In this document: one piece after another, positions 1-64,000 of the stretch | How the letters are laid out: every line of letters begins with the position of its first letter | How positions within the stretch are numbered: position 1 is the first letter of the stretch | Assembly: GCA_019636235.1 (NCBI GenBank) | Contig: JAHBXW010000002.1 | Location: 124,001-188,000 of the forward strand | Length of the DNA stretch: 64,000 bases | Reading direction: 5' to 3' | Origin: Planctomyces sp. | GTDB taxonomy: Bacteria > Planctomycetota > Planctomycetia > Planctomycetales > Planctomycetaceae | Position numbers and translations under genes: made by a program | Notes under the pieces: model-generated | What the model was told of the DNA's origin: nothing | What the model saw: only the letters and a program-made list of their open reading frames with translations | Databases searched by the model: none

Positions 1-115
1 GCATGACAGCCGCGTTTTCGAGTTCGGGGATCGAATCATTTCCATGTCGGACGGGGCCATCGAGCGGATTGAAACTCCGGCGGCCTCGATGTCGGGTCGG
101 GAGAGCGGAACATGA
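1..115 (+). CDS. ABC exporter ATP-binding protein, C-terminal fragment
   Basis: Only the last 37 residues are in the window, read in the frame starting at base 2. They begin with HDSRVFEFGDRI and SMSDGAIE, which is what follows the H-loop histidine of ABC ATPases. The stop TGA at 113-115 overlaps the ATG of the next gene (ATGA), so the two are translationally coupled. Its partner is a HlyD/DevB-type adaptor, which suggests a DevA-like ATPase of a three-part exporter (inference). The permease is presumably upstream, outside the window. Confidence 0.8.
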   Translation, partial: HDSRVFEFGDRIISMSDGAIERIETPAASMSGRESGT

Positions 116-1224
116 TCCGCCAGATGCTGTTGCCAATCGTCGCGCTGGGTTTGCTGGCGTTCGCGGTCCTGCATGTGGTCCGCGCACAGCAGCCGGCGCC
201 CCCCGTGTCGCCGCCGATCGAGCCGCCGCGGGCGCCTTACCGTCGGACGGTCGCCGGCGCGGGGATTGTCGAAGCGCGGACGGAGAACATCTCGGTCGGC
301 TCGCAGTTGCCGGGGATCGTCGTGGACGTGGACGTCGTCGTCGGCGCGCAGGTCGAGGCCGGAGCGCCGCTGTTCCGGCTGGACGACCGGCAGACCCGCG
401 CGGACTTGAAGGCCCGGCAGGCGAACCTGGCCGCGGCCCGGGCGGAACTCGCCAAGCTGGACAGCCTCCCGCGTCCCGAGGAGCTGCCGGCGGCGGAGGC
501 CCGCATTCGCGAAGCCGACGCGAATCTTGTCGAACAGAAGTCAAACTACGAACGCGTGCAGCGGCTCGATGCCGAGAAAGCGGCGACGGCTCAGGAAGTC
601 GTCCGCCGCCGGCAGGCGATGTTGATCGCCGAACATCTCCTGGCCCGCTCGCGCGCGGATTACGACCTGCTGATCGCCGGCGCCTGGGAGCCGGACAAGC
701 TGCTGGCCCGCGCCAAGATCGAGCAGGCGGAGGCGGAAGTGGTGCAGGTCGAGACGCAGCTCGCGCGGTTGCAGGTTCAGGCGCCGGTGGCGGGGGAGGT
801 GCTGCAGGTGAACGTGCGTCCCGGGGAGTTCGTCGGCGCGCCCCCGGGTCAGCCGCTGATTGTCCTGGGCAACGTGAACACGCTGCATGTGCGGGTGGAC
901 ATCGATGAGTACGACATTCCGCGGTTTCGGCCGGGAGCGCCGGCGACGGCGACGCTGCGCGGCGATCCCACGGTGAAGTTCAACCTGACGTTCCGGCGCG
1001 TCGAGCCTTATGTGGTTCCCAAGCGATCGCTGACCGGCGACAACACCGAGCGGGTCGACACCCGGGTGCTGCAGGTGATTTATGAGATCGAGCCGGGGCC
1101 GATCCGGCTGTACGTGGGGCAGCAACTGGACGCGTTCGTGGACGCCGAGCCGGCCGATCCGCCTGTTCCGGCGTCGACGGGTCCGCCGCCGCTGACGTCC
1201 GCGAAGAGCCGGACTCCACGCTGA
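112..1224 (+). CDS. HlyD/DevB-type membrane fusion protein of an ABC exporter
   Basis: This 370-residue periplasmic adaptor links an inner-membrane ABC transporter to the envelope. Residues 1-25 form an N-terminal membrane anchor or signal. The first half of a barrel-sandwich (lipoyl-like) domain lies around 48-90 (VGAQVEAGAPLF). A long Ala/Glu/Arg-rich coiled coil follows to about 215. The second barrel half is near 222-250 (VQAPVAGEVLQV), and a beta-barrel domain and Pro-rich tail complete the protein. It begins four bases inside the upstream ATPase gene, so both belong to one operon. The substrate cannot be read from the sequence. The family call is firm; the DevB subgroup is inferred from the ATPase partner. 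Confidence 0.85.
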   Translation: MIRQMLLPIVALGLLAFAVLHVVRAQQPAPPVSPPIEPPRAPYRRTVAGAGIVEARTENISVGSQLPGIVVDVDVVVGAQVEAGAPLFRLDDRQTRADLKARQANLAAARAELAKLDSLPRPEELPAAEARIREADANLVEQKSNYERVQRLDAEKAATAQEVVRRRQAMLIAEHLLARSRADYDLLIAGAWEPDKLLARAKIEQAEAEVVQVETQLARLQVQAPVAGEVLQVNVRPGEFVGAPPGQPLIVLGNVNTLHVRVDIDEYDIPRFRPGAPATATLRGDPTVKFNLTFRRVEPYVVPKRSLTGDNTERVDTRVLQVIYEIEPGPIRLYVGQQLDAFVDAEPADPPVPASTGPPPLTSAKSRTPR

Positions 1225-1597
1225 GCTGAAGCTGCGGCGGGGCATCGCCGGACCGGCTTTCGAAGGCGTCCATGGGGCGGCCTGTCGGAGAAGCGGCGAC
1301 GGCGACGGCATTTTGCCGGAATTTCTTGCGGATCCGCGCAGCGGGCCGTGGCGAGGGGGCGATGCCGCGCGTCAATTCTCCCCGAGCGGACGGCCATGGC
1401 GGGTCGCGGAGCCCGGCTGGCGCCCGGGAGGGGCCGGCGGACCTGACGGCCGATCCGGAGGCCGAAACCGGCAAACCGGCCGGGCAGATGTCGGGCTCAG
1501 TATGGACTTTGCCGCCGATCGCCTATCATCCCGTGCGATTTTTCCAGCCGAGGACCCATGACGTCCTCACCCCTGAGGACAGCAGGAGACGTTCGGG
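1225..1597. other. intergenic region before the acyl carrier protein gene
   Basis: About 370 bases separate the HlyD-type gene from the acyl carrier protein gene. Only short, low-quality frames are present on either strand. A purine-rich AGGAG near 1583 serves as the ribosome binding site of the next gene. I see no convincing promoter, hairpin or RNA gene. Confidence 0.5.
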
Positions 1598-1861
1598 ATG
1601 GCGCCGGGTGATATTCGTCAAGTGATTCTCAACATTCTCGAGCGAATCGCCCCCGACGAAGATTTGTCGAATCTGAATGACGGCGTCCCGTTCCGCGAGC
1701 AGATGGAACTGGACAGCATGGACTTCCTCGACATCGTCATGGAGCTGCGGAAGCAGTACCGGATCCAGATTCCCGAAGCGGACTACCCTCAACTGGGGAC
1801 AATGGACAGCACGGTGGCGTATCTGACGCCGCTGCTGAAGGACGCTTCCGCGCCGGCCTGA
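1598..1861 (+). CDS. acyl carrier protein
   Basis: This is an 87-residue four-helix acyl carrier protein. The phosphopantetheine attachment site is Ser40 in the ELDSMDF motif, which matches the DSL/DSM signature of the family. The protein is acidic and of normal ACP length. The ATG is preceded by AGGAG about ten bases upstream. No fatty-acid or polyketide genes flank it, so it is probably not the housekeeping AcpP. A dedicated role, such as carrying an acyl or aminoacyl group for a specialised pathway, is likely but cannot be assigned. A similar stand-alone ACP could serve lipid or peptidoglycan-associated acylation (speculation). Confidence 0.88.
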   Translation: MAPGDIRQVILNILERIAPDEDLSNLNDGVPFREQMELDSMDFLDIVMELRKQYRIQIPEADYPQLGTMDSTVAYLTPLLKDASAPA

Positions 1862-1999
1862 GCCGGGCCCGGCCCCTTGCCCGGCCCCTCAGCCGTTCCT
1901 GCCGATCGCGTCGCATTCCGCGCACTTCCCTTTGGCCCTCGCGGGCCGTCCCGGATAGGATGTCCTATCGGGCAACGCATCGGGTGTGGCGCAGAGATC

Positions 2000-2839
2000 A
2001 TGGACCTGATCAGTCAGTTCACTGAAGACGCCGAGTTCTCCAAACTCCTGGGGTTTCAGAGCGGCGTCGACCTCACCTGCGCGGCGCTGGAACTGGCCCG
2101 GGATTGCGACCCGCGGCTGGAGTTCGCCCCCACGCTGGCGGCCCTGGACGACATCGCCGAGCGGCTTCGCCCCGCGGTGACGCGGCTTCGCTCGGACGTC
2201 GACGCGCTCCGCAAAATGTGCGATGCGCTCGCCGAGGAATTCGACTTCGGCGGCGACTCGGCGTGCTTCGAACGCGCCGACAGCAGCTACCTGAACCGCG
2301 TCGTGGAGACGGGCCGCGGAATCCCGATTTCGCTGTCGCTGGTGTACGTCGCCGTCGGCGAACGACTGGGGCTGCCGCTCAGCGGAGTGGCGACCCCCGC
2401 GCACTTTTTATGCCGGTTTGACGGTCTCGCCGGTCCGCTGTTCGTCGACGCCTTCCGCCACGGCCGCGTCCTGGATCCCGCGGAGTGCATCGACTGGATC
2501 AGCGACGTGTCAGGGCTGCCGGTCGCGGCCGTCCGTCCGTCGCTCGAACCGGCGGCGCCCCGGACGATCATCACCCGGATGCTGAACAATCTGAAAGCCC
2601 TGCATTTGCGGCAGGCCGACTGGCGGGCCGCGGAGTCGGTGCTGCAGCGGCTGTTGGCTTTGCGGCCCGGATCGTTCTGCGATCGCCGCGATCTGGCGGC
2701 GGTGTCGCTGATGCTCGAGCGTCCCGGGCGGGTGCTGGACTTGTTCGAGTCGTTCTCGAACTACGCCTCGGATGAGGAACGGGAGTCCGCATGCGAGATG
2801 CTGAGCGCGGCGCGACAGTTGATCATCGCCTGGAACTGA
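2000..2839 (+). CDS. SirB1-family transglutaminase-like/TPR protein
   Basis: The 279-residue product matches the SirB1 family: an N-terminal helical region, then the core YLNRVVETGRGIPISLSLVY and GVATPAHFLCRF, where the family shows its transglutaminase-like fold. A C-terminal helical TPR-like part follows (about 200-279). Family members have no proven enzymatic activity; some sit near regulatory or deacetylase genes. I chose the ATG at 2000 (MDLISQF) because an upstream TTG in the same frame would add a low-complexity Pro/Arg leader with no ribosome binding site. The 3' end overlaps the following deacetylase gene by 49 bases, implying coupled expression. Confidence 0.8.
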   Translation: MDLISQFTEDAEFSKLLGFQSGVDLTCAALELARDCDPRLEFAPTLAALDDIAERLRPAVTRLRSDVDALRKMCDALAEEFDFGGDSACFERADSSYLNRVVETGRGIPISLSLVYVAVGERLGLPLSGVATPAHFLCRFDGLAGPLFVDAFRHGRVLDPAECIDWISDVSGLPVAAVRPSLEPAAPRTIITRMLNNLKALHLRQADWRAAESVLQRLLALRPGSFCDRRDLAAVSLMLERPGRVLDLFESFSNYASDEERESACEMLSAARQLIIAWN

Positions 2840-3564
2840 ATTCGGGGGGCGCCGCGGGCGCGGAGAGCGCGATCCCCCAGGCGGCGGCCTGGCGGCGCGT
2901 GCTGCGGCATCGGCTGTCGCATGTCTGGCCGCGGGCGGCGAGCTGGTGGGTGCCCGACCTGTGGATTCAACTGCCCCGGCACGTCGCGCCCGCGGGCGAT
3001 CGCGTCGCCGCGCTGACGTTCGACGACGGACCGACGGCAGCGGGAACCGGGCGGCTGCTGGAGGTTCTCGCGCGCTGGAACGTGCCGGCGACCTTCTTTC
3101 TGCTGGGAGAGAACATCGTCCGCTTTCCAAAAGAGGCGCGGGCGATCCTCGACGCGGGGCACGCCGTCGGCAATCACTTCCGGACGCACCTCGACTGCTG
3201 GGGCGCGCCGCGGCGGGCCGTGGTCCGCGAAGTCACGGAAGGGGGCCGCATCCAGGAACAGGTCCTCGGCCGAATCCCGCCGTGGTGCCGTCCGCCCTAC
3301 GGCCGACTGACGCACACGATCGTCAAATGGAGCCGCGTGCACCGGCAGCAGATCGTCCTGTGGGACGTCTTTCCGCCTGACTCGCTGGAACAGACGCCGC
3401 CGCGGACCGTCGAAGACATGCTGCTGACACGGCTGCGGCCCCGGTCGATCGCCTGCCTGCACGACAACGAGGTATCACAGGAGCGCACGCCCGCGGCGCT
3501 GAACTCCGCCCTGCCGAAACTGATCGACGCCGGCTGGCGGTTCGTGACGCTCCCGCCGCCATAG
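2791..3564 (+). CDS. polysaccharide deacetylase (NodB/CE4 family)
   Basis: This 257-residue protein carries the NodB homology motifs in order: TFDDGP at 76-81 (metal and catalytic Asp), H129-x3-H133 (metal ligands), RPPYG at 167-171, and LHDN near 227. CE4 enzymes remove N- or O-acetyl groups from peptidoglycan, chitin-like or exopolysaccharide chains; the substrate here is unknown. The first 70 residues are Ala/Arg-rich with no clear signal peptide. The ATG at 2791 lies inside the end of the SirB1-type gene and is preceded by GAGGAACGGGAG, a good ribosome binding site, so the overlap looks real. Confidence 0.87.
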   Translation: MRDAERGATVDHRLELNSGGAAGAESAIPQAAAWRRVLRHRLSHVWPRAASWWVPDLWIQLPRHVAPAGDRVAALTFDDGPTAAGTGRLLEVLARWNVPATFFLLGENIVRFPKEARAILDAGHAVGNHFRTHLDCWGAPRRAVVREVTEGGRIQEQVLGRIPPWCRPPYGRLTHTIVKWSRVHRQQIVLWDVFPPDSLEQTPPRTVEDMLLTRLRPRSIACLHDNEVSQERTPAALNSALPKLIDAGWRFVTLPPP

Positions 3565-3615
3565 GGAAGCTATGCAGCTGCGGGGGCTGTCGCTCGTTGC
3601 GGTCCCGCCGGACGT

Positions 3616-4824
3616 TCACGCGCCGGTTCGTGCCCGCCAGTCGCACAGCGCTGCGATCAGCCGGTCGATCTGATCCGGCGTGTGGTAGAGGTGGCACGAG
3701 ACGCGGACATGGGCGTCGCCTCCCCACTCGACGATCGGGATTTCAATCTTCGAATCCGTGGCCAGCGACAACTGCAGCGGATGCGGCTGGCCGGCGTGAC
3801 CGGACCGTTCGACCAGCCAGGGCAGACGGAGCGTCGCCATCGAGCCGTACCAGTCCGGGCTGTCGGGCGTCAGCGGCTCGGCGTCGAGTTCGCTGATGAG
3901 CCGGTTCCGCGCGGCGCGGGCCATCTCGTGAGTGAGTTCGCGGAACCGACCGTGGCCAAATGCTTCGAGGAACTCGATCGCAGCGGGGATGGCCAGCGCC
4001 GCCGCCGGCTGGTAGGTCCCGAACCAGTGAAACTCGTCCTTCCAGGTCGACGGCCGCCCGCACAGGCTGCGTCCCCAGCTCAGGATGGGCGGCCGCAACT
4101 CGGCCTTGGCGCCCCCGCGCACGTACAGAAATCCGCTGCCGAACGGGGCGCTCAGCCACTTGTGGCAACTCGCGCAGTAGTAATCGCAGCCCAACTCCCG
4201 CAGCGCCACGGGACGCATGGCGATGGCGTGCGGGCCATCGATGGAGACGGGGATGCCCAGGTCGCGGGCCCGGCGACAGATCGCCTCCACCGGCAGCACG
4301 ACGGCCGTAGGCGACGTGATGTGGCTGACGACGATCATCCGCGTCCGCGGCGTGACGTCCGCGAACAGACGGTCGACAATCTCCTCCGGCGAGGTCAGCG
4401 GCCGCGGGAACCGCGCGGCGACGACTTTCGCGCCGGTCTCGTCGCACCGCCGCCGCCAGATCCGCAGCACCGCCCCATACTCGTGATCGTTCAGCAACAC
4501 TTCGTCGCCGGCCGTCAGCGCGAGGCTGTCGGCGACAATGTTCATGCCGACCGTCGCGTTCGGGACAAACGCCAGGTCGCCCCCGCGGCAACCGACAAAA
4601 CGGGCCAGCCGTTCCGCCGCGTCGTCGAGCAGTCCGTCGAGGCGACGGACGAAGAACTCCATGGGATTCCGCTGCAGCTCAGCCGTCCAGCGGGCCTGGG
4701 CTTCAAGGACGGGCAGAGGGGCGGGACCAAACGACCCGTGATTGAGGTAATCGATGCCATCGGCGAGCGGCCACTGGGCGCGGGCCGCTTCCAGGCGGCG
4801 AACATCATCCGGGAGCATCGTCAC
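3616..4824 (-). CDS. class V aminotransferase-fold PLP enzyme, isopenicillin-N epimerase-like
   Basis: The 402-residue protein has the fold-type I PLP pattern: an early YLNHGSFGP segment, SIDGPHA with the PLP-binding Asp at 196, and SCHKWLSAPFGSGFL with the Schiff-base Lys at 222. The SFGP and SCHKWL motifs are typical of the CefD (isopenicillin N epimerase)-like branch rather than SufS. Such homologs are widespread in bacteria without beta-lactam pathways, and their reactions are mostly unknown (racemase, lyase or epimerase). It stands alone, convergent with the deacetylase gene and upstream of a divergent-function secreted protein gene on the same strand. Confidence 0.82.
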   Translation of the reverse strand: MTMLPDDVRRLEAARAQWPLADGIDYLNHGSFGPAPLPVLEAQARWTAELQRNPMEFFVRRLDGLLDDAAERLARFVGCRGGDLAFVPNATVGMNIVADSLALTAGDEVLLNDHEYGAVLRIWRRRCDETGAKVVAARFPRPLTSPEEIVDRLFADVTPRTRMIVVSHITSPTAVVLPVEAICRRARDLGIPVSIDGPHAIAMRPVALRELGCDYYCASCHKWLSAPFGSGFLYVRGGAKAELRPPILSWGRSLCGRPSTWKDEFHWFGTYQPAAALAIPAAIEFLEAFGHGRFRELTHEMARAARNRLISELDAEPLTPDSPDWYGSMATLRLPWLVERSGHAGQPHPLQLSLATDSKIEIPIVEWGGDAHVRVSCHLYHTPDQIDRLIAALCDWRARTGA

Positions 4825-4858
4825 GACATCCTGTCCGGGGCGGGCTGACAGCGGCCGT

Positions 4859-5905
4859 TCAGCGGGGAGGCGCTTCGCGCTCCGCCAGCCGCTTCAGATA
4901 CTCTTCGACCGCCAGCCGGTAGTGCCCCGGGAAATTCCGCTCGATCATATTTTTGGCCGGCGCCTGCGACTTCTCGGGCAGGTTGCCCCAGTTGTCCTTG
5001 CGACCGATGTCGCGGCGATCCGTCAGGCCCCGTCCCTTGAGGCCGCCCAGGTAGGTGTCGGGTGCGGCGCTGTTGGGCTGCGGATTCGCCTGGCCCGGCT
5101 GCAGGCTGCCGCCCCCGCCGCCGCCGCCGGACTGTTCGTCTTCTTTCTGCTGAATGATCTCGTCGAGAGTGGCGATGATCTGATCCTCGACCCGCTGGAC
5201 GCGCTCGCCCGCGCGGCCGAGGGCCAGTCGCCGGCGAACGTCCGACATCTGCCGCGCGACTTCGCCCAGCGACTTCTCCTCCAGACCCGACAGATCGGTC
5301 TGCATCAACTCGCCGACCGCTCGGTAGCGATTCGGCACGCCCGTCGTGTGGTCCAGCAGCTTCGCCAGCGTCTTCAGCCCATCGTCCTTCAGGAGCAGGG
5401 CGTGCTCGCAGACGGCGCGATGAAACAGCAGCGCCGCGGGGTCCGCGACGTGCTGCGGCTCGATCTGCCGGTAGATGTCGAGCGCTTCCTCATACAGCGT
5501 GGCGGTGCTTAGAAAGCGCGCATAGAACGCCCGGACATTGTTCGAGAACAGCGGGTCATCCCCGTGCGACGTGAGTGCGCGAAACTCGCGGAGATCGCTC
5601 GTCGGACGGTCGCCCAGCCGGCAGGCTTCCACCAGCTCGCGGACGTCGGCGTCGGCCAGGTACAGCGTGCGGAGCAGGGCGTCGGAACGCTCGGCGGGCG
5701 TCGGCATCCGGTCGCCGAAGTCCCACAGGGCGCTGACCGCCCGCTCGAGATCGGGATCGGCTGCCAGCCGCGGCTTCAACCAGGCGTCGACCTGGGCGCG
5801 CAATGCGTCAGCCGGGGGGGCTGTCAGCACGTCCTGAATCGCGAATCCCTGCGTCGTGAACCCCAACGCCAGCAAGAGCGCTGCGGTTTTCAGAACGTCG
5901 TGCAT
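4859..5905 (-). CDS. secreted protein of unknown function with TPR-like helices
   Basis: I do not recognise a named family. The start is set at 5905 because AGAAGGAG lies nine bases upstream and the product then begins with a clear signal peptide (MHDVLKTAALLLALGFTTQG, cleavage near AFA). The mature 330 or so residues are helical, with one region resembling a tetratricopeptide pair (YARFLSTATLYEEALDIYRQ). A Gly run of about eight residues and a Pro/Asn-rich linker lie near 265-290, followed by a charged C-terminal module (NMIERNFPGHYRLAVEEYLKR). The closing ERNFPGHYR...YLKRLAE segment recurs in planctomycete secreted proteins as I recall them. A periplasmic role is inferred only from the signal peptide. 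Confidence 0.72.
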   Translation of the reverse strand: MHDVLKTAALLLALGFTTQGFAIQDVLTAPPADALRAQVDAWLKPRLAADPDLERAVSALWDFGDRMPTPAERSDALLRTLYLADADVRELVEACRLGDRPTSDLREFRALTSHGDDPLFSNNVRAFYARFLSTATLYEEALDIYRQIEPQHVADPAALLFHRAVCEHALLLKDDGLKTLAKLLDHTTGVPNRYRAVGELMQTDLSGLEEKSLGEVARQMSDVRRRLALGRAGERVQRVEDQIIATLDEIIQQKEDEQSGGGGGGGSLQPGQANPQPNSAAPDTYLGGLKGRGLTDRRDIGRKDNWGNLPEKSQAPAKNMIERNFPGHYRLAVEEYLKRLAEREAPPR

Positions 5906-6169
5906 GGTGAAGGCGACTCCTTCTGGGGAACGCCGGCGACCCCCGGATGGAGTCCGCACAAGCTTTGAATGTTACGTTGCAAACGGTGTTCCGGCTAGAA
6001 CAATCGAAGCGCGGCCGGGGGGAATGGAGCGAAACGCAGCACTCGCCGCGGGCCGGGCGGCGACTGCTCTTGACCATTTCTGCCGGTCGCCGGAGATTTC
6101 CCGCGCCGGCTCGGGGCGCCGACTCACGTTCCGCTCGCGACCGCCGGACTGGTTCCAGGGAGGGAACGC

Positions 6170-6811
6170 ATGCTCCGCCGCTGCTCCGCCGTATTCGTGG
6201 CGCTGTATCTCGGCACGCTGGCCTATGGCCTCGTCTCGCACGCCGTGGGTTACAAGACCTACAGGCACTTGGGGATGTACTTCATCGTGTGGGACATGTA
6301 CTGCGGGTGGTCCGGCTGGGAGACGCGGACGCACCTTCTTGGCGAAGGGGAGAGCGGGACGTATTACGAACTCGATCCCCCTCCCTGGGGCGACATCTGC
6401 GTGTTCGGCGACACCGGGCGCCGGCACTACGACGCGACCGGGATGCACGCGCTGCGACTGGCGCAGAACACCGTCGCGCACACGGAACACGAACCGATCG
6501 TGCGCTACCTGGTGATCGAGGAGGCGTGGGCCAAGAAGTACAACCTCCCGGACGAGCTGTGGGCGCTGCGCTACGAAGCGCCCCGCGAGTTCCGGTCGTA
6601 TCACCGCATTCGCGCGGCATTCGACGCCGACGGCGAGCTGACGCTGGGCGCGCCCGGCTGGCATGCGTGGCTGGCGACGCAGGCGGTGGGCAACAACCCG
6701 CGGCTGCGAAAGGACGTGCAGCGCGGCACGCCGGTGTTCACGGCGGGAGACTTCGCCCGCGATCCCAGCGTGGTGATGCCGGTCGGGCATCAGACGTATT
6801 CGAGGGACTGA
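6170..6811 (+). CDS. membrane-anchored protein of unknown function, partner of the HTTM gene
   Basis: The 213-residue protein has one N-terminal hydrophobic helix (about 5-27) that may be an anchor or uncleaved signal, followed by an aromatic-rich soluble region (HLGMYFIVWDMYCGWSGWE, ICVFGDTGRRHYDATG). I know no family for it. A purine-rich GGGAGGGAACGC precedes the ATG. The gene lies 83 bases upstream of the HTTM-type gene on the same strand, and its late segment (WALRYEAPREFRSYHRI) looks like a folded domain rather than linker. Pairing with an HTTM protein suggests a joint membrane function; nothing more can be claimed. Confidence 0.7.
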   Translation: MLRRCSAVFVALYLGTLAYGLVSHAVGYKTYRHLGMYFIVWDMYCGWSGWETRTHLLGEGESGTYYELDPPPWGDICVFGDTGRRHYDATGMHALRLAQNTVAHTEHEPIVRYLVIEEAWAKKYNLPDELWALRYEAPREFRSYHRIRAAFDADGELTLGAPGWHAWLATQAVGNNPRLRKDVQRGTPVFTAGDFARDPSVVMPVGHQTYSRD

Positions 6812-6894
6812 TTGGCGACGGGGCGGCCGCGTCGCGCGGCTCGCACGCGGGGCAATCCCTCAATTTCCATCGGGCGAACGGACAGGAGTGGGCG

Positions 6895-8388
6895 ATGAGC
6901 AGGCCGATTGATGAGCGGGCGCCGGGAGTCTCGGCGAAGATTCGCGAGTTCTTCTTCGCGGAGGAGGTTCCCTGGTCGCTGGCGCTGTTGAGGATCTGCC
7001 TGCCTCTGGTGTTGCTGGTTCCGGTCCTGCAGCGCTGGCCGCACGTGCGGACGCTGTACTCGTCGGACGGCGCTCCCGCGCCGATGTGGATCAACTTCGG
7101 GCATCCGGACCTGCTGCCGATTCCTGGGCCGACGTTGGCCGTCGCGCTTTACGCGGCGCTGGTGTTCTGCCTGGTCGCGACATGCGTTGGCTGGCGGACT
7201 CGGCTGTCGCTGGCCGCGACCACGGCCCTGTACACGTACTTCACGCTGCTGGACGGCATCACGACGCTGACGAAATACACGGTCATCGCCTCGCACGTGC
7301 TGTTGCTGCTGACCTGTTCCGGCTGCGGGACGGTGTGGTCGGCGGACGCGCTGCTGGCGCGGGGCAGAGAGCCGCGCTGGCCCGGGCCGGCCGACGGCCC
7401 GAAGTGTCCGGTGTGGCCCCGCCGGCTGATCGCGATTCTCGTCGGCGTCGTCTATCTCGGCGCGGCGGCCACCAAGATGCATACCACCGGCTACTTCAGC
7501 GGCGATCAGATGGCGTTCTGGATGCAGACGAACCTCAACATGGCGAACCCGATCGGGGAACGGGTGAGCCTGTATCCGGCCTGGCTGGTCGTGGCCTCGT
7601 ACACGGTCATCATTTGGGAGATCGTGTTTCTGTTCCTGTGCTGGCGGGGCTGGGGCCGGACGATCTGCATCGCGCTAGGGTACATGTTTCACCTGATGAC
7701 AGGGATTCTGCTGGGGCTGGTGATCTTTCCGATCCTGTACATCACGCTGTACCTGGCGCTGTTCAACGAGTGGGACATTCGCCGACTTGGTCGTTGGCTG
7801 CGCCGCGGCGGACGGCGGTTCGTGGCGCTGGGGTCGGCGCTGCGGGTCATCGCCTGGCGGCCGGGTCTGCCGGCAATCCGGCCGATCCAGTCGCTGACGG
7901 CGTTCGGCACGCTGCTGGCCACGCTCGTTGTGGCGAACGTCGAAATCGAGCATCGCCGGGACGTGTACGGCGAACGGCGCCCGGAGGGACGACACGTGCT
8001 GCAGCCCATCGATCCGCAGCGGCTGGCGATGCTGCTCGATGAAGCGCAGGGACTGGATCCCGTGGACAAGATGTTTTCGTTCGACATCGGCACGGAACTG
8101 CTGGGCGAGGTTCTGATGGATCGCCGCCGCGAGTTCCTCCATGGGGAACGGGCCATCATTCAGTGCAGTTTGCAGCCGTCGCACGAAGACCTGTTCGTCG
8201 AGGTCCAGGTTCGGGACGGCGGCGACCGGATTGTGCAGCGGACCGGCAACGTGATTCCCCGCGAGAACCTGCGGGGGAACCTGTTCTACACGCTCGACCG
8301 GTCGCTCGAGCCGGGGGAATACACGTTCGTGATGCGGATCGACGGCAAGGAAGTCGCCCGCAAGTCGATCCGGCTCCGCGAAGGGTGA
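6895..8388 (+). CDS. HTTM (vitamin-K gamma-carboxylase-like) integral membrane protein
   Basis: The 497-residue product has about eight hydrophobic helices between residues 22 and 300, beginning with EVPWSLALLRICLPLVLLV and including a TKYTVIASHVLLLLTCSG helix. These match the HTTM domain shared with vitamin-K-dependent gamma-carboxylases. The last 170 residues form a soluble beta-rich domain ending in YTFVMRIDGKEVARKSIRL, resembling an immunoglobulin-like fold. The open frame extends far upstream, but the ATG at 6895 has ACAGGAG seven bases before it, and the extension overlaps the previous gene in another frame. HTTM proteins in bacteria have no settled function; carboxylation is not implied. 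Confidence 0.8.
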   Translation: MSRPIDERAPGVSAKIREFFFAEEVPWSLALLRICLPLVLLVPVLQRWPHVRTLYSSDGAPAPMWINFGHPDLLPIPGPTLAVALYAALVFCLVATCVGWRTRLSLAATTALYTYFTLLDGITTLTKYTVIASHVLLLLTCSGCGTVWSADALLARGREPRWPGPADGPKCPVWPRRLIAILVGVVYLGAAATKMHTTGYFSGDQMAFWMQTNLNMANPIGERVSLYPAWLVVASYTVIIWEIVFLFLCWRGWGRTICIALGYMFHLMTGILLGLVIFPILYITLYLALFNEWDIRRLGRWLRRGGRRFVALGSALRVIAWRPGLPAIRPIQSLTAFGTLLATLVVANVEIEHRRDVYGERRPEGRHVLQPIDPQRLAMLLDEAQGLDPVDKMFSFDIGTELLGEVLMDRRREFLHGERAIIQCSLQPSHEDLFVEVQVRDGGDRIVQRTGNVIPRENLRGNLFYTLDRSLEPGEYTFVMRIDGKEVARKSIRLREG

Positions 8389-8635
8389 GCGGCTGAGGGG
8401 GCGATCGCCGCGACGGACGATTGCGCTGCCGGAGAGTCGCGGCGTGCGGTGACGAGCGGCCAACCGGGCGATGTGCCAGAACGCTCGGGTTGGGGCCGAC
8501 GACCCGAACCATGGCCCGTCGGAACGAATGGTGGAATGAACCGCCGCGCAACTCCCCGCAACCATGATCGGCCGCCCGGATCATCCCTCAGGATGCGTCA
8601 GCGGCGCGATGCTCCGCCCAGCGTCCGGCTGGTGC

Positions 8636-9688
8636 TCAGGCCGCGGGACGCGAGTCGTCGCGGACCGTGGCCCGCTCCGCCGCGCCCGACTTCGCGAAGT
8701 ACGGCCCCTTCAGCAGCTCCTGCGTCGACTGCTCGATCCGCAGCATGCGGTTGCCGATGTAATCGACCCGCTGTGAGACCTCGTGCGTCGTCTGCTGCAT
8801 CCCGCCGGAGACCAGCGTCACCACGCCCAGGAACAGCAGCATCTGCCCGGCCGTGGAGATCAGCCACCCTGTGGACTGGTACTTCTGAACGGCGGCGCCG
8901 CCGAAATAACCCCAGACGACAAGCGCTGTGCCGATTGTCAGCAAGCCGACGCCCACGTAGGCGAGGAGCTGCCCGAAGACCGACTCCTGCCGGCCAGGGC
9001 GACGCCCCGACTGGGCGGCGAAGACTTCGAGGTCGAAATGCGGTGCGGGGGCGGCGGAGTGGGACGCGTCATCCCGCCACGCGGGAGTCGACGAGGCGGA
9101 CGCCTGCTGCGGCTGCTTTGCGGCGGGGTTGTCGATGTGCGGACGGGAGGCCGGGGCGTGCGCCGACCTCTGCGATTCTTCGTGAGCGGTGTCAAACCGC
9201 CAGTTGACGGCGGGAGCGGCCGTGGTCGGCGTGGTCGTTTTCGCGGCGTCCGCGGGGGGCTGGGCGGCGGGCCGGGGTGATGAGCTTCGCGCGCCGCGGT
9301 GAATCTTCCGCACCGGGCGTTCGCTGGCGGGGTCGCCCGCCTTGGGGGACGGCAGCAGATCGGCGCCCCCGTCTGCGGCCGCGGGCTGGTCCCGTGCGAC
9401 GGCCGGTTGAGGGACCACTGTGGCGGCCGGCGTCGACAGGTCAGCCGGGTCCGTCGATGTCGATTCGGCGATTTCCTCCGCGGCCTGACTGTCGAGCAGC
9501 GCGGAATACGATTCGAGGAAGTCGCTCTTCGCCCAGCGATCCAGCAGTTCGCGAGCGGATTGCGTTTCCGGGTGCTGGCTGGGCGCGAAGGCCTTCCGGA
9601 CTTCTTCGCCGCAGATCGTGCACAACAGATGTTTGCCGTCGGCCGCGAGTTCCGTCGCGACGTCCGCCTGGCACTGGGAGCACCACAT
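8636..9688 (-). CDS. N-terminal zinc ribbon, C-terminal two-helix membrane protein
   Basis: The 350-residue product starts with two CxxC knuckles (CSQC at 3-6 and CTIC near 24-27), the pattern of a small zinc ribbon. A long Pro/Ala/Asp-rich low-complexity linker (about 75-235) follows. Two hydrophobic helices come next (AYVGVGLLTIGTALVVWGYF and STAGQMLLFLGVVTLVSG), then a short coiled-coil tail (DYIGNRMLRIEQSTQELL). The ATG at 9688 is chosen because GGGGAGA precedes it and the zinc ribbon starts there. The architecture suggests a cytoplasmic ribbon tethered to the membrane; no function is known to me. Confidence 0.72.
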   Translation of the reverse strand: MWCSQCQADVATELAADGKHLLCTICGEEVRKAFAPSQHPETQSARELLDRWAKSDFLESYSALLDSQAAEEIAESTSTDPADLSTPAATVVPQPAVARDQPAAADGGADLLPSPKAGDPASERPVRKIHRGARSSSPRPAAQPPADAAKTTTPTTAAPAVNWRFDTAHEESQRSAHAPASRPHIDNPAAKQPQQASASSTPAWRDDASHSAAPAPHFDLEVFAAQSGRRPGRQESVFGQLLAYVGVGLLTIGTALVVWGYFGGAAVQKYQSTGWLISTAGQMLLFLGVVTLVSGGMQQTTHEVSQRVDYIGNRMLRIEQSTQELLKGPYFAKSGAAERATVRDDSRPAA

Positions 9689-9973
9689 CCCTGTCTCCCC
9701 CCAACTGATTCGCCGCCGACCCACGGCGACACTTTGATCGGCGGCAGCATGGCGAAAATCAGCGGATCGACGCAAGATCGGTTTGCCGCGTCTGTTAGGG
9801 ACTTCGCTCGCCACCGGGCGCAGCCCGTTCCAGGCGTCTGTCTCGGGTAGGGCCGAACGCGCGGTCGAGGGGCGCTGTCCGGCGGCGCATCCGGCGCGCT
9901 CCGCGAGGCATCGTCTCGGATCGAATCACTGCGTAAGATGGCGGCAATCGAGTTCTGTTGGACCCTGGCACTG

Positions 9974-10750
9974 ATGTCGACTTCCGGCTGCAACGGCTTT
10001 TCTCCCGAGGAAATCGAGGCCTTCTGGCGGGACGGCTTCATCGTGTCGCGGGGCCTGGCCTCCCCGGAAATGGTGGACCGGATGCGGCGGGTGACGCTGG
10101 ACGGCCTGGCACGCCGAATCGAACCGCTGGAGCTCGAGGCGGATTTGAATTACCCCGGAGCGCCCGAAAGCCGGGACGCGGCGGGCGGGGGCACGGTGCG
10201 GCGGCTGAAACAGGCCCATGCCCGCGACTACGTCTTCACCGAGTGGCTGACCGATCCGGCGTTGGGGGACCGCATGCGGCAGCTGCTGGGGCCGCGGCTC
10301 GTCTGTCCGCTGGCGCACCACAACTGCATCATGACGAAGGAGCCCCGGTTCTCCAGCGACACCGGCTGGCACCAGGACATCCGGTACTGGTCGTTTGAGC
10401 GTCCGGAACTGGTGAACGCCTGGTTGGCGCTGGGGCCTGAGCACCCGGAAAACGGCTGCCTGAAAGTGATTCCCGGATCGCACCGCATGGCTTACGAGCC
10501 GTCGCAGTTCGACGCCGAATCGTTCCTGCGGCAGGACGATCCTCGCAATCAGCCGCTGATCGCCGCCCAGCAGTCCGTCTCGCTGGATCCGGGGGACGTC
10601 CTGTTCTTCCACTGCCTGACGTTCCACGCCGCCAGCCGCAATCATTCCGATCAGCCCAAGTATTCCGTGGTGTTCACCTTTCACGGCGGCGAGAACCGGC
10701 CGCGCCCGGGCTCCCGGTCCGCGTCGTCTCCGGAACTTCTCCTGAGCTGA
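9974..10750 (+). CDS. phytanoyl-CoA dioxygenase (PhyH)-family oxygenase
   Basis: This 258-residue Fe(II)/2-oxoglutarate oxygenase shows the PhyH ligand set: GWHQD with His133 and Asp135, and the distal His218 in [15 protein letters not shown]. The N-terminus ([21 protein letters not shown]) is the standard family opening. An ATG at 9938 in the same frame would add twelve residues; neither start has a strong ribosome binding site, and I preferred the one giving the usual family start. PhyH homologs hydroxylate many small molecules, so the substrate stays open. The gene is followed by trpS 92 bases later, with no sign of a functional link. Confidence 0.83.
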
Positions 10751-10842
10751 CCGGTCCGCACGATCCTTGCCGCGGCTGGTCGATCCTGCGAAAAGACCGG
10801 CGCGGACTTCCTCCTGTTCACTGCATTCACTGCACGGAATCC

Positions 10843-11814
10843 ATGCGCATCCTTTCGGGCATTCAGCCGACCGGCCGCTTTCACTGGGGCAATTACTTCG
10901 GCGCGATCCGGCAGTACATCGCACTGCAGACGAACGAGCAGGCGTTCTACTTCATCGCCGATCTGCACGCGCTGACGACGGTTCGCGATCCGGATCAGCT
11001 TCGTCGGAACTCGCTGGACGCGGCGCTCGACATGCTGGCGCTGGGGCTGGATCCGTCGCAGGCGACGCTGTTTCTGCAGTCCGACGTTCCGGAGGTCGCT
11101 GAGCTGACGTGGCTGCTGATGACGGTCACGCAGATGCATCTGCTGGAGAAGTGCCACGCCTACAAGGACAAGCGGGACCGGGGGCTGCCCGCGGACGCCG
11201 GGCTGTTCACTTATCCCGTGCTGATGGCGGCCGACATCCTGATTTATGACAGCCAGGTCGTGCCGGTGGGGCAGGACCAGGTCCAGCACATCGAGGTGAC
11301 CCGGGACATCGCCCAGCGGTTCAACAACATGTACCAGCGGGAGGTGTTCCAGTTGCCCGAAGCGCGGGTGCTGGATTCGTCGGCGAAGGTGCCCGGGCTC
11401 GACGGCGAGAAGATGTCCAAGAGTTACAACAACACGATCGAACTGTTCGAGGAGCCGAAGAAGCTGCGGAAGAAGATCATGTCGATCAAGACCGATTCGC
11501 TGCCGGTCGAGGCGCCGAAGGATCCGGACCAATGCCCGGTGTTCGCGCTGTATGCGCTGTTCGCCGACGAGGCTCAGCGGACGGCGATGGCGGAGCGGTA
11601 TCGCGCGGGGGGACTGGGCTACGGAGAGGCGAAGCAGGCCTTGTTCGAGCAGGCGGACGCATGGATTGGACCGGCGCGGGCGCGGCGGGCGGAACTGGCG
11701 GCGAACGAGGCGGGAGTCCGGGAGATTCTGGCCGCGGGGGCGGCGAAGGCCCGCGGGAAGGCCCGCGAGGTGCTCGAACGGGCCAGATCGGCCTGCGGGC
11801 TGAGCCACGGCTGA
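10843..11814 (+). CDS. trpS: tryptophan--tRNA ligase
   Basis: The 323-residue class I aminoacyl-tRNA synthetase charges tRNA-Trp with tryptophan in the cytoplasm. The HIGH-type motif is HWGN at 14-17 and the KMSKS loop is at 190-194. The start [17 protein letters not shown] and the length match bacterial TrpRS. A strong hairpin lies 24 bases after the stop, separating it from the convergent gene for a small secreted protein. Confidence 0.97.
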
Positions 11815-11838
11815 ACAGCGCGTGCTTGGAAAACGTCA

Positions 11839-11873
11839 AACAGCCCGCAGGACGCCTGGTCCTGCGGGCTGTT
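11839..11873. terminator. bidirectional hairpin terminator between trpS and a small secreted protein gene
   Basis: A perfect 15-base-pair stem (11839-11853 with 11859-11873) closes a five-base loop. It begins AACAGCCCGCAGG and ends CCTGCGGGCTGTT. It sits between two convergent genes, so it can serve both, although the T tracts on either side are short. Confidence 0.85.
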
Positions 11874-11899
11874 GTCGTCCTGGCGACCGCGTGCGGCAG

Positions 11900-12235
11900 T
11901 CACCAGCCGTAGTAGTTAAAGCCGAAGCCGGGCGTCGTGATGATGACGCCGTTGCGGTACACGGGCGGGCCGTAGACGTACGGAGCGCCCCAGCGCGGAC
12001 CCCGCGAATAGCCCCAGCCGCCGTAGGGCGCGTTCCGGAAGTTCCGGTTGTTGTCCCAGCCGCGATTCACGTGGCCGCGATGGACGGGACCGCGGTAGAC
12101 AGGTCCGCGGTACACGCCGCGATGCGAAACCGTCTGGAACTGATGACGATGGTCGTCGCCGGCCTTTGCGGCCCCGGACATCCCGAAGGTCGCGATCCCC
12201 AGTCCCAGCGCGACGAGCGTGAGAACCTTCTTCAT
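11900..12235 (-). CDS. small secreted protein with Arg-Gly-Pro repeats
   Basis: This 111-residue protein begins with a signal peptide (MKKVLTLVALGLGIATFG, cleavage near AKA-GDD). The mature part is rich in Gly, Arg, Tyr, Asn and His and contains an RGPVYRGPVHRGHVNRG repeat run. It ends in an aromatic TTPGFGFNYYGW segment. GGGAGA lies before the ATG at 12235. Such short RG/Y-rich exported proteins are common in planctomycetes and have no known role. Low complexity makes homology searching unreliable. Confidence 0.75.
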   Translation of the reverse strand: MKKVLTLVALGLGIATFGMSGAAKAGDDHRHQFQTVSHRGVYRGPVYRGPVHRGHVNRGWDNNRNFRNAPYGGWGYSRGPRWGAPYVYGPPVYRNGVIITTPGFGFNYYGW

Positions 12236-12681
12236 GACAGTCTCCCGATCTGGAAGGTGAGTTTGGCACGCGCCCGGCTCCACCGTGGCCGAGTCGATTG
12301 GTTGTCGTGTCGACGCAGGGAAATGGCACTTGGCCTGCCGGGGACCGGCGGATTCTGCCGAAATGTTGCAACGTGAATTGGGGACGAATCTTGCGTTCGC
12401 GAGACATCTGGTTTCGGGGACCCCAAACTGTCATCAGACTGGTACGCATCGCCATCGGAGTGACGTCATTTCCCTGGCCGAGCGACCCGCCCCGGGCCCA
12501 AATGTCGACGCGCCTCGACACGACGGCAGAATCGCGTCAGCCGGCGGATCGTGCGAATCGCCCCGCCGTTCCGCCGGATTGCGCCCGCCGCTGCGGAACC
12601 GGCGCTGCCGCCCCCCTCAACCTGAGATTCGATAGTGCATCGCCCCTTCGACTCACCGCCGGCCCCGAGTCCACACGCACC
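12236..12681. other. 446-base divergent intergenic region
   Basis: This lies between the minus-strand gene for the small secreted protein and the plus-strand methyltransferase gene, so promoters for both should be here. An open frame continues upstream of the methyltransferase through the whole region, but it looks non-coding: Arg/Pro-rich and with no homology-like motifs. I see no clear sigma-70 box pair and no RNA structure worth naming. Confidence 0.5.
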
Positions 12682-13614
12682 ATGAGCACGACCGCCTGCC
12701 CCGTCCTGGAACCGTCGCCGAATTCCCCAGCAGAGCCCCGGCATCTGTCGGTCGACGCCTGCCTGAACTGCGGCTGCCGACAGCGGTCGCTGGTGTTCCA
12801 GCGGGATGGCTACGATCTGGTCCGCTGCCTGAAGTGCGATCTTGCCTACATCAGCAATCCGCCGACGCCCGAGGAGCTGCGCCGGTTCTATTCGTTCTCG
12901 AACAATTACCACCGCGACTTCGCGACCAGCGAGGCGGCCCGCGAGGAGTTCCTCGCTCGGGGACGGCTGTACCTCGGGTATCTGTCGAAGCACATTCGAT
13001 CGGGACGGCTGCTGGACGTCGGCTGCTCGGCGGGGTTCTTCCTGAAGACGGCCCGCGACCAGGGCTGGGAAGTCGCGGGGCTGGAATTCTCGCAGGACAC
13101 GGCCGACCTGGGGCGGCGGTTGTACGATCTCGACATTCGTCTCGGCGGTCTGACGGACGTCGAGCTGCCCGCGGAGTCGTTCGAGGCCGTCACATTGTGG
13201 GACGTCGTCGAGCACCTGCCGGACCCGCTGGCGGCGATGCGGCAGGCGCATCGGTTGTTGGCGCCCGGCGGGTACGTGGCGTTCTCGACGCCGAACATTG
13301 ACGGCCTGTATCCGCAGGCGTCGCTCCGGGTGGCCAGGCCGCTGAAGTACTGGACGCACGCGGAACCGCCGGCGCACCTGTGCCAGTTTTCGACGAAGAC
13401 TCTGTCGCGGCTGCTGGAGCGGGCCGGGTTCGAGGTGGTGTGGTGGACGACGCGGCGGATTCCGCTGGCGTATTCGTTTGGCGACCCGCGCGCCCTGTTG
13501 CGCATGCCCAAGCGGCTGGCGTACGCGGCGGCATTCGCTCCGCTGGCGCTCGCGGGGCCGTGGATTGGCCGCGGCGATGAAGTCGTGCTGGTGGCGCGGA
13601 AGCCCTCGGCCTGA
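12682..13614 (+). CDS. class I SAM methyltransferase with N-terminal zinc ribbon
   Basis: The 310-residue protein has two CxxC pairs (Cys27/Cys30 and Cys49/Cys52), the zinc-ribbon leader of the Methyltransf_23-type enzymes. A Rossmann domain follows, with motif I LLDVGCSAGFFL, the acidic strand GLEFSQ, and the post-I segment LWDVVEHLPDP. Family members often methylate sugars or small metabolites in polysaccharide and secondary-metabolite pathways. The start at 12682 gives the typical N-terminus; the much longer open frame upstream is not convincing. There is no sugar gene next to it, so the substrate is unknown. Confidence 0.85.
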   Translation: MSTTACPVLEPSPNSPAEPRHLSVDACLNCGCRQRSLVFQRDGYDLVRCLKCDLAYISNPPTPEELRRFYSFSNNYHRDFATSEAAREEFLARGRLYLGYLSKHIRSGRLLDVGCSAGFFLKTARDQGWEVAGLEFSQDTADLGRRLYDLDIRLGGLTDVELPAESFEAVTLWDVVEHLPDPLAAMRQAHRLLAPGGYVAFSTPNIDGLYPQASLRVARPLKYWTHAEPPAHLCQFSTKTLSRLLERAGFEVVWWTTRRIPLAYSFGDPRALLRMPKRLAYAAAFAPLALAGPWIGRGDEVVLVARKPSA

Positions 13615-13651
13615 GCCGCGGGGCTCGAGCCGGCGACGAGCGAATCGTCGG

Positions 13652-14203
13652 TCAGCGGGCGGCGATTTCCTCGACGACGATGTTCGCGTTCGTGTAGACG
13701 TCGATTTCCGAGGCGATCTGCAGTGACTCGCGGACAATCTCGGCTGCGGAGAGTTGGGCGTGCCGGATCAGCGCGCGGGCGGAGGCCACCGCATAGGTTC
13801 CTCCGGAGCCGATGCCGATGATGCCATCTGCGGGCTGGACGACATCCCCCTGCCCGGTGACGAGCAGGCTGTGCTCGGCGCTGACGACGACCATCATGGC
13901 TTCGAGTCGTCGGAGCGCGCGATCGATGCGCCAGTCGCGGGCCAGTTCGGTGGCGGCGCGGGGGATGTTGCCCGGGAAATCCTTGGCGCGGGCTTCGAAA
14001 CGCTCCAGGAGCGCGAACGCGTCGGCCGTCGACCCGGCGAAGCCGACGATCACCTGGTCGTTGAAAAGCTTGCGGAGCTTGCGGGTGTCCTGCTTGAGGA
14101 CGGTCTGGCCGTAGGTGACCTGGCCATCGCCGCCGATGGCGACGACGCCGCCGTGGCGGACGGCCAGGATGGTGGTCGAGTGCGTTTCAATTCGACGGGG
14201 CAT
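13652..14203 (-). CDS. hslV: HslV-type ATP-dependent protease subunit
   Basis: This is the proteolytic chamber subunit of the HslUV protease, 183 residues. The catalytic Thr is Thr10 in STTILAVRHGG, so nine residues must be removed or cleaved to expose it. The rest (VAIGGDGQVTYGQTVLKQ, GFAGSTADAF, GIGSGGTYA) matches HslV. The start at 14203 overlaps the end of the upstream TPR gene by 17 bases, so the two are probably co-transcribed. The ATPase partner HslU is not in the window, so it must be encoded elsewhere if the system is functional. Confidence 0.93.
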   Translation of the reverse strand: MPRRIETHSTTILAVRHGGVVAIGGDGQVTYGQTVLKQDTRKLRKLFNDQVIVGFAGSTADAFALLERFEARAKDFPGNIPRAATELARDWRIDRALRRLEAMMVVVSAEHSLLVTGQGDVVQPADGIIGIGSGGTYAVASARALIRHAQLSAAEIVRESLQIASEIDVYTNANIVVEEIAAR

Positions 14204-15368
14204 TGCGGGTCTCAACGAAAGGACGCTGGCGGCGATAGTCCTCGATGCGGGCGCTGACGGGGCCGCGGTCGGCTTCGCCCAACAGGGGCAGCGCCGCCTC
14301 GGCGCGGGCGATCGCGTCCTCGAATCGGCCGGCGGCGGCGTACGCGGCCGCCAGCGTGTCGAGATAATCGCCATTTTTCGGAGCGAGGGCCGCCGCCTGT
14401 TCGGCCAGCTGCACCGCTCGCTGGGGATTGCGAACCGATTCGTCCGGGCAGGTCGCCAGGAGCCACGCGGCGTCGTTCATTACGGCCGACAGCTCGGGGG
14501 CGAGCTGCAGCGCTCGTTCGTAATCCTCGAGTGCGGCGGCGTGGTCGCCCAGCGCCTTTCGGACGTAGCCGCGGTTCGCGAGGGCTTCCGCGTATTCCGG
14601 CCAGGCCTGGAGCGCCAGATTGTAGTCCGCGAGCGCTTCGTCGAGCCGCCCCTGCAGCCGACGGGCGACGCCGCGATTGACGAGCGCCTCCGCCGAGCCG
14701 GGATCGACTGCGAGGATCGCTTCGATGTCAATGAGCGCCGCGTCGGGCTGGCCGCGTTCGAGGAGCAGGCTGCTGCGATTGATCAGAGCGAGGAGTTCGT
14801 CGGGGTCGATCTGCAGCGCTGCGGTGAATTCCTGCAGCGCGGCATCGGGATTGCCCGACCGCAGGCGGGCGACGCCGCGATTGACGAGGACGGCGGCGTC
14901 CTTCGGATTTCTGGCCTGGGCTTCGTTGAAGTCCGCGATGGCCTCCGGCAACTTCCCCGTCTCCAGCCGGGCGATCCCGCGGTGGTGAAACGCGTCCGCG
15001 GTCGGCCGCTCAGCGAGAATCGACGAGTAGTGATCCTCCGCGAGTTCAATCGGCAGCACGGCTGTGCGTTTGATCCAGCCGCGATGCCGGGGAATGAGCA
15101 GCCAGGGACCATTTTCCTTCGAGTAGCGCAGGACCGTCCCGGGGGGGAATTCCGCGAGCACCTTTTCTGCCGCCATCACGGACGCGGAGGTCTCGGAAAC
15201 CATGACGACGCCGGACCGCGAGAAGGGGGGCGGGTCGTCAGCGAGGGCGGGCGCTGGTTGCTGAGCGACCAGCACGCCGATCCAGGCGGCACAATTGAAC
15301 CAAAGTGACCATCCAGAGGGCGCGGGAGTCATTCGCATTTCGTGAAAAAGCGGTGTCGCTGGTTGCAT
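14187..15368 (-). CDS. secreted SH3-like/TPR repeat protein
   Basis: The 393-residue protein has a signal-like hydrophobic stretch (WFNCAAWIGVLVAQ), then a small SH3-like segment (FPPGTVLRYSKENGPWLLI, RHRGWIKRT) near 75-110. At least six TPRs follow from about 125 to 345, recognisable as NRGVARxxxGxxxxALxDxxxAL. The start is uncertain: 15368 has a weak GAGG, while ATGs at 15338 and 15332 would start nearer the signal peptide. The TPRs point to protein-protein binding in the envelope. The 3' overlap with hslV hints at shared transcription rather than shared function. Confidence 0.78.
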   Translation of the reverse strand: MQPATPLFHEMRMTPAPSGWSLWFNCAAWIGVLVAQQPAPALADDPPPFSRSGVVMVSETSASVMAAEKVLAEFPPGTVLRYSKENGPWLLIPRHRGWIKRTAVLPIELAEDHYSSILAERPTADAFHHRGIARLETGKLPEAIADFNEAQARNPKDAAVLVNRGVARLRSGNPDAALQEFTAALQIDPDELLALINRSSLLLERGQPDAALIDIEAILAVDPGSAEALVNRGVARRLQGRLDEALADYNLALQAWPEYAEALANRGYVRKALGDHAAALEDYERALQLAPELSAVMNDAAWLLATCPDESVRNPQRAVQLAEQAAALAPKNGDYLDTLAAAYAAAGRFEDAIARAEAALPLLGEADRGPVSARIEDYRRQRPFVETRNAPSN

Positions 15369-15433
15369 GGCCTCAGTCGCCAAGTAAATTATGTAACTAT
15401 GCTCATCGTAATATCATCCGCATTTTGTCCAGA

Positions 15434-15439
15434 TTGACA
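15434..15439 (+). promoter_or_regulatory. candidate -35 element of the YTV-repeat gene
   Basis: An exact TTGACA lies in an unusually AT-rich stretch of the divergent intergenic region (15384-15523). No good -10 box is found at 17 bases downstream, so the call is weak. Confidence 0.25.
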
Positions 15440-15523
15440 ACGGGCGGATGGGGGCAGGGGTAAGGGTCGAAACGTGCGGTTCGACGCCGCGAAATGGCAA
15501 CCGATTTGAGTGGAGGACGGCAG

Positions 15524-17113
15524 ATGAAACGATGCTTTTTGGTGTTGCCGGCAGTGGCTTTGGCCCTGTCGGCCGCGGCGGCGTCCGCAGGCGATCGGGG
15601 GGCGTGTTGTTGCGCCAGCACCCCGGCTCCGTGCGCGACGGCGTGCGCTCCGGTGGCGGCCTGCGGGCCGCAGATGATCGTCCAGGAACGGACGGTCATG
15701 TGCCCTGAGATCGTCACGGAACAACGGACGATCCGGACCTGCGAATACCGCCAGGAGGAGCGGACGCGGACGTACACTGTACACACCCCGTCGTGGGAGG
15801 ACAGGACGGAAGAGTACCAGGTGATGGTTCCGTCCCAGGAAGAGCGGACGGGAACGCGGACGGTCTGCCGTCCGGTGACGCGCGACGTCGAGCAGCAGTA
15901 CACCGTCATGGTCCCCCATACGGAGACCCGGACGGCGACCCGGCAGGTGATGAAGCCCGTCACCGAAGAGCTGACCCAGGAGTACACGGTCCTGGTCCCG
16001 CACACCGAGACCCGCACCGGAACCCGGACGGTCATGAAGCAGGTGACCGAGCAGGTCGAGCGGCAGTACACGGTGATGGTCCCCCACACCGAGTCCCGCA
16101 CCGCGACCCGCCAGGTGATGAAGCCCGTCACCGAACAGCACGAGCAGCAGTACACCGTCATGGTTCCCCACACGGAAACCCGGACGGCGACCCGCCAGGT
16201 CATGAAGCCGGTGACTGAGGAAGTCACGCAGGAGTACACCGTGATGGTGCCCCACACCGAGACGCGTTCCACGACGCGGACGGTGGTGGAGCGCGTTCCG
16301 GTGCAGATGAGCCGCACTGTGACGGTCGACCAGGGTCACTGGACCACGGTCGCCGATCCGTGCAATCCCTGCTGCGTCCGTCGCCAGTGGTGCCCGAACC
16401 TCGTTCAGGTCGAGTGCCCCTACACCTGCTACAAGACGGAATGCCGCGAAGTCCCCTGCGAGTACCAGGTGACGGTCTGCAAGCCGGAAACCCGCAGCCG
16501 CACCGTGACCGTCTGCAAGACGGTCTGCGAGCCGCAGGACTACACCTACGAGGTGACCGTCTGCAAGCCGGAAACCCGGACCCGCACCGTCAATGTCTGC
16601 AAGATGGTCTGCGAGCCGCAGGAGTACACCTACGAAGTCACGGTCTGCACCCCGGAAACCCGCACCTGCACGGTGCCGGTCGTCCGCTGCGTTCCGGAAC
16701 AGCAGGAGTTCTCCTACGACGTGACCGTCTGCAAGCCGGAAACCCGGACCCGCACGGTCCAGGTCTGCAAGATGGTCTGCGAGCCGCAGGAGTACTCTTA
16801 CGAAGTGACCGTCTGCAAGCCGGAGACCCGGACCCGCACGGTTCAGGTCTGCGAAATGCAGTCCGAACAGGAGGAGTACACCTACAACGTGACGGTCTGC
16901 AAGCCGGAGACCCGCACGCGGACCTTCAAGGTCTGCAACATGGTCGCTGAGGAAAAGACCGACACCTACACGGTGTGCGTCGCCGTCCCGGTGGAGAAGA
17001 CGATCGACGTTCAGGTCTGCCGGATGGTGCCCAAGACGATCACCGTCGAGGTTCCTTGCGGCCAGCAGGTCGCTGTCGACTGCTGCGGCCGTCGCGGCCG
17101 TCGCGGCCGGTAA
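15524..17113 (+). CDS. YTV-repeat Cys-rich surface protein
   Basis: The 529-residue exported protein starts with a signal peptide (MKRCFLVLPAVALALSAAA, cleavage near ASA). Its first half has five copies of a YTVMVPHTETRTxTR unit. Its second half has six copies of a Y-x-VTVCKPETRTRTVxVCK unit in which paired cysteines recur in register. YTV domains are known from planctomycete cell-wall-fraction proteins and are thought to form a disulfide-linked surface layer. GGAGG at 15512-15516 precedes the ATG at 15524 by a normal distance. The repeats are also visible at DNA level. A strong hairpin terminator follows. It is probably an abundant structural protein. Confidence 0.9.
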   Translation: MKRCFLVLPAVALALSAAAASAGDRGACCCASTPAPCATACAPVAACGPQMIVQERTVMCPEIVTEQRTIRTCEYRQEERTRTYTVHTPSWEDRTEEYQVMVPSQEERTGTRTVCRPVTRDVEQQYTVMVPHTETRTATRQVMKPVTEELTQEYTVLVPHTETRTGTRTVMKQVTEQVERQYTVMVPHTESRTATRQVMKPVTEQHEQQYTVMVPHTETRTATRQVMKPVTEEVTQEYTVMVPHTETRSTTRTVVERVPVQMSRTVTVDQGHWTTVADPCNPCCVRRQWCPNLVQVECPYTCYKTECREVPCEYQVTVCKPETRSRTVTVCKTVCEPQDYTYEVTVCKPETRTRTVNVCKMVCEPQEYTYEVTVCTPETRTCTVPVVRCVPEQQEFSYDVTVCKPETRTRTVQVCKMVCEPQEYSYEVTVCKPETRTRTVQVCEMQSEQEEYTYNVTVCKPETRTRTFKVCNMVAEEKTDTYTVCVAVPVEKTIDVQVCRMVPKTITVEVPCGQQVAVDCCGRRGRRGR

Positions 17114-17139
17114 TCGGCTGACTCGCTGTTGCTGAACAT

Positions 17140-17170
17140 AACGGCCTCCCGGATCGCCCGGGAGGCCGTT
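17140..17170 (+). terminator. rho-independent terminator of the YTV-repeat gene
   Basis: A perfect 13-base-pair stem (17140-17152 with 17158-17170) with a five-base loop is followed by the T-rich TCTGTT. It starts 27 bases after the stop codon. Confidence 0.88.
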
Positions 17171-17271
17171 TCTGTTCGTGCGGGCCCTCAATCCACGGGA
17201 CGACGAATTGCCGGTAGCATGCGGGGGTCGGGGCCGTGCGCCCGCGACTTACCCCCGCAGGCGGACCGACC

Positions 17272-18426
17272 ATGACCGACCCCGTGAGACCACCGCTGGC
17301 CCCCCTGGCGCCCCTCGATCCGTCATCCCCGGCGCCCGCGCGGCTGCTGTCGCTCGATGCCCTCCGGGGCTTCGACATGATCTGGATCCTGGGCCTCGAG
17401 GACATCGTCCACGCACTGGCCCGGATGTTTCCCGATGTCTCCCTGCTGCAGCAGGCGGCCCATCAGCTCGAGCACGTCGATTGGGAAGGCTTTCGGTTCT
17501 ACGACCTGATCTTCCCGCTGTTCCTGTTTCTGTCGGGCGTGTCGATGGCGGCGTCGCTGCCGCGGCGTCTGGTCCGCGACGGCCGTGTGCGGACGATCCA
17601 GCATCTGCTTGTTCGCGGCGTGATTCTGTTTCTGGTGGGGGTCGTCTATTCCGACGGGTTGTCGGCGTTCACGGGCGACCTGCCGGCGGCGCTGGCGGAT
17701 GTGCGCTGGATGGGCGTGCTCCAGCGGATCGCGATCGGGTCCGTTGCGGCGGGGATCCTGTCGCTGTTTCTCGGCACGTGGGGATTGGCGGTGGCGGCGA
17801 CGGCGATCCTCGCGGGGTACTGGCTGCTGCTGACGTACGTCCCCGTCGGCGACTATGGAGCCGGCGACTTCAGCGAGGGGCGAAACCTGACGAATCACCT
17901 GGATCGGCTGTTCCTGCCCGGTCGGAAGTACGACGGCGATCACGATCCGGAGGGGCTGCTCAGCACCCTCCCGGCCATCGCGACCGCGCTTCTGGGCCTG
18001 TTGACCGGGAAGGCGCTGTTCGCCCCTGGCAGCGTATGGAAGAAATCAGCCGGGATGCTGACGGCGGGAGCGGCGCTCGTTGCTCTGGGCTGGGCCTGGC
18101 ATCCGGCGTTTCCGATCATCAAAAAACTGTGGACGTCGAGCTTCGTGCTGATGGCCGCGGGGTGGAGCCTCGTGCTGCTGGGGGCATTCCACGCGATCAT
18201 CGAGGGGATCGGTCTGCGGCGCTGGGCGACGCCGTTCGTGTGGATCGGGGCGAATCCGATCGCGCTGTACGTAGCGAGCGGACTGGGCTTCTTCCACATT
18301 GTCGCCGAACGGCTGGTCGGTTCGCCGCAGGGCGGCCTGCAGTGGATGCAGCCGACCGCGGTGGTGCTGCTGGTGCTGTTGACGGCGCGCTGGCTGTTCC
18401 GGCGGGGCATCCACATTCGGTTCTGA
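17272..18426 (+). CDS. DUF5009-type multi-pass membrane acyltransferase
   Basis: The 384-residue protein opens with the signature RLLSLDALRGFDM, shared by DUF5009/NagX proteins and the acyltransferase region of heparan-alpha-glucosaminide N-acetyltransferase. About ten hydrophobic helices follow (FPLFLFLSGVSMAAS, HLLVRGVILFLVGVVYSD and others). These proteins are thought to move acyl groups across the membrane onto sugars. The start at 17272 is preferred to an upstream ATG at 17236 because it gives the typical cytoplasmic leader; the ribosome binding site is weak. The gene is monocistronic, ending at a hairpin. Confidence 0.85.
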   Translation: MTDPVRPPLAPLAPLDPSSPAPARLLSLDALRGFDMIWILGLEDIVHALARMFPDVSLLQQAAHQLEHVDWEGFRFYDLIFPLFLFLSGVSMAASLPRRLVRDGRVRTIQHLLVRGVILFLVGVVYSDGLSAFTGDLPAALADVRWMGVLQRIAIGSVAAGILSLFLGTWGLAVAATAILAGYWLLLTYVPVGDYGAGDFSEGRNLTNHLDRLFLPGRKYDGDHDPEGLLSTLPAIATALLGLLTGKALFAPGSVWKKSAGMLTAGAALVALGWAWHPAFPIIKKLWTSSFVLMAAGWSLVLLGAFHAIIEGIGLRRWATPFVWIGANPIALYVASGLGFFHIVAERLVGSPQGGLQWMQPTAVVLLVLLTARWLFRRGIHIRF

Positions 18427-18454
18427 CGGCCCGGGATCGGCCCGCGCAAAGCAA

Positions 18455-18480
18455 CAGCCCGGGAGCAGAGTCCCGGGCTG
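18455..18480. terminator. hairpin between the DUF5009 gene and the DUF1080 gene
   Basis: A ten-base-pair perfect stem (18455-18464 with 18471-18480) has a six-base loop. It lies between two convergent genes. There is no clear T tract, so it may be a bidirectional but imperfect terminator. Confidence 0.65.
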
Positions 18481-18507
18481 CGCGCGTCTCGCCGCGAACA
18501 ACGGGCT

Positions 18508-19425
18508 TCAGGGAAGCCGCCGGACGCGGATATTCTTGTAGTACACGGTGCTGCCGGGATCGTGGGCCTGCAGGGCGAACGTGCCGCTGCCGCGTCGCCG
18601 TTCGAAATCGTTGGAGAAGGCCGGCTTGTCCGCGGGCTCCTCGTAATCGACGACGACCTTGTCGTTCAGCATGATCGTGATGTGCCCGCCGCGGACGGTG
18701 ATGGTCTCGGTCCACCATTCGTCGTCGGGGATGTGCTGTTCGAGAACGTCGACGACGCCGTACAGGCTGCCGCTTTTCTTGGGGTCGTTCGCGTAGGAAT
18801 TGTTGACCTGCGCTTCGTGGCCGTACCTGGGCCAGCCCCGCTCCTGGAAGCGGGTGTGGAAGTAGATGCCGCCGTTGCTGTTGGGCTTGGTGAGGCAGTC
18901 GACCTTGAGTTCGAAGTTTTCAAACGGCGTTTCGTCGGCGACGAAGAACAGATGGCTGCGCTCCCCCTGGGCGACGAACGCGCCGTCCTCGATGCGCCAC
19001 GAATCGGGGTTCTCGTTGATTTTCCAGCCGTCGAAGTTTTCGCCGTTGTTCAGCGTGACCCATTCGGCCTCCTGGGCCTCTGCGGCCGGAGCGGCGGCGG
19101 ATTCCGCGGGAGTCGCGGCGGGGGCTGGCGCCTCCACAGGCGGTTCGGGCGCATCGGCGGGAGGTTCGGTGGGCGGCGCGTATTCCTGCGGGGCCGCTTC
19201 CGAGGGCGCGGCATCGGCCGGCGCGGCATGCGCCGGGGCGACAGCGCCCGGCGAGGCACAGTTCGGCAGAACGACGCAGCAGCAGGCCGGGGCGACGCAG
19301 CCGCGCGCCGGGCGGGGGCAGCAGCGGCGACGCCGGCCCGCTTCGGCATCGCTGAGCGATGCCAGGGCGATGGCGGCGATGCCAACGCCCGACAGCAGGA
19401 CACGATTGGAACTCAAGGTGCGCAT
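18508..19425 (-). CDS. secreted DUF1080 (3-keto-disaccharide hydrolase/LamG-like) protein
   Basis: The 305-residue product has a signal peptide, then a Cys-rich stretch with an Arg/Cys cluster and a CCCVV run, then about 70 residues of Ala/Pro linker. A C-terminal DUF1080 domain (about 125-305) follows, with FDGWKI, GGIYFHTRF and GTFALQAHDPGSTVYYKNIRVR. DUF1080 is abundant in planctomycetes and is linked to sugar hydrolysis or binding, probably by a concanavalin-like fold. The ATG at 19425 has GGGAAAG upstream and starts the signal peptide. The Cys cluster suggests an envelope-attached or cross-linked protein (inference). Confidence 0.85.
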   Translation of the reverse strand: MRTLSSNRVLLSGVGIAAIALASLSDAEAGRRRRCCPRPARGCVAPACCCVVLPNCASPGAVAPAHAAPADAAPSEAAPQEYAPPTEPPADAPEPPVEAPAPAATPAESAAAPAAEAQEAEWVTLNNGENFDGWKINENPDSWRIEDGAFVAQGERSHLFFVADETPFENFELKVDCLTKPNSNGGIYFHTRFQERGWPRYGHEAQVNNSYANDPKKSGSLYGVVDVLEQHIPDDEWWTETITVRGGHITIMLNDKVVVDYEEPADKPAFSNDFERRRGSGTFALQAHDPGSTVYYKNIRVRRLP

Positions 19426-19648
19426 GGAACTTTCCCGAAGTCGATCAGAGGACATCGCTGTCGCCGTCGGCCGACCCGCTGGGGCGCGGCGACGCGAACG
19501 CGGAAAGTCACTCTCCCGCGCGCTGCTGAGAGAATCAAGCCCGTGCCGCCAATGGAACCGGGGAAAACCGGATCGCGCTGCTGGGACCGCCAACGGCGCG
19601 GCGTGGACCGCGTTTCCCAACGGACACGGCTCGCACGGCCCCGCGGGC

Positions 19649-19969
19649 TCAGTTGACGACGACGGCCGTGCCGCTGACGCTGACCATCATCATGCCGCCC
19701 TGCGCGCCGACGACTTCATAATCGAGGTCGATGCCGACGACGGCGTTGGCGCCAAGCGCCTCGGCCTGCTGCCGGATCTCGTCGAAAGCGATCTGCCGGG
19801 CGCGCTGGAGTTCCTTTTCGTAGGCTCCGGCGCGGCCGCCGACGATATCGCGGATGCCGGCGAAAAAGTCCTTGATGATGTTGGCTCCGAGGATGGCCTC
19901 TCCGGTGACGACGCCGCGATAATCGGTGATGCGGCGGCCTTCGAGGGTGGGAGTCGTGGAGAGGATCAC
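19649..19969 (-). CDS. YbjQ/UPF0145 family protein
   Basis: The 106-residue protein is strongly conserved with Ybj[56 protein letters not shown] and [15 protein letters not shown]. The family forms ring-like oligomers and is annotated as putative heavy-metal binding, without proven function. I chose the GTG start at 19969 because AAGGA lies upstream at good spacing and the length then equals the family norm. An ATG further upstream would add an unlike leader. Confidence 0.9.
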
Positions 19970-20162
19970 GGGCGTGTTCCTTGGAACGCGGGGAATCGGG
20001 ACGTCAGACCGGGAGCACAACGCGGTCGGCGAACGGTCGGATCACCGGAATGGGCGGGAATTTTCGTTCTCCCAGGGCATGATGCCCGGCGCCGCTGTCG
20101 GGCTCAGCCAATCCCGACGGCCAAACCACGCTCATCGCGGCGCTCCGGCTGGCGCCGTCCGT

Positions 20163-21485
20163 TCACGCCTTGAAGATCTTCTCCCGGCCCGTCTCGACGT
20201 TCTTCGTCGCGTTCCGCGTGTCCAGCACCATCTTCGAGTGTTTGACGATGAACTCGCAGTCGTAAGCTGTGTGATCCGTCGCGATCAGCACGCAGTCCTG
20301 CTCGGCCAGAAACTGCGGCGTCAGCGCCTGCGATGTCAGCTCCGGCAGCGACGGATGGTGCCGCATCTTCGGCATCCGCGGCACGTGCGGATCGTTATAG
20401 GACAGCACCGCGCCGCGCTGCAGCAACAACTCCATCAGCACGAAACTCGGGCTCTCCCGGGGATCGTCGACGTCCTTCTTGTACGCCAGACCCAGCACGC
20501 AGACCTTGCTGCCGCGGATCGGTTTGGCCGCATCGTTCAGGAACTCGCCCAGCCGCGAGACGACGTATTCCGGCATCCGGGCGTTGATCTCGCCGGCCAG
20601 CTCGATGAACCGGGTCGCCATGCCATGCTTGCGGGCCAGCCAGGTGAGATAGAAGGGGTCGATGGGAATGCAGTGACCGCCCAGCCCGGGGCCGGGGTAG
20701 AACGCCTGGAAGCCGAACGGCTTCGTCTTCGCGGCGTCGACCACCTCCCAGACGTCGATGCCCATGCGGTCGAACAGCATCTTCAGCTCGTTGACGAGCG
20801 CGATGTTCACCGCGCGGTAGGTGTTCTCGAGAATCTTGCAGGCCTCGGCGACCTCCATCTGCGAGACGGGAATGACCTTCACCACCGCCTGGCTGTACAG
20901 GTCGGCGGCGAGTTCGAGGCTCCGCGGATCGTGCCCGCCGACGACCTTGGGGATGCTGGCGGCGGAGTAGTTGGGGTTGCCGGGGTCCTCGCGTTCCGGG
21001 CTGTAGGCGAGGAAGAAGTCCTCGCCGGCGCGGAGTCCGCCGCGTTCGAGGATGGGCTGCACGTTGTCCCGGGTGGTGGTGGGATGGGTCGTGCTTTCGA
21101 GGACGACGAGCTGGCCTTTGCGAAGCGTTTTGGCGATCGATTCGGCGGTGCCCTCGACATAGCTGAGGTCGGGGTCGCGGCTGTCGCTGAGGGGGGTGGG
21201 GACGCAGATCAGCAGAGCGTCGGCCTCGGCGAGGCGGCTCATGTCGGCTGTGGCTTCAAACCGATCGGCGGCGATCCAGCCGGCGACGCGTTCGGACGTC
21301 AGATGCTTGATGTAGCTGCGTCCGGCATTGAGTTCGTTGACCTTCCAGGGGTCGACGTCGAACCCCAGGCAGCGAAAGCCCTTGGAAGTGAAGGCGTCGA
21401 TGAGGGGGAGTCCCACGTAACCCAGGCCGATAATGCCCACGCGGGCGGTCTTTCCGCGGATCGCCTGCTTCAGTTCTTCAAACAT
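20163..21485 (-). CDS. UDP-sugar 6-dehydrogenase (UDP-GlcNAc dehydrogenase-like)
   Basis: The 440-residue NAD-dependent enzyme oxidises a UDP-sugar to its uronic acid in two steps. It has the Rossmann motif GLGYVG at 20-25, LENTYRAVNIALVNEL with conserved Asn, and the catalytic Cys272 in GGHCIPIDP. The pattern fits the WbpA/TviB/WecC group more than classical UGDH, so UDP-N-acetyl-hexosamine is the likeliest substrate. The real start is MFEELKQ at 21485; a long in-frame extension upstream is Arg/His-rich and not credible. It may supply a uronic acid to surface polysaccharide, but it is not next to the polysaccharide operon. Confidence 0.9.
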   Translation of the reverse strand: MFEELKQAIRGKTARVGIIGLGYVGLPLIDAFTSKGFRCLGFDVDPWKVNELNAGRSYIKHLTSERVAGWIAADRFEATADMSRLAEADALLICVPTPLSDSRDPDLSYVEGTAESIAKTLRKGQLVVLESTTHPTTTRDNVQPILERGGLRAGEDFFLAYSPEREDPGNPNYSAASIPKVVGGHDPRSLELAADLYSQAVVKVIPVSQMEVAEACKILENTYRAVNIALVNELKMLFDRMGIDVWEVVDAAKTKPFGFQAFYPGPGLGGHCIPIDPFYLTWLARKHGMATRFIELAGEINARMPEYVVSRLGEFLNDAAKPIRGSKVCVLGLAYKKDVDDPRESPSFVLMELLLQRGAVLSYNDPHVPRMPKMRHHPSLPELTSQALTPQFLAEQDCVLIATDHTAYDCEFIVKHSKMVLDTRNATKNVETGREKIFKA

Positions 21486-21812
21486 CAGAGTCTGCTCGGT
21501 TTCGTGAATGCGGAGGCGCAGAGAGATTGCCGGCCCCCGGGGTGTGATCTCGGAATGAACGTAACACCCTCGCCCCACCGCGAACAACGTCGGAAGTTGC
21601 GGTCGCCGGCCGCCGGAACGCGGAAATGCCGTCGAACCCGCAAAATCCCGGCCCGCCGTTTGCAGGCGGTTACACTGAAGGCCCCGGATTTGCCGTCGCG
21701 GCCCGGACGCGGCCGGATCCAGAGCCCGAGCACGGCGTGGAACGGCGCAAGTCCGGATTTCGCGTCGCCTCTCCGCGGCCGGACGCCCTGTTGACCGACC
21801 TGCCCTGAACTC
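21486..21812. other. divergent intergenic region between the UDP-sugar dehydrogenase and HAD-ATPase genes
   Basis: These 327 bases should carry promoters for both flanking genes. Neither strand has a credible gene; the frames present are short and Arg/Pro-rich. I see no clear operator or hairpin. Confidence 0.45.
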
Positions 21813-23552
21813 ATGCGCTATCACGTTCTTGCCAGCGACTATGACGGAACCCTGGCCCATCACGGGAAAGTTGATGCGGAGACCATCGCGGGCATCAAAC
21901 GGCTGCTGGCCTCCGGTCGGAGGCTGGTGCTGGTGACGGGCCGGGAGCTGCCTGAGCTGCAGGAGATCTTTCCCGAGCTGGACCTGTGCGACTGGGTCGT
22001 CGCGGAGAACGGGGGGCTGCTGTACCGGCCGTCGACCCGGGAGTCGAAGCCGCTGGCAGATGCGCCGCCGGAGCGGTTCGTGAATCTGTTGCGGTCGCGG
22101 GGGGTGGCGCCGATGTCTGTGGGCCGGACGATCGTCGCGACCTGGGAGCCGCATCAGACGACGGTGCTGGAGACGATCCACGAACTCGGCCTGGAGCTGC
22201 AGGTGATCTTCAATAAGGGGGCGGTGATGGTGCTGCCCGCGGGGGTCAACAAGGCGAGCGGTCTCAAGGCGGCGCTGAAGGAGATGGGTCTGTCGCCGCA
22301 CAACGCGGTGGGCATCGGAGATGCGGAGAACGATCACGCGTTGCTGAAGTTCTGCGAGCTGTCGGTGGCCGTGGAGAACGCGCTGCCGTCATTGAAGGAA
22401 ACGGCGGACCTGGTGACGCCTTCGGACCACGGACGGGGCGTGGTCGAGCTGATCGACCACATGGTCGGCAACGATCTGGCCGACTTCGATCCGGAGCTGG
22501 AGCGGCATCACCTGGGTCTGGGGCGGAGCGGCGAGGAGGAGATCAAGATTTCCCCCTATGGCCGCAGCGTGCTGATCTGCGGACCGTCGGCGAGCGGGAA
22601 GTCGACCGTGGCGACGCGGCTGGTGGAAGCGATGCTGGAGCAGAAGTACCAGTTCTGCCTGATCGATCCGGAAGGGGACTATTCGTCGTTCGAGGGGGCG
22701 ATGGTGCTGGGGGGCGCGAAGTCGCCGCCATTGCAGGAAGAGGTGCTGCGGTTGCTGGAGAATCCATCCGCCAACGCGGTGGTGTGCATGACGGGGATGC
22801 CGATCAGCGACCGTCCGGCGTTCTTTCTGAGCCTGTTCGCGGAGTTGTTGGAACTGCGGTCGCGGACCGGGCGGCCGCACTGGCTGGTGTTCGACGAAGC
22901 GCACCACTTGATGCCGGCGGAATGGCGGATGCCTGACGGGATCATGCCGGAGGATCTGCGGAATGTGGTGCTGATCACGGTGCATCCGGAGATGCTGGCG
23001 AAGCCGCTGCTTGAACGGGTGACGACGGTGCTGGCGATCGGCGAGGCGGCGCCGGAGACGCTGCAGAAGTTCGCGTCAGCGGTGGATCAGCCGGGACCGG
23101 ATCTGGAGGGACTGCGGCCGGTGTCGGGCGAGCTGTTGTTGTGGCGGCGGGACCGCCCGGGGCGTCCGTCGCTGGTGCGTCCGCATCCGAGCAAATCGAC
23201 GCGGCTGCGGCATCGGCGGAAGTACGCACAGGGGGAGCTGCCGCCGGATCGGAGTTTTTACTTCCGGGGGCCGGAGAACAAGATGAAGCTGCGGGCACAG
23301 AACCTGATCCTGTTCCTGCAGATCGCCGACGGGATCGACGACGACACGTGGACGTGGCATTTGTCGCAGGGGGACGTTTCGCAGTGGTTTCGGGACTGCA
23401 TCAAGGACGACAACCTGGCCGCGGAAGCGAAGCGGATCGAGCAGTTGACGAACGTCACGCCGCAGGAGACGCGGGAACTGATCCGGGCGGCCGTGGAGCG
23501 GGACTACACGCTGCCGGCATCGAGTCCGTTGCCGGTGCCGGGGGCAAGCTGA
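21813..23552 (+). CDS. HAD-IIB phosphatase fused to a HerA/DUF87-like ATPase
   Basis: The 579-residue protein joins two enzymes. Residues 1-215 are a Cof-type HAD hydrolase: the nucleophile motif DYDGT with Asp9 and Asp11, and GDAEND near 169-174 that binds Mg. Residues 245-400 are a P-loop NTPase with Walker A GPSASGKST at 257-265 and Walker B WLVFDEAHH with Asp361/Glu362, as in DUF87/HerA-like ATPases. The last 170 residues are helical, with RSFYFRGPENKMKLRAQNLI. Fusions of this type are seen occasionally in other bacteria, but the substrate and the coupling between the halves are unknown. The gene stands alone with no lipid or trehalose genes nearby. Confidence 0.82.
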   Translation: MRYHVLASDYDGTLAHHGKVDAETIAGIKRLLASGRRLVLVTGRELPELQEIFPELDLCDWVVAENGGLLYRPSTRESKPLADAPPERFVNLLRSRGVAPMSVGRTIVATWEPHQTTVLETIHELGLELQVIFNKGAVMVLPAGVNKASGLKAALKEMGLSPHNAVGIGDAENDHALLKFCELSVAVENALPSLKETADLVTPSDHGRGVVELIDHMVGNDLADFDPELERHHLGLGRSGEEEIKISPYGRSVLICGPSASGKSTVATRLVEAMLEQKYQFCLIDPEGDYSSFEGAMVLGGAKSPPLQEEVLRLLENPSANAVVCMTGMPISDRPAFFLSLFAELLELRSRTGRPHWLVFDEAHHLMPAEWRMPDGIMPEDLRNVVLITVHPEMLAKPLLERVTTVLAIGEAAPETLQKFASAVDQPGPDLEGLRPVSGELLLWRRDRPGRPSLVRPHPSKSTRLRHRRKYAQGELPPDRSFYFRGPENKMKLRAQNLILFLQIADGIDDDTWTWHLSQGDVSQWFRDCIKDDNLAAEAKRIEQLTNVTPQETRELIRAAVERDYTLPASSPLPVPGAS

Positions 23553-23659
23553 AGCGTTGCGCGCGGGCCAGGCGCGCCGAATGACGGGCGAAGCGGGAAA
23601 ATTCGTCGCGGTCCGGAACCGTCGTCGCCAGGGACCATCGCTGACCGGGGAGCCGCGGA

Positions 23660-24190
23660 TCATTCCGCTGGCTGCTCGAGGGCTTGCTGTTCGGCCGTCG
23701 CTGTTCGCAGACGCTGATGCAGCGCAGCGGCCAGTTCGGTTCGAACGATCGTGCGGAGCGTGTCGGAGGGCTCATCCGACGCCCCGCAACGGGCCAGCCC
23801 GACGACGTTCTTGCACACCTGCACGGGCGTCATCAACAGGCCCCACGGAAAGCCCCACCAGCCGAAGCACACATTGCTGAGCGTCGCCATGATGTGCGCG
23901 CGGCGGGCACAGCCGACGCAGCAGACGCGCGGCGTGCTTTTGTAGGACGTCATGACCAGGAACGACCACACGTAATGCGCGGTGTGCCAGTCGACATTTC
24001 CGTGGTTGCCGCACTCCGGGCATGGGCCGTTGAGGATGTCCCGCGCCCGTTCGACGACGAGGTCCTCCGGGATGTCGGACCACGTGGACTGGATTGCCGC
24101 GGCGTCGGCGCACCCGTCGTTGCAGTAGCGCAGCCCGTCCCGTTCGACGCCCCCGAACATGATCTTGTTGCAGCCCGCGCACCTGGCCAT
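23660..24190 (-). CDS. multi-zinc-knuckle protein with hydrophobic segments
   Basis: This 176-residue product has several CxxC pairs: CAGC at 4-7, CNDGC at 23-27, CPECGNHG near 57, and CCVGC near 88, suggesting two small zinc ribbons. A hydrophobic stretch (NVCFGWWGFPWGLLMTPVQV) may lie against or in the membrane. The start at 24190 is chosen because the first zinc knuckle begins there and GAGG lies upstream. I know no family; a membrane-associated zinc protein is the most I can say. Confidence 0.65.
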   Translation of the reverse strand: MARCAGCNKIMFGGVERDGLRYCNDGCADAAAIQSTWSDIPEDLVVERARDILNGPCPECGNHGNVDWHTAHYVWSFLVMTSYKSTPRVCCVGCARRAHIMATLSNVCFGWWGFPWGLLMTPVQVCKNVVGLARCGASDEPSDTLRTIVRTELAAALHQRLRTATAEQQALEQPAE

Positions 24191-24269
24191 GTCGCGCCTC
24201 GCAAAGCGGTCCCCGCACCGGCCGCCCGACCCGGACCGGCCCACTCAACCGATGCTACCGGGGACAGTC

Positions 24270-26606
24270 TCAGAATTCGAGCTTCGCCCAGTACAGCCGT
24301 TCGCGATCGCCGCGCTGTCGGAAGTCTTCAAGCATGACCTCGATCGAGGGCTGGACGATCTCGCGCAGGCGTTCGCGTCCGTTGACGTTCGCCAGGAAGC
24401 GAGTCTCGAAGCTCATGAACTCGGGGGACAGCCAGACGGTGGCCCGACTGCCGGGATGCCGCAGGTGCAGCGTGTTGCCCAAGGTGACTTTCGCGTTGAC
24501 GCTCATGGCCTGGGGGACGCTGCGGGGCTGTTCCCAGTTGATGGGTTTGAAGACCCGTTCCGGCATCTGGTCGATCGTGAGCCAGTAGAAGCTGTTCTCG
24601 CTGGGCCGCATGACGGCGGCCTCCCAGCCGTCCTTGACGTCGCTGAGCGGGCGGCGGCGATGCAGCTCCATCCAGTCGAACAGTGCGGGGAGCTCTTCGT
24701 GATAGCTTTCGAATCCGCGAGCCTTGTACTCGCAATAGATGAGGTTCGCGCCGCGCTTGCCGAGGTTGTTGACCAGCGTGGCGTTCTTGTCGAGCGTGTC
24801 GCGGTCGCGTTCGCCAGCGACGATGTACCACGGCAGGGCAATGGCGTTCTGCCAGGTGCGGAGCACGAACCGGTCCGGCCGGGCCAGGAAGGGCGCCGCG
24901 CCCGCGAACAGGTCGGGATGCGCGATGGCGATGTCGAAGCAGGCGTCCCCGCCGATTTCATGCCCGGCGATGTAGATGCGGTCAGAATCGACGGAAAATT
25001 TCTTGCGGGCGTCCGAGATGGCCGCCAGCACGCGCTGGTGCGCCTGGATGCTGTAGTCGTACTCCGCGGCCCCGGGCTCGGCGAACTCGGGGGCGATGAC
25101 GATGCAGCCGCGGCGCATCGCGTAGCCGGGGGCTTCTTCGTCGCCGGCCCACCAGCGGAGCGTCTCCTCGAGCGACTGTCCCGAGCGATGCAGCGCGACG
25201 ATCAGCGGGTAGCGGTGCTGGGGATGATACTCCAGCGGCAGCGTGACGGCGTACGCGGCCTGTTCGCGCTGGTTGGACTCGATCGCGTACTCGTGTGGCA
25301 CGCCGGGTTCGGGCCGGAAGCCGTCCCAGGTCGAAGGCAGCCGCTCGAGCAGTTCCGCCATCCGCTCGATCGTCACACCTTCCAGCTCGCGGATCTGCGT
25401 GGCGAGCCGACCGCGGCGGATGGCGTCGCGGTCCGTTCGCAAATGCTCGGACACGAGGAACCGCGCCTGCCAGAGGTTCAGCGCCACCGTCAGGTTCAGG
25501 TCCGCGTACGTGGGACCGACGATCCATGCGGAATACGCCAGCGCCAGCTTTTCGGACGGGGTCAACTGGGCATCGACTTCGGCCCGGAGAAAAGGATCGA
25601 GCCGGTCCACGTTCTCGACGAACAGCTCGTCCCGGACGGCCAGCCTCAGCGGGCGGACCTGGCTGGCCAGCGGCGACTCGAGTTCGCTTTCGTACTGTTC
25701 GAGGAGCAGCAGGGCGCGTTCGGCGCGTTCGGCGGCGCGGGTGTAGCCATCGACGATCTCCTGCGCCTGGTTGAAGACGTCGGCGCTGACGGAGTCCGGC
25801 GGGGCCTTGCGGGCGATCTCGAGCGCCAGCGCGTGCTGTCCGGCCGCCTGCCGGCGCAAGACCTCGCGCATTCCGCGGCGGGCGTTCTGTTCGGCGAGGA
25901 TCTCGACCTGCGACTGGCCCCAGGCGGCTTCATCCGGGAAGTCGGCGATCACCTGCTGCAGTTCGCGGGAGGCCTCCGAATACATCTCGGCGTCGATGTA
26001 GAACCGGACAATCGCCTTGCGGTCGTCGAGCAGCTTGGGATTGCTGCTGAGCCGCAGCAGTTGCTGCAGCCGGTCCGCGGGGATGAGGCGGGTGTCGAAG
26101 CCCTGGGTCCATTCGTGGGTGACGCCTTCGACGATCGCGTAGTCGGGCCGGAGGCGGGTGATCTCCTGGACGATGGCGACGGGTCCGCGGGAGGTCGTGA
26201 GAGTGACGGTCCGTTTGCCGAACTCGGAAAAGGGCTCGAAGGTGGCCGAGCCGATGAGGTCGGGGGTGCGGGAGCGGGATCGGCGGGAGCGCTGGAACTC
26301 GAATTGCGGAACGCCAGAGAGTTCGTCGCGGCGTTCGAATTCGACGCGTCGGTTGGGAACGATGTAACGGCGCACGCCGTCGTCCACGAGCAGAAAGGCT
26401 TCGGACGGGTTGTCCCGATCGGCCTGCCGGGACGTGCGCTCGTTGGGGCCGCCGATCGGCAGAACGGTCCCGTTCAGGACGATGCCGTTGGGCAGTCGGA
26501 CTTCGTCGGCCGATGCTGCAATCGTCACGGCGGCGAGGCAGGCGGCGGCGGTCAGCAGCGTGGCGGCGCGGCGGATGAAGACCCGACCGAATCGGCGGGC
26601 GCTCAT
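24270..26606 (-). CDS. secreted esterase-fold protein with Ser nucleophile replaced
   Basis: The 778-residue protein has a signal peptide (about 12-34), a long helical middle region (about 170-420), and a C-terminal alpha/beta-hydrolase domain (about 460-680). The elbow that is normally G-x-S-x-G reads GHEIGG, putting Glu550 where the nucleophile should be. A His in SYHEE may be the remaining triad base. The fold resembles PHB-depolymerase-like or prolyl-oligopeptidase esterases (YPLIVALHRSGQSLEETLR, DRIYIAG). Without Ser the catalysis is doubtful, so it may be a binding protein. The ATG at 26606 has ACGGAG upstream. Confidence 0.72.
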   Translation of the reverse strand: MSARRFGRVFIRRAATLLTAAACLAAVTIAASADEVRLPNGIVLNGTVLPIGGPNERTSRQADRDNPSEAFLLVDDGVRRYIVPNRRVEFERRDELSGVPQFEFQRSRRSRSRTPDLIGSATFEPFSEFGKRTVTLTTSRGPVAIVQEITRLRPDYAIVEGVTHEWTQGFDTRLIPADRLQQLLRLSSNPKLLDDRKAIVRFYIDAEMYSEASRELQQVIADFPDEAAWGQSQVEILAEQNARRGMREVLRRQAAGQHALALEIARKAPPDSVSADVFNQAQEIVDGYTRAAERAERALLLLEQYESELESPLASQVRPLRLAVRDELFVENVDRLDPFLRAEVDAQLTPSEKLALAYSAWIVGPTYADLNLTVALNLWQARFLVSEHLRTDRDAIRRGRLATQIRELEGVTIERMAELLERLPSTWDGFRPEPGVPHEYAIESNQREQAAYAVTLPLEYHPQHRYPLIVALHRSGQSLEETLRWWAGDEEAPGYAMRRGCIVIAPEFAEPGAAEYDYSIQAHQRVLAAISDARKKFSVDSDRIYIAGHEIGGDACFDIAIAHPDLFAGAAPFLARPDRFVLRTWQNAIALPWYIVAGERDRDTLDKNATLVNNLGKRGANLIYCEYKARGFESYHEELPALFDWMELHRRRPLSDVKDGWEAAVMRPSENSFYWLTIDQMPERVFKPINWEQPRSVPQAMSVNAKVTLGNTLHLRHPGSRATVWLSPEFMSFETRFLANVNGRERLREIVQPSIEVMLEDFRQRGDRERLYWAKLEF

Positions 26607-26871
26607 GGGCGTCAACTCCGTCTGAACCGGTTCCAGTGTCTGGTTCCGCATCCGTGCGGAGAACAACCTCGCGGCGGGAGAGGCGTCAAAGCCTCGCCGC
26701 AAACTTCAGGCGCTGGTGCCGCGGATATCGTCAATTCTCGCCGCGCGGGGCCGACGTTTTCCAGTCCCGGACCCAAACGGTCTGAACCGGTCGCGGATCG
26801 CCCCGCGGAAGTTCCCGCGCCGCACCCCGCGCCTCCAGCCGGTTTCGCCGCAGTCCCGGCGCGCGTGACGA

Positions 26872-28071
26872 TCAGGCAAACAGGTCCGAAGGCGCAAAGT
26901 TTCCGTCCAGCACCCGCGCGGGATCGACGCCCAGCCAGCGCTCCAGCAGCGCGGCATAGACGCTGCGGAAGTCCGTGTGGAACTTCAGGTCGCCGTCGTC
27001 CAGGTCGTCGAGGCTGGGATGTGCCCCGATCGGTCCGGTGCGGATTGCGTCGCCGACGAGGAACATCGGGGCCGCTGTCCCGTGGTCGGTGCCCTGCGAC
27101 CCGTTCTCGTTCACGCGGCGACCGAACTCGGAGAACATCACGGTCAGCACCCGGCGGTCGTGGCCGTGATGCTTCAGATCCTCGCGGAAGGCGAGGACGG
27201 AATCGGCCAGGTTTCGAAGGAGCTGCCCATGCGACAGGGACTGCGCCGCATGCGTGTCGAACCCGTCCAGCGACGTGTAGTAAACGCGCTCCGGAACGCC
27301 CGCATCGATGAGCTGGGCGAACAGCTTCAGGTGTTGCCCGAGCGGCGTTTCGGGGTAGCTGGCCGCTGGGGCATATTCCGCAGCCGCCCGGGCGATCCGC
27401 TCTGAGGACTCGTACGTTTGGCGGGCCGAACTGCGGACGAAGCTCAGCAGGTCGTTCTCGTCGGGCTGGCTGGCGGCGAAGCTTTCGATGGCCGCGCGGA
27501 CGTCAGGATCGTCGCCGGGCGTCTTCAGCCGGTAGTCGACCAGCGACTTCAGGGAAGGGGCGTATCCGGTCGAGCCATACAGCGCCAGCGGCGGCGCGGC
27601 ATCGGCGGAATAAATCGCTCCGGCGCCCATCAGCGGCGTCGAGCGGGCCAGCCAGCCGTAGCGCTCCTGCGACGACGGCGTCGCCTTGTGCCAGATGTCC
27701 ATCGACTCGAAATGCGAGCGGTTCGGATTCGGATAGCCGACGCCCTGAACGATGCCCAGCGCTCCCTGTTCCAGCAGCGTTGAAAAGCCCTCGAGTTCCG
27801 GGTGGAACGCGAGGTCGTCGTCGATCCGCCGAATTCGGTCGGCGGGCTGAACGAGTGTGGGGCGGGAGGCGGCGTAGACCGGGTGCCGGAACGGGATGAC
27901 GGTGTTCAGACCATCGTTTCCGCCGGTGAGCTGCACGACGACCAGGACCGTGTCGCGCCCGCCCGGCTGATCGGACTTGGGGGCGGCCCAGGCGGCTCGA
28001 CGAAAGATTCCCGGAAGGCCGGCGCCGACAACGGCGGACGCGGCCAGGAAGTCGCGGCGGGAGAACTTCAT
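26872..28071 (-). CDS. Tat-exported DUF1501 protein
   Basis: The 399-residue protein starts with a twin-arginine signal (MKFSRRDFLAASAVVG), which fixes the start at 28071. The remainder matches DUF1501: VQLTGGNDGLNTVIPF, the DTHAAQ and FGRRVNENG segments, and a TDHGTAAPMF motif with conserved Asp and His. The fold is sulfatase-like, and family members in planctomycetes usually neighbour a DUF1800 gene. Here none is adjacent; the downstream gene is the esterase-fold protein. Export through Tat implies folding, perhaps with metal, in the cytoplasm. Confidence 0.9.
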   Translation of the reverse strand: MKFSRRDFLAASAVVGAGLPGIFRRAAWAAPKSDQPGGRDTVLVVVQLTGGNDGLNTVIPFRHPVYAASRPTLVQPADRIRRIDDDLAFHPELEGFSTLLEQGALGIVQGVGYPNPNRSHFESMDIWHKATPSSQERYGWLARSTPLMGAGAIYSADAAPPLALYGSTGYAPSLKSLVDYRLKTPGDDPDVRAAIESFAASQPDENDLLSFVRSSARQTYESSERIARAAAEYAPAASYPETPLGQHLKLFAQLIDAGVPERVYYTSLDGFDTHAAQSLSHGQLLRNLADSVLAFREDLKHHGHDRRVLTVMFSEFGRRVNENGSQGTDHGTAAPMFLVGDAIRTGPIGAHPSLDDLDDGDLKFHTDFRSVYAALLERWLGVDPARVLDGNFAPSDLFA

Positions 28072-28467
28072 CGGACGTCTCCAGGAAGGAACGTCTGCGG
28101 GACTGGACCGGCAGGGAACCGGCGCCGGGAACACTTCCGCCGGAAAACCAGCTTGTTCGTCGGCGAGGGTCGCTATCGGCAGTCTACCCGAATCCAGGCC
28201 GACGGGGTTTCGACAGTCGGGAACTCATCCGCGGAGCGAGCTGTCCGGGACCTGCTCATTCCCAAGGCATTTCCACAGTGCCCGAAATTTCAGCAGCCCG
28301 AAAACAGGGCAGGGAGAGGTTCGGGCTGGACGGCCTGCCATCGCATTGTTATCGTTCTGACAACATCCTCAAGCTGACGACAGTAACGCGAAGACGCTTC
28401 CGGTCTCGGCCGAGCTTCGGTGGATGTTGGAGAAGCGCAGCACAGCCTTGATACGAAAGGATTGGTC
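28072..28467. other. csrA upstream region with a leader hairpin
   Basis: These 396 bases lie between the divergent DUF1501 gene and csrA. A nine-base-pair stem (28294-28302 with 28320-28328) encloses a 17-base purine-rich loop containing AGGGA. Its position about 140 bases before csrA makes an mRNA-leader role possible, but the transcript start is unknown. There is otherwise no gene-like frame. I could not find a convincing sigma-70 promoter. Confidence 0.4.
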
Positions 28468-28716
28468 ATGCTTGTGTTGTCACGAAAGCCCGGGGAGCGG
28501 ATTCTGATCGGTGACAATGTCGCTGTGACGATCGTGCGGATCGGTCCGAATTCGGTGCGTTTGGGCATCGATGCTCCGCGGGACATGAACATCGTCCGTG
28601 AAGAGCTGACGGATCCCGGGATGGCGGTTTTGCTCGCCGAACATAACGCCGCTTTTGCCGCTAACGCGGCGAACGCAGCCAACGCCGCTGCGGCGCCAAC
28701 TACGACGCCGTCGTAG
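28468..28716 (+). CDS. csrA: CsrA carbon storage regulator with Ala/Asn tail
   Basis: The first 50 or so residues are a canonical CsrA: MLVLSRKPGERILIGDNVAV, RLGIDAPRDMNIVREEL. CsrA dimers bind GGA motifs in mRNA and alter translation. The ATG at 28468 is set by the conserved first residues and by AAAGGA upstream. The protein is 82 residues; most CsrA proteins are about 60-65. The extra C-terminal part is an Ala/Asn repeat (AANAANAANAA) ending in PTTTPS. The Shine-Dalgarno itself contains an AAGGA core, compatible with autoregulation. Confidence 0.93.
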   Translation: MLVLSRKPGERILIGDNVAVTIVRIGPNSVRLGIDAPRDMNIVREELTDPGMAVLLAEHNAAFAANAANAANAAAAPTTTPS

Positions 28717-28825
28717 TCGGGCTGGTGGCCGGGATGCGGACCGTTGGGGAAGACACTGATTCCCCGCGGTCGGAGTGTTGGCGAGGATCGCCGTCGCTCC
28801 AACGCAACGCAGAACAGAAAGCACG

Positions 28826-28860
28826 AACGGCGGGCATGCCGCGAAGACATGCCCGCCGTT
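28826..28860 (+). terminator. rho-independent terminator downstream of csrA
   Basis: A perfect 13-base-pair stem (28826-28838 with 28848-28860) with a nine-base loop is followed by TTTTCGCTTT. It lies between convergent csrA and argG and may stop both transcripts. Confidence 0.88.
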
Positions 28861-28911
28861 TTCGCTTTGAGCGCGGCCCTCATTTCTCAGACCGCTGTTC
28901 CTCAGGGGGCG

Positions 28912-30132
<1,221 letters not shown>

Positions 30133-30421
30133 GGGTCGAAGCCTTCCAAGTGCGATGCGGACCTGGGAAACCGGGGAGACGGCGCGGCGCAACGCGGGCG
30201 GCGTCTCTGGCGGTTCCGACGGTTCGTCGCCGGTGAGCGAATGAAGCCGGGGCGGGCCTCCCTGTGCGCCTCGCACGGCGGAGCATCCGCCGGCACGCCT
30301 CCCTGCAGCGCCCCTGCCTCAAAGACGCTCCCATCTTCCTCGCGGCGGGTGAGACGTCAACGGTGCCCCGGGGTTCCCCGAACCCTAGAATTCCGTTTTC
30401 CCGTCGCCCGCCTGCACGCCG

Positions 30422-31363
30422 ATGACCGAACTCCCCCGCCAGACCCGCTCGTACCTGATGTCGCTGTTCGAGCGACATGGCCTGCACCCGCGCCACGACC
30501 TGGGGCAGAACTTCCTGATCGACCTGAACCTGCACGACCTGATCCTGTCCGAGGCGGACCTGACGGAGCAGGACGTCGTGCTCGAGGTCGGCACGGGCAC
30601 GGGGGCGCTGACCAGCGGAATGGCCGCGGAGGCGGGGTTTGTCGTTTCCGTCGAGTATGACGCCCGCGTGCAGGAGCTGGCCCGGGAGATTCTCGACTCC
30701 GCCCCGAACGTCCGGCTGCTGCAGTGCGACGCCCTCAAGAACAAGAACCGGATCAATCCGCTGGTGCTGGATGCGGTGCGGGAGGCGCTGGCGGCCGAGC
30801 CCGGGCGGCGGCTGAAGCTGGTCGCCAACCTGCCGTACAACGTGGCGACGCCGGTGATCTCGAACCTGGTCGCGAGCGACCTCCCCTGGACGCGGATGGT
30901 CGTGACGATTCAGCTCGAGCTGGCCGACCGGATGGCGGCGGCGCCGGGCTCGCGGGATTTCAGCGCGCTGAGCGTCTGGCTGCAGTCGCAGACGTCCGTG
31001 ACGCTGGTGCGGCGGCTGAGCCCGGCCGTGTTCTGGCCGCGGCCGCAGGTCGATTCCGCGATCGTGCGGATCGATCCGGCGCCGGACCTGGCGGCGCAGA
31101 TCGACGACCGCGCCTTTCTGCAGACATTCGTGCGCGACATTTTCACCCAGCGGCGGAAGCGCCTGCGGGGCGTCGCGGCGTCGCTGTTCGCCCACGAACT
31201 GCAGGGACGATCGATTGACGACGTGTTCGCCGCCGCGGACATTCCTCTCGACGCCCGGGCCGAACAGCTCAGCCCCGGACAACTGGTCCAGCTGGCGAAC
31301 TCGCTGAAGCGGCCGCGATCGACCGGCGACGCCGGCGCGGATTCCAAGGACGCCCCTGCCTGA
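30422..31363 (+). CDS. rsmA: 16S rRNA (adenine-N6)-dimethyltransferase
   Basis: This 313-residue KsgA/RsmA enzyme dimethylates two adjacent adenines near the 3' end of 16S rRNA during small-subunit assembly. It has HDLGQNFLID, the SAM motif VLEVGTGTGALT, and the catalytic NLPYN loop. The C-terminal helical domain (DIFTQRRKRLRG) is intact. It is followed five bases later by a cysteine-desulfurase-like gene, so the two may share a transcript. Confidence 0.95.
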   Translation: MTELPRQTRSYLMSLFERHGLHPRHDLGQNFLIDLNLHDLILSEADLTEQDVVLEVGTGTGALTSGMAAEAGFVVSVEYDARVQELAREILDSAPNVRLLQCDALKNKNRINPLVLDAVREALAAEPGRRLKLVANLPYNVATPVISNLVASDLPWTRMVVTIQLELADRMAAAPGSRDFSALSVWLQSQTSVTLVRRLSPAVFWPRPQVDSAIVRIDPAPDLAAQIDDRAFLQTFVRDIFTQRRKRLRGVAASLFAHELQGRSIDDVFAAADIPLDARAEQLSPGQLVQLANSLKRPRSTGDAGADSKDAPA

Positions 31364-31368
31364 CTTCC

Positions 31369-32604
31369 ATGCCGACTCCGTTTGATCCCGCCGTCGCCCG
31401 CGACCGCTTTCCTGCGCTGCAGCGCACGGATCGGGGGGGCCCGCTTGTGTATTTCGACGGGGCGGCCGGCAGCCAGTGTCCCGCGTCGGTCGCCGACGCC
31501 GTCCGCGATTACCTGCTGGCACACAACGCGAACCGCGGCAATGTGATCGTCACCAGCGTCGAAACGGATGAACGGATGGAAGCCGCGCACCGCGCGCTGG
31601 CCGACTTTCTGGGCGTCAGCGATCCCGGCGAGATCGCCTTCGGACAGAACATGACGTCGCTGACGTTCGCCCTCAGCCGCGCGCTGGGGCGGACCTGGGA
31701 CGTCGGAGACGAAGTGCTCGTCACGCGCCTCGATCATGACGCCAACGTGACTCCCTGGATGCTGGCTGCGCGGGATGCGGGGGCCGTCGTGCGGCATGTC
31801 GACATCCATCCCGAAGACTGCACGCTGGACCTTGATTCGCTGCGCAGCCAGTTGACGGATCGGACGCGGCTGGTGGCCGTGGGCTACGCGTCGAACGCGG
31901 TGGGAACGATCAACCCGGTGCGGGAGATCTGCCGGCTCGCGCGGGACGCGGGAGCGCTGTCATTTATCGACGCGGTCCATTACGCCCCGCATGGCCAGCT
32001 GCAGGCGCAGGACCTCGGCTGCGACTTCCTCGCGTGTTCGGCCTACAAGTTCTTCGGTCCGCACGTGGGCGTGTTGTGGGGGCGGCGGTCGCAGCTCGAA
32101 ACGCTGGACGCTTATCGCTTGCGGCCGGCGCCGCAGGACCTGCCGGGTCGCTGGATGACGGGCACGCAGAACCATGAGGGAATCTGCGGGGCGGCCGCGG
32201 CGGTGGAATACGTCGCGTCCCTTGGCGAGGGAACGACGCGCGTTGAGCGGCTGGGTGCGGCCTGGCGGACATTGCGAGAACACGAGGTTGCGATCGGCGA
32301 CCGCCTGTTGCGGGGGCTGCGCGACCTGCCCGCGTTCCGGCTGTGGGGCATTTCGGACTCATCCCGCTGGGACGAGCGAGTCCCGACGTTCTCGCTGACG
32401 CATCGCGAGCGGACGCCGCGCGAACTGGCGACGGCGCTGGCCGGCCGGGGGATTCTGACGTGGCCCGGCAATCATTACGCGCTGCCGCTGACGGAACGCC
32501 TGGGGCTGGAGCCGCAGGGCACGCTGCGGATCAGCCTGTTGCACTACAACACGGCTGAGGAAGTGGACCGCCTGCTGGAAGCCTTGAGAACTCTGGCTGA
32601 CTGA
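31369..32604 (+). CDS. cysteine desulfurase-like PLP protein
   Basis: The 411-residue fold-type I PLP enzyme has YFDGAAGSQCP at the start, FIDAVHYAPHG with the conserved Asp and His, and the Schiff-base Lys227 in CSAYKFFGPHVG. It fits the cysteine-desulfurase-like subfamily, whose members often lack proven desulfurase activity. No suf or isc gene is adjacent. A Cys-rich active-site loop typical of SufS is not obvious, so sulfur transfer is uncertain. It begins six bases after rsmA ends. Confidence 0.85.
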   Translation: MPTPFDPAVARDRFPALQRTDRGGPLVYFDGAAGSQCPASVADAVRDYLLAHNANRGNVIVTSVETDERMEAAHRALADFLGVSDPGEIAFGQNMTSLTFALSRALGRTWDVGDEVLVTRLDHDANVTPWMLAARDAGAVVRHVDIHPEDCTLDLDSLRSQLTDRTRLVAVGYASNAVGTINPVREICRLARDAGALSFIDAVHYAPHGQLQAQDLGCDFLACSAYKFFGPHVGVLWGRRSQLETLDAYRLRPAPQDLPGRWMTGTQNHEGICGAAAAVEYVASLGEGTTRVERLGAAWRTLREHEVAIGDRLLRGLRDLPAFRLWGISDSSRWDERVPTFSLTHRERTPRELATALAGRGILTWPGNHYALPLTERLGLEPQGTLRISLLHYNTAEEVDRLLEALRTLAD

Positions 32605-32679
32605 GGGAGTCGCCGCGGCGGGCGGTCGTCGCGGCCGGCGGAGCGATGTGCGAACACGCAATCTGACTTTTGGAGACCA

Positions 32680-33474
32680 ATGACGGATTTCCTGAACTTG
32701 TCCGGCCGGAGCATCCTCGTCGCCGGCGTCGCCAATAAGAAAAGCGTCGCCTGGCAGATCGCGCAGGTGCTCCGCGAGGCCGGGGCCGACGTCCTGTACG
32801 CCGTCCGCAGCGAGGCCCGTCGCGAGCAGCTCGCCAAACTCGTCGGCGAGGCGCCGATCTACGTGTGCGACGTCGAACGGCAGTCGGAGATCGACGCGCT
32901 CCGGGAGGCGGTGGTTCGAGATCGGGGACGGCTGCACGGTCTGGTGCATTCGATCGCGTTCGCGGACTACTCGGCGGGCTGGAAGCCGTTTCATGAGACG
33001 CCGCGGAGCGCGTTTCTGCAGGCGGTCGACATTTCGTGCTACTCGCTGATCGCGCTGTCGCAGGCGTGCCGGGACCTGCTCGACCCGCAGGAGGGGAGCG
33101 TCGTGACGATTTCGATTTCGACGACGCGGATGGCCGCGGAGAACTACGGGTTCATGGCCCCGGTGAAGGCCGCCCTGGATTCGACAGTGTGTTTCCTGGC
33201 CAAGTCGTTTTCGGAGTTCTCGCGGGTGCGGTTCAACGCCGTCTGCCCGGGGCTGTTGAAGACGTCGGCTTCGGCCGGGATTCCCGGCTACGTGGACTGC
33301 TACCTGTTCGCCGAGCAGGCGACGCTCCGCAAGGAGGCGGTGCGGACGTCGGAAGTCGCGGACACGGCGGCCTTCCTGCTCAGCCCGCGGTCATCCGGGA
33401 TCAACGCGCAGGGGATCGTGGTGGACGCCGGCATGGCGGTGAACTACTTCGACCGGCGGATCGTGAGCCGCTGA
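32680..33474 (+). CDS. fabI: enoyl-[acyl-carrier-protein] reductase (FabI type)
   Basis: This 264-residue NAD(P)H-dependent SDR reduces the enoyl-ACP double bond in the last step of each fatty-acid elongation cycle. The N-terminus ([20 protein letters not shown]) is the FabI nucleotide site, and the catalytic pair is Tyr156-x6-Lys163 in NYGFMAPVK. The LVHSIAFAD segment is also diagnostic. An adjacent Cys instead of Tyr at the second FabI position ([12 protein letters not shown]) is not evident. The 75-base gap before it argues for its own promoter. Confidence 0.9.
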
Positions 33475-33482
33475 AGGGGGCC

Positions 33483-33505
33483 GGATCGTCGCGGGCGGAC
33501 GATCC
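33483..33505. terminator. hairpin downstream of fabI
   Basis: An eight-base-pair perfect stem (33483-33490 with 33498-33505) with a seven-base loop begins nine bases after the fabI stop. There is no T tract, so it is either a weak terminator or an mRNA 3' stabiliser. Confidence 0.45.
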
Positions 33506-33654
33506 GCGCGAACCTGAGCGTTCCCGTTTCCGTCTGTTCAGGGAATGCTTTATTCTCCGGCACGCCGTGAGCCGGCGCGGTTTCCGGGGACTTTGCGGCC
33601 GAATGCCGCGGTCCCGCGCGCCGCCGGCCTGGGGCGATTCACCCTCGGAACTCC

Positions 33655-35736
33655 ATGTCGCGTCGCATCCTTGTCACCGCCGCGTTGCCCTACGCGAACG
33701 GCCACATTCATCTGGGGCATCTGGTCGAATACGCCCAGACCGACATCTGGGTGCGGTTCCAGAAACTGCGCGGGCACGACTGCCGGTTCTTCTGCGCGGA
33801 CGACACCCACGGCACGTCGATCATGATCCGGGCCCGGCAGGAGGGGCGTCGCGAAGAGGACGTCATCGCCGACATGCGCGAGGCGCATCTCCGCGATTTC
33901 GCGGGGTTTGACATCGAATTCGACAATTACGGCAGCACGCACAGCGAGTCGAACCGGGAGCTGTGCGCGGAATTCTGGGCGGCGCTGCGGCGGGCCGACA
34001 TGATCGTCGCGCGCGACGTGGAGCGGCTGTTCGACCCCGAAGTCGGCACGTTTCTGGCCGACCGGTTCGTCAGAGGGACCTGCCCGAAGTGCGGCACGGA
34101 GGGGCAATATGGCGACGGCTGCGAGAAGTGCCTCTCCAATTACGCGCCGACGGATCTGCTGAACCCGCGGAGCACGCTGTCGGGCGCCACGCCCGAACTG
34201 CGAACCAGCACGCAGTTGTTCGTGCGGATCGAAGACCTGCACGAGTTCCTGGGAACCTGGACGCAGACCAGCGGGGCGCTGCAGCCGGAAATCGCGAACT
34301 ACCTGCAGGGGCACTTTCTGGGCGAGCCGCTGCGCGACTGGGACGTCTCCCGGCCTGCGCGGTACTTCGGATTCGAGATTCCCGACAGCCCCGGCAACTA
34401 CTGGTATGTCTGGTTCGATGCGCCGATCGGCTACGTCGCTTCGACACGCGACTGGTGCGACCGGACCGGCGAGTCGCTGGACGGCTGGTGGAAGAACCCG
34501 GACTGCGAGATTCATCACTTCATCGGCAAGGACATCACCTACTTCCATACGCTGTTCTGGCCGGCCATGCTGAAAACGGCCGGTTATCAGTTGCCGACGA
34601 AGGTCCACATCCACGGGTTCCTGACTGTGGACGGGGAGAAGATGTCGAAGTCGCGGGGGACGTTCATCCGCGGATCGACGTACCTGCAGCACCTCGATCC
34701 GGCGTATCTGCGGTATTACTTCGCCTCGAAGCTGGGCCCCCGGGTGGACGACCTCGATCTGAACCTCGAGGACTTCCGGAACAAGATCAACTCGGATCTG
34801 GTGGGGAAGGTGGTCAACATCGCCAGCCGCTGCGCGCGGCTGCTGGCGGGGCGATCGTTGTCGGCGGCGTACCCGGAGGACGGCGGGCTGTTTCGCGAGG
34901 GCGCGGCGGCCAGCGAGCGCATCGCCGCCGCGTATGAAAACTGCGACTACAACCAGGCGATGCGGGAGATCATGCTGCTCGCCGACCGGGCGAACCAGTA
35001 CATCGACGCCCAGCAGCCGTGGACGTTGCGGAAGGACCCGGCGCGGGCGGACGACGTGCAGAACATCTGCAGCGTCGCGTTGAACCTGTTCCGGCAGATC
35101 GCCGTATACCTGGCGCCGGTGCTGCCGCGGCTCGCGCGGCAGACGGGCGAGCTGTTGTCGGCGCCGATCGAACATTGGGACGCTGCGCAGCAGCCCCTGT
35201 CGGGAACGCCCGTCAACGAGTTTCAACATCTGCTGAAGCGAATCGAAATCGAAAAGGTGAACGCGATGCTTGCGGACAGTCAGGACGATCTGGCGAAGAA
35301 GGAGGCTCCGACCGCGGCGGCGGGCGCGGCGGTCGTCGGCGCGGAGGCGGCTGGCGGGTCCGGTCAGGACAGCGGCGAGTGGCTCGAGAAGGAGCCGCTG
35401 GTCGCCGACCTGTGCACGATCGACGACTTCACGAAGGTCGACCTGCGGGTGGCCCGGGTGGTGGAGGCGAATCACGTGCAGGGGGCGGACAAGCTCCTGC
35501 AGTTGACGTTGAGCCTCGGGGGGGACGTGCGGCGCAACGTGTTCGCGGGAATCAAGGCGGCCTACGCTCCGGAGCAGCTGGTGGGGCGGCTGGTCGTGGT
35601 GGTGGCGAATCTCGCGCCGCGAAAGATGAAGTTCGGGGTTAGCGAGGGGATGGTGTGTGCGGCGGGGTCGGGGGGGCGGGATGTGTTCCTGCTGGCGCCC
35701 GATTCCGGCGCCCAGCCGGGCCAGCGCGTGCATTGA
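33655..35736 (+). CDS. metG: methionine--tRNA ligase
   Basis: The 693-residue class I synthetase has the HIGH motif in NGHIHLGHL near 15-23, a zinc knuckle [17 protein letters not shown] near 143-159, and KMSKS in [10 protein letters not shown] near 325. An Ala-rich linker (about 545-575) joins the catalytic and anticodon-binding core to a C-terminal tRNA-binding OB domain starting [18 protein letters not shown], which dimerises MetRS. The length is normal for MetRS of this long form. The gene is alone on its strand, with a small lipoprotein-like gene 74 bases downstream. Confidence 0.96.
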
Positions 35737-35810
35737 TCACCGACAGGCAGGCGTCGAACTTCGAATGGAAGCGACCGGGGCGTTCCCTGATTCCAGAGCG
35801 GAGGCGGGAC

Positions 35811-36230
35811 GTGAACAAATTCGATCCGGGTCGTCGCCTGGCCTGTGGGTTGCTGCTGACGGTCTCCTGCGCGTGTGGCTGCGACTCCCCCGTGGCGCCT
35901 CCTCCCGCCGTCAGATTGGAATACTCGGCGGTCCGGATGATCGACTTCCTGAACGTGCCGGCTGGCATGGATCCGGTTCTTAAAGATGTCTTCTCCGGCG
36001 CGATTATCGGGCGGAGCATGGACGGCTACCCCGACTGGCAGTCGGCGGATCACACGATGGAGACCGTCGGATCGACACGGGTCATAAATGTTTATTTGCC
36101 GATCCTGGAACCGATGAGGTCGCGGCTGCAAGACGACGACGGCCTTTCACACGCGCCCACGCTGAGCCTGCGAGTGAACCCGCAGGACAATTCGATCGTG
36201 ACCGTGTATCTCATGGATATGCTCTTTTAG
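35811..36230 (+). CDS. small putative lipoprotein or secreted protein
   Basis: The 139-residue product starts at a GTG at 35811 with GGAGGCGGGAC upstream. The first 25 residues contain a hydrophobic core (LACGLLLTVSCACGC) with several cysteines, so it is either a lipoprotein or a secreted protein; no cysteine fits the strict lipobox. The mature part is acidic and contains VNVYLPILEP and a strand-rich end. I recognise no family. A longer upstream in-frame extension overlaps metG and is rejected. Confidence 0.62.
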   Translation: MNKFDPGRRLACGLLLTVSCACGCDSPVAPPPAVRLEYSAVRMIDFLNVPAGMDPVLKDVFSGAIIGRSMDGYPDWQSADHTMETVGSTRVINVYLPILEPMRSRLQDDDGLSHAPTLSLRVNPQDNSIVTVYLMDMLF

Positions 36231-36296
36231 AGAGTCTGAACGGGCCGCCGGCCCATCCCATTGACCTGACCCGCCGGACACGACGAAACGCCGCAC

Positions 36297-37355
36297 ATGA
36301 CCGAAAACCGTCCCGGTTCGACACAGACTGACAGCGAACGCGAAACGCAGGCCATCCGCGGGCTGGCCGCCGCCTACTCGCGCCTGCGCGAGGAAATCGG
36401 CAAGGTCATTATCGGCCAGGACGATGTCGTCGATCAGCTCCTGATCTCGCTGTTCAGCCGCGGTCACTGCCTGCTGGTCGGCGTGCCGGGTCTGGCCAAG
36501 ACGCTGCTCGTCAGCACGATCGCCCGCACGCTGCAGTTGTCGTTTCGCCGGATTCAGTTCACTCCGGACCTGATGCCTTCGGACATCACGGGCACGGACG
36601 TGCTGCAGCTGGATCCGGAGTCCGGCCGCAACGTGTTCCAGTTCATGCAGGGGCCGATCTTCACGCACGTCCTGCTGGCCGATGAGATCAACCGCACGCC
36701 CCCCAAGACGCAGGCGGCGCTCCTCGAAGCCATGCAGGAGCGGCACGTCACCGTCGGTTCGAACACCTACCGGCTGCCGACGCCGTTCTTCGTGCTCGCG
36801 ACGCAGAACCCCATCGAACAGGAGGGGACCTACCCGCTGCCGGAGGCCCAGCTCGACCGGTTCATGTTCAATGTGGTGGTCCGCTATCCGACAGCCGCCG
36901 AGGAGCTGCGCATCCTCAAGCAGACGACCGGCGGCGAAGAGCCGGACCTGCAGCCCGCGCTGACCGGCCAGCAGATCCTCGCCCTGCAGGAAGTCGTCCG
37001 CAAGGTGCCGGTCGCCGAGCACGTGTTCATCTATGCCCGGGACCTCGTGCGGTCGACGCGTCCCGACGACGAACTCGCCCCCGAGTTCGTGAAGAAGTAC
37101 ATCGCCTGGGGCGCCGGACCCCGCGCGGGGCAGTATCTCGTCATCGGAGGGAAGGCCCGGGCGATCCTCGAAGGCCGATTTCATGTGACGACTGACGACA
37201 TCAGGGCCGTCGCGCACCCCGTGCTGCGGCACCGCATCGTGACGACGTTCCAGGCGAACAGCGAAGGCGTGGGGCCGGACGATGTGATCGACAAGCTGCT
37301 CGCGCACGTGCCGGTCGAGGTCAAGGAGCGGGCGAAAGCGCTCGCGCGCGGCTGA
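36297..37355 (+). CDS. MoxR-family AAA+ ATPase
   Basis: The 352-residue protein has Walker A GVPGLAKT, Walker B LLADEINR with the family DEINR, sensor [21 protein letters not shown] and a C-terminal lid. MoxR ATPases act as chaperones for maturation of enzymes or complexes, usually with VWA or DUF58 proteins. Here the next genes are hpnC and hpnD, not the usual DUF58 partner, so the client is unknown. The ATG at 36297 is chosen as the first in frame; no strong ribosome binding site is visible. Confidence 0.93.
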
Positions 37356-37466
37356 TGTCGGCGCCGGATGTCGGCTCGGCGCGAAAGCCGGAACGGGCCG
37401 CGACGCCCGGCGGCGTGGGGCTTGCCGCTCGGCGCGGACCAGCCATCGGCCAGGGGAGCGCGCAGC

Positions 37467-38384
37467 GTGTCTGACGTCATCGCCGACCTGGCCCGGTTTG
37501 GCCCGCAGTCCGCCGGAACGCCCCCCTCCGTGGCCGAGGCCGAAAGCTACTGCCGTCGGCTGGCGACGACGCACTACGAGAACTTCACAGTCGCCTCGTG
37601 GCTGTTGCCGCGGCGGCTGCGGCAGCCGATGTCCAACGTGTATGCGTTCTGCCGATGGGCCGACGACCTCGGGGATGAGACGGGGGACCGCCAGCGATCG
37701 ACCGAACTGCTGGCCTGGTGGCGCGCGGAACTCGATCGCTGTTTTGCCGGCGAGGCGGGGCATCCCGTGTTCGTGGCGCTGCTGCCGACGATCCGCGAGT
37801 TCGCGTTGGCCAAAGAACCGCTTGCCGACCTGATCTCGGCGTTCGAGCAGGATCAGCGGATCGTCGAATATGAGACGTTCGATCAGCTCCGGGACTACTG
37901 TCGGCGAAGCGCGGATCCGGTGGGGCGGATCGTGCTGACGCTGTTCGGCGCCAGCCGGCCGGAGACGGTCGCCTGGTCCGATTCGATCTGCACGGGTCTG
38001 CAACTGGCGAACTTCTGGCAGGACGTCGCGCGGGATTTCGACAAGAAGCGAGTCTATCTGCCGCGCGATGACCGGCAGCGGTTCGGCTATGCGGATGCGG
38101 ATCTGCGGGAGCGGCGGACGACGCCCGAGTTTCTGGACCTGATGCGATTCGAGGTCGACCGGGCCCGCGAGTTTCTGCTGGCGGGGCTGCCGCTGCTGGA
38201 CGCCGTCCGCGGGAGGCTGCGGATCGACCTGCGGCTGTTTGTCGCGGGAGGGCTGCGGATTCTCGACGAGATCGAGCGGATCGGCTTCCGGGTGTGGGAG
38301 ACGCGGCCGGTCGTCTCCAAAGCGGCGAAGGCCGGACTGTTCCTGCAGGCGCTGACCGGCTTGCGGGTTGTGCCGCGCCGCTGA
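37467..38384 (+). CDS. hpnC: squalene synthase-like HpnC
   Basis: The 305-residue prenyl-synthase-fold enzyme has the Asp-rich motifs RWADDLGDE and FWQDVARDFDKKR of the squalene/phytoene synthase family. In the HpnCDE route HpnD makes presqualene diphosphate, HpnC converts it to hydroxysqualene and HpnE reduces this to squalene. The start is a GTG at 37467 with GGGGAG upstream; an earlier in-frame ATG would overlap nothing but adds an Arg-rich leader. The gene is followed by an antisense gene and hpnD. Confidence 0.9.
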   Translation: MSDVIADLARFGPQSAGTPPSVAEAESYCRRLATTHYENFTVASWLLPRRLRQPMSNVYAFCRWADDLGDETGDRQRSTELLAWWRAELDRCFAGEAGHPVFVALLPTIREFALAKEPLADLISAFEQDQRIVEYETFDQLRDYCRRSADPVGRIVLTLFGASRPETVAWSDSICTGLQLANFWQDVARDFDKKRVYLPRDDRQRFGYADADLRERRTTPEFLDLMRFEVDRAREFLLAGLPLLDAVRGRLRIDLRLFVAGGLRILDEIERIGFRVWETRPVVSKAAKAGLFLQALTGLRVVPRR

Positions 38385-38391
38385 CGGCCGT

Positions 38392-38790
38392 TCACTGCCG
38401 GGGGAACCGCCACACCCGCCCTTCGTGATGGAAGAACGTCGCGAACGAGCGGTCGAGCGCGACAAACACGGCGTCGTGCTGCATGGGAGTCAGCCGCGCC
38501 AGGGCCGACTGCAGCGACAGCGTTTCACACGTGCCGCCCTCCGAATACGCGCCGCGCGTCGCCAGTTCCCGGGGCGTCCGCGAGGTCTCGAACGGCCAGC
38601 GATCCAGCGCCGTGCAGCGCTCCGCATCGACGTCCCGTTCAAACTTGTGCATCTCCCCCGCCAGAGTGCCGGGCGCCTCGATCAGGATCCGCCTCCAGCG
38701 CGGGCGGCGGGGCTTCACGATGCACTGCTGGATGAACCAGGCCAAGGCGTCGCAAGCCGTGCTCGGGACGGCATCGACAGGTTCGGACAT
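38392..38790 (-). CDS. small protein of unknown function antisense between hpnC and hpnD
   Basis: The 132-residue frame starts at an ATG at 38790 and ends seven bases after hpnC, so it faces convergently to hpnC and lies divergently 60 bases from hpnD. The product is a normal-looking soluble protein (ALAWFIQQCIVKPRRPRWRR, GALAGEMHKFE-like centre, QHDAVFVALDRSFATFF) with no family I know. No strong ribosome binding site precedes the start, and a much longer frame continues upstream antisense to hpnD; that extension is a shadow. I call the short form as probable. Confidence 0.58.
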   Translation of the reverse strand: MSEPVDAVPSTACDALAWFIQQCIVKPRRPRWRRILIEAPGTLAGEMHKFERDVDAERCTALDRWPFETSRTPRELATRGAYSEGGTCETLSLQSALARLTPMQHDAVFVALDRSFATFFHHEGRVWRFPRQ

Positions 38791-38850
38791 GACGGGAAGA
38801 GTCGCACGGGACGCGGGGACGACGATAGGATCGCACCGTCCCGGAGTCCT

Positions 38851-39747
38851 GTGAACCACCAGCGCGAGCGAATTCCATTGCGGGGAGCCGACCGTTCTTC
38901 GATCGAGGCCTCGGTTCGCCATTGTTGCGAGGTCGCCCGTCGCGCCCGGACGCAGTTCTACCTGACATTCTTCTCGCTGCCGAAACCGCTGTTCCGAGAC
39001 ATGTGCGTGCTGTACGCGTTCATGCGCCGCACGGATGACCTGGGGGATGAACCGGACGTCCCGCTCGACCAGCGCCGGGAACGGCTGAACGCCTGGCGGG
39101 GCGAAACGGCCGGCGTGCTGGACGGCGACCCGACGGACGATCCGATCCTGCCGGCGGTCGCCGATCTGGTGCGGCGACACCGGCTGCCGTCGCAACTGCT
39201 GTTCGACGTCATCGCCGGAGTGGATTCGGACCTGACGCCGCGGCGGTTCGCGACGTTCGACGAGCTGGAGCGGTACTGCTATCTCGTCGCGGGCGCGGTC
39301 GGCCTGTGCTGCATCGGCATCTGGAAGTATCGCGATCCGCGGGCGGAGCAGGCGGCGGTCGCCTGCGGGACGGCCTTCCAGTTGACGAACATTCTGCGGG
39401 ATGTCGCCGAGGACCTGCGGCAGGGGCGGCGGTACCTTCCGGACGAGGATCTCCAGCGCTTCGGCGTCACCGAGGCGATGCTCGCGGAGGGGGGTGAGGC
39501 GCGACCGTACCAGGAACTGATGCGGTTCGAAGCGGACCGCGCGCGGACCTACTTCGACCGCGCGCAGCCGCTGCTGGAGTGGCTGTCGCCGGAAGGGCGA
39601 CGCGTCCAGCGGGCGATGTTCGGGATGTACGGCGGTCTGCTTGACGAGATCGAGCGGCGTCGGTTCGACGTCCAGACCGGGCGCGTCCGCGTCCCGCGAC
39701 TCAAGAAGTGGCGGATCGCCATCCGGTCGCTGCTGGGCCGCGGCTGA
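38851..39747 (+). CDS. hpnD: presqualene diphosphate synthase HpnD
   Basis: This 298-residue enzyme condenses two farnesyl diphosphates to presqualene diphosphate. It carries the two Asp-rich motifs (MRRTDDLGDE and NILRDVAEDLRQGRRYLP), plus CGTAFQLTN. The start at the GTG 38851 is preceded by GGAG and gives a normal length; the long in-frame upstream part is antisense to the small neighbouring gene and unlike the family. With hpnC it makes the hydroxysqualene intermediate. The hpnE oxidoreductase is not in this window. Confidence 0.9.
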   Translation: MNHQRERIPLRGADRSSIEASVRHCCEVARRARTQFYLTFFSLPKPLFRDMCVLYAFMRRTDDLGDEPDVPLDQRRERLNAWRGETAGVLDGDPTDDPILPAVADLVRRHRLPSQLLFDVIAGVDSDLTPRRFATFDELERYCYLVAGAVGLCCIGIWKYRDPRAEQAAVACGTAFQLTNILRDVAEDLRQGRRYLPDEDLQRFGVTEAMLAEGGEARPYQELMRFEADRARTYFDRAQPLLEWLSPEGRRVQRAMFGMYGGLLDEIERRRFDVQTGRVRVPRLKKWRIAIRSLLGRG

Positions 39748-39789
39748 CGCCATGCGGCTGGTTCGCGTGCGGCGGCGTACAATGTCCAC

Positions 39790-40644
39790 GTGACGATCAC
39801 CGAAACGACTGTCGGCAGCATACTTACCCGCACGGGCGGATACCTGCAGGGGGTCGCGTCCCATTCCCTGCAGCCCTATCGCGGCTGCAGCTTCGGCGCC
39901 GCACTGTGCGGCGCGGGCTGCTATGTCCAGCACAGCCGGCACATTCTTCAGGGACGCGCCTGGGGGAGCTTCCTGGAGGTTCGGACGAATGCAGCGGCGG
40001 CGTACGCCGCGCAGGCCGCCCGGGAACGCCGCTGGTGCGCGCGGCGAGGACAGCCGTTCGGGGTTTTCTGCTCCAGCGCCACCGATCCCTTCGTGCCGCA
40101 GGAAGCCCGGTATGGGATCACAGCGTCGCTGTTGGCCGCGATGCGGGACCAGCCCCCGGATCGGCTGATCGTGCAGACGCACAGCCCGCTCGTCACAGCT
40201 TCGGCGAATGCGCTCGTCGAACTGGCGCGACTCTGCGAGGTTCGCGTCCATGTGTCGATCGAATCGGACCTCGACCGGTTGCCGGGGCTGCCGCCGCCAG
40301 CGAGTTCGGTCGAGCGGCGCATCGAGGCCTGCGGTCGGCTGCGGGACCGTGGGCTATTCACGGTGGCCACGGTCGCTCCGCTGCTGCCGATCGCCGATCC
40401 GGAACGGTTCTTCGGGCGGCTGGCGCCGAGCGCGGATGCGGTGGTGCTGGATCACTTCATCGGCGGGGATGGTTCGCACACGGGCGGTCGAACGTTGCGG
40501 ACGCCGTTGCCCGCGGCGATGGCGGCGATCGACCCGGAGAGCGTGACGATCGGCTACCGGGACCGGATGGCGGCGGCGGCGCGACGGATCATGCCGGGGA
40601 GGGTGGGAATTGGCGCCGCCGGTTTCGCCGGCCGGTACGAATGA
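39790..40644 (+). CDS. radical SAM-like protein (SPL-related) with CX6CX3C motif
   Basis: The 284-residue protein opens with SLQPYRGC, then Cys33, Cys40 and Cys44 (CSFGAALCGAGCY), then FGVFCSSATDPFVPQE and IQTHSPLV-type strands, and ends with a TIM-barrel-like alternation. This matches spore-photoproduct-lyase-related radical SAM proteins (which start with PYRGCxHxCxYCY), except that the Cys spacing is C-x6-C-x3-C instead of C-x3-C-x2-C. The start is a GTG at 39790. If the three Cys still hold a 4Fe-4S cluster it is an unusual radical SAM; otherwise a relic. The substrate is unknown. Confidence 0.75.
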   Translation: MTITETTVGSILTRTGGYLQGVASHSLQPYRGCSFGAALCGAGCYVQHSRHILQGRAWGSFLEVRTNAAAAYAAQAARERRWCARRGQPFGVFCSSATDPFVPQEARYGITASLLAAMRDQPPDRLIVQTHSPLVTASANALVELARLCEVRVHVSIESDLDRLPGLPPPASSVERRIEACGRLRDRGLFTVATVAPLLPIADPERFFGRLAPSADAVVLDHFIGGDGSHTGGRTLRTPLPAAMAAIDPESVTIGYRDRMAAAARRIMPGRVGIGAAGFAGRYE

Positions 40645-40647
40645 AAA

Positions 40648-40677
40648 CACGCCCGGGCGAACGGGCCGCCGGGCGTG
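40648..40677 (-). terminator. rho-independent terminator of the sigma-factor fusion gene
   Basis: On the minus strand a nine-base-pair stem (40669-40677 with 40648-40656) with a twelve-base loop is followed by TTTTCATT. It lies 57 bases past the stop of the sigma-factor fusion gene. On the plus strand it sits directly after the radical-SAM-like stop. Confidence 0.7.
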
Positions 40678-40734
40678 GAGCGGGAGGTTGTCATGGGCGC
40701 CGGGGACCTGCCGCGACGCCTCAACGCGGCCTCG

Positions 40735-43341
40735 CTAGTTGGGAACGTCTCCAGTTTCCGTGATCAGCACCCGCCGGATGCTGCCTTCCTGTCCTCCATA
40801 GAGGATGCCATTGAAGGCGTCCCGGATCGATTCCTTGAGCGTGTTCTGGACCTCAGGCGTTGTCAGCGTGTCGACGGGTTCCCCGGAGAGTCGGTTGACC
40901 AGCCAATCCTGGAGCTCGGGCCGATGGTCTCTCACCTGGTTCTCCACTTCCTCCCTGGAATTCTGGTCAACTTCCAGCGCGATGCTCAAATAGGTGCGCT
41001 GGCCGCTGTCTCCTCCGCCTACGACCAGGGCGCCGAAATTCACGAGTCCGTGCGGCGCGTCCGTCGTCAACATTGTCGCTCGGCGGCCCCCGGAGGCGCC
41101 CACGCCTCCGCCGGCCATGCCACGGCCCATCGTCATCGACGAGCGGCCGCCCCCGCTGGCCCGGCCGCCGCCAGCGCGCCTCATCATGGCGCCCGCTGAT
41201 TCCGCGGGCGGAAAACCCCCGCTGCGCCCGGCCCCTGCCGTGGGGGGCGCTGACGGCGGAGCCCCCATACCCGTGCTGGCCTGGCCGCCGCCGCTGCCCC
41301 TCATCATGGAACCCTGGGGGCCCATGGACGAAGAATATCCCAACTTGCCGCTCATGTCGGGGGCCGAGCCTCCCGCGCCCGGACCTGACTGCGACATCGT
41401 CCTCGATGTCCGCATCGAACTCGCATGCAGGGCGAGCTGGTCCAGGAGGCCCACGATCTCCCGGTGGGCGGGCTGCGACTGCGTGACGATCAACGCCCCG
41501 TCGATCGCTTCGATCCAGCCGCGTTCATCGCCGCCGATCGGGACGCCCATGCCGCCGCCGCCGCCCAACATGCCGCTCATCATCCCGGCGGCGGAGACCA
41601 TGGACGCGCTGCCGCGGGACTGCGGAATCCACGTGCCAAGCGCCACCGAGTTGCGGATGACCCGCGCGAGGATGTCGGGCGTCAGCGTGCCAAAGTCCCG
41701 CACGTCGTAGACCCGGGTTTCCACCTGCTCCGAGGCGTAGTCCTGCGTAGTGATCTGCAGCACTTCGTCCTGGATGAGGTAGTCCAGCGACGCGCCTTCC
41801 ACGGAATCCAGCATCTGCCGCAGGGCGGAGGCCAGCGAAACTCCACCGACTTCAATGCTGATCGGAGTCGCATCGGCGACGCCCTGTTCGGCCAGTCGCT
41901 TCCGATCCAGCCGGATGGGTATGCCGCGTTCCCCGGAGATATACGTCATGGCGTCCGAGAGTCCGGTATCAACAAAGTTCAGAGCGATTGGTTCCTTGAG
42001 CGAAGCCAGGATGCGCTGTTCGTTGGGCTTGCGGAGCGCGTAGTCGACGATGGAATCGGCCGGTCCGGCGCCGGGACTTGTCATCGGTCCGCCCATGCCG
42101 CCGGACATGCCGCCGGACATGCCGCCGCCCATCATCATGGCCCCGAACGACTGGTCTCCCTGCGGAGGCTCACCCGCTCCCGCGACACCCGCACCGCCGC
42201 CGCTTCCCGAAAGGCCGCTGCTGCCAATGACGCCGGTGTCGGGGTTGAGCGTCCCGTCTCCGCCCCCGGCCCAGTTGGTGTCTCCGCCGAGGCCCGCTCC
42301 CCCGCCCGCTCCGGGCGCGGCCCCGCCGAGAACGCCGATGCCGCCCCCTCCGTCCTCGATCAATGCCGTCCCGCCCTGCGGCGGCGCGGCCGATCCGCCC
42401 GCCAGCGTTCCGCCCCCGAACTCGGCGCCGTCGTCCGCGTCGTCGTCGACGACCGACGTGATTCCCGGCTGACCTTCAGCGGACGCCCGGGGCAGATGCG
42501 CCTCCGCCGAAATCACACCGACGGCCGCGACGCCGCCGACCACGGAACTCCATAACAGCGTTGTTTTCATGATGGTCGCCCTGGACATGAGGATCAGTTC
42601 CCTGGCTGCGAGGTGAGTCGCTTCCGGCGAGATGAGGGGCGGCAGCGTAGCGCCGGTCGCCGCCGCGATGCAGGCTTTCGCCGTCGCGGAAACAAGGGGG
42701 GCCGCGACAGCCGCTTCCGCGGGGGCCGCCAGAATGTTCGCGGCCGTCACAACCGCCGAAATTCCAATCCCCCGTCGCACCAGCCGCAGTTGCAGCTCCC
42801 GCCGACCCCGACGCAATCGACCTTCCACGCACGACACGCTCAGCCCGAGCTCTTCGGCGATCTCGGCTGCCGACTTGTCCTGGAGATAGTGCAGCAGCAA
42901 CGGTCCGCGGATCGGCTCGGGCATCCGGGCCAGCTCCTCGTCCAGCGCCGTCTGCTCTTCCAGTTTCGCCAGTTCGTCGAACGCCGCCGCCGATTCATCG
43001 GGAGGCATGGCACACTCCCGCCGACGCTGTCTCCGCGCCAGCGATTTCCGGGCGACCCGGAATGCCGTCCCGTGCAGCCACGCCGCGAGCGATTCGCGAT
43101 TGCGGATCGACTTCGCCTGCTGCGCCAGGATCAGGAACGTCGCCTGGAACACGTCCTCGGCCGCATGCCGGTCGCGCAGCACGCGCCACGCCACCGCCAT
43201 GACCAGGCCGCCATGCCGGGCGACCAGTTCGCCAAATGCCGACTCCTCGCGGTCGCCCAGGAATCGGTCCACGAGGTCCCGATCCCGAAGTTCCCGCGGC
43301 GAAGGGCAGTGCGACACCGATTCGACCGGCATTCGAGGCAT
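40735..43341 (-). CDS. ECF sigma factor fused to membrane segment, STN-like and FliL-like domains
   Basis: The single 868-residue frame has these parts in order. Residues 20-105 are sigma-70 region 2 (LVDRFLGDREESAFGELV, AEDVFQATFLILAQQAKSI). Residues 125-190 are region 4 with its helix-turn-helix (KSAAEIAEELGLSVSCVEGR). Residues 190-280 hold Ala-rich and hydrophobic stretches, with the likely transmembrane helix at 262-278. Residues 285-425 are Gly/Met-rich linker. Residues 448-640 are an STN/secretin-short-domain-like region (IALNFVDTGLSDAMTYIS, ISIEVGGVSLASALRQML) followed by a beta-alpha module. Residues 765-868 read like FliL (YLSIALEVDQNSREEVENQV, RRVLITE). ECF factors with long extensions are known in planctomycetes; this particular set I have not met. 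Confidence 0.8.
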   Translation of the reverse strand: MPRMPVESVSHCPSPRELRDRDLVDRFLGDREESAFGELVARHGGLVMAVAWRVLRDRHAAEDVFQATFLILAQQAKSIRNRESLAAWLHGTAFRVARKSLARRQRRRECAMPPDESAAAFDELAKLEEQTALDEELARMPEPIRGPLLLHYLQDKSAAEIAEELGLSVSCVEGRLRRGRRELQLRLVRRGIGISAVVTAANILAAPAEAAVAAPLVSATAKACIAAATGATLPPLISPEATHLAARELILMSRATIMKTTLLWSSVVGGVAAVGVISAEAHLPRASAEGQPGITSVVDDDADDGAEFGGGTLAGGSAAPPQGGTALIEDGGGGIGVLGGAAPGAGGGAGLGGDTNWAGGGDGTLNPDTGVIGSSGLSGSGGGAGVAGAGEPPQGDQSFGAMMMGGGMSGGMSGGMGGPMTSPGAGPADSIVDYALRKPNEQRILASLKEPIALNFVDTGLSDAMTYISGERGIPIRLDRKRLAEQGVADATPISIEVGGVSLASALRQMLDSVEGASLDYLIQDEVLQITTQDYASEQVETRVYDVRDFGTLTPDILARVIRNSVALGTWIPQSRGSASMVSAAGMMSGMLGGGGGMGVPIGGDERGWIEAIDGALIVTQSQPAHREIVGLLDQLALHASSMRTSRTMSQSGPGAGGSAPDMSGKLGYSSSMGPQGSMMRGSGGGQASTGMGAPPSAPPTAGAGRSGGFPPAESAGAMMRRAGGGRASGGGRSSMTMGRGMAGGGVGASGGRRATMLTTDAPHGLVNFGALVVGGGDSGQRTYLSIALEVDQNSREEVENQVRDHRPELQDWLVNRLSGEPVDTLTTPEVQNTLKESIRDAFNGILYGGQEGSIRRVLITETGDVPN

Positions 43342-43404
43342 TCCTGCATCTTAGTGCCGGCGCGGGTCCGTTTCCGGGCGCGGATTCGGCCAGAAAATCG
43401 GAAT

Positions 43405-44499
43405 TCAACGCGTCGCTCCGATCAGCCGCACCGCGGTTTCGATCGCCGCCCGCATCCCCCCGGCATCCGCCTGTCCCTGACCCGCGATGTCGAACGCAGT
43501 TCCGTGGCTGGGGCTCGTCCGCACGATCGGCAGTCCCAGCGTGACATTCACGGCCCGGTTGAACGCCACCAGCTTGAGCGCTATGTGCCCCTGGTCGTGG
43601 TACATCGCCGCGACGCCATCGAACTCGCCGCCGACCGCCTGCCGCAGCAGCGCGTCCGCCGGGATGGGCCCCCGGGCGTCCAGGGAATCCGCCCGCGCCC
43701 GCTCTACGGCCGGCGCGATCAGCCGGGCCTCTTCGTCGCCGAACCGCCCCGATTCCCCCGCGTGGGGATTCAACGCGCATACGCCGATGCGCGGACTCGC
43801 GCAGCCCGCGCGCCTCAGAAATCGGTCGATCAGCCCGATCGTTTCGAACACGCGCTCCATGCTCAGCAGGCCGGGCACGCTGCGAAGGCTGGTGTGCAGC
43901 GTGACGTGGGCGACTCCCAGCCCGGCAGGCCCGCCGATGCCATGACCGGGCGGGACGTACAGCATCATCGCGAAGTCCCGCACGCCGCATTCATCCGCCA
44001 GAATCTCCGTGTGACCGGGATAGTCGAGTCCCGCGGCCTCCAGCGCCTTCTTGTTCAGCGGAGCCGTGACGATGCCGCCGATCTGGCCGTCGAGGGCCGC
44101 CCGCGCCGCGGCGACCAGCCAGCCATAGGCCGCCTGTCCCGCGCGGCCGTCGATCCGGCCCGGGGGCACGTCAGCAAGATCCCGGGGCAGTTCGATTCGG
44201 CCACGGACGCCGACTGTCGACCTGGGAGACCAGCAGGCGATTCGGTCGGGGTCCGCGGAGGGGACAGGCCCGTCGACCACGTCAATCGCCTGCGGCAGGC
44301 GCAGTTGCTGGGCGGCGCGGCGGACGACCTCCGGATCGCCGACAAGGACCGGCCGGCAGATGCGCAGCGTCTGGGGCGCGGCTGCGGCGGCGACGCTGAC
44401 TTCCGGGCCGATGCCGGCGACATCTCCCAGCGTGAGGGCGAGAATCGGACGCGTGTCCGCGAGGAGAGGGTCGACCGCTGTCAGGGATCCGGCGTTCAC
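43405..44499 (-). CDS. pdxA: 4-hydroxythreonine-4-phosphate dehydrogenase
   Basis: This 364-residue NAD-dependent enzyme works in pyridoxal-phosphate biosynthesis. It has LTLGDVAGIGPEV at the start, TAPLNKKAL, the metal-binding CALNPHAGE and YHDQGHIALK motifs, and a C-terminal TSPSHGTAFDIAG. The start is a GTG at 44499 that shares GTGA with the rfbC stop, so the gene is translationally coupled. The length is then normal. The pdxJ partner is not in the window. Confidence 0.93.
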   Translation of the reverse strand: MNAGSLTAVDPLLADTRPILALTLGDVAGIGPEVSVAAAAAPQTLRICRPVLVGDPEVVRRAAQQLRLPQAIDVVDGPVPSADPDRIACWSPRSTVGVRGRIELPRDLADVPPGRIDGRAGQAAYGWLVAAARAALDGQIGGIVTAPLNKKALEAAGLDYPGHTEILADECGVRDFAMMLYVPPGHGIGGPAGLGVAHVTLHTSLRSVPGLLSMERVFETIGLIDRFLRRAGCASPRIGVCALNPHAGESGRFGDEEARLIAPAVERARADSLDARGPIPADALLRQAVGGEFDGVAAMYHDQGHIALKLVAFNRAVNVTLGLPIVRTSPSHGTAFDIAGQGQADAGGMRAAIETAVRLIGATR

Positions 44500-45038
44500 G
44501 GGTAGACGTCCGCATCGGCCAGCCACGCGCCCTCGCGGTCTTTCGCGGACAGGATCGGCTCGCCGTCGAGGGGCCACTCGACTCCCACGTCCGGATCGTT
44601 CCAGCGGAGCGTCCGCTCATCGCCGGGGGCGTACACGGCCGAACACTTGTACAACACGTCGGCGACCTCCGACCGCACGAAGAACCCGTGCGCGAAGCCG
44701 GCGGGAATCAGCAGCGCCCTGCGGTTTTCGTCCGAGAGTTCGTAACCGGCCCACTGCCCGAACGTCGGCGACGAGCGGCGGAGATCGACGGCGACATCGA
44801 AAATCCGCCCCTGCAGCACGCGGACGAGCTTCGCCTGCGGGCGCGTGAACTGGTAATGCAGGCCGCGCAGCACGCCCTGGATCGAACGCGACAGATTGTC
44901 CTGCGGGAACTCGCTGCACAGGCCGGCTTCGGCGAACCGTCCAGCGTGGAACAGTTCCTGGAACCAGCCGCGATCGTCGTCGAAGACCGTTGGTTCGATG
45001 ATGGACAGACCGGGCAGCCGCCCGGGGACAACGTGCAT
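44496..45038 (-). CDS. rfbC: dTDP-4-dehydrorhamnose 3,5-epimerase
   Basis: The 180-residue cupin-fold epimerase inverts C3 and C5 of dTDP-4-keto-6-deoxy-glucose on the way to dTDP-rhamnose. It has VFDDDRGWFQE, the catalytic His61 in RGLHYQ, Tyr130 in VLYKCSAVY, and PAGFAHGF. The ATG at 45038 has AGGGGAG upstream; a much longer frame before it is not credible. rfbA, rfbB and rfbD are not here, so this gene is separated from the rest of the pathway. It ends in a GTGA overlap with pdxA. Confidence 0.93.
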   Translation of the reverse strand: MHVVPGRLPGLSIIEPTVFDDDRGWFQELFHAGRFAEAGLCSEFPQDNLSRSIQGVLRGLHYQFTRPQAKLVRVLQGRIFDVAVDLRRSSPTFGQWAGYELSDENRRALLIPAGFAHGFFVRSEVADVLYKCSAVYAPGDERTLRWNDPDVGVEWPLDGEPILSAKDREGAWLADADVYP

Positions 45039-45375
45039 GCAGGCGCTCCCCTGTGATCGGACGGAAGGATCGTAAGTCGGGCACGGCTGGACGGAAAGGC
45101 GGCGCTGGAAGCGGGGATTCGTCATGGATTTTCCGTAGGGTGGCGTCGAGCCGCATGAGCCCGAAGGGCGAACCGGCGATGACCCACCGGAAAAAAGGGA
45201 CCAGGGGCCAGCGTGGCCGTGGTGTATGCAGCGCTCCACATGCGGTGAATTGGTCATCGGTCATCGCGGACTGGTCAATTGTCATTGATTGACCCGGGGC
45301 CCAGCCGACGGCCACACCCACGTCGGTCGGCACGGTCGGACACGTCGACCGCGGCACTCAGCGCAGAGCTGTGCA
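45039..45375. other. intergenic region before rfbC with short inverted repeat
   Basis: Sequence between the minus-strand TPR gene (upstream) and rfbC. It includes repeated GGTCAT/GGTCAAT words at 45252-45294, and a seven-base inverted repeat GGTCAAT (45273-45279) with ATTGACC (45288-45294) around an eight-base spacer. This could be a weak hairpin or an operator; its function is unknown. There is no credible gene. Confidence 0.4.
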
Positions 45376-46467
45376 TCACGGTGCGGGGGCGGCGAGTTCC
45401 CGCCGCCGGGACTCCGCCTCGCGCGCCACGGGCGACCATGGATACCGCTCCGCCGTCTCGGCGAACAGCCGGTCGGCGTCGTCCCGATGCCCCGCCCGCA
45501 ACAGCGCTTCCGCCGCGTCGAACGACGCCCGCGCCGCCGTCGGTTCGTGTTCGGAGTACACCAGCGGGACCCACAGCAGCTCCGCTGCGGCGATGTCGAA
45601 CTCGCTGCGCGCCAGCCGCGCGCGGCCGATCAGATATTGCGGTCCGGCGCGCGTGCCCGGCGGCATGGAGGCCACGTGCGACCGCCAGTTGGCCAGTTCG
45701 TTGTCGCTGATCGCCGTCCCGCTGCGGCGTCTCCAGAGCTGGGCCCGCGCCAGTTGTGAGATGTTCGCGGAGACATCGCGGGCGAGGTCCTGCAGCGCGC
45801 GCTCGGCGGCGTCTCCGAGATTGGCGTCTCCAAGGAGGACGCTCGCGCCGAGGAGACGCGCTGCGGGAACCGTCGACGACATCCGGGAAGACGCGGCCGC
45901 GCGGTCGTCGACGGACAGCGGAGTCGGCGCCCAAAGCAGAGGCGCGACCGGCCAGTGCAGCGTCTCCGGGTCGCTGGCGACGATTTCCAGAAACGCTTCG
46001 CCGGCGTCGGTGAAGCGGCCCTCCCGAAGCAACGTGCGCACGATGCGAGCCCGAAGTTCCCGCTGAACCCAGGCGCGGCTTTCGGTCCGGAGGGCGGCCC
46101 GCCATTCATCAATCGCCGCGGCGTAGTCGCCGGCTTCAAAGGCCTGCTGAGCGCGACGATCCGCTTCCGGGTAGGTCGTCTCGACGCGGACCACGATCGA
46201 CGCGGGCTCTTCGCGGAGTCCGGTCTGCGTCCGGTATCGGATCGTGCGGCCGGTGTAGTCGAGAATCTCCCCGGCCGTCATCAGGGTCTCGGTCGAGTCC
46301 GGCCGCTTGAGGTACAGCTTGTCCTGCGCGGAGAGCGGTCGGCCGAACGCCGCCGTCAGGAGCAGCGCCGCCGGGATCGCTCTGACCAGCCGCGCCGGTA
46401 GAATCGCCGGAAGCCCGCCGCGCCGTGCCGCGGACGAACTCGAGCCCGATTGACCTCCTGCCGCCAT
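45376..46467 (-). CDS. secreted TPR-like protein of unknown function
   Basis: The 363-residue protein has a hydrophobic export signal at about 25-45 (AIPAALLLTAAFGRPLSAQ). A short beta-rich part (LYLKRPDSTETLMTAGEILDYTG) is followed by helical repeats resembling TPRs (RRAQQAFEAGDYAAAIDEWR, AAEALLRAGHRDDADRLFAE). The ATG at 46467 has GGAGG at good spacing, which is strong support; it overlaps the start codon of the divergent gene by two bases. No family name is known to me. The export signal and TPR pattern suggest an envelope scaffold. Confidence 0.72.
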   Translation of the reverse strand: MAAGGQSGSSSSAARRGGLPAILPARLVRAIPAALLLTAAFGRPLSAQDKLYLKRPDSTETLMTAGEILDYTGRTIRYRTQTGLREEPASIVVRVETTYPEADRRAQQAFEAGDYAAAIDEWRAALRTESRAWVQRELRARIVRTLLREGRFTDAGEAFLEIVASDPETLHWPVAPLLWAPTPLSVDDRAAASSRMSSTVPAARLLGASVLLGDANLGDAAERALQDLARDVSANISQLARAQLWRRRSGTAISDNELANWRSHVASMPPGTRAGPQYLIGRARLARSEFDIAAAELLWVPLVYSEHEPTAARASFDAAEALLRAGHRDDADRLFAETAERYPWSPVAREAESRRRELAAPAP

Positions 46468-47740
46468 GACCGACCTCCAGCGTCGCCTGTTCGACGAACT
46501 CGAAACACTGGTTCTGATCGATCCGCACACGCATATCAACCCCCATGCCCCGGCGTCCCGCACGCTCGCGGACATCCTGGGGTACCACTACTACACCGAG
46601 CTGGCGCACTCGTCCGGGGCGGCCAAAGTCCATCTCGATGAAGCGGGAATCGGCCCGAAAGAGCGTGTGGGCCGGATCGTCGAATCGCTGGAGCATCTGG
46701 GAAACACGATCCAGGTGAGCTGGCTGCTGGAAATGGCGCGGGAGTTCTTCGGGTTCGAGCACGAGGCCATCACGTCGCAGAACTGGGAGGGGCTGTACGA
46801 CGCGGCCGTGCGCCGGATGGCGCATCCCGACTGGGAATCGACCGTTCTGGAGAAGAGCCGGCTGGAAAAGGTGTTCCTGACGAACGAGTTCGACGATCCG
46901 CTCGAGGGCTTCGACACGGAGCGGTACGTCCCCTGTCTGCGGACGGACGATCTCGTGTTCAAACTGCATGAGCCGCAGGTCCGCGAGCGGCTGGCAAAGG
47001 CGACCGGGATCGATGGCGGCGGCCGCCGCGCCGTCCGCGAGGCGATCGGCCGGCTGTTCGACCGGTTTGTGAAACGGGGCGCCCGCGCCTGCGCCATCTC
47101 GCTGCCGCCGTGGTTCAGCCCGCATCACGTCGGTGACCAGGAGGCGGACGAGGCGCTCGCCGAGGCGTATTCCGGGGGGGCGTCGGCCAGCGGCGGATTG
47201 CAGTTGAGTCGCTGGGTGTTCTGGACGCTGGCGGAATTTTGCGTGGAGCACCGGCTGCCGTTCGATCTGATGATCGGCGTCAATCGGCGGGTCTACGAGA
47301 ACGGCGTCTACCAGGGGCAGGACCTGTTCGACATGCGGGTCTCGCTGATCCAGTACAAGGACCTGTTCAATGCGTTTCCGCAGGTGACGTTTCCGGTGTC
47401 CGTGCTGGGACACACCAGCAACCAGGAACTGGTCAGCTACGCCTGGATCTTTCCGAACGTGGCGACGAGCGGCCACTGGTGGTATTCGAACATCCCGACG
47501 TACATCGAGCTGGACACGCGGGCGCGCCTGGAGGCTGTCCCGCGCAACAAGCAGATCGGGTACTACAGCGACATGTACAAGCTGGAATTCGCGCTGCCGA
47601 AGTTCCGGATGTACCGGCGGGTTCTCGCGAAAGTTCTGGCGGAGGACTTCGTGATCGGTCGGGGCTGGACGGAGACGCAGGCGCTGGCGCTGGGCCGGCA
47701 GGTGCTCAGGGGCAACGTCGAGCGGATTTTCCGGGTGTGA
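46466..47740 (+). CDS. amidohydrolase-fold protein, uronate isomerase-like
   Basis: The 424-residue protein starts with IDPHTHINPH, the metal-binding HxH of the amidohydrolase superfamily, and continues with long segments of the uronate isomerase (UxaC) type (YVPCLRTDDLVFKLHEPQ, SVLGHTSNQELVSYAW, YYSDMYKLEFALP). It is a little shorter than typical UxaC and diverges from it, so isomerisation of glucuronate is possible but not certain. The ATG at 46466 lacks a ribosome binding site; the CCTCCT just upstream is the reverse-strand signal of the divergent gene. It overlaps that gene's start by two bases. Confidence 0.75.
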   Translation: MTDLQRRLFDELETLVLIDPHTHINPHAPASRTLADILGYHYYTELAHSSGAAKVHLDEAGIGPKERVGRIVESLEHLGNTIQVSWLLEMAREFFGFEHEAITSQNWEGLYDAAVRRMAHPDWESTVLEKSRLEKVFLTNEFDDPLEGFDTERYVPCLRTDDLVFKLHEPQVRERLAKATGIDGGGRRAVREAIGRLFDRFVKRGARACAISLPPWFSPHHVGDQEADEALAEAYSGGASASGGLQLSRWVFWTLAEFCVEHRLPFDLMIGVNRRVYENGVYQGQDLFDMRVSLIQYKDLFNAFPQVTFPVSVLGHTSNQELVSYAWIFPNVATSGHWWYSNIPTYIELDTRARLEAVPRNKQIGYYSDMYKLEFALPKFRMYRRVLAKVLAEDFVIGRGWTETQALALGRQVLRGNVERIFRV

Positions 47741-48088
47741 TCGCGGCGTCCGGGCGCCATCAGATGGCCCGAGCGCTGAGCCGTCGGCCGCGGCGCCGCT
47801 TTGCAACTCCCGGGACTTCCGGTTGACCATGTGCATGGCCGGGTGTTGTCGGGGCTGTGGACCTGAACGGAGTTGCGGGTCATCGTCGCGGCGCAGTTTT
47901 CCCGTTCGTCAGGGGCGGCAGGATCGGCCCGCCGCCGCGGGATTCGGCCGCGCTGGCGCGCAAGGCCCATTGAACTTCTCCGCATTCGCGGTGAAATGGG
48001 CGGGACGCGTTCGGGACAGCCGCCGCAGTCGGGACGGCGCCGCACGCCGCCGGCCACGGGACGCCGGGTCCCGCGCAGGGGATCCCGC
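47741..48088. other. intergenic region before mscL
   Basis: About 350 GC-rich bases separate the uronate-isomerase-like gene from mscL. A long in-frame extension of mscL is open but Arg-rich, and is rejected because AGGGGA lies just before the ATG at 48089. No hairpin or promoter can be named with confidence. Confidence 0.45.
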
Positions 48089-48505
48089 ATGGGCCTCGTC
48101 CAGGAGTTTCGTCAGTTCGCGATGCGCGGCAGCGTCGTGGACATGGCGGTCGGCATCATCATCGGCGCTGAGTTCGGAAAGATCGTCAACTCGCTGGTCA
48201 GCGACGTGCTGATGCCGCCGCTGGGCAAGTTGATCGGAAACATGAATTTCAACGACCTGATTCTCCCGTTGGGGGCGGCGGGGGCGGACGGCAAGGTGGC
48301 GGAGCTGAAATATGGGAACTTTCTACAGGCGGTCGTGAACTTCGTGATCATCGCTTTCGCGGTGTTCCTGATCGTGAAGGCGCGGAATGCGGCGGAGGCC
48401 CGCGTCCGCGGTCCGGTCGATCCGAAGGCGCCGCCGCCTCCGCCGGAGGATGTCGAACTGTTGCGTGAAATCCGGGACCTGATGAAGGCCGACCGCGCCG
48501 CGTAA
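48089..48505 (+). CDS. mscL: large-conductance mechanosensitive channel
   Basis: The 138-residue membrane protein opens a large pore under membrane tension during osmotic down-shock. The first transmembrane helix lies in RGSVVDMAVGIIIGAEFGKIV, and a second helix is FLQAVVNFVIIAFAVFLIVK. The C-terminal helix (EDVELLREIRDLMKAD) follows a Pro-rich linker, as in the family. AGGGGA precedes the ATG at 48089. The gene appears monocistronic. Confidence 0.95.
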   Translation: MGLVQEFRQFAMRGSVVDMAVGIIIGAEFGKIVNSLVSDVLMPPLGKLIGNMNFNDLILPLGAAGADGKVAELKYGNFLQAVVNFVIIAFAVFLIVKARNAAEARVRGPVDPKAPPPPPEDVELLREIRDLMKADRAA

Positions 48506-48730
48506 GCGGGGAGTCGCGGGGGCTCGAGGATCTCGCGGAGACAAGGAGGGGTTGGAACGTCCCCTTCGTCGGGCGGTTTGCCCGGCGGAGGGGATTGTTT
48601 CTCCCGGGACGGGGCGATGTGCGAACCCGCCCGCGATCCGCATTTGAGGTCAGGACCGTTCTTGACGTTCCGCAGCGGCCGGCGGAAAATTCCGCTCAGG
48701 CCCCGTTCGCAGTCACACTGGAGTCACGCC

Positions 48731-49396
48731 ATGCGGCAATCTTTGCTGCCCCTGTGCATTCTGGCGCTTGCCGCCGCATCCGCCGACGCCGCCCAGATTC
48801 GCGGCCACTACATCGAGTCGCGCACCTGCGACGTCTATACCGGCCCCTGCTTCGCCAATGCGGAGATGGCACTGGCGGGGCGTGAAGCGGTGATGGCCTG
48901 GAAGGTCGAAGAGGGCGGGTGGAACGATGTCGCACTCGACGGGCTGTCGGTCGGCGTGGTGCTGCGATCCGAGCGCAACCTGGGGACCGACGGCGTGTTT
49001 CCTGCGGAGCCGGGCCGGATTGATTCCGTCGTGCTGGTCGATGAACGGGCGACGTCCACGCAGGAATCCGCGCTGCTGGCGTTCGTCAAGCACTCCGCGC
49101 CGAAGTACACCGAGAACATTGCCCGCGTCCTGCGCGTGCCGATGACGCTCGAAATCGATCATGCCACCTGCAAGGCGCGGTTCAGCGCGCAGGACATCGC
49201 CCGCATTGAAACTCGCAAGCTGGAAGACTTCGACTGCATCTGCAGCAACGAACTGATCTACTACCAGCCGCTCAACGAACTGCTGACGTTCAAGCCGGCC
49301 TACACGCTGACGCAGTCGTTCCAGGGGCGCGAACTCGACAGTCGCTGGACGCTGAACAACACCCGCAGCGCGTTTCTGGCGACGTTCAGGAACTGA
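48731..49396 (+). CDS. secreted DUF1326 protein
   Basis: The 221-residue product begins with a signal peptide (MRQSLLPLCILALAAASADA) that fixes the start at 48731. The mature part opens with GHYIESRTCDVYTGPCFANAEM, typical of DUF1326. It contains three further Cys (TCKARF and CICSN), which may form disulfides. DUF1326 proteins have no established role, though some occur with redox or metal proteins. It converges with the endonuclease/phosphatase-fold gene nine bases later. Confidence 0.83.
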   Translation: MRQSLLPLCILALAAASADAAQIRGHYIESRTCDVYTGPCFANAEMALAGREAVMAWKVEEGGWNDVALDGLSVGVVLRSERNLGTDGVFPAEPGRIDSVVLVDERATSTQESALLAFVKHSAPKYTENIARVLRVPMTLEIDHATCKARFSAQDIARIETRKLEDFDCICSNELIYYQPLNELLTFKPAYTLTQSFQGRELDSRWTLNNTRSAFLATFRN

Positions 49397-49405
49397 TCAT
49401 CTCGT

Positions 49406-50470
49406 TCAGTCCCGGGGGGCGGGCCGCAGGTCCGCCCAGATCAGCCGGTGGTCGGAGCCGTCGGTGCGGCCGATGCCGCAGGCGCGGACGGACCAGCCGC
49501 CGCTGCAGAGGATATGGTCGATCCGCACCCAGGGCATATTCGTCGGCCACAGGCGATGCGTATTGCAGGGAGCGGTATAGCCGTAACCGGCGCCCGCTTC
49601 CTCGAACGCGCTCGCGAGACCGCTCCAGTGTGGGACGAACAGGCTGCTCGTCGTCGGCGTATTGAAGTCGCCTGCGATCAGGATCGGTCGGCTGGCCGCC
49701 TGCTCATCCAGCCACGCCCGCGTCGCCGCCGCTTCGTGCGCTCGGCGTCGCTGGTGTTCTTCGAATTCGGGCACGCCCGATCCGCTGACCGGGGCATGCC
49801 AGCGGAGGTCTGACAGGCCGTGCCGGACGGTGTTCAAGTGCACGCTGGCGATGAGTTCCGAACCGGCGGCCGTCTGGACTTCACAGAGGATCGCGGTCCG
49901 GCGGTCGAAGTCGTCGCTCCAGCATTCCGCGACGAACCGCACCGGTCCGCGGGCCCCGATCCAGAACTCTCCGACATGGACCGCCTGCCAGTCCGCCAGC
50001 AGCTCCCGCAATTCCTCCCCGCACCGCTGCGTCTCCTGCAACGCGAGCACATCGGGATCAAGCCGTTCGATCTCGAACATCAGCCGCGGCAGGCTCGAGT
50101 ATCCATTCTGAATATTGCAGGAGACGACGCGCAGCCCTGCCGGCGTGCGGGCCTCGCTGGCCGGGGCCGAGAACCGCGTCAGGCCCATGATCGGACCGAC
50201 CACCAGCAGCAGCGACACCGCGTTCGCCCACAGGATCCCGGGCCGGAGCCAGATCGATGCCGCCAGACACACGAGCGATGGAACGGCATAGGGCGCCCGC
50301 GGCAGATACGTCAACGCCGCCGAGAACCACCACCGCTCTGAGACGACGCACAGCAGGACGAACAGTCCCAGCACGCCGGCCAGGTTCGCCCACGTCAGCA
50401 GACTGACGACCGTGGAGACGCGGTTGCGCCACAGCGGAGAACGTCCAGCGGCCTTCCGCTGCGGAAGCAT
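49406..50470 (-). CDS. membrane-anchored endonuclease/exonuclease/phosphatase-fold protein
   Basis: The 354-residue protein has two or three N-terminal hydrophobic helices (TWANLAGVLGLFVLLCVV, AVPSLVCLAASIWL, ILWANAVSLLLVVGPIMG). The EEP domain follows: SCNIQNG, DVLALQETQ, IASVHLNTVRHG, AGDFNTP, RIDHIL and GSDHRLIWADL, so all metal and catalytic motifs are present. Family members cut phosphodiesters in DNA, RNA or lipids. The start is uncertain: the ATG at 50470 is used, but a GTG at 50515 has GGAAG at good spacing and would add 15 residues. It is the last gene of the polysaccharide run, after a 130-base gap. Confidence 0.8.
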   Translation of the reverse strand: MLPQRKAAGRSPLWRNRVSTVVSLLTWANLAGVLGLFVLLCVVSERWWFSAALTYLPRAPYAVPSLVCLAASIWLRPGILWANAVSLLLVVGPIMGLTRFSAPASEARTPAGLRVVSCNIQNGYSSLPRLMFEIERLDPDVLALQETQRCGEELRELLADWQAVHVGEFWIGARGPVRFVAECWSDDFDRRTAILCEVQTAAGSELIASVHLNTVRHGLSDLRWHAPVSGSGVPEFEEHQRRRAHEAAATRAWLDEQAASRPILIAGDFNTPTTSSLFVPHWSGLASAFEEAGAGYGYTAPCNTHRLWPTNMPWVRIDHILCSGGWSVRACGIGRTDGSDHRLIWADLRPAPRD

Positions 50471-50600
50471 CTTCCGCGAAGGGCTCGCGCGTTCCGGGAG
50501 GAGGGCTGTCGACACGGGAGTGAGCTTCCGGAGGGGGCGTGACGGCGACCTCGGACCGCACGGCGACGAGTCGACCGCGGCCCGCCTTTCAGGGCGGTCG

Positions 50601-51791
50601 TCAGGACAGGGACGCCGCAAACGATGCGGGCGACGTGTTGGCCTTGCGATTCCGCGTCGGCCGCGTGGCGCCCGACTCCGCCTGGCGCACGAGCTGCGCC
50701 ATCTCCCAGGCGGTGACGTAATGCAGCTGCAACTGCGGCTGTCGCGCGCGATAGCGCTCCAGCTCTTCGTGGAACGCCGCCATGGACGGCCCCAGCCATT
50801 CCTCAATGTTGCCGTCCTTGCAGCCGTGAGTATGCAGCTTCATGAACAGCCAATCGGGACGACCCGCCACATGCACGTGCGCCTGCCGCCACATCGCAAA
50901 GCGGCGCAGCGTGGCCGGCCGGCCCCCATGGATGTCGCCGTTCTCGATGCGCGGCAACAGACCGAACTTGCGGCGCTGCCAGTCGGGCAGCAGAGGCCCC
51001 TGGATCATCAACAGATGGTCGTCCGGCGCGCGCACGCCGACGCGGGCCCGCGTCCCGACATCATGCGATTTGCGGCAGCCCGGTTTGTCCGCGGCGTAAT
51101 AGATCGAGTTGATCGTGCGCGTTTGCGCCGGGCTGGGGGCGGAAGGCAGGGTGAAGTCCGCGTAGCAGCCCGTCTTCAGAAGCACGCTCAGCTCGGAATC
51201 GACGCCGCACAGTTCGCCTCCGGGCAGCGAGTTGCACAGCGCCCAGTTGCCATGGATGAAACCGTAGACGATCTCCCCGCTGACGGGGTCGCGGCGGAGC
51301 AGGCCATGTCGGTGGAACAGGTCGTCGCGGAACGCAGCCAGCTTGTCCTCCAGCGAGGCCGGCGTGTCCCGGTCGTGATGCAGGTGGACGTCGACATCGC
51401 CAAATCCGGCGTCGCACAACTGCTTGAGTTCGTCGAGATACTCCGGCCGATACTCGTCCTGCGGAAAGAAGAACGTGTGCTGGGGCGGACGGCCGTCGTC
51501 GTCGCGAAACCGGCTGTACCAGCGGGGAAACTCCTTCCGCCAGCGGCGGACTCGTTCGCGGGCGACCTCCCAGGGCGCGCCATAGCATTCCGGCTCGTAG
51601 TGGTCGCAGACCGCCAGGAACACGTGCAGCGGCGCATCAGGTTCAGGGGGGCGACGCGGCTCGGTCGGAAAATGCCAGCTCCCCAGCCACTGGTGCATGT
51701 TTCGGCGACGGATCGCCAGCCAGGCCGCAGCCGCCAACCCCAGGCTGACGCCCAGGCAGGCGAGTCCGAGAATCCAGAGAAGGCCGGTCAT
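50601..51791 (-). CDS. membrane-anchored His/Asp-rich protein of unknown family in the polysaccharide operon
   Basis: The 396-residue protein has one N-terminal membrane helix ([20 protein letters not shown]), then a large soluble domain that I do not recognise. Motifs that look like metal ligands recur: [38 protein letters not shown] and LHTHGC. The order of Asp and paired His resembles NodB-type deacetylases without matching their sequence, so an uncharacterised carbohydrate esterase or glycosidase is plausible (inference). It sits 22 bases after a NodB gene and within a run of glycosyltransferases. The Pro/Thr/Arg tail is disordered. The start at 51791 is the first ATG of the helix. Confidence 0.7.
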
Positions 51792-51813
51792 GGAAGGCGC
51801 CAGGAATGCGAGG

Positions 51814-52767
51814 TCAGTGAGTCGAGGAAACAGGTTCGGCGGCGCGCGTCCGCGGCGGCGGCGGCGGACTGCCGGTTGCGGCGTCGACAACGCGGGCGGC
51901 CTGCGGCGGTGCGGCGACGCCGTGTGCGCCCCGCATGAGATCCAGCATCTCGTTTTGCGTGCCGCGTTCGCCCAGGACGCAGGCGCGAAGCCGGCGATAA
52001 CACGCGCCGCCCAGCAAGCGCCGTGGCACGGACAGGAGTCGGCGACGCCATCCCGCTCCGCCCAGCCGCCCTTCGAGCCATTGCTGAAAAGTCGCGCGGG
52101 GCGTCGTCCTGCGGACGGCGACGCGGCCGATGCCGTCGCGAACGCGTCCCACCGCATTCAGACGCACTTCGGACGTATAGATCGCCCGGTAGCCAAGTTC
52201 GCCCGCGATTCGCCGCACCCGGCCGTCAATCGAGCCATTGGGCACGGACAGGCTCCGGATCTCGCGCCCGAGGATGTCTTCCAGCGTCGCCTTGGATTGC
52301 TGCAGCTCGCGCTGGATCTCGCGGTCGTCGAGTTCCGCCAGGAACGGGTGCGACACCGTGTGGCCGCCGATCTCATACCGTTCCATCGGCAACCGCCGCA
52401 GCGCGCCGGGCGAGAGGAACAGCGGATGCCCGATCAGTCCCGTCGTGACGAACAGCACGCCCCGCGCGCCGTGCTGTTCGAGAACCGGCCCGGCCTCATC
52501 CACCGAGCCGGCCCACCCGTCGTCGAAGGTGACAAGCACGCGCGGGGGGGATGTCGCGGCCGCCGCGGCAGCAGGTGGGGCGTCGTCCAACTCGGCGGGA
52601 TCCAGCCACCCGTTCCCGGCGGCCAGCGCCATCTGCTCGGAGAATGCTTCCGTCGTCACCGTATACGAAGCGATCGAGCGGCTCAATCCGGCCAGCGGAC
52701 CATGCGGCGAGTCAATCGCCGCGGCCGGGCAGACGTTGTGATACATGAGGCACAGGCACTCGCTCAC
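51814..52767 (-). CDS. polysaccharide deacetylase (NodB/CE4 family)
   Basis: The 317-residue CE4 enzyme has [10 protein letters not shown] (metal and catalytic Asp pair), [10 protein letters not shown] with His-x3-His, and SVPNGSID. The start is a GTG at 52767 with GGAGG eight bases before it, and it shares GTGA with the stop of the upstream glycosyltransferase gene. The protein has no signal peptide, so it acts inside or is exported with the machinery. The C-terminal 60 residues are a Pro/Ala-rich tail. It probably trims acetyl groups from the polymer built by this operon. Confidence 0.88.
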
Positions 52768-54227
52768 GATCCGACCTCCGCAAGTTCGAGAGCGCCCATC
52801 TCTTCCGCCAGTTCGTCGCGCGCGGTGCGCGCTGGCTGCGGCGGCGCGGCGCGATGCACCTCGTGCAGGACGGCCTGGTCGAGAAGCCCGGCCAGTTGTC
52901 CGGCGAGCGTCCGCCGCTCGAACCGGGCGATGTTCCAGGCGTCGTGGTCGTAGCGGACTCCGCGGCGATGCCGGTCCACGAGTTCCGCCAGCCCCAGCGC
53001 GATGCTGTCCGGATCGCCCGGCGAACAGAGCAGCGTCCCCGGCAGGTCGCGCGTCACATCCCAGAGGTCCCCTTCCGGGGCGACGACGAACATCGGCCGC
53101 CGCGCGGCCATGTACTCGAACGTCTTGGCGTTGATGATCCGGTTCGTCTCCGGCTTGTCGGCGTTGATCAACAGCAGCGAGTCGGCGTCCTGCATCAGCC
53201 GCACGGCATCGGAATGCGCCATAAAGGGCTGCGTGACGACATTGCACGGCGAACTCGCCAGCCGGGCGATCGCTTCCTCCTGCTCGGCCGTCCGCCGCCC
53301 CGCGAGAACAATTTCCAGACGGCTCGCCGCCCGGGGATCGCGCTCCGCGAACCGCAGCACGCCCTCGACAAACGGTCCGATCGGATTCAGATTCCACAGC
53401 GTGCCGACGAATGCCAGCCGGCAGCGATCGACGCCATGCCCGAAGTCCACTCGCGGACGGACCGCAGATTCCGCACCAGCGAAGTCGTCCGGATCAAAGC
53501 CGTTGTAAATGCAGCGGGCCACCGCGCGGCTGCGGCAGCCCTGAATGAGCCGCGTCAGCTCGTCAGTGCTGGAGGGGGTCGTCGCGACGACGACCGATGC
53601 GGCGGCGAGGGCGCGACGCTGCATCTGTCGCTGGATCGCATTCGACACCCAGTTGTGCTGCTTGTTCTCCCAGTACGCGTTGCTGATGCCCCATTCGTCG
53701 CGGTAGTCGAGGATCAGCGGCAGGCCGGTTTGTCGGGCCAGCGTCGCGCCGATCAGCAGGGACGAAAATGGCGGGCCGGTCGCGATGATGGCGTGGTGGG
53801 GGATCTCCTTGAGCAGCCGGCGCGCCTCGCGCAGCGCGTTCGGCCGCCAGAGGATCTGCGCATCGGGCTGCAGCAGCAGATTGCCGCAGCCCCGCGCCAG
53901 CGCCTTCGCTCGACGCCGCGCGCGCCCCAGCAGTCCTGGGCGATCCGCCGCCTGCTGACCGACGGCCGCTTTCAGCGCGTACGACGGCTCCCACGTCTTC
54001 GCGCGGCAGATGATCGTCGAGGCCGGAATGTCCCGCTTCAGGCTCCCGTCCAGCAGCGGCGTCGACGGGTTCTCCACGGTCAGCACCGAACAGTTCCAGC
54101 CGAACTGCGGCAGGTGCTTGACGAACTTGGTGACGCGGTGAACGCCAACTCCTCCCACGGGCGGGAAGAGATACGAGACGAACAGAGCGCGACGACCGTC
54201 GGACGGCCGGAATTCCACGAGGCTCAT
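52764..54227 (-). CDS. glycosyltransferase, GT4 family
   Basis: The 487-residue GT-B fold protein opens with FVSYLFPPVGGVGVHRV, the usual donor-side start of GT4 enzymes. It continues with DYRDEWGISNAYW, ASVVVATTPSSTDEL, CIYNGFDPDDF, AFVGTLWNLNPIGPFVEG and IINAKTFEYMAARRP. The E-x7-E signature is imperfect. The ATG at 54227 overlaps the upstream gene stop in ATGA, and the 3' end overlaps the deacetylase gene start (GTGA), so it is embedded in an operon. The sugar and acceptor are unknown. Confidence 0.86.
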   Translation of the reverse strand: MSLVEFRPSDGRRALFVSYLFPPVGGVGVHRVTKFVKHLPQFGWNCSVLTVENPSTPLLDGSLKRDIPASTIICRAKTWEPSYALKAAVGQQAADRPGLLGRARRRAKALARGCGNLLLQPDAQILWRPNALREARRLLKEIPHHAIIATGPPFSSLLIGATLARQTGLPLILDYRDEWGISNAYWENKQHNWVSNAIQRQMQRRALAAASVVVATTPSSTDELTRLIQGCRSRAVARCIYNGFDPDDFAGAESAVRPRVDFGHGVDRCRLAFVGTLWNLNPIGPFVEGVLRFAERDPRAASRLEIVLAGRRTAEQEEAIARLASSPCNVVTQPFMAHSDAVRLMQDADSLLLINADKPETNRIINAKTFEYMAARRPMFVVAPEGDLWDVTRDLPGTLLCSPGDPDSIALGLAELVDRHRRGVRYDHDAWNIARFERRTLAGQLAGLLDQAVLHEVHRAAPPQPARTARDELAEEMGALELAEVGS

Positions 54228-55426
54228 GCCACGCCCTCCGGAATTCGCGTCAGGGTCGGCCGCGTCAGAAACGGCCGCGGCGCGAACGCATCCGCGACGG
54301 ACAGCGCGCTGTCCTCCCACGTGGGAGGCGAATACTGCTCCGGCGTAACGCGGATTCCCGCCGCCAGCATGCCCGCCAGTCCGTCCGCCAGCGCGTCCAC
54401 GTCCCCCGCCAGCACCAGCCGCGACCATGCCGGAGCCGCGATCTCTCCCACGCTGCCGACGTTCGTCGATACGAACGGAGTCCCGCAGGCGAGCGACTCG
54501 CGAAGCACGTTCGGCAGCCCTTCCGAGTCGCTGGACAGCACCGTCGCATCGGCCGCGCGGTACCACTCCGCCGTTTCGTGATACGGCACGGCGCCGACAA
54601 GGCGGACCACGCCCTCGAGCTTCAGCCGGCGGACGTTCTGTTCAACCTCCCGGCGGCACTCGCCGTCGCCGACAAGACACAGCTCGACATCCGGCTCCGT
54701 GCACCGCAGGCGGGCGACCGCTTCCACGAGAAGGTCCAGACGCTTCACCGGGACCATGCGGCCCACCCACACGATCATGGGCCGCGACAGCGACAGCCCC
54801 AGTCGTCGGCGCGTCGCCTCGCGATCGCCAGGATGGAATTGCTCGGGATCGACGCCCTGCGACAGCACCCGCACCCGTTCCGGCGCCGCTCCCAATTGCA
54901 GCACCGCCTGCCGCAGACCTTCGCTGACCGTGAAGACGACGTCCGTCTGCTGCAGCACGCGGCGGACATACGGTCCGCGGCCGGGACGATGCGGCAGGAT
55001 CAGCGCGTCCGTGCCGCCGACGATCACGCCGCTTCGCGCTCCCAGCCGCCGCGCCGCGGACAGCCCGGCCTCTCCGTCCGGATGAGCCCAGTAGCTGAGC
55101 ACGACATCCGTCGGGAACCGCCGCGTCAGGCGTTCCACGGAACCGCGGCAGGACTGCCAGAGCGCGGCGCCCGATTGCTTCTGTGTCAGCTTGGGAATGT
55201 ACCAGTATGTCGGATAGTCGACCTGCAATCCGGCGGCGGCGACATCCGGACCCGGTCCCGCGGGACGCCGCAGCAGTCGCGACTGCAGCGCCTCCGGCCA
55301 GGGACGCGGCGCGCAGACCCGGACCCGATGCCGCTGCGCCAGCGCGCGGCACAGCGCGAGGTTGTACGCGCCACGCGCGCGATGCCCCGCATCGGGAAAG
55401 GTCATGCTCAGGAACAGGACGTTCAT
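54224..55426 (-). CDS. glycosyltransferase, GT4 family
   Basis: The 400-residue enzyme shows FLSMTFPDAGHRARGAYN at the start, VSEGLRQAVLQLG, VLSQGVDPEQFHPGD, WVGRMVPVKRLDLLVEA and the E-x7-E signature in SDSEGLPNVLRESLACGTP. These mark a retaining GT4 transferase. It begins 31 bases after the epimerase-like gene and ends in ATGA shared with the next glycosyltransferase. Three GT4 genes in one operon suggest a repeating unit of several sugars. Confidence 0.9.
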   Translation of the reverse strand: MNVLFLSMTFPDAGHRARGAYNLALCRALAQRHRVRVCAPRPWPEALQSRLLRRPAGPGPDVAAAGLQVDYPTYWYIPKLTQKQSGAALWQSCRGSVERLTRRFPTDVVLSYWAHPDGEAGLSAARRLGARSGVIVGGTDALILPHRPGRGPYVRRVLQQTDVVFTVSEGLRQAVLQLGAAPERVRVLSQGVDPEQFHPGDREATRRRLGLSLSRPMIVWVGRMVPVKRLDLLVEAVARLRCTEPDVELCLVGDGECRREVEQNVRRLKLEGVVRLVGAVPYHETAEWYRAADATVLSSDSEGLPNVLRESLACGTPFVSTNVGSVGEIAAPAWSRLVLAGDVDALADGLAGMLAAGIRVTPEQYSPPTWEDSALSVADAFAPRPFLTRPTLTRIPEGVA

Positions 55427-55457
55427 GGCCGGATCATTCGTCAGGCGTTTCCAAACC

Positions 55458-56447
55458 TCAGGCCAGGCTCAACTGGGCGGTCTCTTCGAACGACAGGTGC
55501 GGAGCCCAGCGCAGCCGCTCACGGGCACGAGCGTTGCTGAACTTCAGCGGCTTCCACATCGCGTCGCTGCGGTAGCGCGTCAGGACCGCCGGGAGCTGCC
55601 CCTCCGACCAGCGGGAATATCGTTCGTAGAGGGATGACAGCGGGCCGATCGCCGACTCCGGCAGCCACAGCGACCGCACGGGCCGACCGGCGCGGCGGCA
55701 GGCCGCCAGGACCTCCCGCGCCGTGGGGAGGTGGTCATCCAGCACGTTGAACGTTTCCCCCTCGATGCCCGGCGTCAGGCCCGCCTGCCGGATGGCCGTC
55801 GCGCAGTGGTCGACGTACACGTACGGCAGCGGACGGCGACTGCCGAACCGGACCAGCGTGCCGCCGAGCGTCAGACCGATGCGGTTGCTGAGCAGGCCGC
55901 GACCGGGGCCGTAAATCACGCCGGGGCGGATCACGACCAGGGGCAGTCGTCCGCGTTCGAACGCCTCGCGGCAGACCTGTTCCTGAACGATTTTGGAGTA
56001 TGTGTACGGGTCGCGGAGATGCGGGTGCGGATCGACGGGGCAGCTCTCATCGAGCAGCGCGTGCCGTCGCAGGGATCCAGCGCCGTACACTCCCAGCGAA
56101 CTGACGTGCACGAACCGCTTCACCCCCTCGGTCTCGCAGGCGGCCACCAGCTGCCGCGTCGGCATGACGGTATTCGCGAACAGGACGGCGGCTCCTCCGC
56201 TGAGCCCCGCCGCCACATGGAACACGATGTCGGCGCCGGCGACGGCGCGGCGGCAGTCGTCCGGATCCTGGAGGTCGCCCCGGAACGTTTCGACGGCATG
56301 CCAATCGCGCGTGCCGACGCACTCCCGCAGGTCGTCGATGCGGGTCGACGGCCGCAGGAAGCAGCGCACGCGGCAGCCCTCGCGGACCAGTTCGCGGACG
56401 ACCCGGCGGCCGAGGAATCCCGCTCCCCCCGTAACGAGCATCATCAT
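55458..56447 (-). CDS. NAD-dependent epimerase/dehydratase (extended SDR)
   Basis: The 329-residue protein starts MMMLVTGGAGFLGRRVVREL with the GxxGxxG NAD site and carries YxxxK as DPYTYSK. The body resembles 3-beta-HSD or UDP-sugar epimerase-like SDRs (VHVSSLGVYGAGS, VVIRPGVIYGPG, YVYVDHCATAI). The exact substrate is unknown; it could convert a nucleotide sugar or modify a lipid-linked intermediate. The start overlaps the upstream oxidoreductase stop in ATGA at 56444-56447. Confidence 0.86.
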   Translation of the reverse strand: MMMLVTGGAGFLGRRVVRELVREGCRVRCFLRPSTRIDDLRECVGTRDWHAVETFRGDLQDPDDCRRAVAGADIVFHVAAGLSGGAAVLFANTVMPTRQLVAACETEGVKRFVHVSSLGVYGAGSLRRHALLDESCPVDPHPHLRDPYTYSKIVQEQVCREAFERGRLPLVVIRPGVIYGPGRGLLSNRIGLTLGGTLVRFGSRRPLPYVYVDHCATAIRQAGLTPGIEGETFNVLDDHLPTAREVLAACRRAGRPVRSLWLPESAIGPLSSLYERYSRWSEGQLPAVLTRYRSDAMWKPLKFSNARARERLRWAPHLSFEETAQLSLA

Positions 56448-57619
56448 GTCAGGCTCTCCCTCATTGCCGCGGCCGGGCGGCTGTCCCGTGCGATCGCTTT
56501 CCATTCGGAACCCCTTCGCTCCGCGCCGCCCCAATTCGTGGAGGCGTCCCTCTGTCGGGCCGTTTCGAAGATCTCATCCATGATCCGCGTCACGCGCACG
56601 ATTTCAGCGGGCGGAATGGGCGGGGCCGCGCCCGTCCGAATCGCGTCATAGAACCGCTCGCAGAGCGACTTCAGTCCCGCGAAGTAATGAATCTTTCCGC
56701 GCGCGAATCGCCCGAGTTGACGCCGGAACGTCCGCGCGGCCTCGCGCCGCTGCCGCCACGGAGTCAGCAGTTTGGCGAACGCTCCCGGCGCCGGGGCCGG
56801 GCCGATCCGGCGGACGATCTGCCCGTCGAGTTCGCACTCCAGCGTGCCGGTCGTCCCGTAGATGCGCGTGATCCGCTGGGAGGCGATCGTCGTCGCGAAG
56901 GTCAGCGTCCCGGAGACCGAGGCCCCCTGCAGGTCGACCCGCAGTTCCGTCGGGAAGTTGAACCCGGGCCGCGTTCGCCAGCGGGCGTCGATCTGGGGCC
57001 GATCGTCCTTCAGAAACTCGGTGATCCGATACAGCGGGTGCGAGATCGTGTTGTGGAACAGTCCGCCGGGCAGTCGCCTCACCCAGTGCCGGGGATCGGA
57101 CGCGACCAGCGCCCCGAACTGGCCGGAGAGCGGGTAGCCCAGCGTCGATTCGACGTGCCGCACCTCGCCGAGTTCTCCCCGGGCGATGCGATCGCGAACC
57201 TCCAGCCAGGCCGGATCGAACAACTGGTCGTGCCCGACGCATGCCAGCCGCCCGCGTTCCGCGGCGAGGTCCAGCAACGACTCGGCCTCCGGCGCGGTCA
57301 GCGTGAAGGGTTTTTCGACGTAGACGTGGCAGTCCGCGGCCAGACAGAGTCGAGCCACCGCGTGGTGCGTGTGCGCCGGCGTCGCGATCTGGACGACGTC
57401 CGGCCGCTCGCGGGCCAGCATCTCCGCCGGGTCGTTGTACCGCGCAGCGATCCCGAATCGCGCGGCCGCCTGTTCCGCGAGGTCCGCATGCAGATCGCAG
57501 ACGGCGATTACGCGTGCCGAACGGATGCGCGCGATCTGCTGCAGATGCGCATCGGCGATCTGGCCGCAGCCGATCAGCGCGACTTTGAGCGGTTCGGACG
57601 ATGTTGAACGTTCAGGCAT
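56444..57619 (-). CDS. Gfo/Idh/MocA-family oxidoreductase
   Basis: The 391-residue NAD(P)-dependent protein has the Rossmann start ALIGCGQIADAHLQQIA, VQIATPAHTHHA, HVYVEKPFTLT with the conserved EKP Lys, and a C-terminal alpha/beta domain containing GGLFHNTISHPLY. Such enzymes oxidise or reduce a sugar at C2, C3 or C4, often on nucleotide sugars. The ATG at 57619 is chosen because a longer in-frame part antisense to the glycosyltransferase gene is not protein-like. It is the neighbour of an epimerase/dehydratase, so the two may make one unusual sugar. Confidence 0.9.
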   Translation of the reverse strand: MPERSTSSEPLKVALIGCGQIADAHLQQIARIRSARVIAVCDLHADLAEQAAARFGIAARYNDPAEMLARERPDVVQIATPAHTHHAVARLCLAADCHVYVEKPFTLTAPEAESLLDLAAERGRLACVGHDQLFDPAWLEVRDRIARGELGEVRHVESTLGYPLSGQFGALVASDPRHWVRRLPGGLFHNTISHPLYRITEFLKDDRPQIDARWRTRPGFNFPTELRVDLQGASVSGTLTFATTIASQRITRIYGTTGTLECELDGQIVRRIGPAPAPGAFAKLLTPWRQRREAARTFRRQLGRFARGKIHYFAGLKSLCERFYDAIRTGAAPPIPPAEIVRVTRIMDEIFETARQRDASTNWGGAERRGSEWKAIARDSRPAAAMRESLT

Positions 57620-57663
57620 AAGACTTCTTGAATCGGCGCCCGACGGGGCGGTGCGGCTTTGGC

Positions 57664-58860
57664 TCAGCGTTTCTGCAGGTAGGAGTGTTCGTACAGGGTT
57701 TCGTAGTTCTCGACGGTCTTGCGGACGTCGAAATGGTTCTCGACCCGCTCGCGACCGGCCCGCCCCATCTCCGGCCAGCGGTCCTGGCGCCGACACATGT
57801 CGAGCATCGCCCGGGCCAGTTCCTGCGGCTGTCGCGGCGGCGCGAGCAGTCCGGTCCGACCGTCCGTCACGACTTCCGGATTGCCCCCCACGGCTGTCGC
57901 GACGACCGGCAACCCGACGCTCATCGCCTCCAAAAGCGTCAGCGAGACCCCCTCCGTGCGGGATGACGTCACGAAAAAGCCCGCCTGCGGCAACAGCGCG
58001 GGCACGTCCTGCCGCTCGCCGAGGAACGCGACCACGCCCTCCAGCCCCAGTTCCAGGGTCAGCCGTTCCAGCGCCGGCCGCTCCACGCCATCGCCGACGA
58101 TCCGCAGCCGGAAGTCGGGCGCCGCCCGATGCACCAGCGCCGTCGCCTGGATCAGCGTCGTGAAGTCCTTCTCCGGAGAGAGCCGCGCGACGGAGATCGC
58201 CGTCGGCCGTGGCGCCGGACCCGTCAGTCGAAAGCGTTCGACGTCGATGCCGTTCCAGATCCGCAGCATCTTTCGCGAGGAGAACGAGTCCTGCCGCCGG
58301 CAGAGCGAGGTCGCGTCGTCCGACACGCCGACGATCCGGTCGGTGAACCGGTTCGCGATCCGGAACTTCCAGCGATCCTTCCAGCGGCCGCCGCAACCGC
58401 GGCCATGCTGGGTGTTGATGATGACCCGCGTGCCGACGGCCTTGGCCGCGATCGTCCCCAGAAAGTGCGCGTAGGTGTTGTGCGTGTGCAGAATGTCAAA
58501 GCCGCCCTCGCGGATCAGCGACTTCAGCGAGTGCAGCAGCCCCATCTTTCCGCAGGCCGGGTAGCCGAGGACATGCACCGCGAACCCGAGCTTGCGCAGG
58601 TCGTCCGCGGGGGGGCCGGCGTCGGCAAGCGCGATGAACTGCAGTTGAAAGCGGCTGCGGTCCGCGTGCCGTCCGAACTCGACCAGCAGCCGTTCGAGGC
58701 CGCCCGTCCGCAGCGTCATGCTGATATGGCCGATCCGGATCGGCTCGCCGCCCGAGGCGCCTTCGACGGAACGGCAACAGGAGTTCGTCGCCTTGAGCGC
58801 ATCGAACTCCGCCGCCGTGTCGGGCGTCGGGAATGCCGGGTATGGAGAAACGGCGGACAT
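57664..58860 (-). CDS. glycosyltransferase, GT4 family
   Basis: The 398-residue GT4 enzyme has IGHISMTLRTGGLERLLVEF, DILHTHNTYAHFLG, IVGVSDDATSLC, IWNGIDVERF, ARLSPEKDFTTLIQA and the E-x7-E in RTEGVSLTLLEAM. The opening is similar to exosortase-associated sugar transferases, though no exosortase gene is in view. The gene lies eight bases after the GNAT gene. The first 40 residues are a non-conserved leader. Confidence 0.9.
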   Translation of the reverse strand: MSAVSPYPAFPTPDTAAEFDALKATNSCCRSVEGASGGEPIRIGHISMTLRTGGLERLLVEFGRHADRSRFQLQFIALADAGPPADDLRKLGFAVHVLGYPACGKMGLLHSLKSLIREGGFDILHTHNTYAHFLGTIAAKAVGTRVIINTQHGRGCGGRWKDRWKFRIANRFTDRIVGVSDDATSLCRRQDSFSSRKMLRIWNGIDVERFRLTGPAPRPTAISVARLSPEKDFTTLIQATALVHRAAPDFRLRIVGDGVERPALERLTLELGLEGVVAFLGERQDVPALLPQAGFFVTSSRTEGVSLTLLEAMSVGLPVVATAVGGNPEVVTDGRTGLLAPPRQPQELARAMLDMCRRQDRWPEMGRAGRERVENHFDVRKTVENYETLYEHSYLQKR

Positions 58861-58868
58861 GATTCAGG

Positions 58869-60104
58869 TCACACGGGGGGAGTGGCCAATGCGGCGGACG
58901 CGGGCCGCTCGGCCCCGACGGAAGCAGGTTCAAGTGTCTCGGTCGGCGCGGGGACGTCCGGGGTCCGCCGGCGGCGCACCAGCCCCCGGGCGAACTGCAG
59001 GACGTCGATCACCCGGTTCCGCAGCGTCGGACGTCGCCACACGGCCCAGGCCAGCAGGTCCGTCTGCGTCGACAGGTTCTCCTTGTGGCGCTTGTCGCCG
59101 ACGAGGAAGTCGTAAGCGCGGTATCCGCGACCGGCCGCCTCGCTGAGACACAGGTAATGCGTGACCAGCCCGGGGCTGGGCTGCTCCTCGAACGGGGCGA
59201 AGCCGGAGACGTAATCCAGGAGCCGGCCGCGGTCGACGAGCAGCAACAGGCATCCGACCGTCTGGCCTTCGCTGCGGACGCGGTACAGGACGACGCGCCC
59301 TTCGCCGAAACCGGCCACCACCAGTTGCCGCTGAAACGCCTCGAACCGGGCGCTGGCGAACGCGCCCGGCTGTCCCTGCTGACGCCACCGCGCCTGATGC
59401 AGGTCCTTCAGCTCGGAGAGGATTTCGTCGGCCTCATCGATCGACGACGCCCAGGTGGTCTCGACGTCTCCATACCGACGAAGCAGCCGCCGGAGGTTCT
59501 GACGGGTGCTGCGTCCGAGAAGCTCGAGCGGTTCGCCGCCGGCCTCGCGCGCGGCCTCCAGATTGAAGGATTTCGCTTCGCGGCAGCGGACGTGGGTCGG
59601 CGGCTGACGGACGCCCCACAGGTCCAGGTCCGCGGCCGGACAACCGTCGACGCGGAACTCGTCTCCGCCCAGTTCCTCGATGCAGCGCCAGGCGACGGCC
59701 TCCTGGAACACGGGGCGATGCGCGGCCTCGGCCAGCACGGTGTTGTACTCGACGACGACGGAGTGCCCATGCGGTTCTCCCGCCGTACCGACGTGCCGCG
59801 TCCGCAGCGGGATCGGACCCGCGGACTGACCGACGCCCTGCGCCACGAGACAGGCGGCGACCGTGCGGCCGGACACTTCGCCCGTCAGCACCCGCGCCGA
59901 CAGAAGATCGCCGTAGACGCGCAGCCAGGTCGTGGCCCACGTCCAGGACGCCGTCAGCGGAACGTCCGACAGACGCGAATCGAGTTGCCGCCACCGCTCG
60001 AGCCCGACGCCGAGATCGGCGCCCGACCATTCGCGCAGCAGCAACCGTCCGCCGGACAGGGGCGTCTCGCGCGCTTCGGGCCAGGGATCGGAATGCGGCG
60101 TCAT
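58869..60104 (-). CDS. GNAT/FemAB-like acetyltransferase-fold protein
   Basis: The 411-residue protein has a two-GNAT-domain FemAB-like layout. The C-terminal half carries the Acetyltransf_6 signature (DLHQARWRQQGQPGAF, YRVRSEGQTVGCLLLLVD, GFAPFEEQPSPGLVTHYL, RAYDFLVGDKRHKENLS). These proteins are found in exopolysaccharide and exosortase clusters and are thought to acylate or aminoacylate a sugar, without firm proof. The start at 60104 shares ATGA with the upstream GT2 stop. The tail is Pro/Ala-rich. Confidence 0.85.
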   Translation of the reverse strand: MTPHSDPWPEARETPLSGGRLLLREWSGADLGVGLERWRQLDSRLSDVPLTASWTWATTWLRVYGDLLSARVLTGEVSGRTVAACLVAQGVGQSAGPIPLRTRHVGTAGEPHGHSVVVEYNTVLAEAAHRPVFQEAVAWRCIEELGGDEFRVDGCPAADLDLWGVRQPPTHVRCREAKSFNLEAAREAGGEPLELLGRSTRQNLRRLLRRYGDVETTWASSIDEADEILSELKDLHQARWRQQGQPGAFASARFEAFQRQLVVAGFGEGRVVLYRVRSEGQTVGCLLLLVDRGRLLDYVSGFAPFEEQPSPGLVTHYLCLSEAAGRGYRAYDFLVGDKRHKENLSTQTDLLAWAVWRRPTLRNRVIDVLQFARGLVRRRRTPDVPAPTETLEPASVGAERPASAALATPPV

Positions 60105-61003
60105 GACAGGAATCGGGATGCGGATCGGATCAGGGAACGCCGCCAGTCCAGGACGCGGCGGGGGGCGAATGTCGTCAACCACCGGGCGACGGTCCGGCGG
60201 TCGCGTTGATGGCGGAGCGCCTCCCACAGGCACTTCCGCGCCGCATGCAGGTCCCGCGCATGCAGCAGGGCCACGCCGTATTCCTCGAAGATCGCGGCCA
60301 GTTTGGCCTGCAACCGGGCCTCCGGCATGCCGATGTCGCGGGCCACCTTCTCCGCATTGCGGGCGCTGCAGCGGGCGATCTTCCCGAACTGGGACGACAG
60401 GTTGCCCGGCGCCGGCGTGTACTCGACCAGTTGCTCGGGCACGAATTCGAACCGCGCGCCGCGGGCCGCCATCCGCAGCCACAGGTTGTAGTCCTCGACC
60501 CCCAGAATCTCGCGGTCCTCGTCGAACCCCCCGATCTTCTCGAACGTCGTCCGGCGGACCAGCGCCGTCGACATGCCGACGCAGTTGTCCCGCCACAGGG
60601 CGTCGAAATCGATGACCGCGGGGGGCGTGTATTCGGGCAGCGGATCGACGACGTAGCTGAACACCACGTCGACGCCCTCGCGGCAGGCCGGCCTTTGCCG
60701 CGCCAGTTTTTCCGGCCGCCAGGCGTCATCGGCGTCGAGGAACGCCAGCCAGTCGCCACGCGCCTCGCGGACGCCGCGATTCCGCGCCGCGCCCGGGCCG
60801 CCGTTCGACTGCCGGACAATCGTCGTCCGCGCATCGGCCGCCAGCGCCGCCGCTGCGGTGTCGTCCGTCGAACCGTCATCGACGACGATCAGTTCCTCGA
60901 CGGGAGACGTTTGCGCCCACACGCTGGCGACGGCCCGCCCAACGAACGCCGAAGCGTTCCAGGCGGGCATCACGACGCTGATCCGGGGGACGACGGACGA
61001 CAT
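60101..61003 (-). CDS. glycosyltransferase, GT2 family
   Basis: The 300-residue GT-A fold enzyme has ISVVMPAWNA, VDDGSTDDTA with the nucleotide-sugar Asp, AARNRGVREARGDW, LDADDAWRPEKL with the DxD metal motif, and GVEDYNLWLRM with the catalytic acid. It is a processive or single-addition inverting transferase; the donor is unknown. It follows the polymerase gene by four bases and overlaps the GNAT gene. Confidence 0.93.
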   Translation of the reverse strand: MSSVVPRISVVMPAWNASAFVGRAVASVWAQTSPVEELIVVDDGSTDDTAAAALAADARTTIVRQSNGGPGAARNRGVREARGDWLAFLDADDAWRPEKLARQRPACREGVDVVFSYVVDPLPEYTPPAVIDFDALWRDNCVGMSTALVRRTTFEKIGGFDEDREILGVEDYNLWLRMAARGARFEFVPEQLVEYTPAPGNLSSQFGKIARCSARNAEKVARDIGMPEARLQAKLAAIFEEYGVALLHARDLHAARKCLWEALRHQRDRRTVARWLTTFAPRRVLDWRRSLIRSASRFLS

Positions 61004-61007
61004 GAGG

Positions 61008-62384
61008 TCAGCTCCAGCGAGTGAACAGACGCACGAACGCGAAGCTCACCGCGAGCAGCGCAGCACTCGACAACATCCACCGCTGGACGACCAGCCCGTC
61101 CAGCGCAATCACCGGTTGGGGCCGGACCCGGTAGTACCCGACCAGGTTGATGTAGGCCGCCAGCACCCCCACGATCATGTACGTGTTCGGCACGTAGCAG
61201 CGGGACAGCGTGGCCATGCCGCAGCACCAGCCCCCCAGAATGCCCGCCAGGTACGGCATCATCCGCAGCAGTTCGGCATCGCGGATCGGAATGCGATCCC
61301 GCTTGATCCGCAGAAACGCCCAGGCCGCGAACAGGAAGCACCCGAAGAACATCATGCCCCCCAGGAACCCCAGCTCCACGAAGGCGTGAATGTACGAGTT
61401 GTGAGCCACCAGCCCGGCGACCTCGACGTACTTTCCCTCCCCGATCCCGAACGGCAGCTTCAGCGACTTGAGCTGCGCCAGCCCGTCGGCCCACAGTTGA
61501 ATCCGCTGCTGGCCGGTGCCGCCGGAGATCTCCATGTTCCCCTGGCGGCCCAGCGCCACCGGCACGGCCAGGGCGCCCAGCACGCCCAGTGCGATGGCCA
61601 CCTTGCCGCCGAAACGCACGGCCAGCCAGGCCATCGCTCCCGCGCCGAACGCGAGGATGCCCCCCCGCGAATGCGTCATCAGGATCGCCCAGAACATCAG
61701 CACCACGGGCCCCGCCCACAGATACCGCGCCAGCGACAGCGAACGGTCGAACAGGAAGTACAGCGCCATCACCGCGGTGACGACGGCCATTGAGGACAGG
61801 TCGTTGGGGTCGTGGAACATCCCCAGGCCGCACAGCCGAAACACCCATTGCGGCGAGCCGTCGATGTCGTGCCCATGCAGGTCGACGACATGCCGCAGTT
61901 GCTTCGGCGCCCGGTCCGGCAGGTCCTTCTCCTGCTCGCGGACGTCGAACAGATCCGCCCGGTTCGACCACTCCGCCACGAATCCATGGAAGTCCACCAC
62001 CGCGATCAGAATCATGACCGACGAGCACACGGCAGTAACCAGCAGGAACTGACGCAGCCGTTGGACGCTGTTCACCACCGACACCAGCAGCAGGTAATAC
62101 AGCAGCACCTTGATCATCTGATTCAGACCGGCGGCCGCGGCGCCGAGGCCCCCCGTGGAGATGTGCGACGTCGCCACCGACAGCGTCAGCCCCACCATGC
62201 ACAGGTTGATCGGCTGCTGGATGAGCGTGCTCATCCGCAGCTGATTGTGAATGCCCGACATCCCGCACAGGATCGCGGCCGCGATCAGATACAGGTACAG
62301 CTGCACGTCCCCCAGCGACGGAAACAATTCCGCCGGACGGATGAACAGAGCGGCGTTGGCCAGCAGGAACAGCAGGTACGCCAT
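61008..62384 (-). CDS. O-antigen ligase/polymerase-like membrane protein
   Basis: The 458-residue protein has about eleven hydrophobic helices and a large loop (about 150-190). The Wzy_C/O-antigen ligase signature is FWAILMTHSRGGILAFG near 235-250, followed by an extracytoplasmic segment with GIGEGKYVEVAGLVAHNSYIHAFVELGFLGG, whose HNS-type ending is typical of the family. It either polymerises repeat units or ligates glycan to an acceptor. It is the first gene of the run. Confidence 0.88.
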   Translation of the reverse strand: MAYLLFLLANAALFIRPAELFPSLGDVQLYLYLIAAAILCGMSGIHNQLRMSTLIQQPINLCMVGLTLSVATSHISTGGLGAAAAGLNQMIKVLLYYLLLVSVVNSVQRLRQFLLVTAVCSSVMILIAVVDFHGFVAEWSNRADLFDVREQEKDLPDRAPKQLRHVVDLHGHDIDGSPQWVFRLCGLGMFHDPNDLSSMAVVTAVMALYFLFDRSLSLARYLWAGPVVLMFWAILMTHSRGGILAFGAGAMAWLAVRFGGKVAIALGVLGALAVPVALGRQGNMEISGGTGQQRIQLWADGLAQLKSLKLPFGIGEGKYVEVAGLVAHNSYIHAFVELGFLGGMMFFGCFLFAAWAFLRIKRDRIPIRDAELLRMMPYLAGILGGWCCGMATLSRCYVPNTYMIVGVLAAYINLVGYYRVRPQPVIALDGLVVQRWMLSSAALLAVSFAFVRLFTRWS

Positions 62385-62668
62385 GGACGGAAGGGCTGCA
62401 TCCCCGCCGCGCCGCGCACGACCTGTGCGCCGGGTTCACGGCGAAACCTGTCAACTCTAAACCCCATCCGGCCGGCGTGAGCCATTTCCCCCGTCACAAT
62501 GTGACGACTGGGCGGGCGTGAAGGCGGGCTGCGCTGGCGGCGACGCGGCCGGCGGCGCCGGTCATTCCGGTTCTGACGATTCCATCGGCTGCGCGGGGCG
62601 TCCGCGAATTGACCGCCGCCCGGACCGGCCTACCATGTCCGCGTTCCCTCGACCGGTTTGGAGTTCCC

Positions 62669-63724
62669 ATGTCGTCCGTTCCCGCCTCCCTCGGATACCG
62701 CATGCCCGCGGAGTGGGAGCCCCATGAAGCCACCTGGCTGAGCTGGCCTCACAACGAGGAGAGTTGGCCGGGCGCCTTCGACGAGGTCCCTGGCGTGTTC
62801 GTCGAAATGGTCCGCTTCCTCGCCGAATCGGAACGCGTGCGCATCAATGTCCGCGATCAGGACATGGCCGACTCCGTCGCCGGGCTGCTGCGCCGCGCGG
62901 GCGTTGACGCCGGACCGGTCAGCTTCCATTTCAATCCCACCAACGACGCCTGGTGCCGCGACCACGGCCCGATCTACATCGTCCGCGACGTCGACGGCCA
63001 GCGCGAGCGCGCGATCACCGACTGGAAGTACAACGCCTGGGGCGGCAAATATCCCCCGTTCGCTGACGACGACGCCGTCCCCTCCCGCATCGCGCAGGAA
63101 TTCAGCGAGCTGCGCTTCGAGCCCGGAATTGTTCTCGAAGGGGGCTCCATCGACGTCAACGGCGCAGGAACGCTGCTGACCACCGAGCAATGTCTGCTGA
63201 ATCCGAACCGCAATCCGCACCTCTCCCGGGAACAGATCGAAGGCTACTTGCGAGAGTTCCTGGGGGTACGGAATATCCTGTGGCTGGGCGAGGGGATCGT
63301 CGGGGACGACACCGATGGGCACATCGATGACCTGACGCGGTTCGTCGCGGACGACACCGTCGTCACCGTCGTCGAGGAGGATTCGCAGGACGAGAACTTC
63401 GGCCTGCTGGACGACAACCTGCAGCGGCTGCGGTCCATGCGGGATCAGGCCGGACGGCCCCTCAACGTCATCACGTTGCCCATGCCCGAAGCCGTCTGGT
63501 TCGATGACCGCCGCCTGCCGGCCAGCTACGCGAACTTCTACATCGCCAACCGCAGAGTCCTCGTCCCGACCTACCGCTGCCCCAGGGATGCCGTCGCGCT
63601 CGAGACGCTGCAGCGGCTGTTCCCCGATCGGCTGGTCCTGGGGATCGACTGCGTGCCCCTCATCTGGGGCCTCGGGTCGATCCATTGCGTCACGCAGCAG
63701 CAGCCGGCCCGGGGACAACTCTGA
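62669..63724 (+). CDS. aguA: agmatine deiminase
   Basis: The 351-residue deiminase has the guanidine-fold signature NDAWCRDHGPIYI with catalytic Asp, TDGHIDDLTRF with His, and the nucleophile Cys340 in GSIHCVTQQQP. It converts agmatine to N-carbamoylputrescine in polyamine synthesis. The ATG at 62669 has GGAG upstream and gives a normal length. AguB (N-carbamoylputrescine amidase) is not in view. The gene converges on the partial glycosyltransferase gene. Confidence 0.93.
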   Translation: MSSVPASLGYRMPAEWEPHEATWLSWPHNEESWPGAFDEVPGVFVEMVRFLAESERVRINVRDQDMADSVAGLLRRAGVDAGPVSFHFNPTNDAWCRDHGPIYIVRDVDGQRERAITDWKYNAWGGKYPPFADDDAVPSRIAQEFSELRFEPGIVLEGGSIDVNGAGTLLTTEQCLLNPNRNPHLSREQIEGYLREFLGVRNILWLGEGIVGDDTDGHIDDLTRFVADDTVVTVVEEDSQDENFGLLDDNLQRLRSMRDQAGRPLNVITLPMPEAVWFDDRRLPASYANFYIANRRVLVPTYRCPRDAVALETLQRLFPDRLVLGIDCVPLIWGLGSIHCVTQQQPARGQL

Positions 63725-63742
63725 GCATTCGGGCGAGACGGA

Positions 63743-64000
63743 TCAGCGCGGGCGCCGGATGTGGAATTGCCGCCGCTCCTCGAGCCGCGCCGCCAGAGTT
63801 TCGTCAATCCGGTACACCAGGATCGATCCGCCGCACCGCGCGGCAATCGGCTCCGATTGCAGCAGCGTGTACAGCTCCCGATCGGCCAGCAGCCATTCGC
63901 AGCCGTACAGATAATTCACGCTGACCGCGCACCATCCGGGCTGAAACGCGACCGATTCCGAGCTGCGTCCCCAGAACGGGCCTCCCGCCGCGGGATGGAT
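63743..64000 (-). CDS. C-terminal fragment of a probable membrane glycosyltransferase (GT39/ArnT-like)
   Basis: The last 85 residues of a gene that enters from the right. The frame ends at the TGA at 63743-63745 and is open across all 86 codons to the window edge. It contains PGWCAVSVNYLYGCEW, LLADRELYTLLQS and GGSILVYRID, a pattern that closes the soluble C-terminal domain of planctomycete dolichyl-phosphate-mannose-type glycosyltransferases. The assignment rests only on this tail, so it is tentative. Confidence 0.5.
   Translation of the reverse strand: MHPAAGGPFWGRSSESVAFQPGWCAVSVNYLYGCEWLLADRELYTLLQSEPIAARCGGSILVYRIDETLAARLEERRQFHIRRPR

Follow-up and report, generated by a model that had tools for sequence, protein, structure and literature searches.

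The window analyzed here, a stretch of 64,000 nucleotides of Planctomyces sp. (GCA_019636235.1, contig JAHBXW010000002.1, positions 124,001 to 188,000), raises the question of whether one reading frame joins an ECF sigma factor, a membrane helix, an STN/secretin-like module and a domain resembling FliL in a single protein, and what such a protein might do. The frame lies at 40735..43341 on the minus strand, and open-reading-frame translation confirmed that it is a single uninterrupted frame of 868 codons (868 aa) with no internal stops, as originally predicted. Third-position GC was 0.71-0.84 across all seven segments of the frame, with a value of 0.75 in the FliL part and 0.81 in the adjoining pdxA; since all segments resemble this neighboring gene, the whole 868-codon frame looks coding. 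Translation may begin at the ATG at 43341, or perhaps at codon 4 (43332), where an AGGA lies 9 nt upstream. The upstream neighbor pdxA (43405..44577, minus strand; PF04166, E = 7.4e-96) lies across a 63-nt gap and is outside the finding; the other neighbors encode a dTDP-sugar epimerase and a TPR protein, with a squalene/phytoene synthase downstream.

Sigma-70 region 2 was found at residues 39-107 (43021..43227, minus strand; PF04542, E = 7.5e-11) and region 4 at residues 132-183 (42793..42948, minus strand; PF08281, E = 1.1e-10). Both scored above the Pfam cut-off, which identifies an ECF sigma factor and bears out the predicted sigma regions; the protein also matched TIGR02937 at 70.5 bits (cut-off, 42.9), and region 3 had no Pfam match in it. 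According to the available part of PMC8999054, two conserved cysteines in ECF57 may link sigma 2 and sigma 4. The window protein has C110 and C171. In an alignment of 15 rows, the window protein and 14 relatives (alignment A1), cysteine occurs at the positions of C110 and C171 in no other row.

The linker from sigma region 4 to the helix (residues 190-260; 42562..42774, minus strand) is conserved in frame in A1. It is followed by a predicted membrane helix at residues 261-279 (42505..42561, minus strand), the most hydrophobic 19-mer of the protein (mean Kyte-Doolittle hydropathy 1.75), in good agreement with the transmembrane helix first placed at 262-278. The helix is flanked by a basic N side and an acidic C side, from which we infer by the positive-inside rule that the hydropathy-predicted helix would be oriented N-in/C-out. 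With a helix after the sigma domain, as judged by hydropathy and in-frame linker conservation, the protein falls among membrane-tethered sigma factors. The locus could instead encode two proteins: a sigma factor translated from the first start and, initiated at an internal ATG (codon 252 or 258), a secreted STN-FliL protein. The helix resembles a signal peptide and has an ASA motif after it, and M252 is common to 9 of the 14 relatives, which makes a start at that codon conceivable on sequence grounds. M258, however, is found in none of the 14, the stretch N-terminal of it is conserved in frame with the sigma part, and L244 and E248, just N-terminal of the helix, are invariant in all 15 rows of A1. 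A separate secreted protein starting near residue 258 is thus not favored, and we give very little credence to the two-protein reading as a whole.

Beyond the helix, two low-complexity spacers set apart the helix, the STN-like module and the FliL domain. Spacer 1 (residues 291-430; 42052..42471, minus strand) is Gly-rich, with 50 Gly among 140 residues, and spacer 2 (residues 653-764; 41050..41385, minus strand) is rich in Gly, Ser, Met and Arg, as judged from the composition of residues 641-760. Between them lie an STN/secretin N0-like domain (residues 438-538; 41728..42030, minus strand), assigned by model, folds and profile, and a second beta-alpha module of the secretin N1 type (residues 540-644; 41410..41724, minus strand), which includes a disordered Gly/Met insert in the predicted model. 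An STN-like segment had been called at 448-533. Pfam found no STN match when the whole protein was scanned, and the segment alone scored 12.3 bits against a cut-off of 28.4 for PF07660 (E = 0.15). A model of residues 428-652, built from an alignment of the window STN segment with 11 named relatives, reached a pLDDT of 82, and its top Foldseek matches were secretin N0-N1 chains (PilQ 4av2, E = 7.5e-6; XcpQ, EscC and GspD). Global TM-scores to secretins were low (0.24-0.32), which we infer to reflect a disordered loop of 30 residues and the freedom of the two domains to take up different relative positions.

Compared by single domain with VIA-align, the module matched a Bacteroidota anti-sigma protein (4m0h, Z 9.4 over 73 residues at 1.8 A), EscC (Z 9.1), PilQ (Z 9.0), the anti-sigma factor PupR (6ovk, Z 8.3) and the receptor FpvA (Z 7.4), and the N1-like part aligned to the type II secretin 8co1 (Z 7.3). 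The STN match thus holds domain by domain, with unrelated phage and injection-system spike proteins close behind (Z 8.1-8.8); absence from the VIA-align or Foldseek lists was not counted as evidence. A profile from the same 12-sequence alignment reached PilQ (E = 0.0098) and the PupA signaling domain (E = 0.024) by sequence. In a whole-genome search, the STN segment matched a 1431-aa frame of the same genome (E = 2.5e-13), with homologous N0 and N1 parts at residues 801-909 and 974-1034. This frame (L173:4289-8584) is a secretin (PF00263, E = 3.4e-19). Fold and homology therefore place the outer module in the STN/secretin N0-N1 superfamily, an N0-type fold followed by an N1-type domain. The expected STN structure was recovered as a fold and not as a PF07660 score above the cut-off, and the additional beta-alpha module of the original prediction was upheld as N1-like by the N0-N1 order of the secretin and by 8co1. 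The PF00263 channel domain had no Pfam match in the window protein, which is accordingly not classed as a secretin.

The same genome also encodes an 854-aa frame with a VWA domain, no secretin channel and a C-terminal STN-type module (L167:2036-4600); this module shares 41% identity with residues 432-551 of the window protein. Many family genomes contain frames, about 850-1070 aa long, that match the same part of the query, and this type may be a conserved uncharacterized VWA-STN protein.

The C-terminal tail carries a FliL-type (SPFH-like) domain at residues 766-865 (40747..41046, minus strand), identified by PF03748, model and folds. PF03748 matched residues 777-862 at 38.2 bits (cut-off, 24.6; E = 2.3e-9). 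A model of residues 752-868, predicted from one sequence alone, reached a pLDDT of 77; FliL chains took Foldseek ranks 1-11 (E 5e-4 to 3.5e-3), and VIA-align gave Z-scores of 11.5 for Helicobacter pylori FliL, 10.6 for Vibrio FliL and 8.4 for stomatin. Furthermore, a profile of 29 stand-alone family FliLs matched the tail at 47.7 bits, and phmmer found H. pylori FliL as a weak match from sequence alone (E = 0.0015). The predicted FliL-like C-terminus is therefore well founded in both Pfam score and fold ranking; of the segment proposed for it, 760-868, the identity held and the boundary shifted, the fold starting near residue 766 after the low-complexity spacer.

The tail has nevertheless diverged from flagellar FliL, which it resembles in Pfam score and fold. 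Its mean identity to 31 stand-alone family FliLs is 25% (21-30%) versus a mean of 53% among those FliLs, and of the 46 columns that at least 75% of these FliLs conserve it retains 19, including F769, Y784, L785, W813, L814, N833, F843 and N844, while the family signature stretches RG..G..LRRE and EFNVQ are lost. A flagellar FliL is a short protein with an N-terminal helix directly before the domain; the tail, in contrast, has no N-terminal helix of its own and ends an 868-aa chain, about 490 residues away from the membrane helix. A recent copy of the FliL of the same genome is not favored as its origin, the two being 28% identical and the tail no closer to this FliL than to others. A clue from the ring interface was also set aside: at the position equivalent to Vibrio L109 the tail has E809, but E is also present there in 2 of the 31 stand-alone FliLs.

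The distribution of these parts among planctomycetes was examined at several levels. A scan of genome contigs with the single window protein as query found no relative; a scan with alignment A1, using patterns of the sigma part, returned at least 80 named planctomycete-type loci, one of them labeled Bdellovibrio. These loci contain 85 sigma frames, with an STN match by blastp in 12 of the 85. A hydrophobic stretch lies within 150 residues after region 4 in 77 of the 83 frames that have at least 100 residues after this region (2 shorter frames were dropped), and at least 13 of the 83 extensions carry WD40, counted among the best 25 of 125 families. A separate sigma search of 150 family genomes gave 29 loci, and in 19 of these the sigma frame also carries the STN module.

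The FliL domain behaves differently from the STN module. When all frames of 161 loci were scanned with the FliL profile, the only matches longer than 260 aa were stand-alone FliLs (263-276 aa) and the window gene. A query with the FliL tail matched in 40 of 170 family genomes and in 9 of 392 genomes of a phylum sample that includes family members (the order is represented by the same 170 genomes as the family), and the matches other than the window gene were frames of 174-306 aa. The Pfam FliL model matched in 85 of the 170 family genomes, with all other listed frames at 77-276 aa, and in at least 138 of the 392 phylum genomes. Among the phylum matches listed, Pfam found a sigma domain in none of 15 other FliL frames of at least 300 aa; by eye, these are mostly ordinary FliLs whose frame is left open upstream. 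No second sigma-FliL frame was present among the matches listed for the 170 family and 392 phylum genomes, so the FliL tail on a sigma frame was seen in one genome; no earlier report of a sigma-FliL protein was found in the limited collection of literature searched. Taken together, sigma part, helix and variable outer part form a widespread planctomycete chassis in which the STN module is common and the FliL tail is the odd part. The original suggestion of an unusual domain set therefore applies to the tail and not to the sigma-STN combination, and the search for the same order elsewhere recovered sigma and STN in one frame and, among the matches listed, no FliL tail.

Two further frames with a FliL end above the Pfam cut-off, L194:1174-2268 (genome G290) and L193:865-1860 (genome G328), are lipoprotein-like and apparently not ordinary flagellar FliLs; since they look like lipoproteins with a FliL end, the FliL domain appears to have been borrowed elsewhere too.

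A tree built from 70 sigma parts placed the window protein as sister to a protein of the same genus (SH-aLRT 95) from G028, the only other genome compared for this genus, and nested the pair in a clade of 10 rows (SH-aLRT 97). The STN module is present in 8 of the 10 members, and neither the profile nor Pfam found FliL in any of the nine members other than the window protein. The sister (L164:6981-9449) has 822 aa and ends after the N1 part, and its genome has a stand-alone FliL of its own elsewhere. With nine other clade members free of FliL, addition of the tail on the window branch is the simplest reading, and the tail was probably gained on the branch to the window species, once this had diverged from the same-genus sister; loss of the tail in G028 is a possible alternative. 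The sister has two STN-like modules (residues 430-503 and 638-820), a doubling that, at the level of sequence, shows turnover of the outer part. The absence of pdxA next to the sister gene removed a possible operon clue; the 17-kb stretch that contains the sister gene also has a homologue of the TPR gene of the window (45376-46575).

Sequence together with predicted fold establishes the domains and their order: sigma region 2, region 4, predicted helix, N0-N1-like module and diverged FliL domain; likeness of fold does not by itself demonstrate a function. We read the protein as a membrane-tethered one-component ECF sigma factor with an STN outer part, a sigma part released by a signal and a recruited FliL tail for interaction or oligomerization, a reading to which we assign a probability of about one half. 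The sigma part would be held inactive at the membrane in the cytoplasm, and the outer STN module would meet an envelope partner or ligand, as the STN-fold periplasmic domain of FecR/PupR-type proteins does. A signal might then free the sigma part, either by cleavage at the membrane, as in IutY, or by a conformational change. The tail would most likely be a recruited SPFH-like interaction or oligomerization module, serving to cluster the protein or to provide a second docking surface within the envelope.

Several known systems resemble this arrangement in part. The excerpt of PMC8999054 describes IutY (ECF243) as a sigma/anti-sigma fusion whose sigma part is released by cleavage at the membrane, and names ECF42 and ECF57 as precedents for an interaction-driven change. 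IutY, like the window protein, runs in one chain from sigma to membrane to a periplasmic regulatory part; the window protein differs in lacking a FecR anti-sigma domain by Pfam and has no known TonB receptor partner. FecR/PupR-type anti-sigma factors share the STN-fold periplasmic domain (4m0h and PupR above), but are separate from their sigma factors and have no FliL domain. The shared fold suggests that sigma and anti-sigma functions are united in one chain; Pfam detected no anti-sigma domain in the window protein. The likeness to ECF57-like planctomycete ECFs, as that excerpt presents them, is one of layout: sigma 2 and 4 precede a long C-terminal extension, which differs from member to member, with a WD40 extension there and STN-N1 plus FliL here. 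The secretins PilQ, GspD and XcpQ share the N0-N1 order and fold, but have the channel domain that is absent from the window protein.

It is plausible, on the modeled folds, that the protein senses the state of an envelope machine, as first proposed, and two such machines deserve consideration. One is the genome's own secretin, on whose N0-N1 ring the outer part might dock and report the assembly of a pilus or type II secretion system, leaving the FliL tail incidental. The homology of the STN-N1 module to residues 801-1034 of the 1431-aa secretin speaks for this; however, the same module occurs in the VWA protein, which has no secretin channel and thereby marks STN-N1 as a general-purpose module in planctomycetes, and we consider docking on the secretin unlikely. 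The other machine is the flagellar motor: the tail might join or mimic the FliL ring around the stator and report motor assembly or load directly to the sigma factor, for instance when a swimming bud turns into an attached cell. On another contig, the genome does encode a stand-alone FliL next to FliM, close to FlhA and a FliA-like sigma factor, and on a third it has a gene for a MotB-type stator protein; moreover, the tail fold ranks FliL before stomatin, and FliL has been linked to mechanosensing in the accessible part of PMC6426602. The same source reports that Vibrio FliL forms rings around the stator and that the FliL-stator complex depends on linker length, whereas the tail sits some 490 residues from the helix, shows the low identity and lost signature stretches described above, and is encoded among pdxA, epimerase and squalene/phytoene synthase genes. 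Flagellar coupling is thus rather improbable, and its strictest form, in which the tail of a single polypeptide assembles into the FliL/stator ring and the sigma part is freed by the state of the motor for a swimming/attached switch, still more so. The divergence and placement of the tail weaken the flagellar version of envelope sensing, and its distance from the helix and lost signature residues make a general role in interaction or oligomerization the preferred one.

The tail might also be functionless, the product of a neutral or recent joining or of an assembly slip, in keeping with its presence in one genome and its strong divergence from stand-alone FliLs. Its frame is free of stops, though, with the coding-like third-position GC already given, and its fold could be predicted from one sequence at a pLDDT of 77, which indicates that the core of the domain was kept after long divergence; we regard a functionless tail as highly improbable.

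The preferred reading, a tethered one-component sigma factor with a recruited tail, bears on a group in which many sigma factors have long outer extensions and few have been studied. As the window protein shows, the outer end has a modular build, and recruitment can put a FliL-type (SPFH-like) domain to uses other than that of an ordinary flagellar FliL. Should the tail still bind the motor, a single protein would link motor state to gene expression; even without motor binding, the chassis with a secretin-type module would be a one-component alternative to the relay of sigma factor, anti-sigma factor and receptor.

A second FliL-like family was also compared with the tail, and no relation was shown (best blastp E 0.32); the comparison covered 13 regions, of which L178, L184 and L186 are uninformative, their frames not being plausible FliLs. 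The family consists of proteins of about 200 aa in Planctomycetaceae (L174-L177, L179-L183 and L185) that match PF03748 weakly and share a common pattern around RVR, DLND and REEIN. Genomes G012 and G026 each have a member of this family besides a strong FliL.
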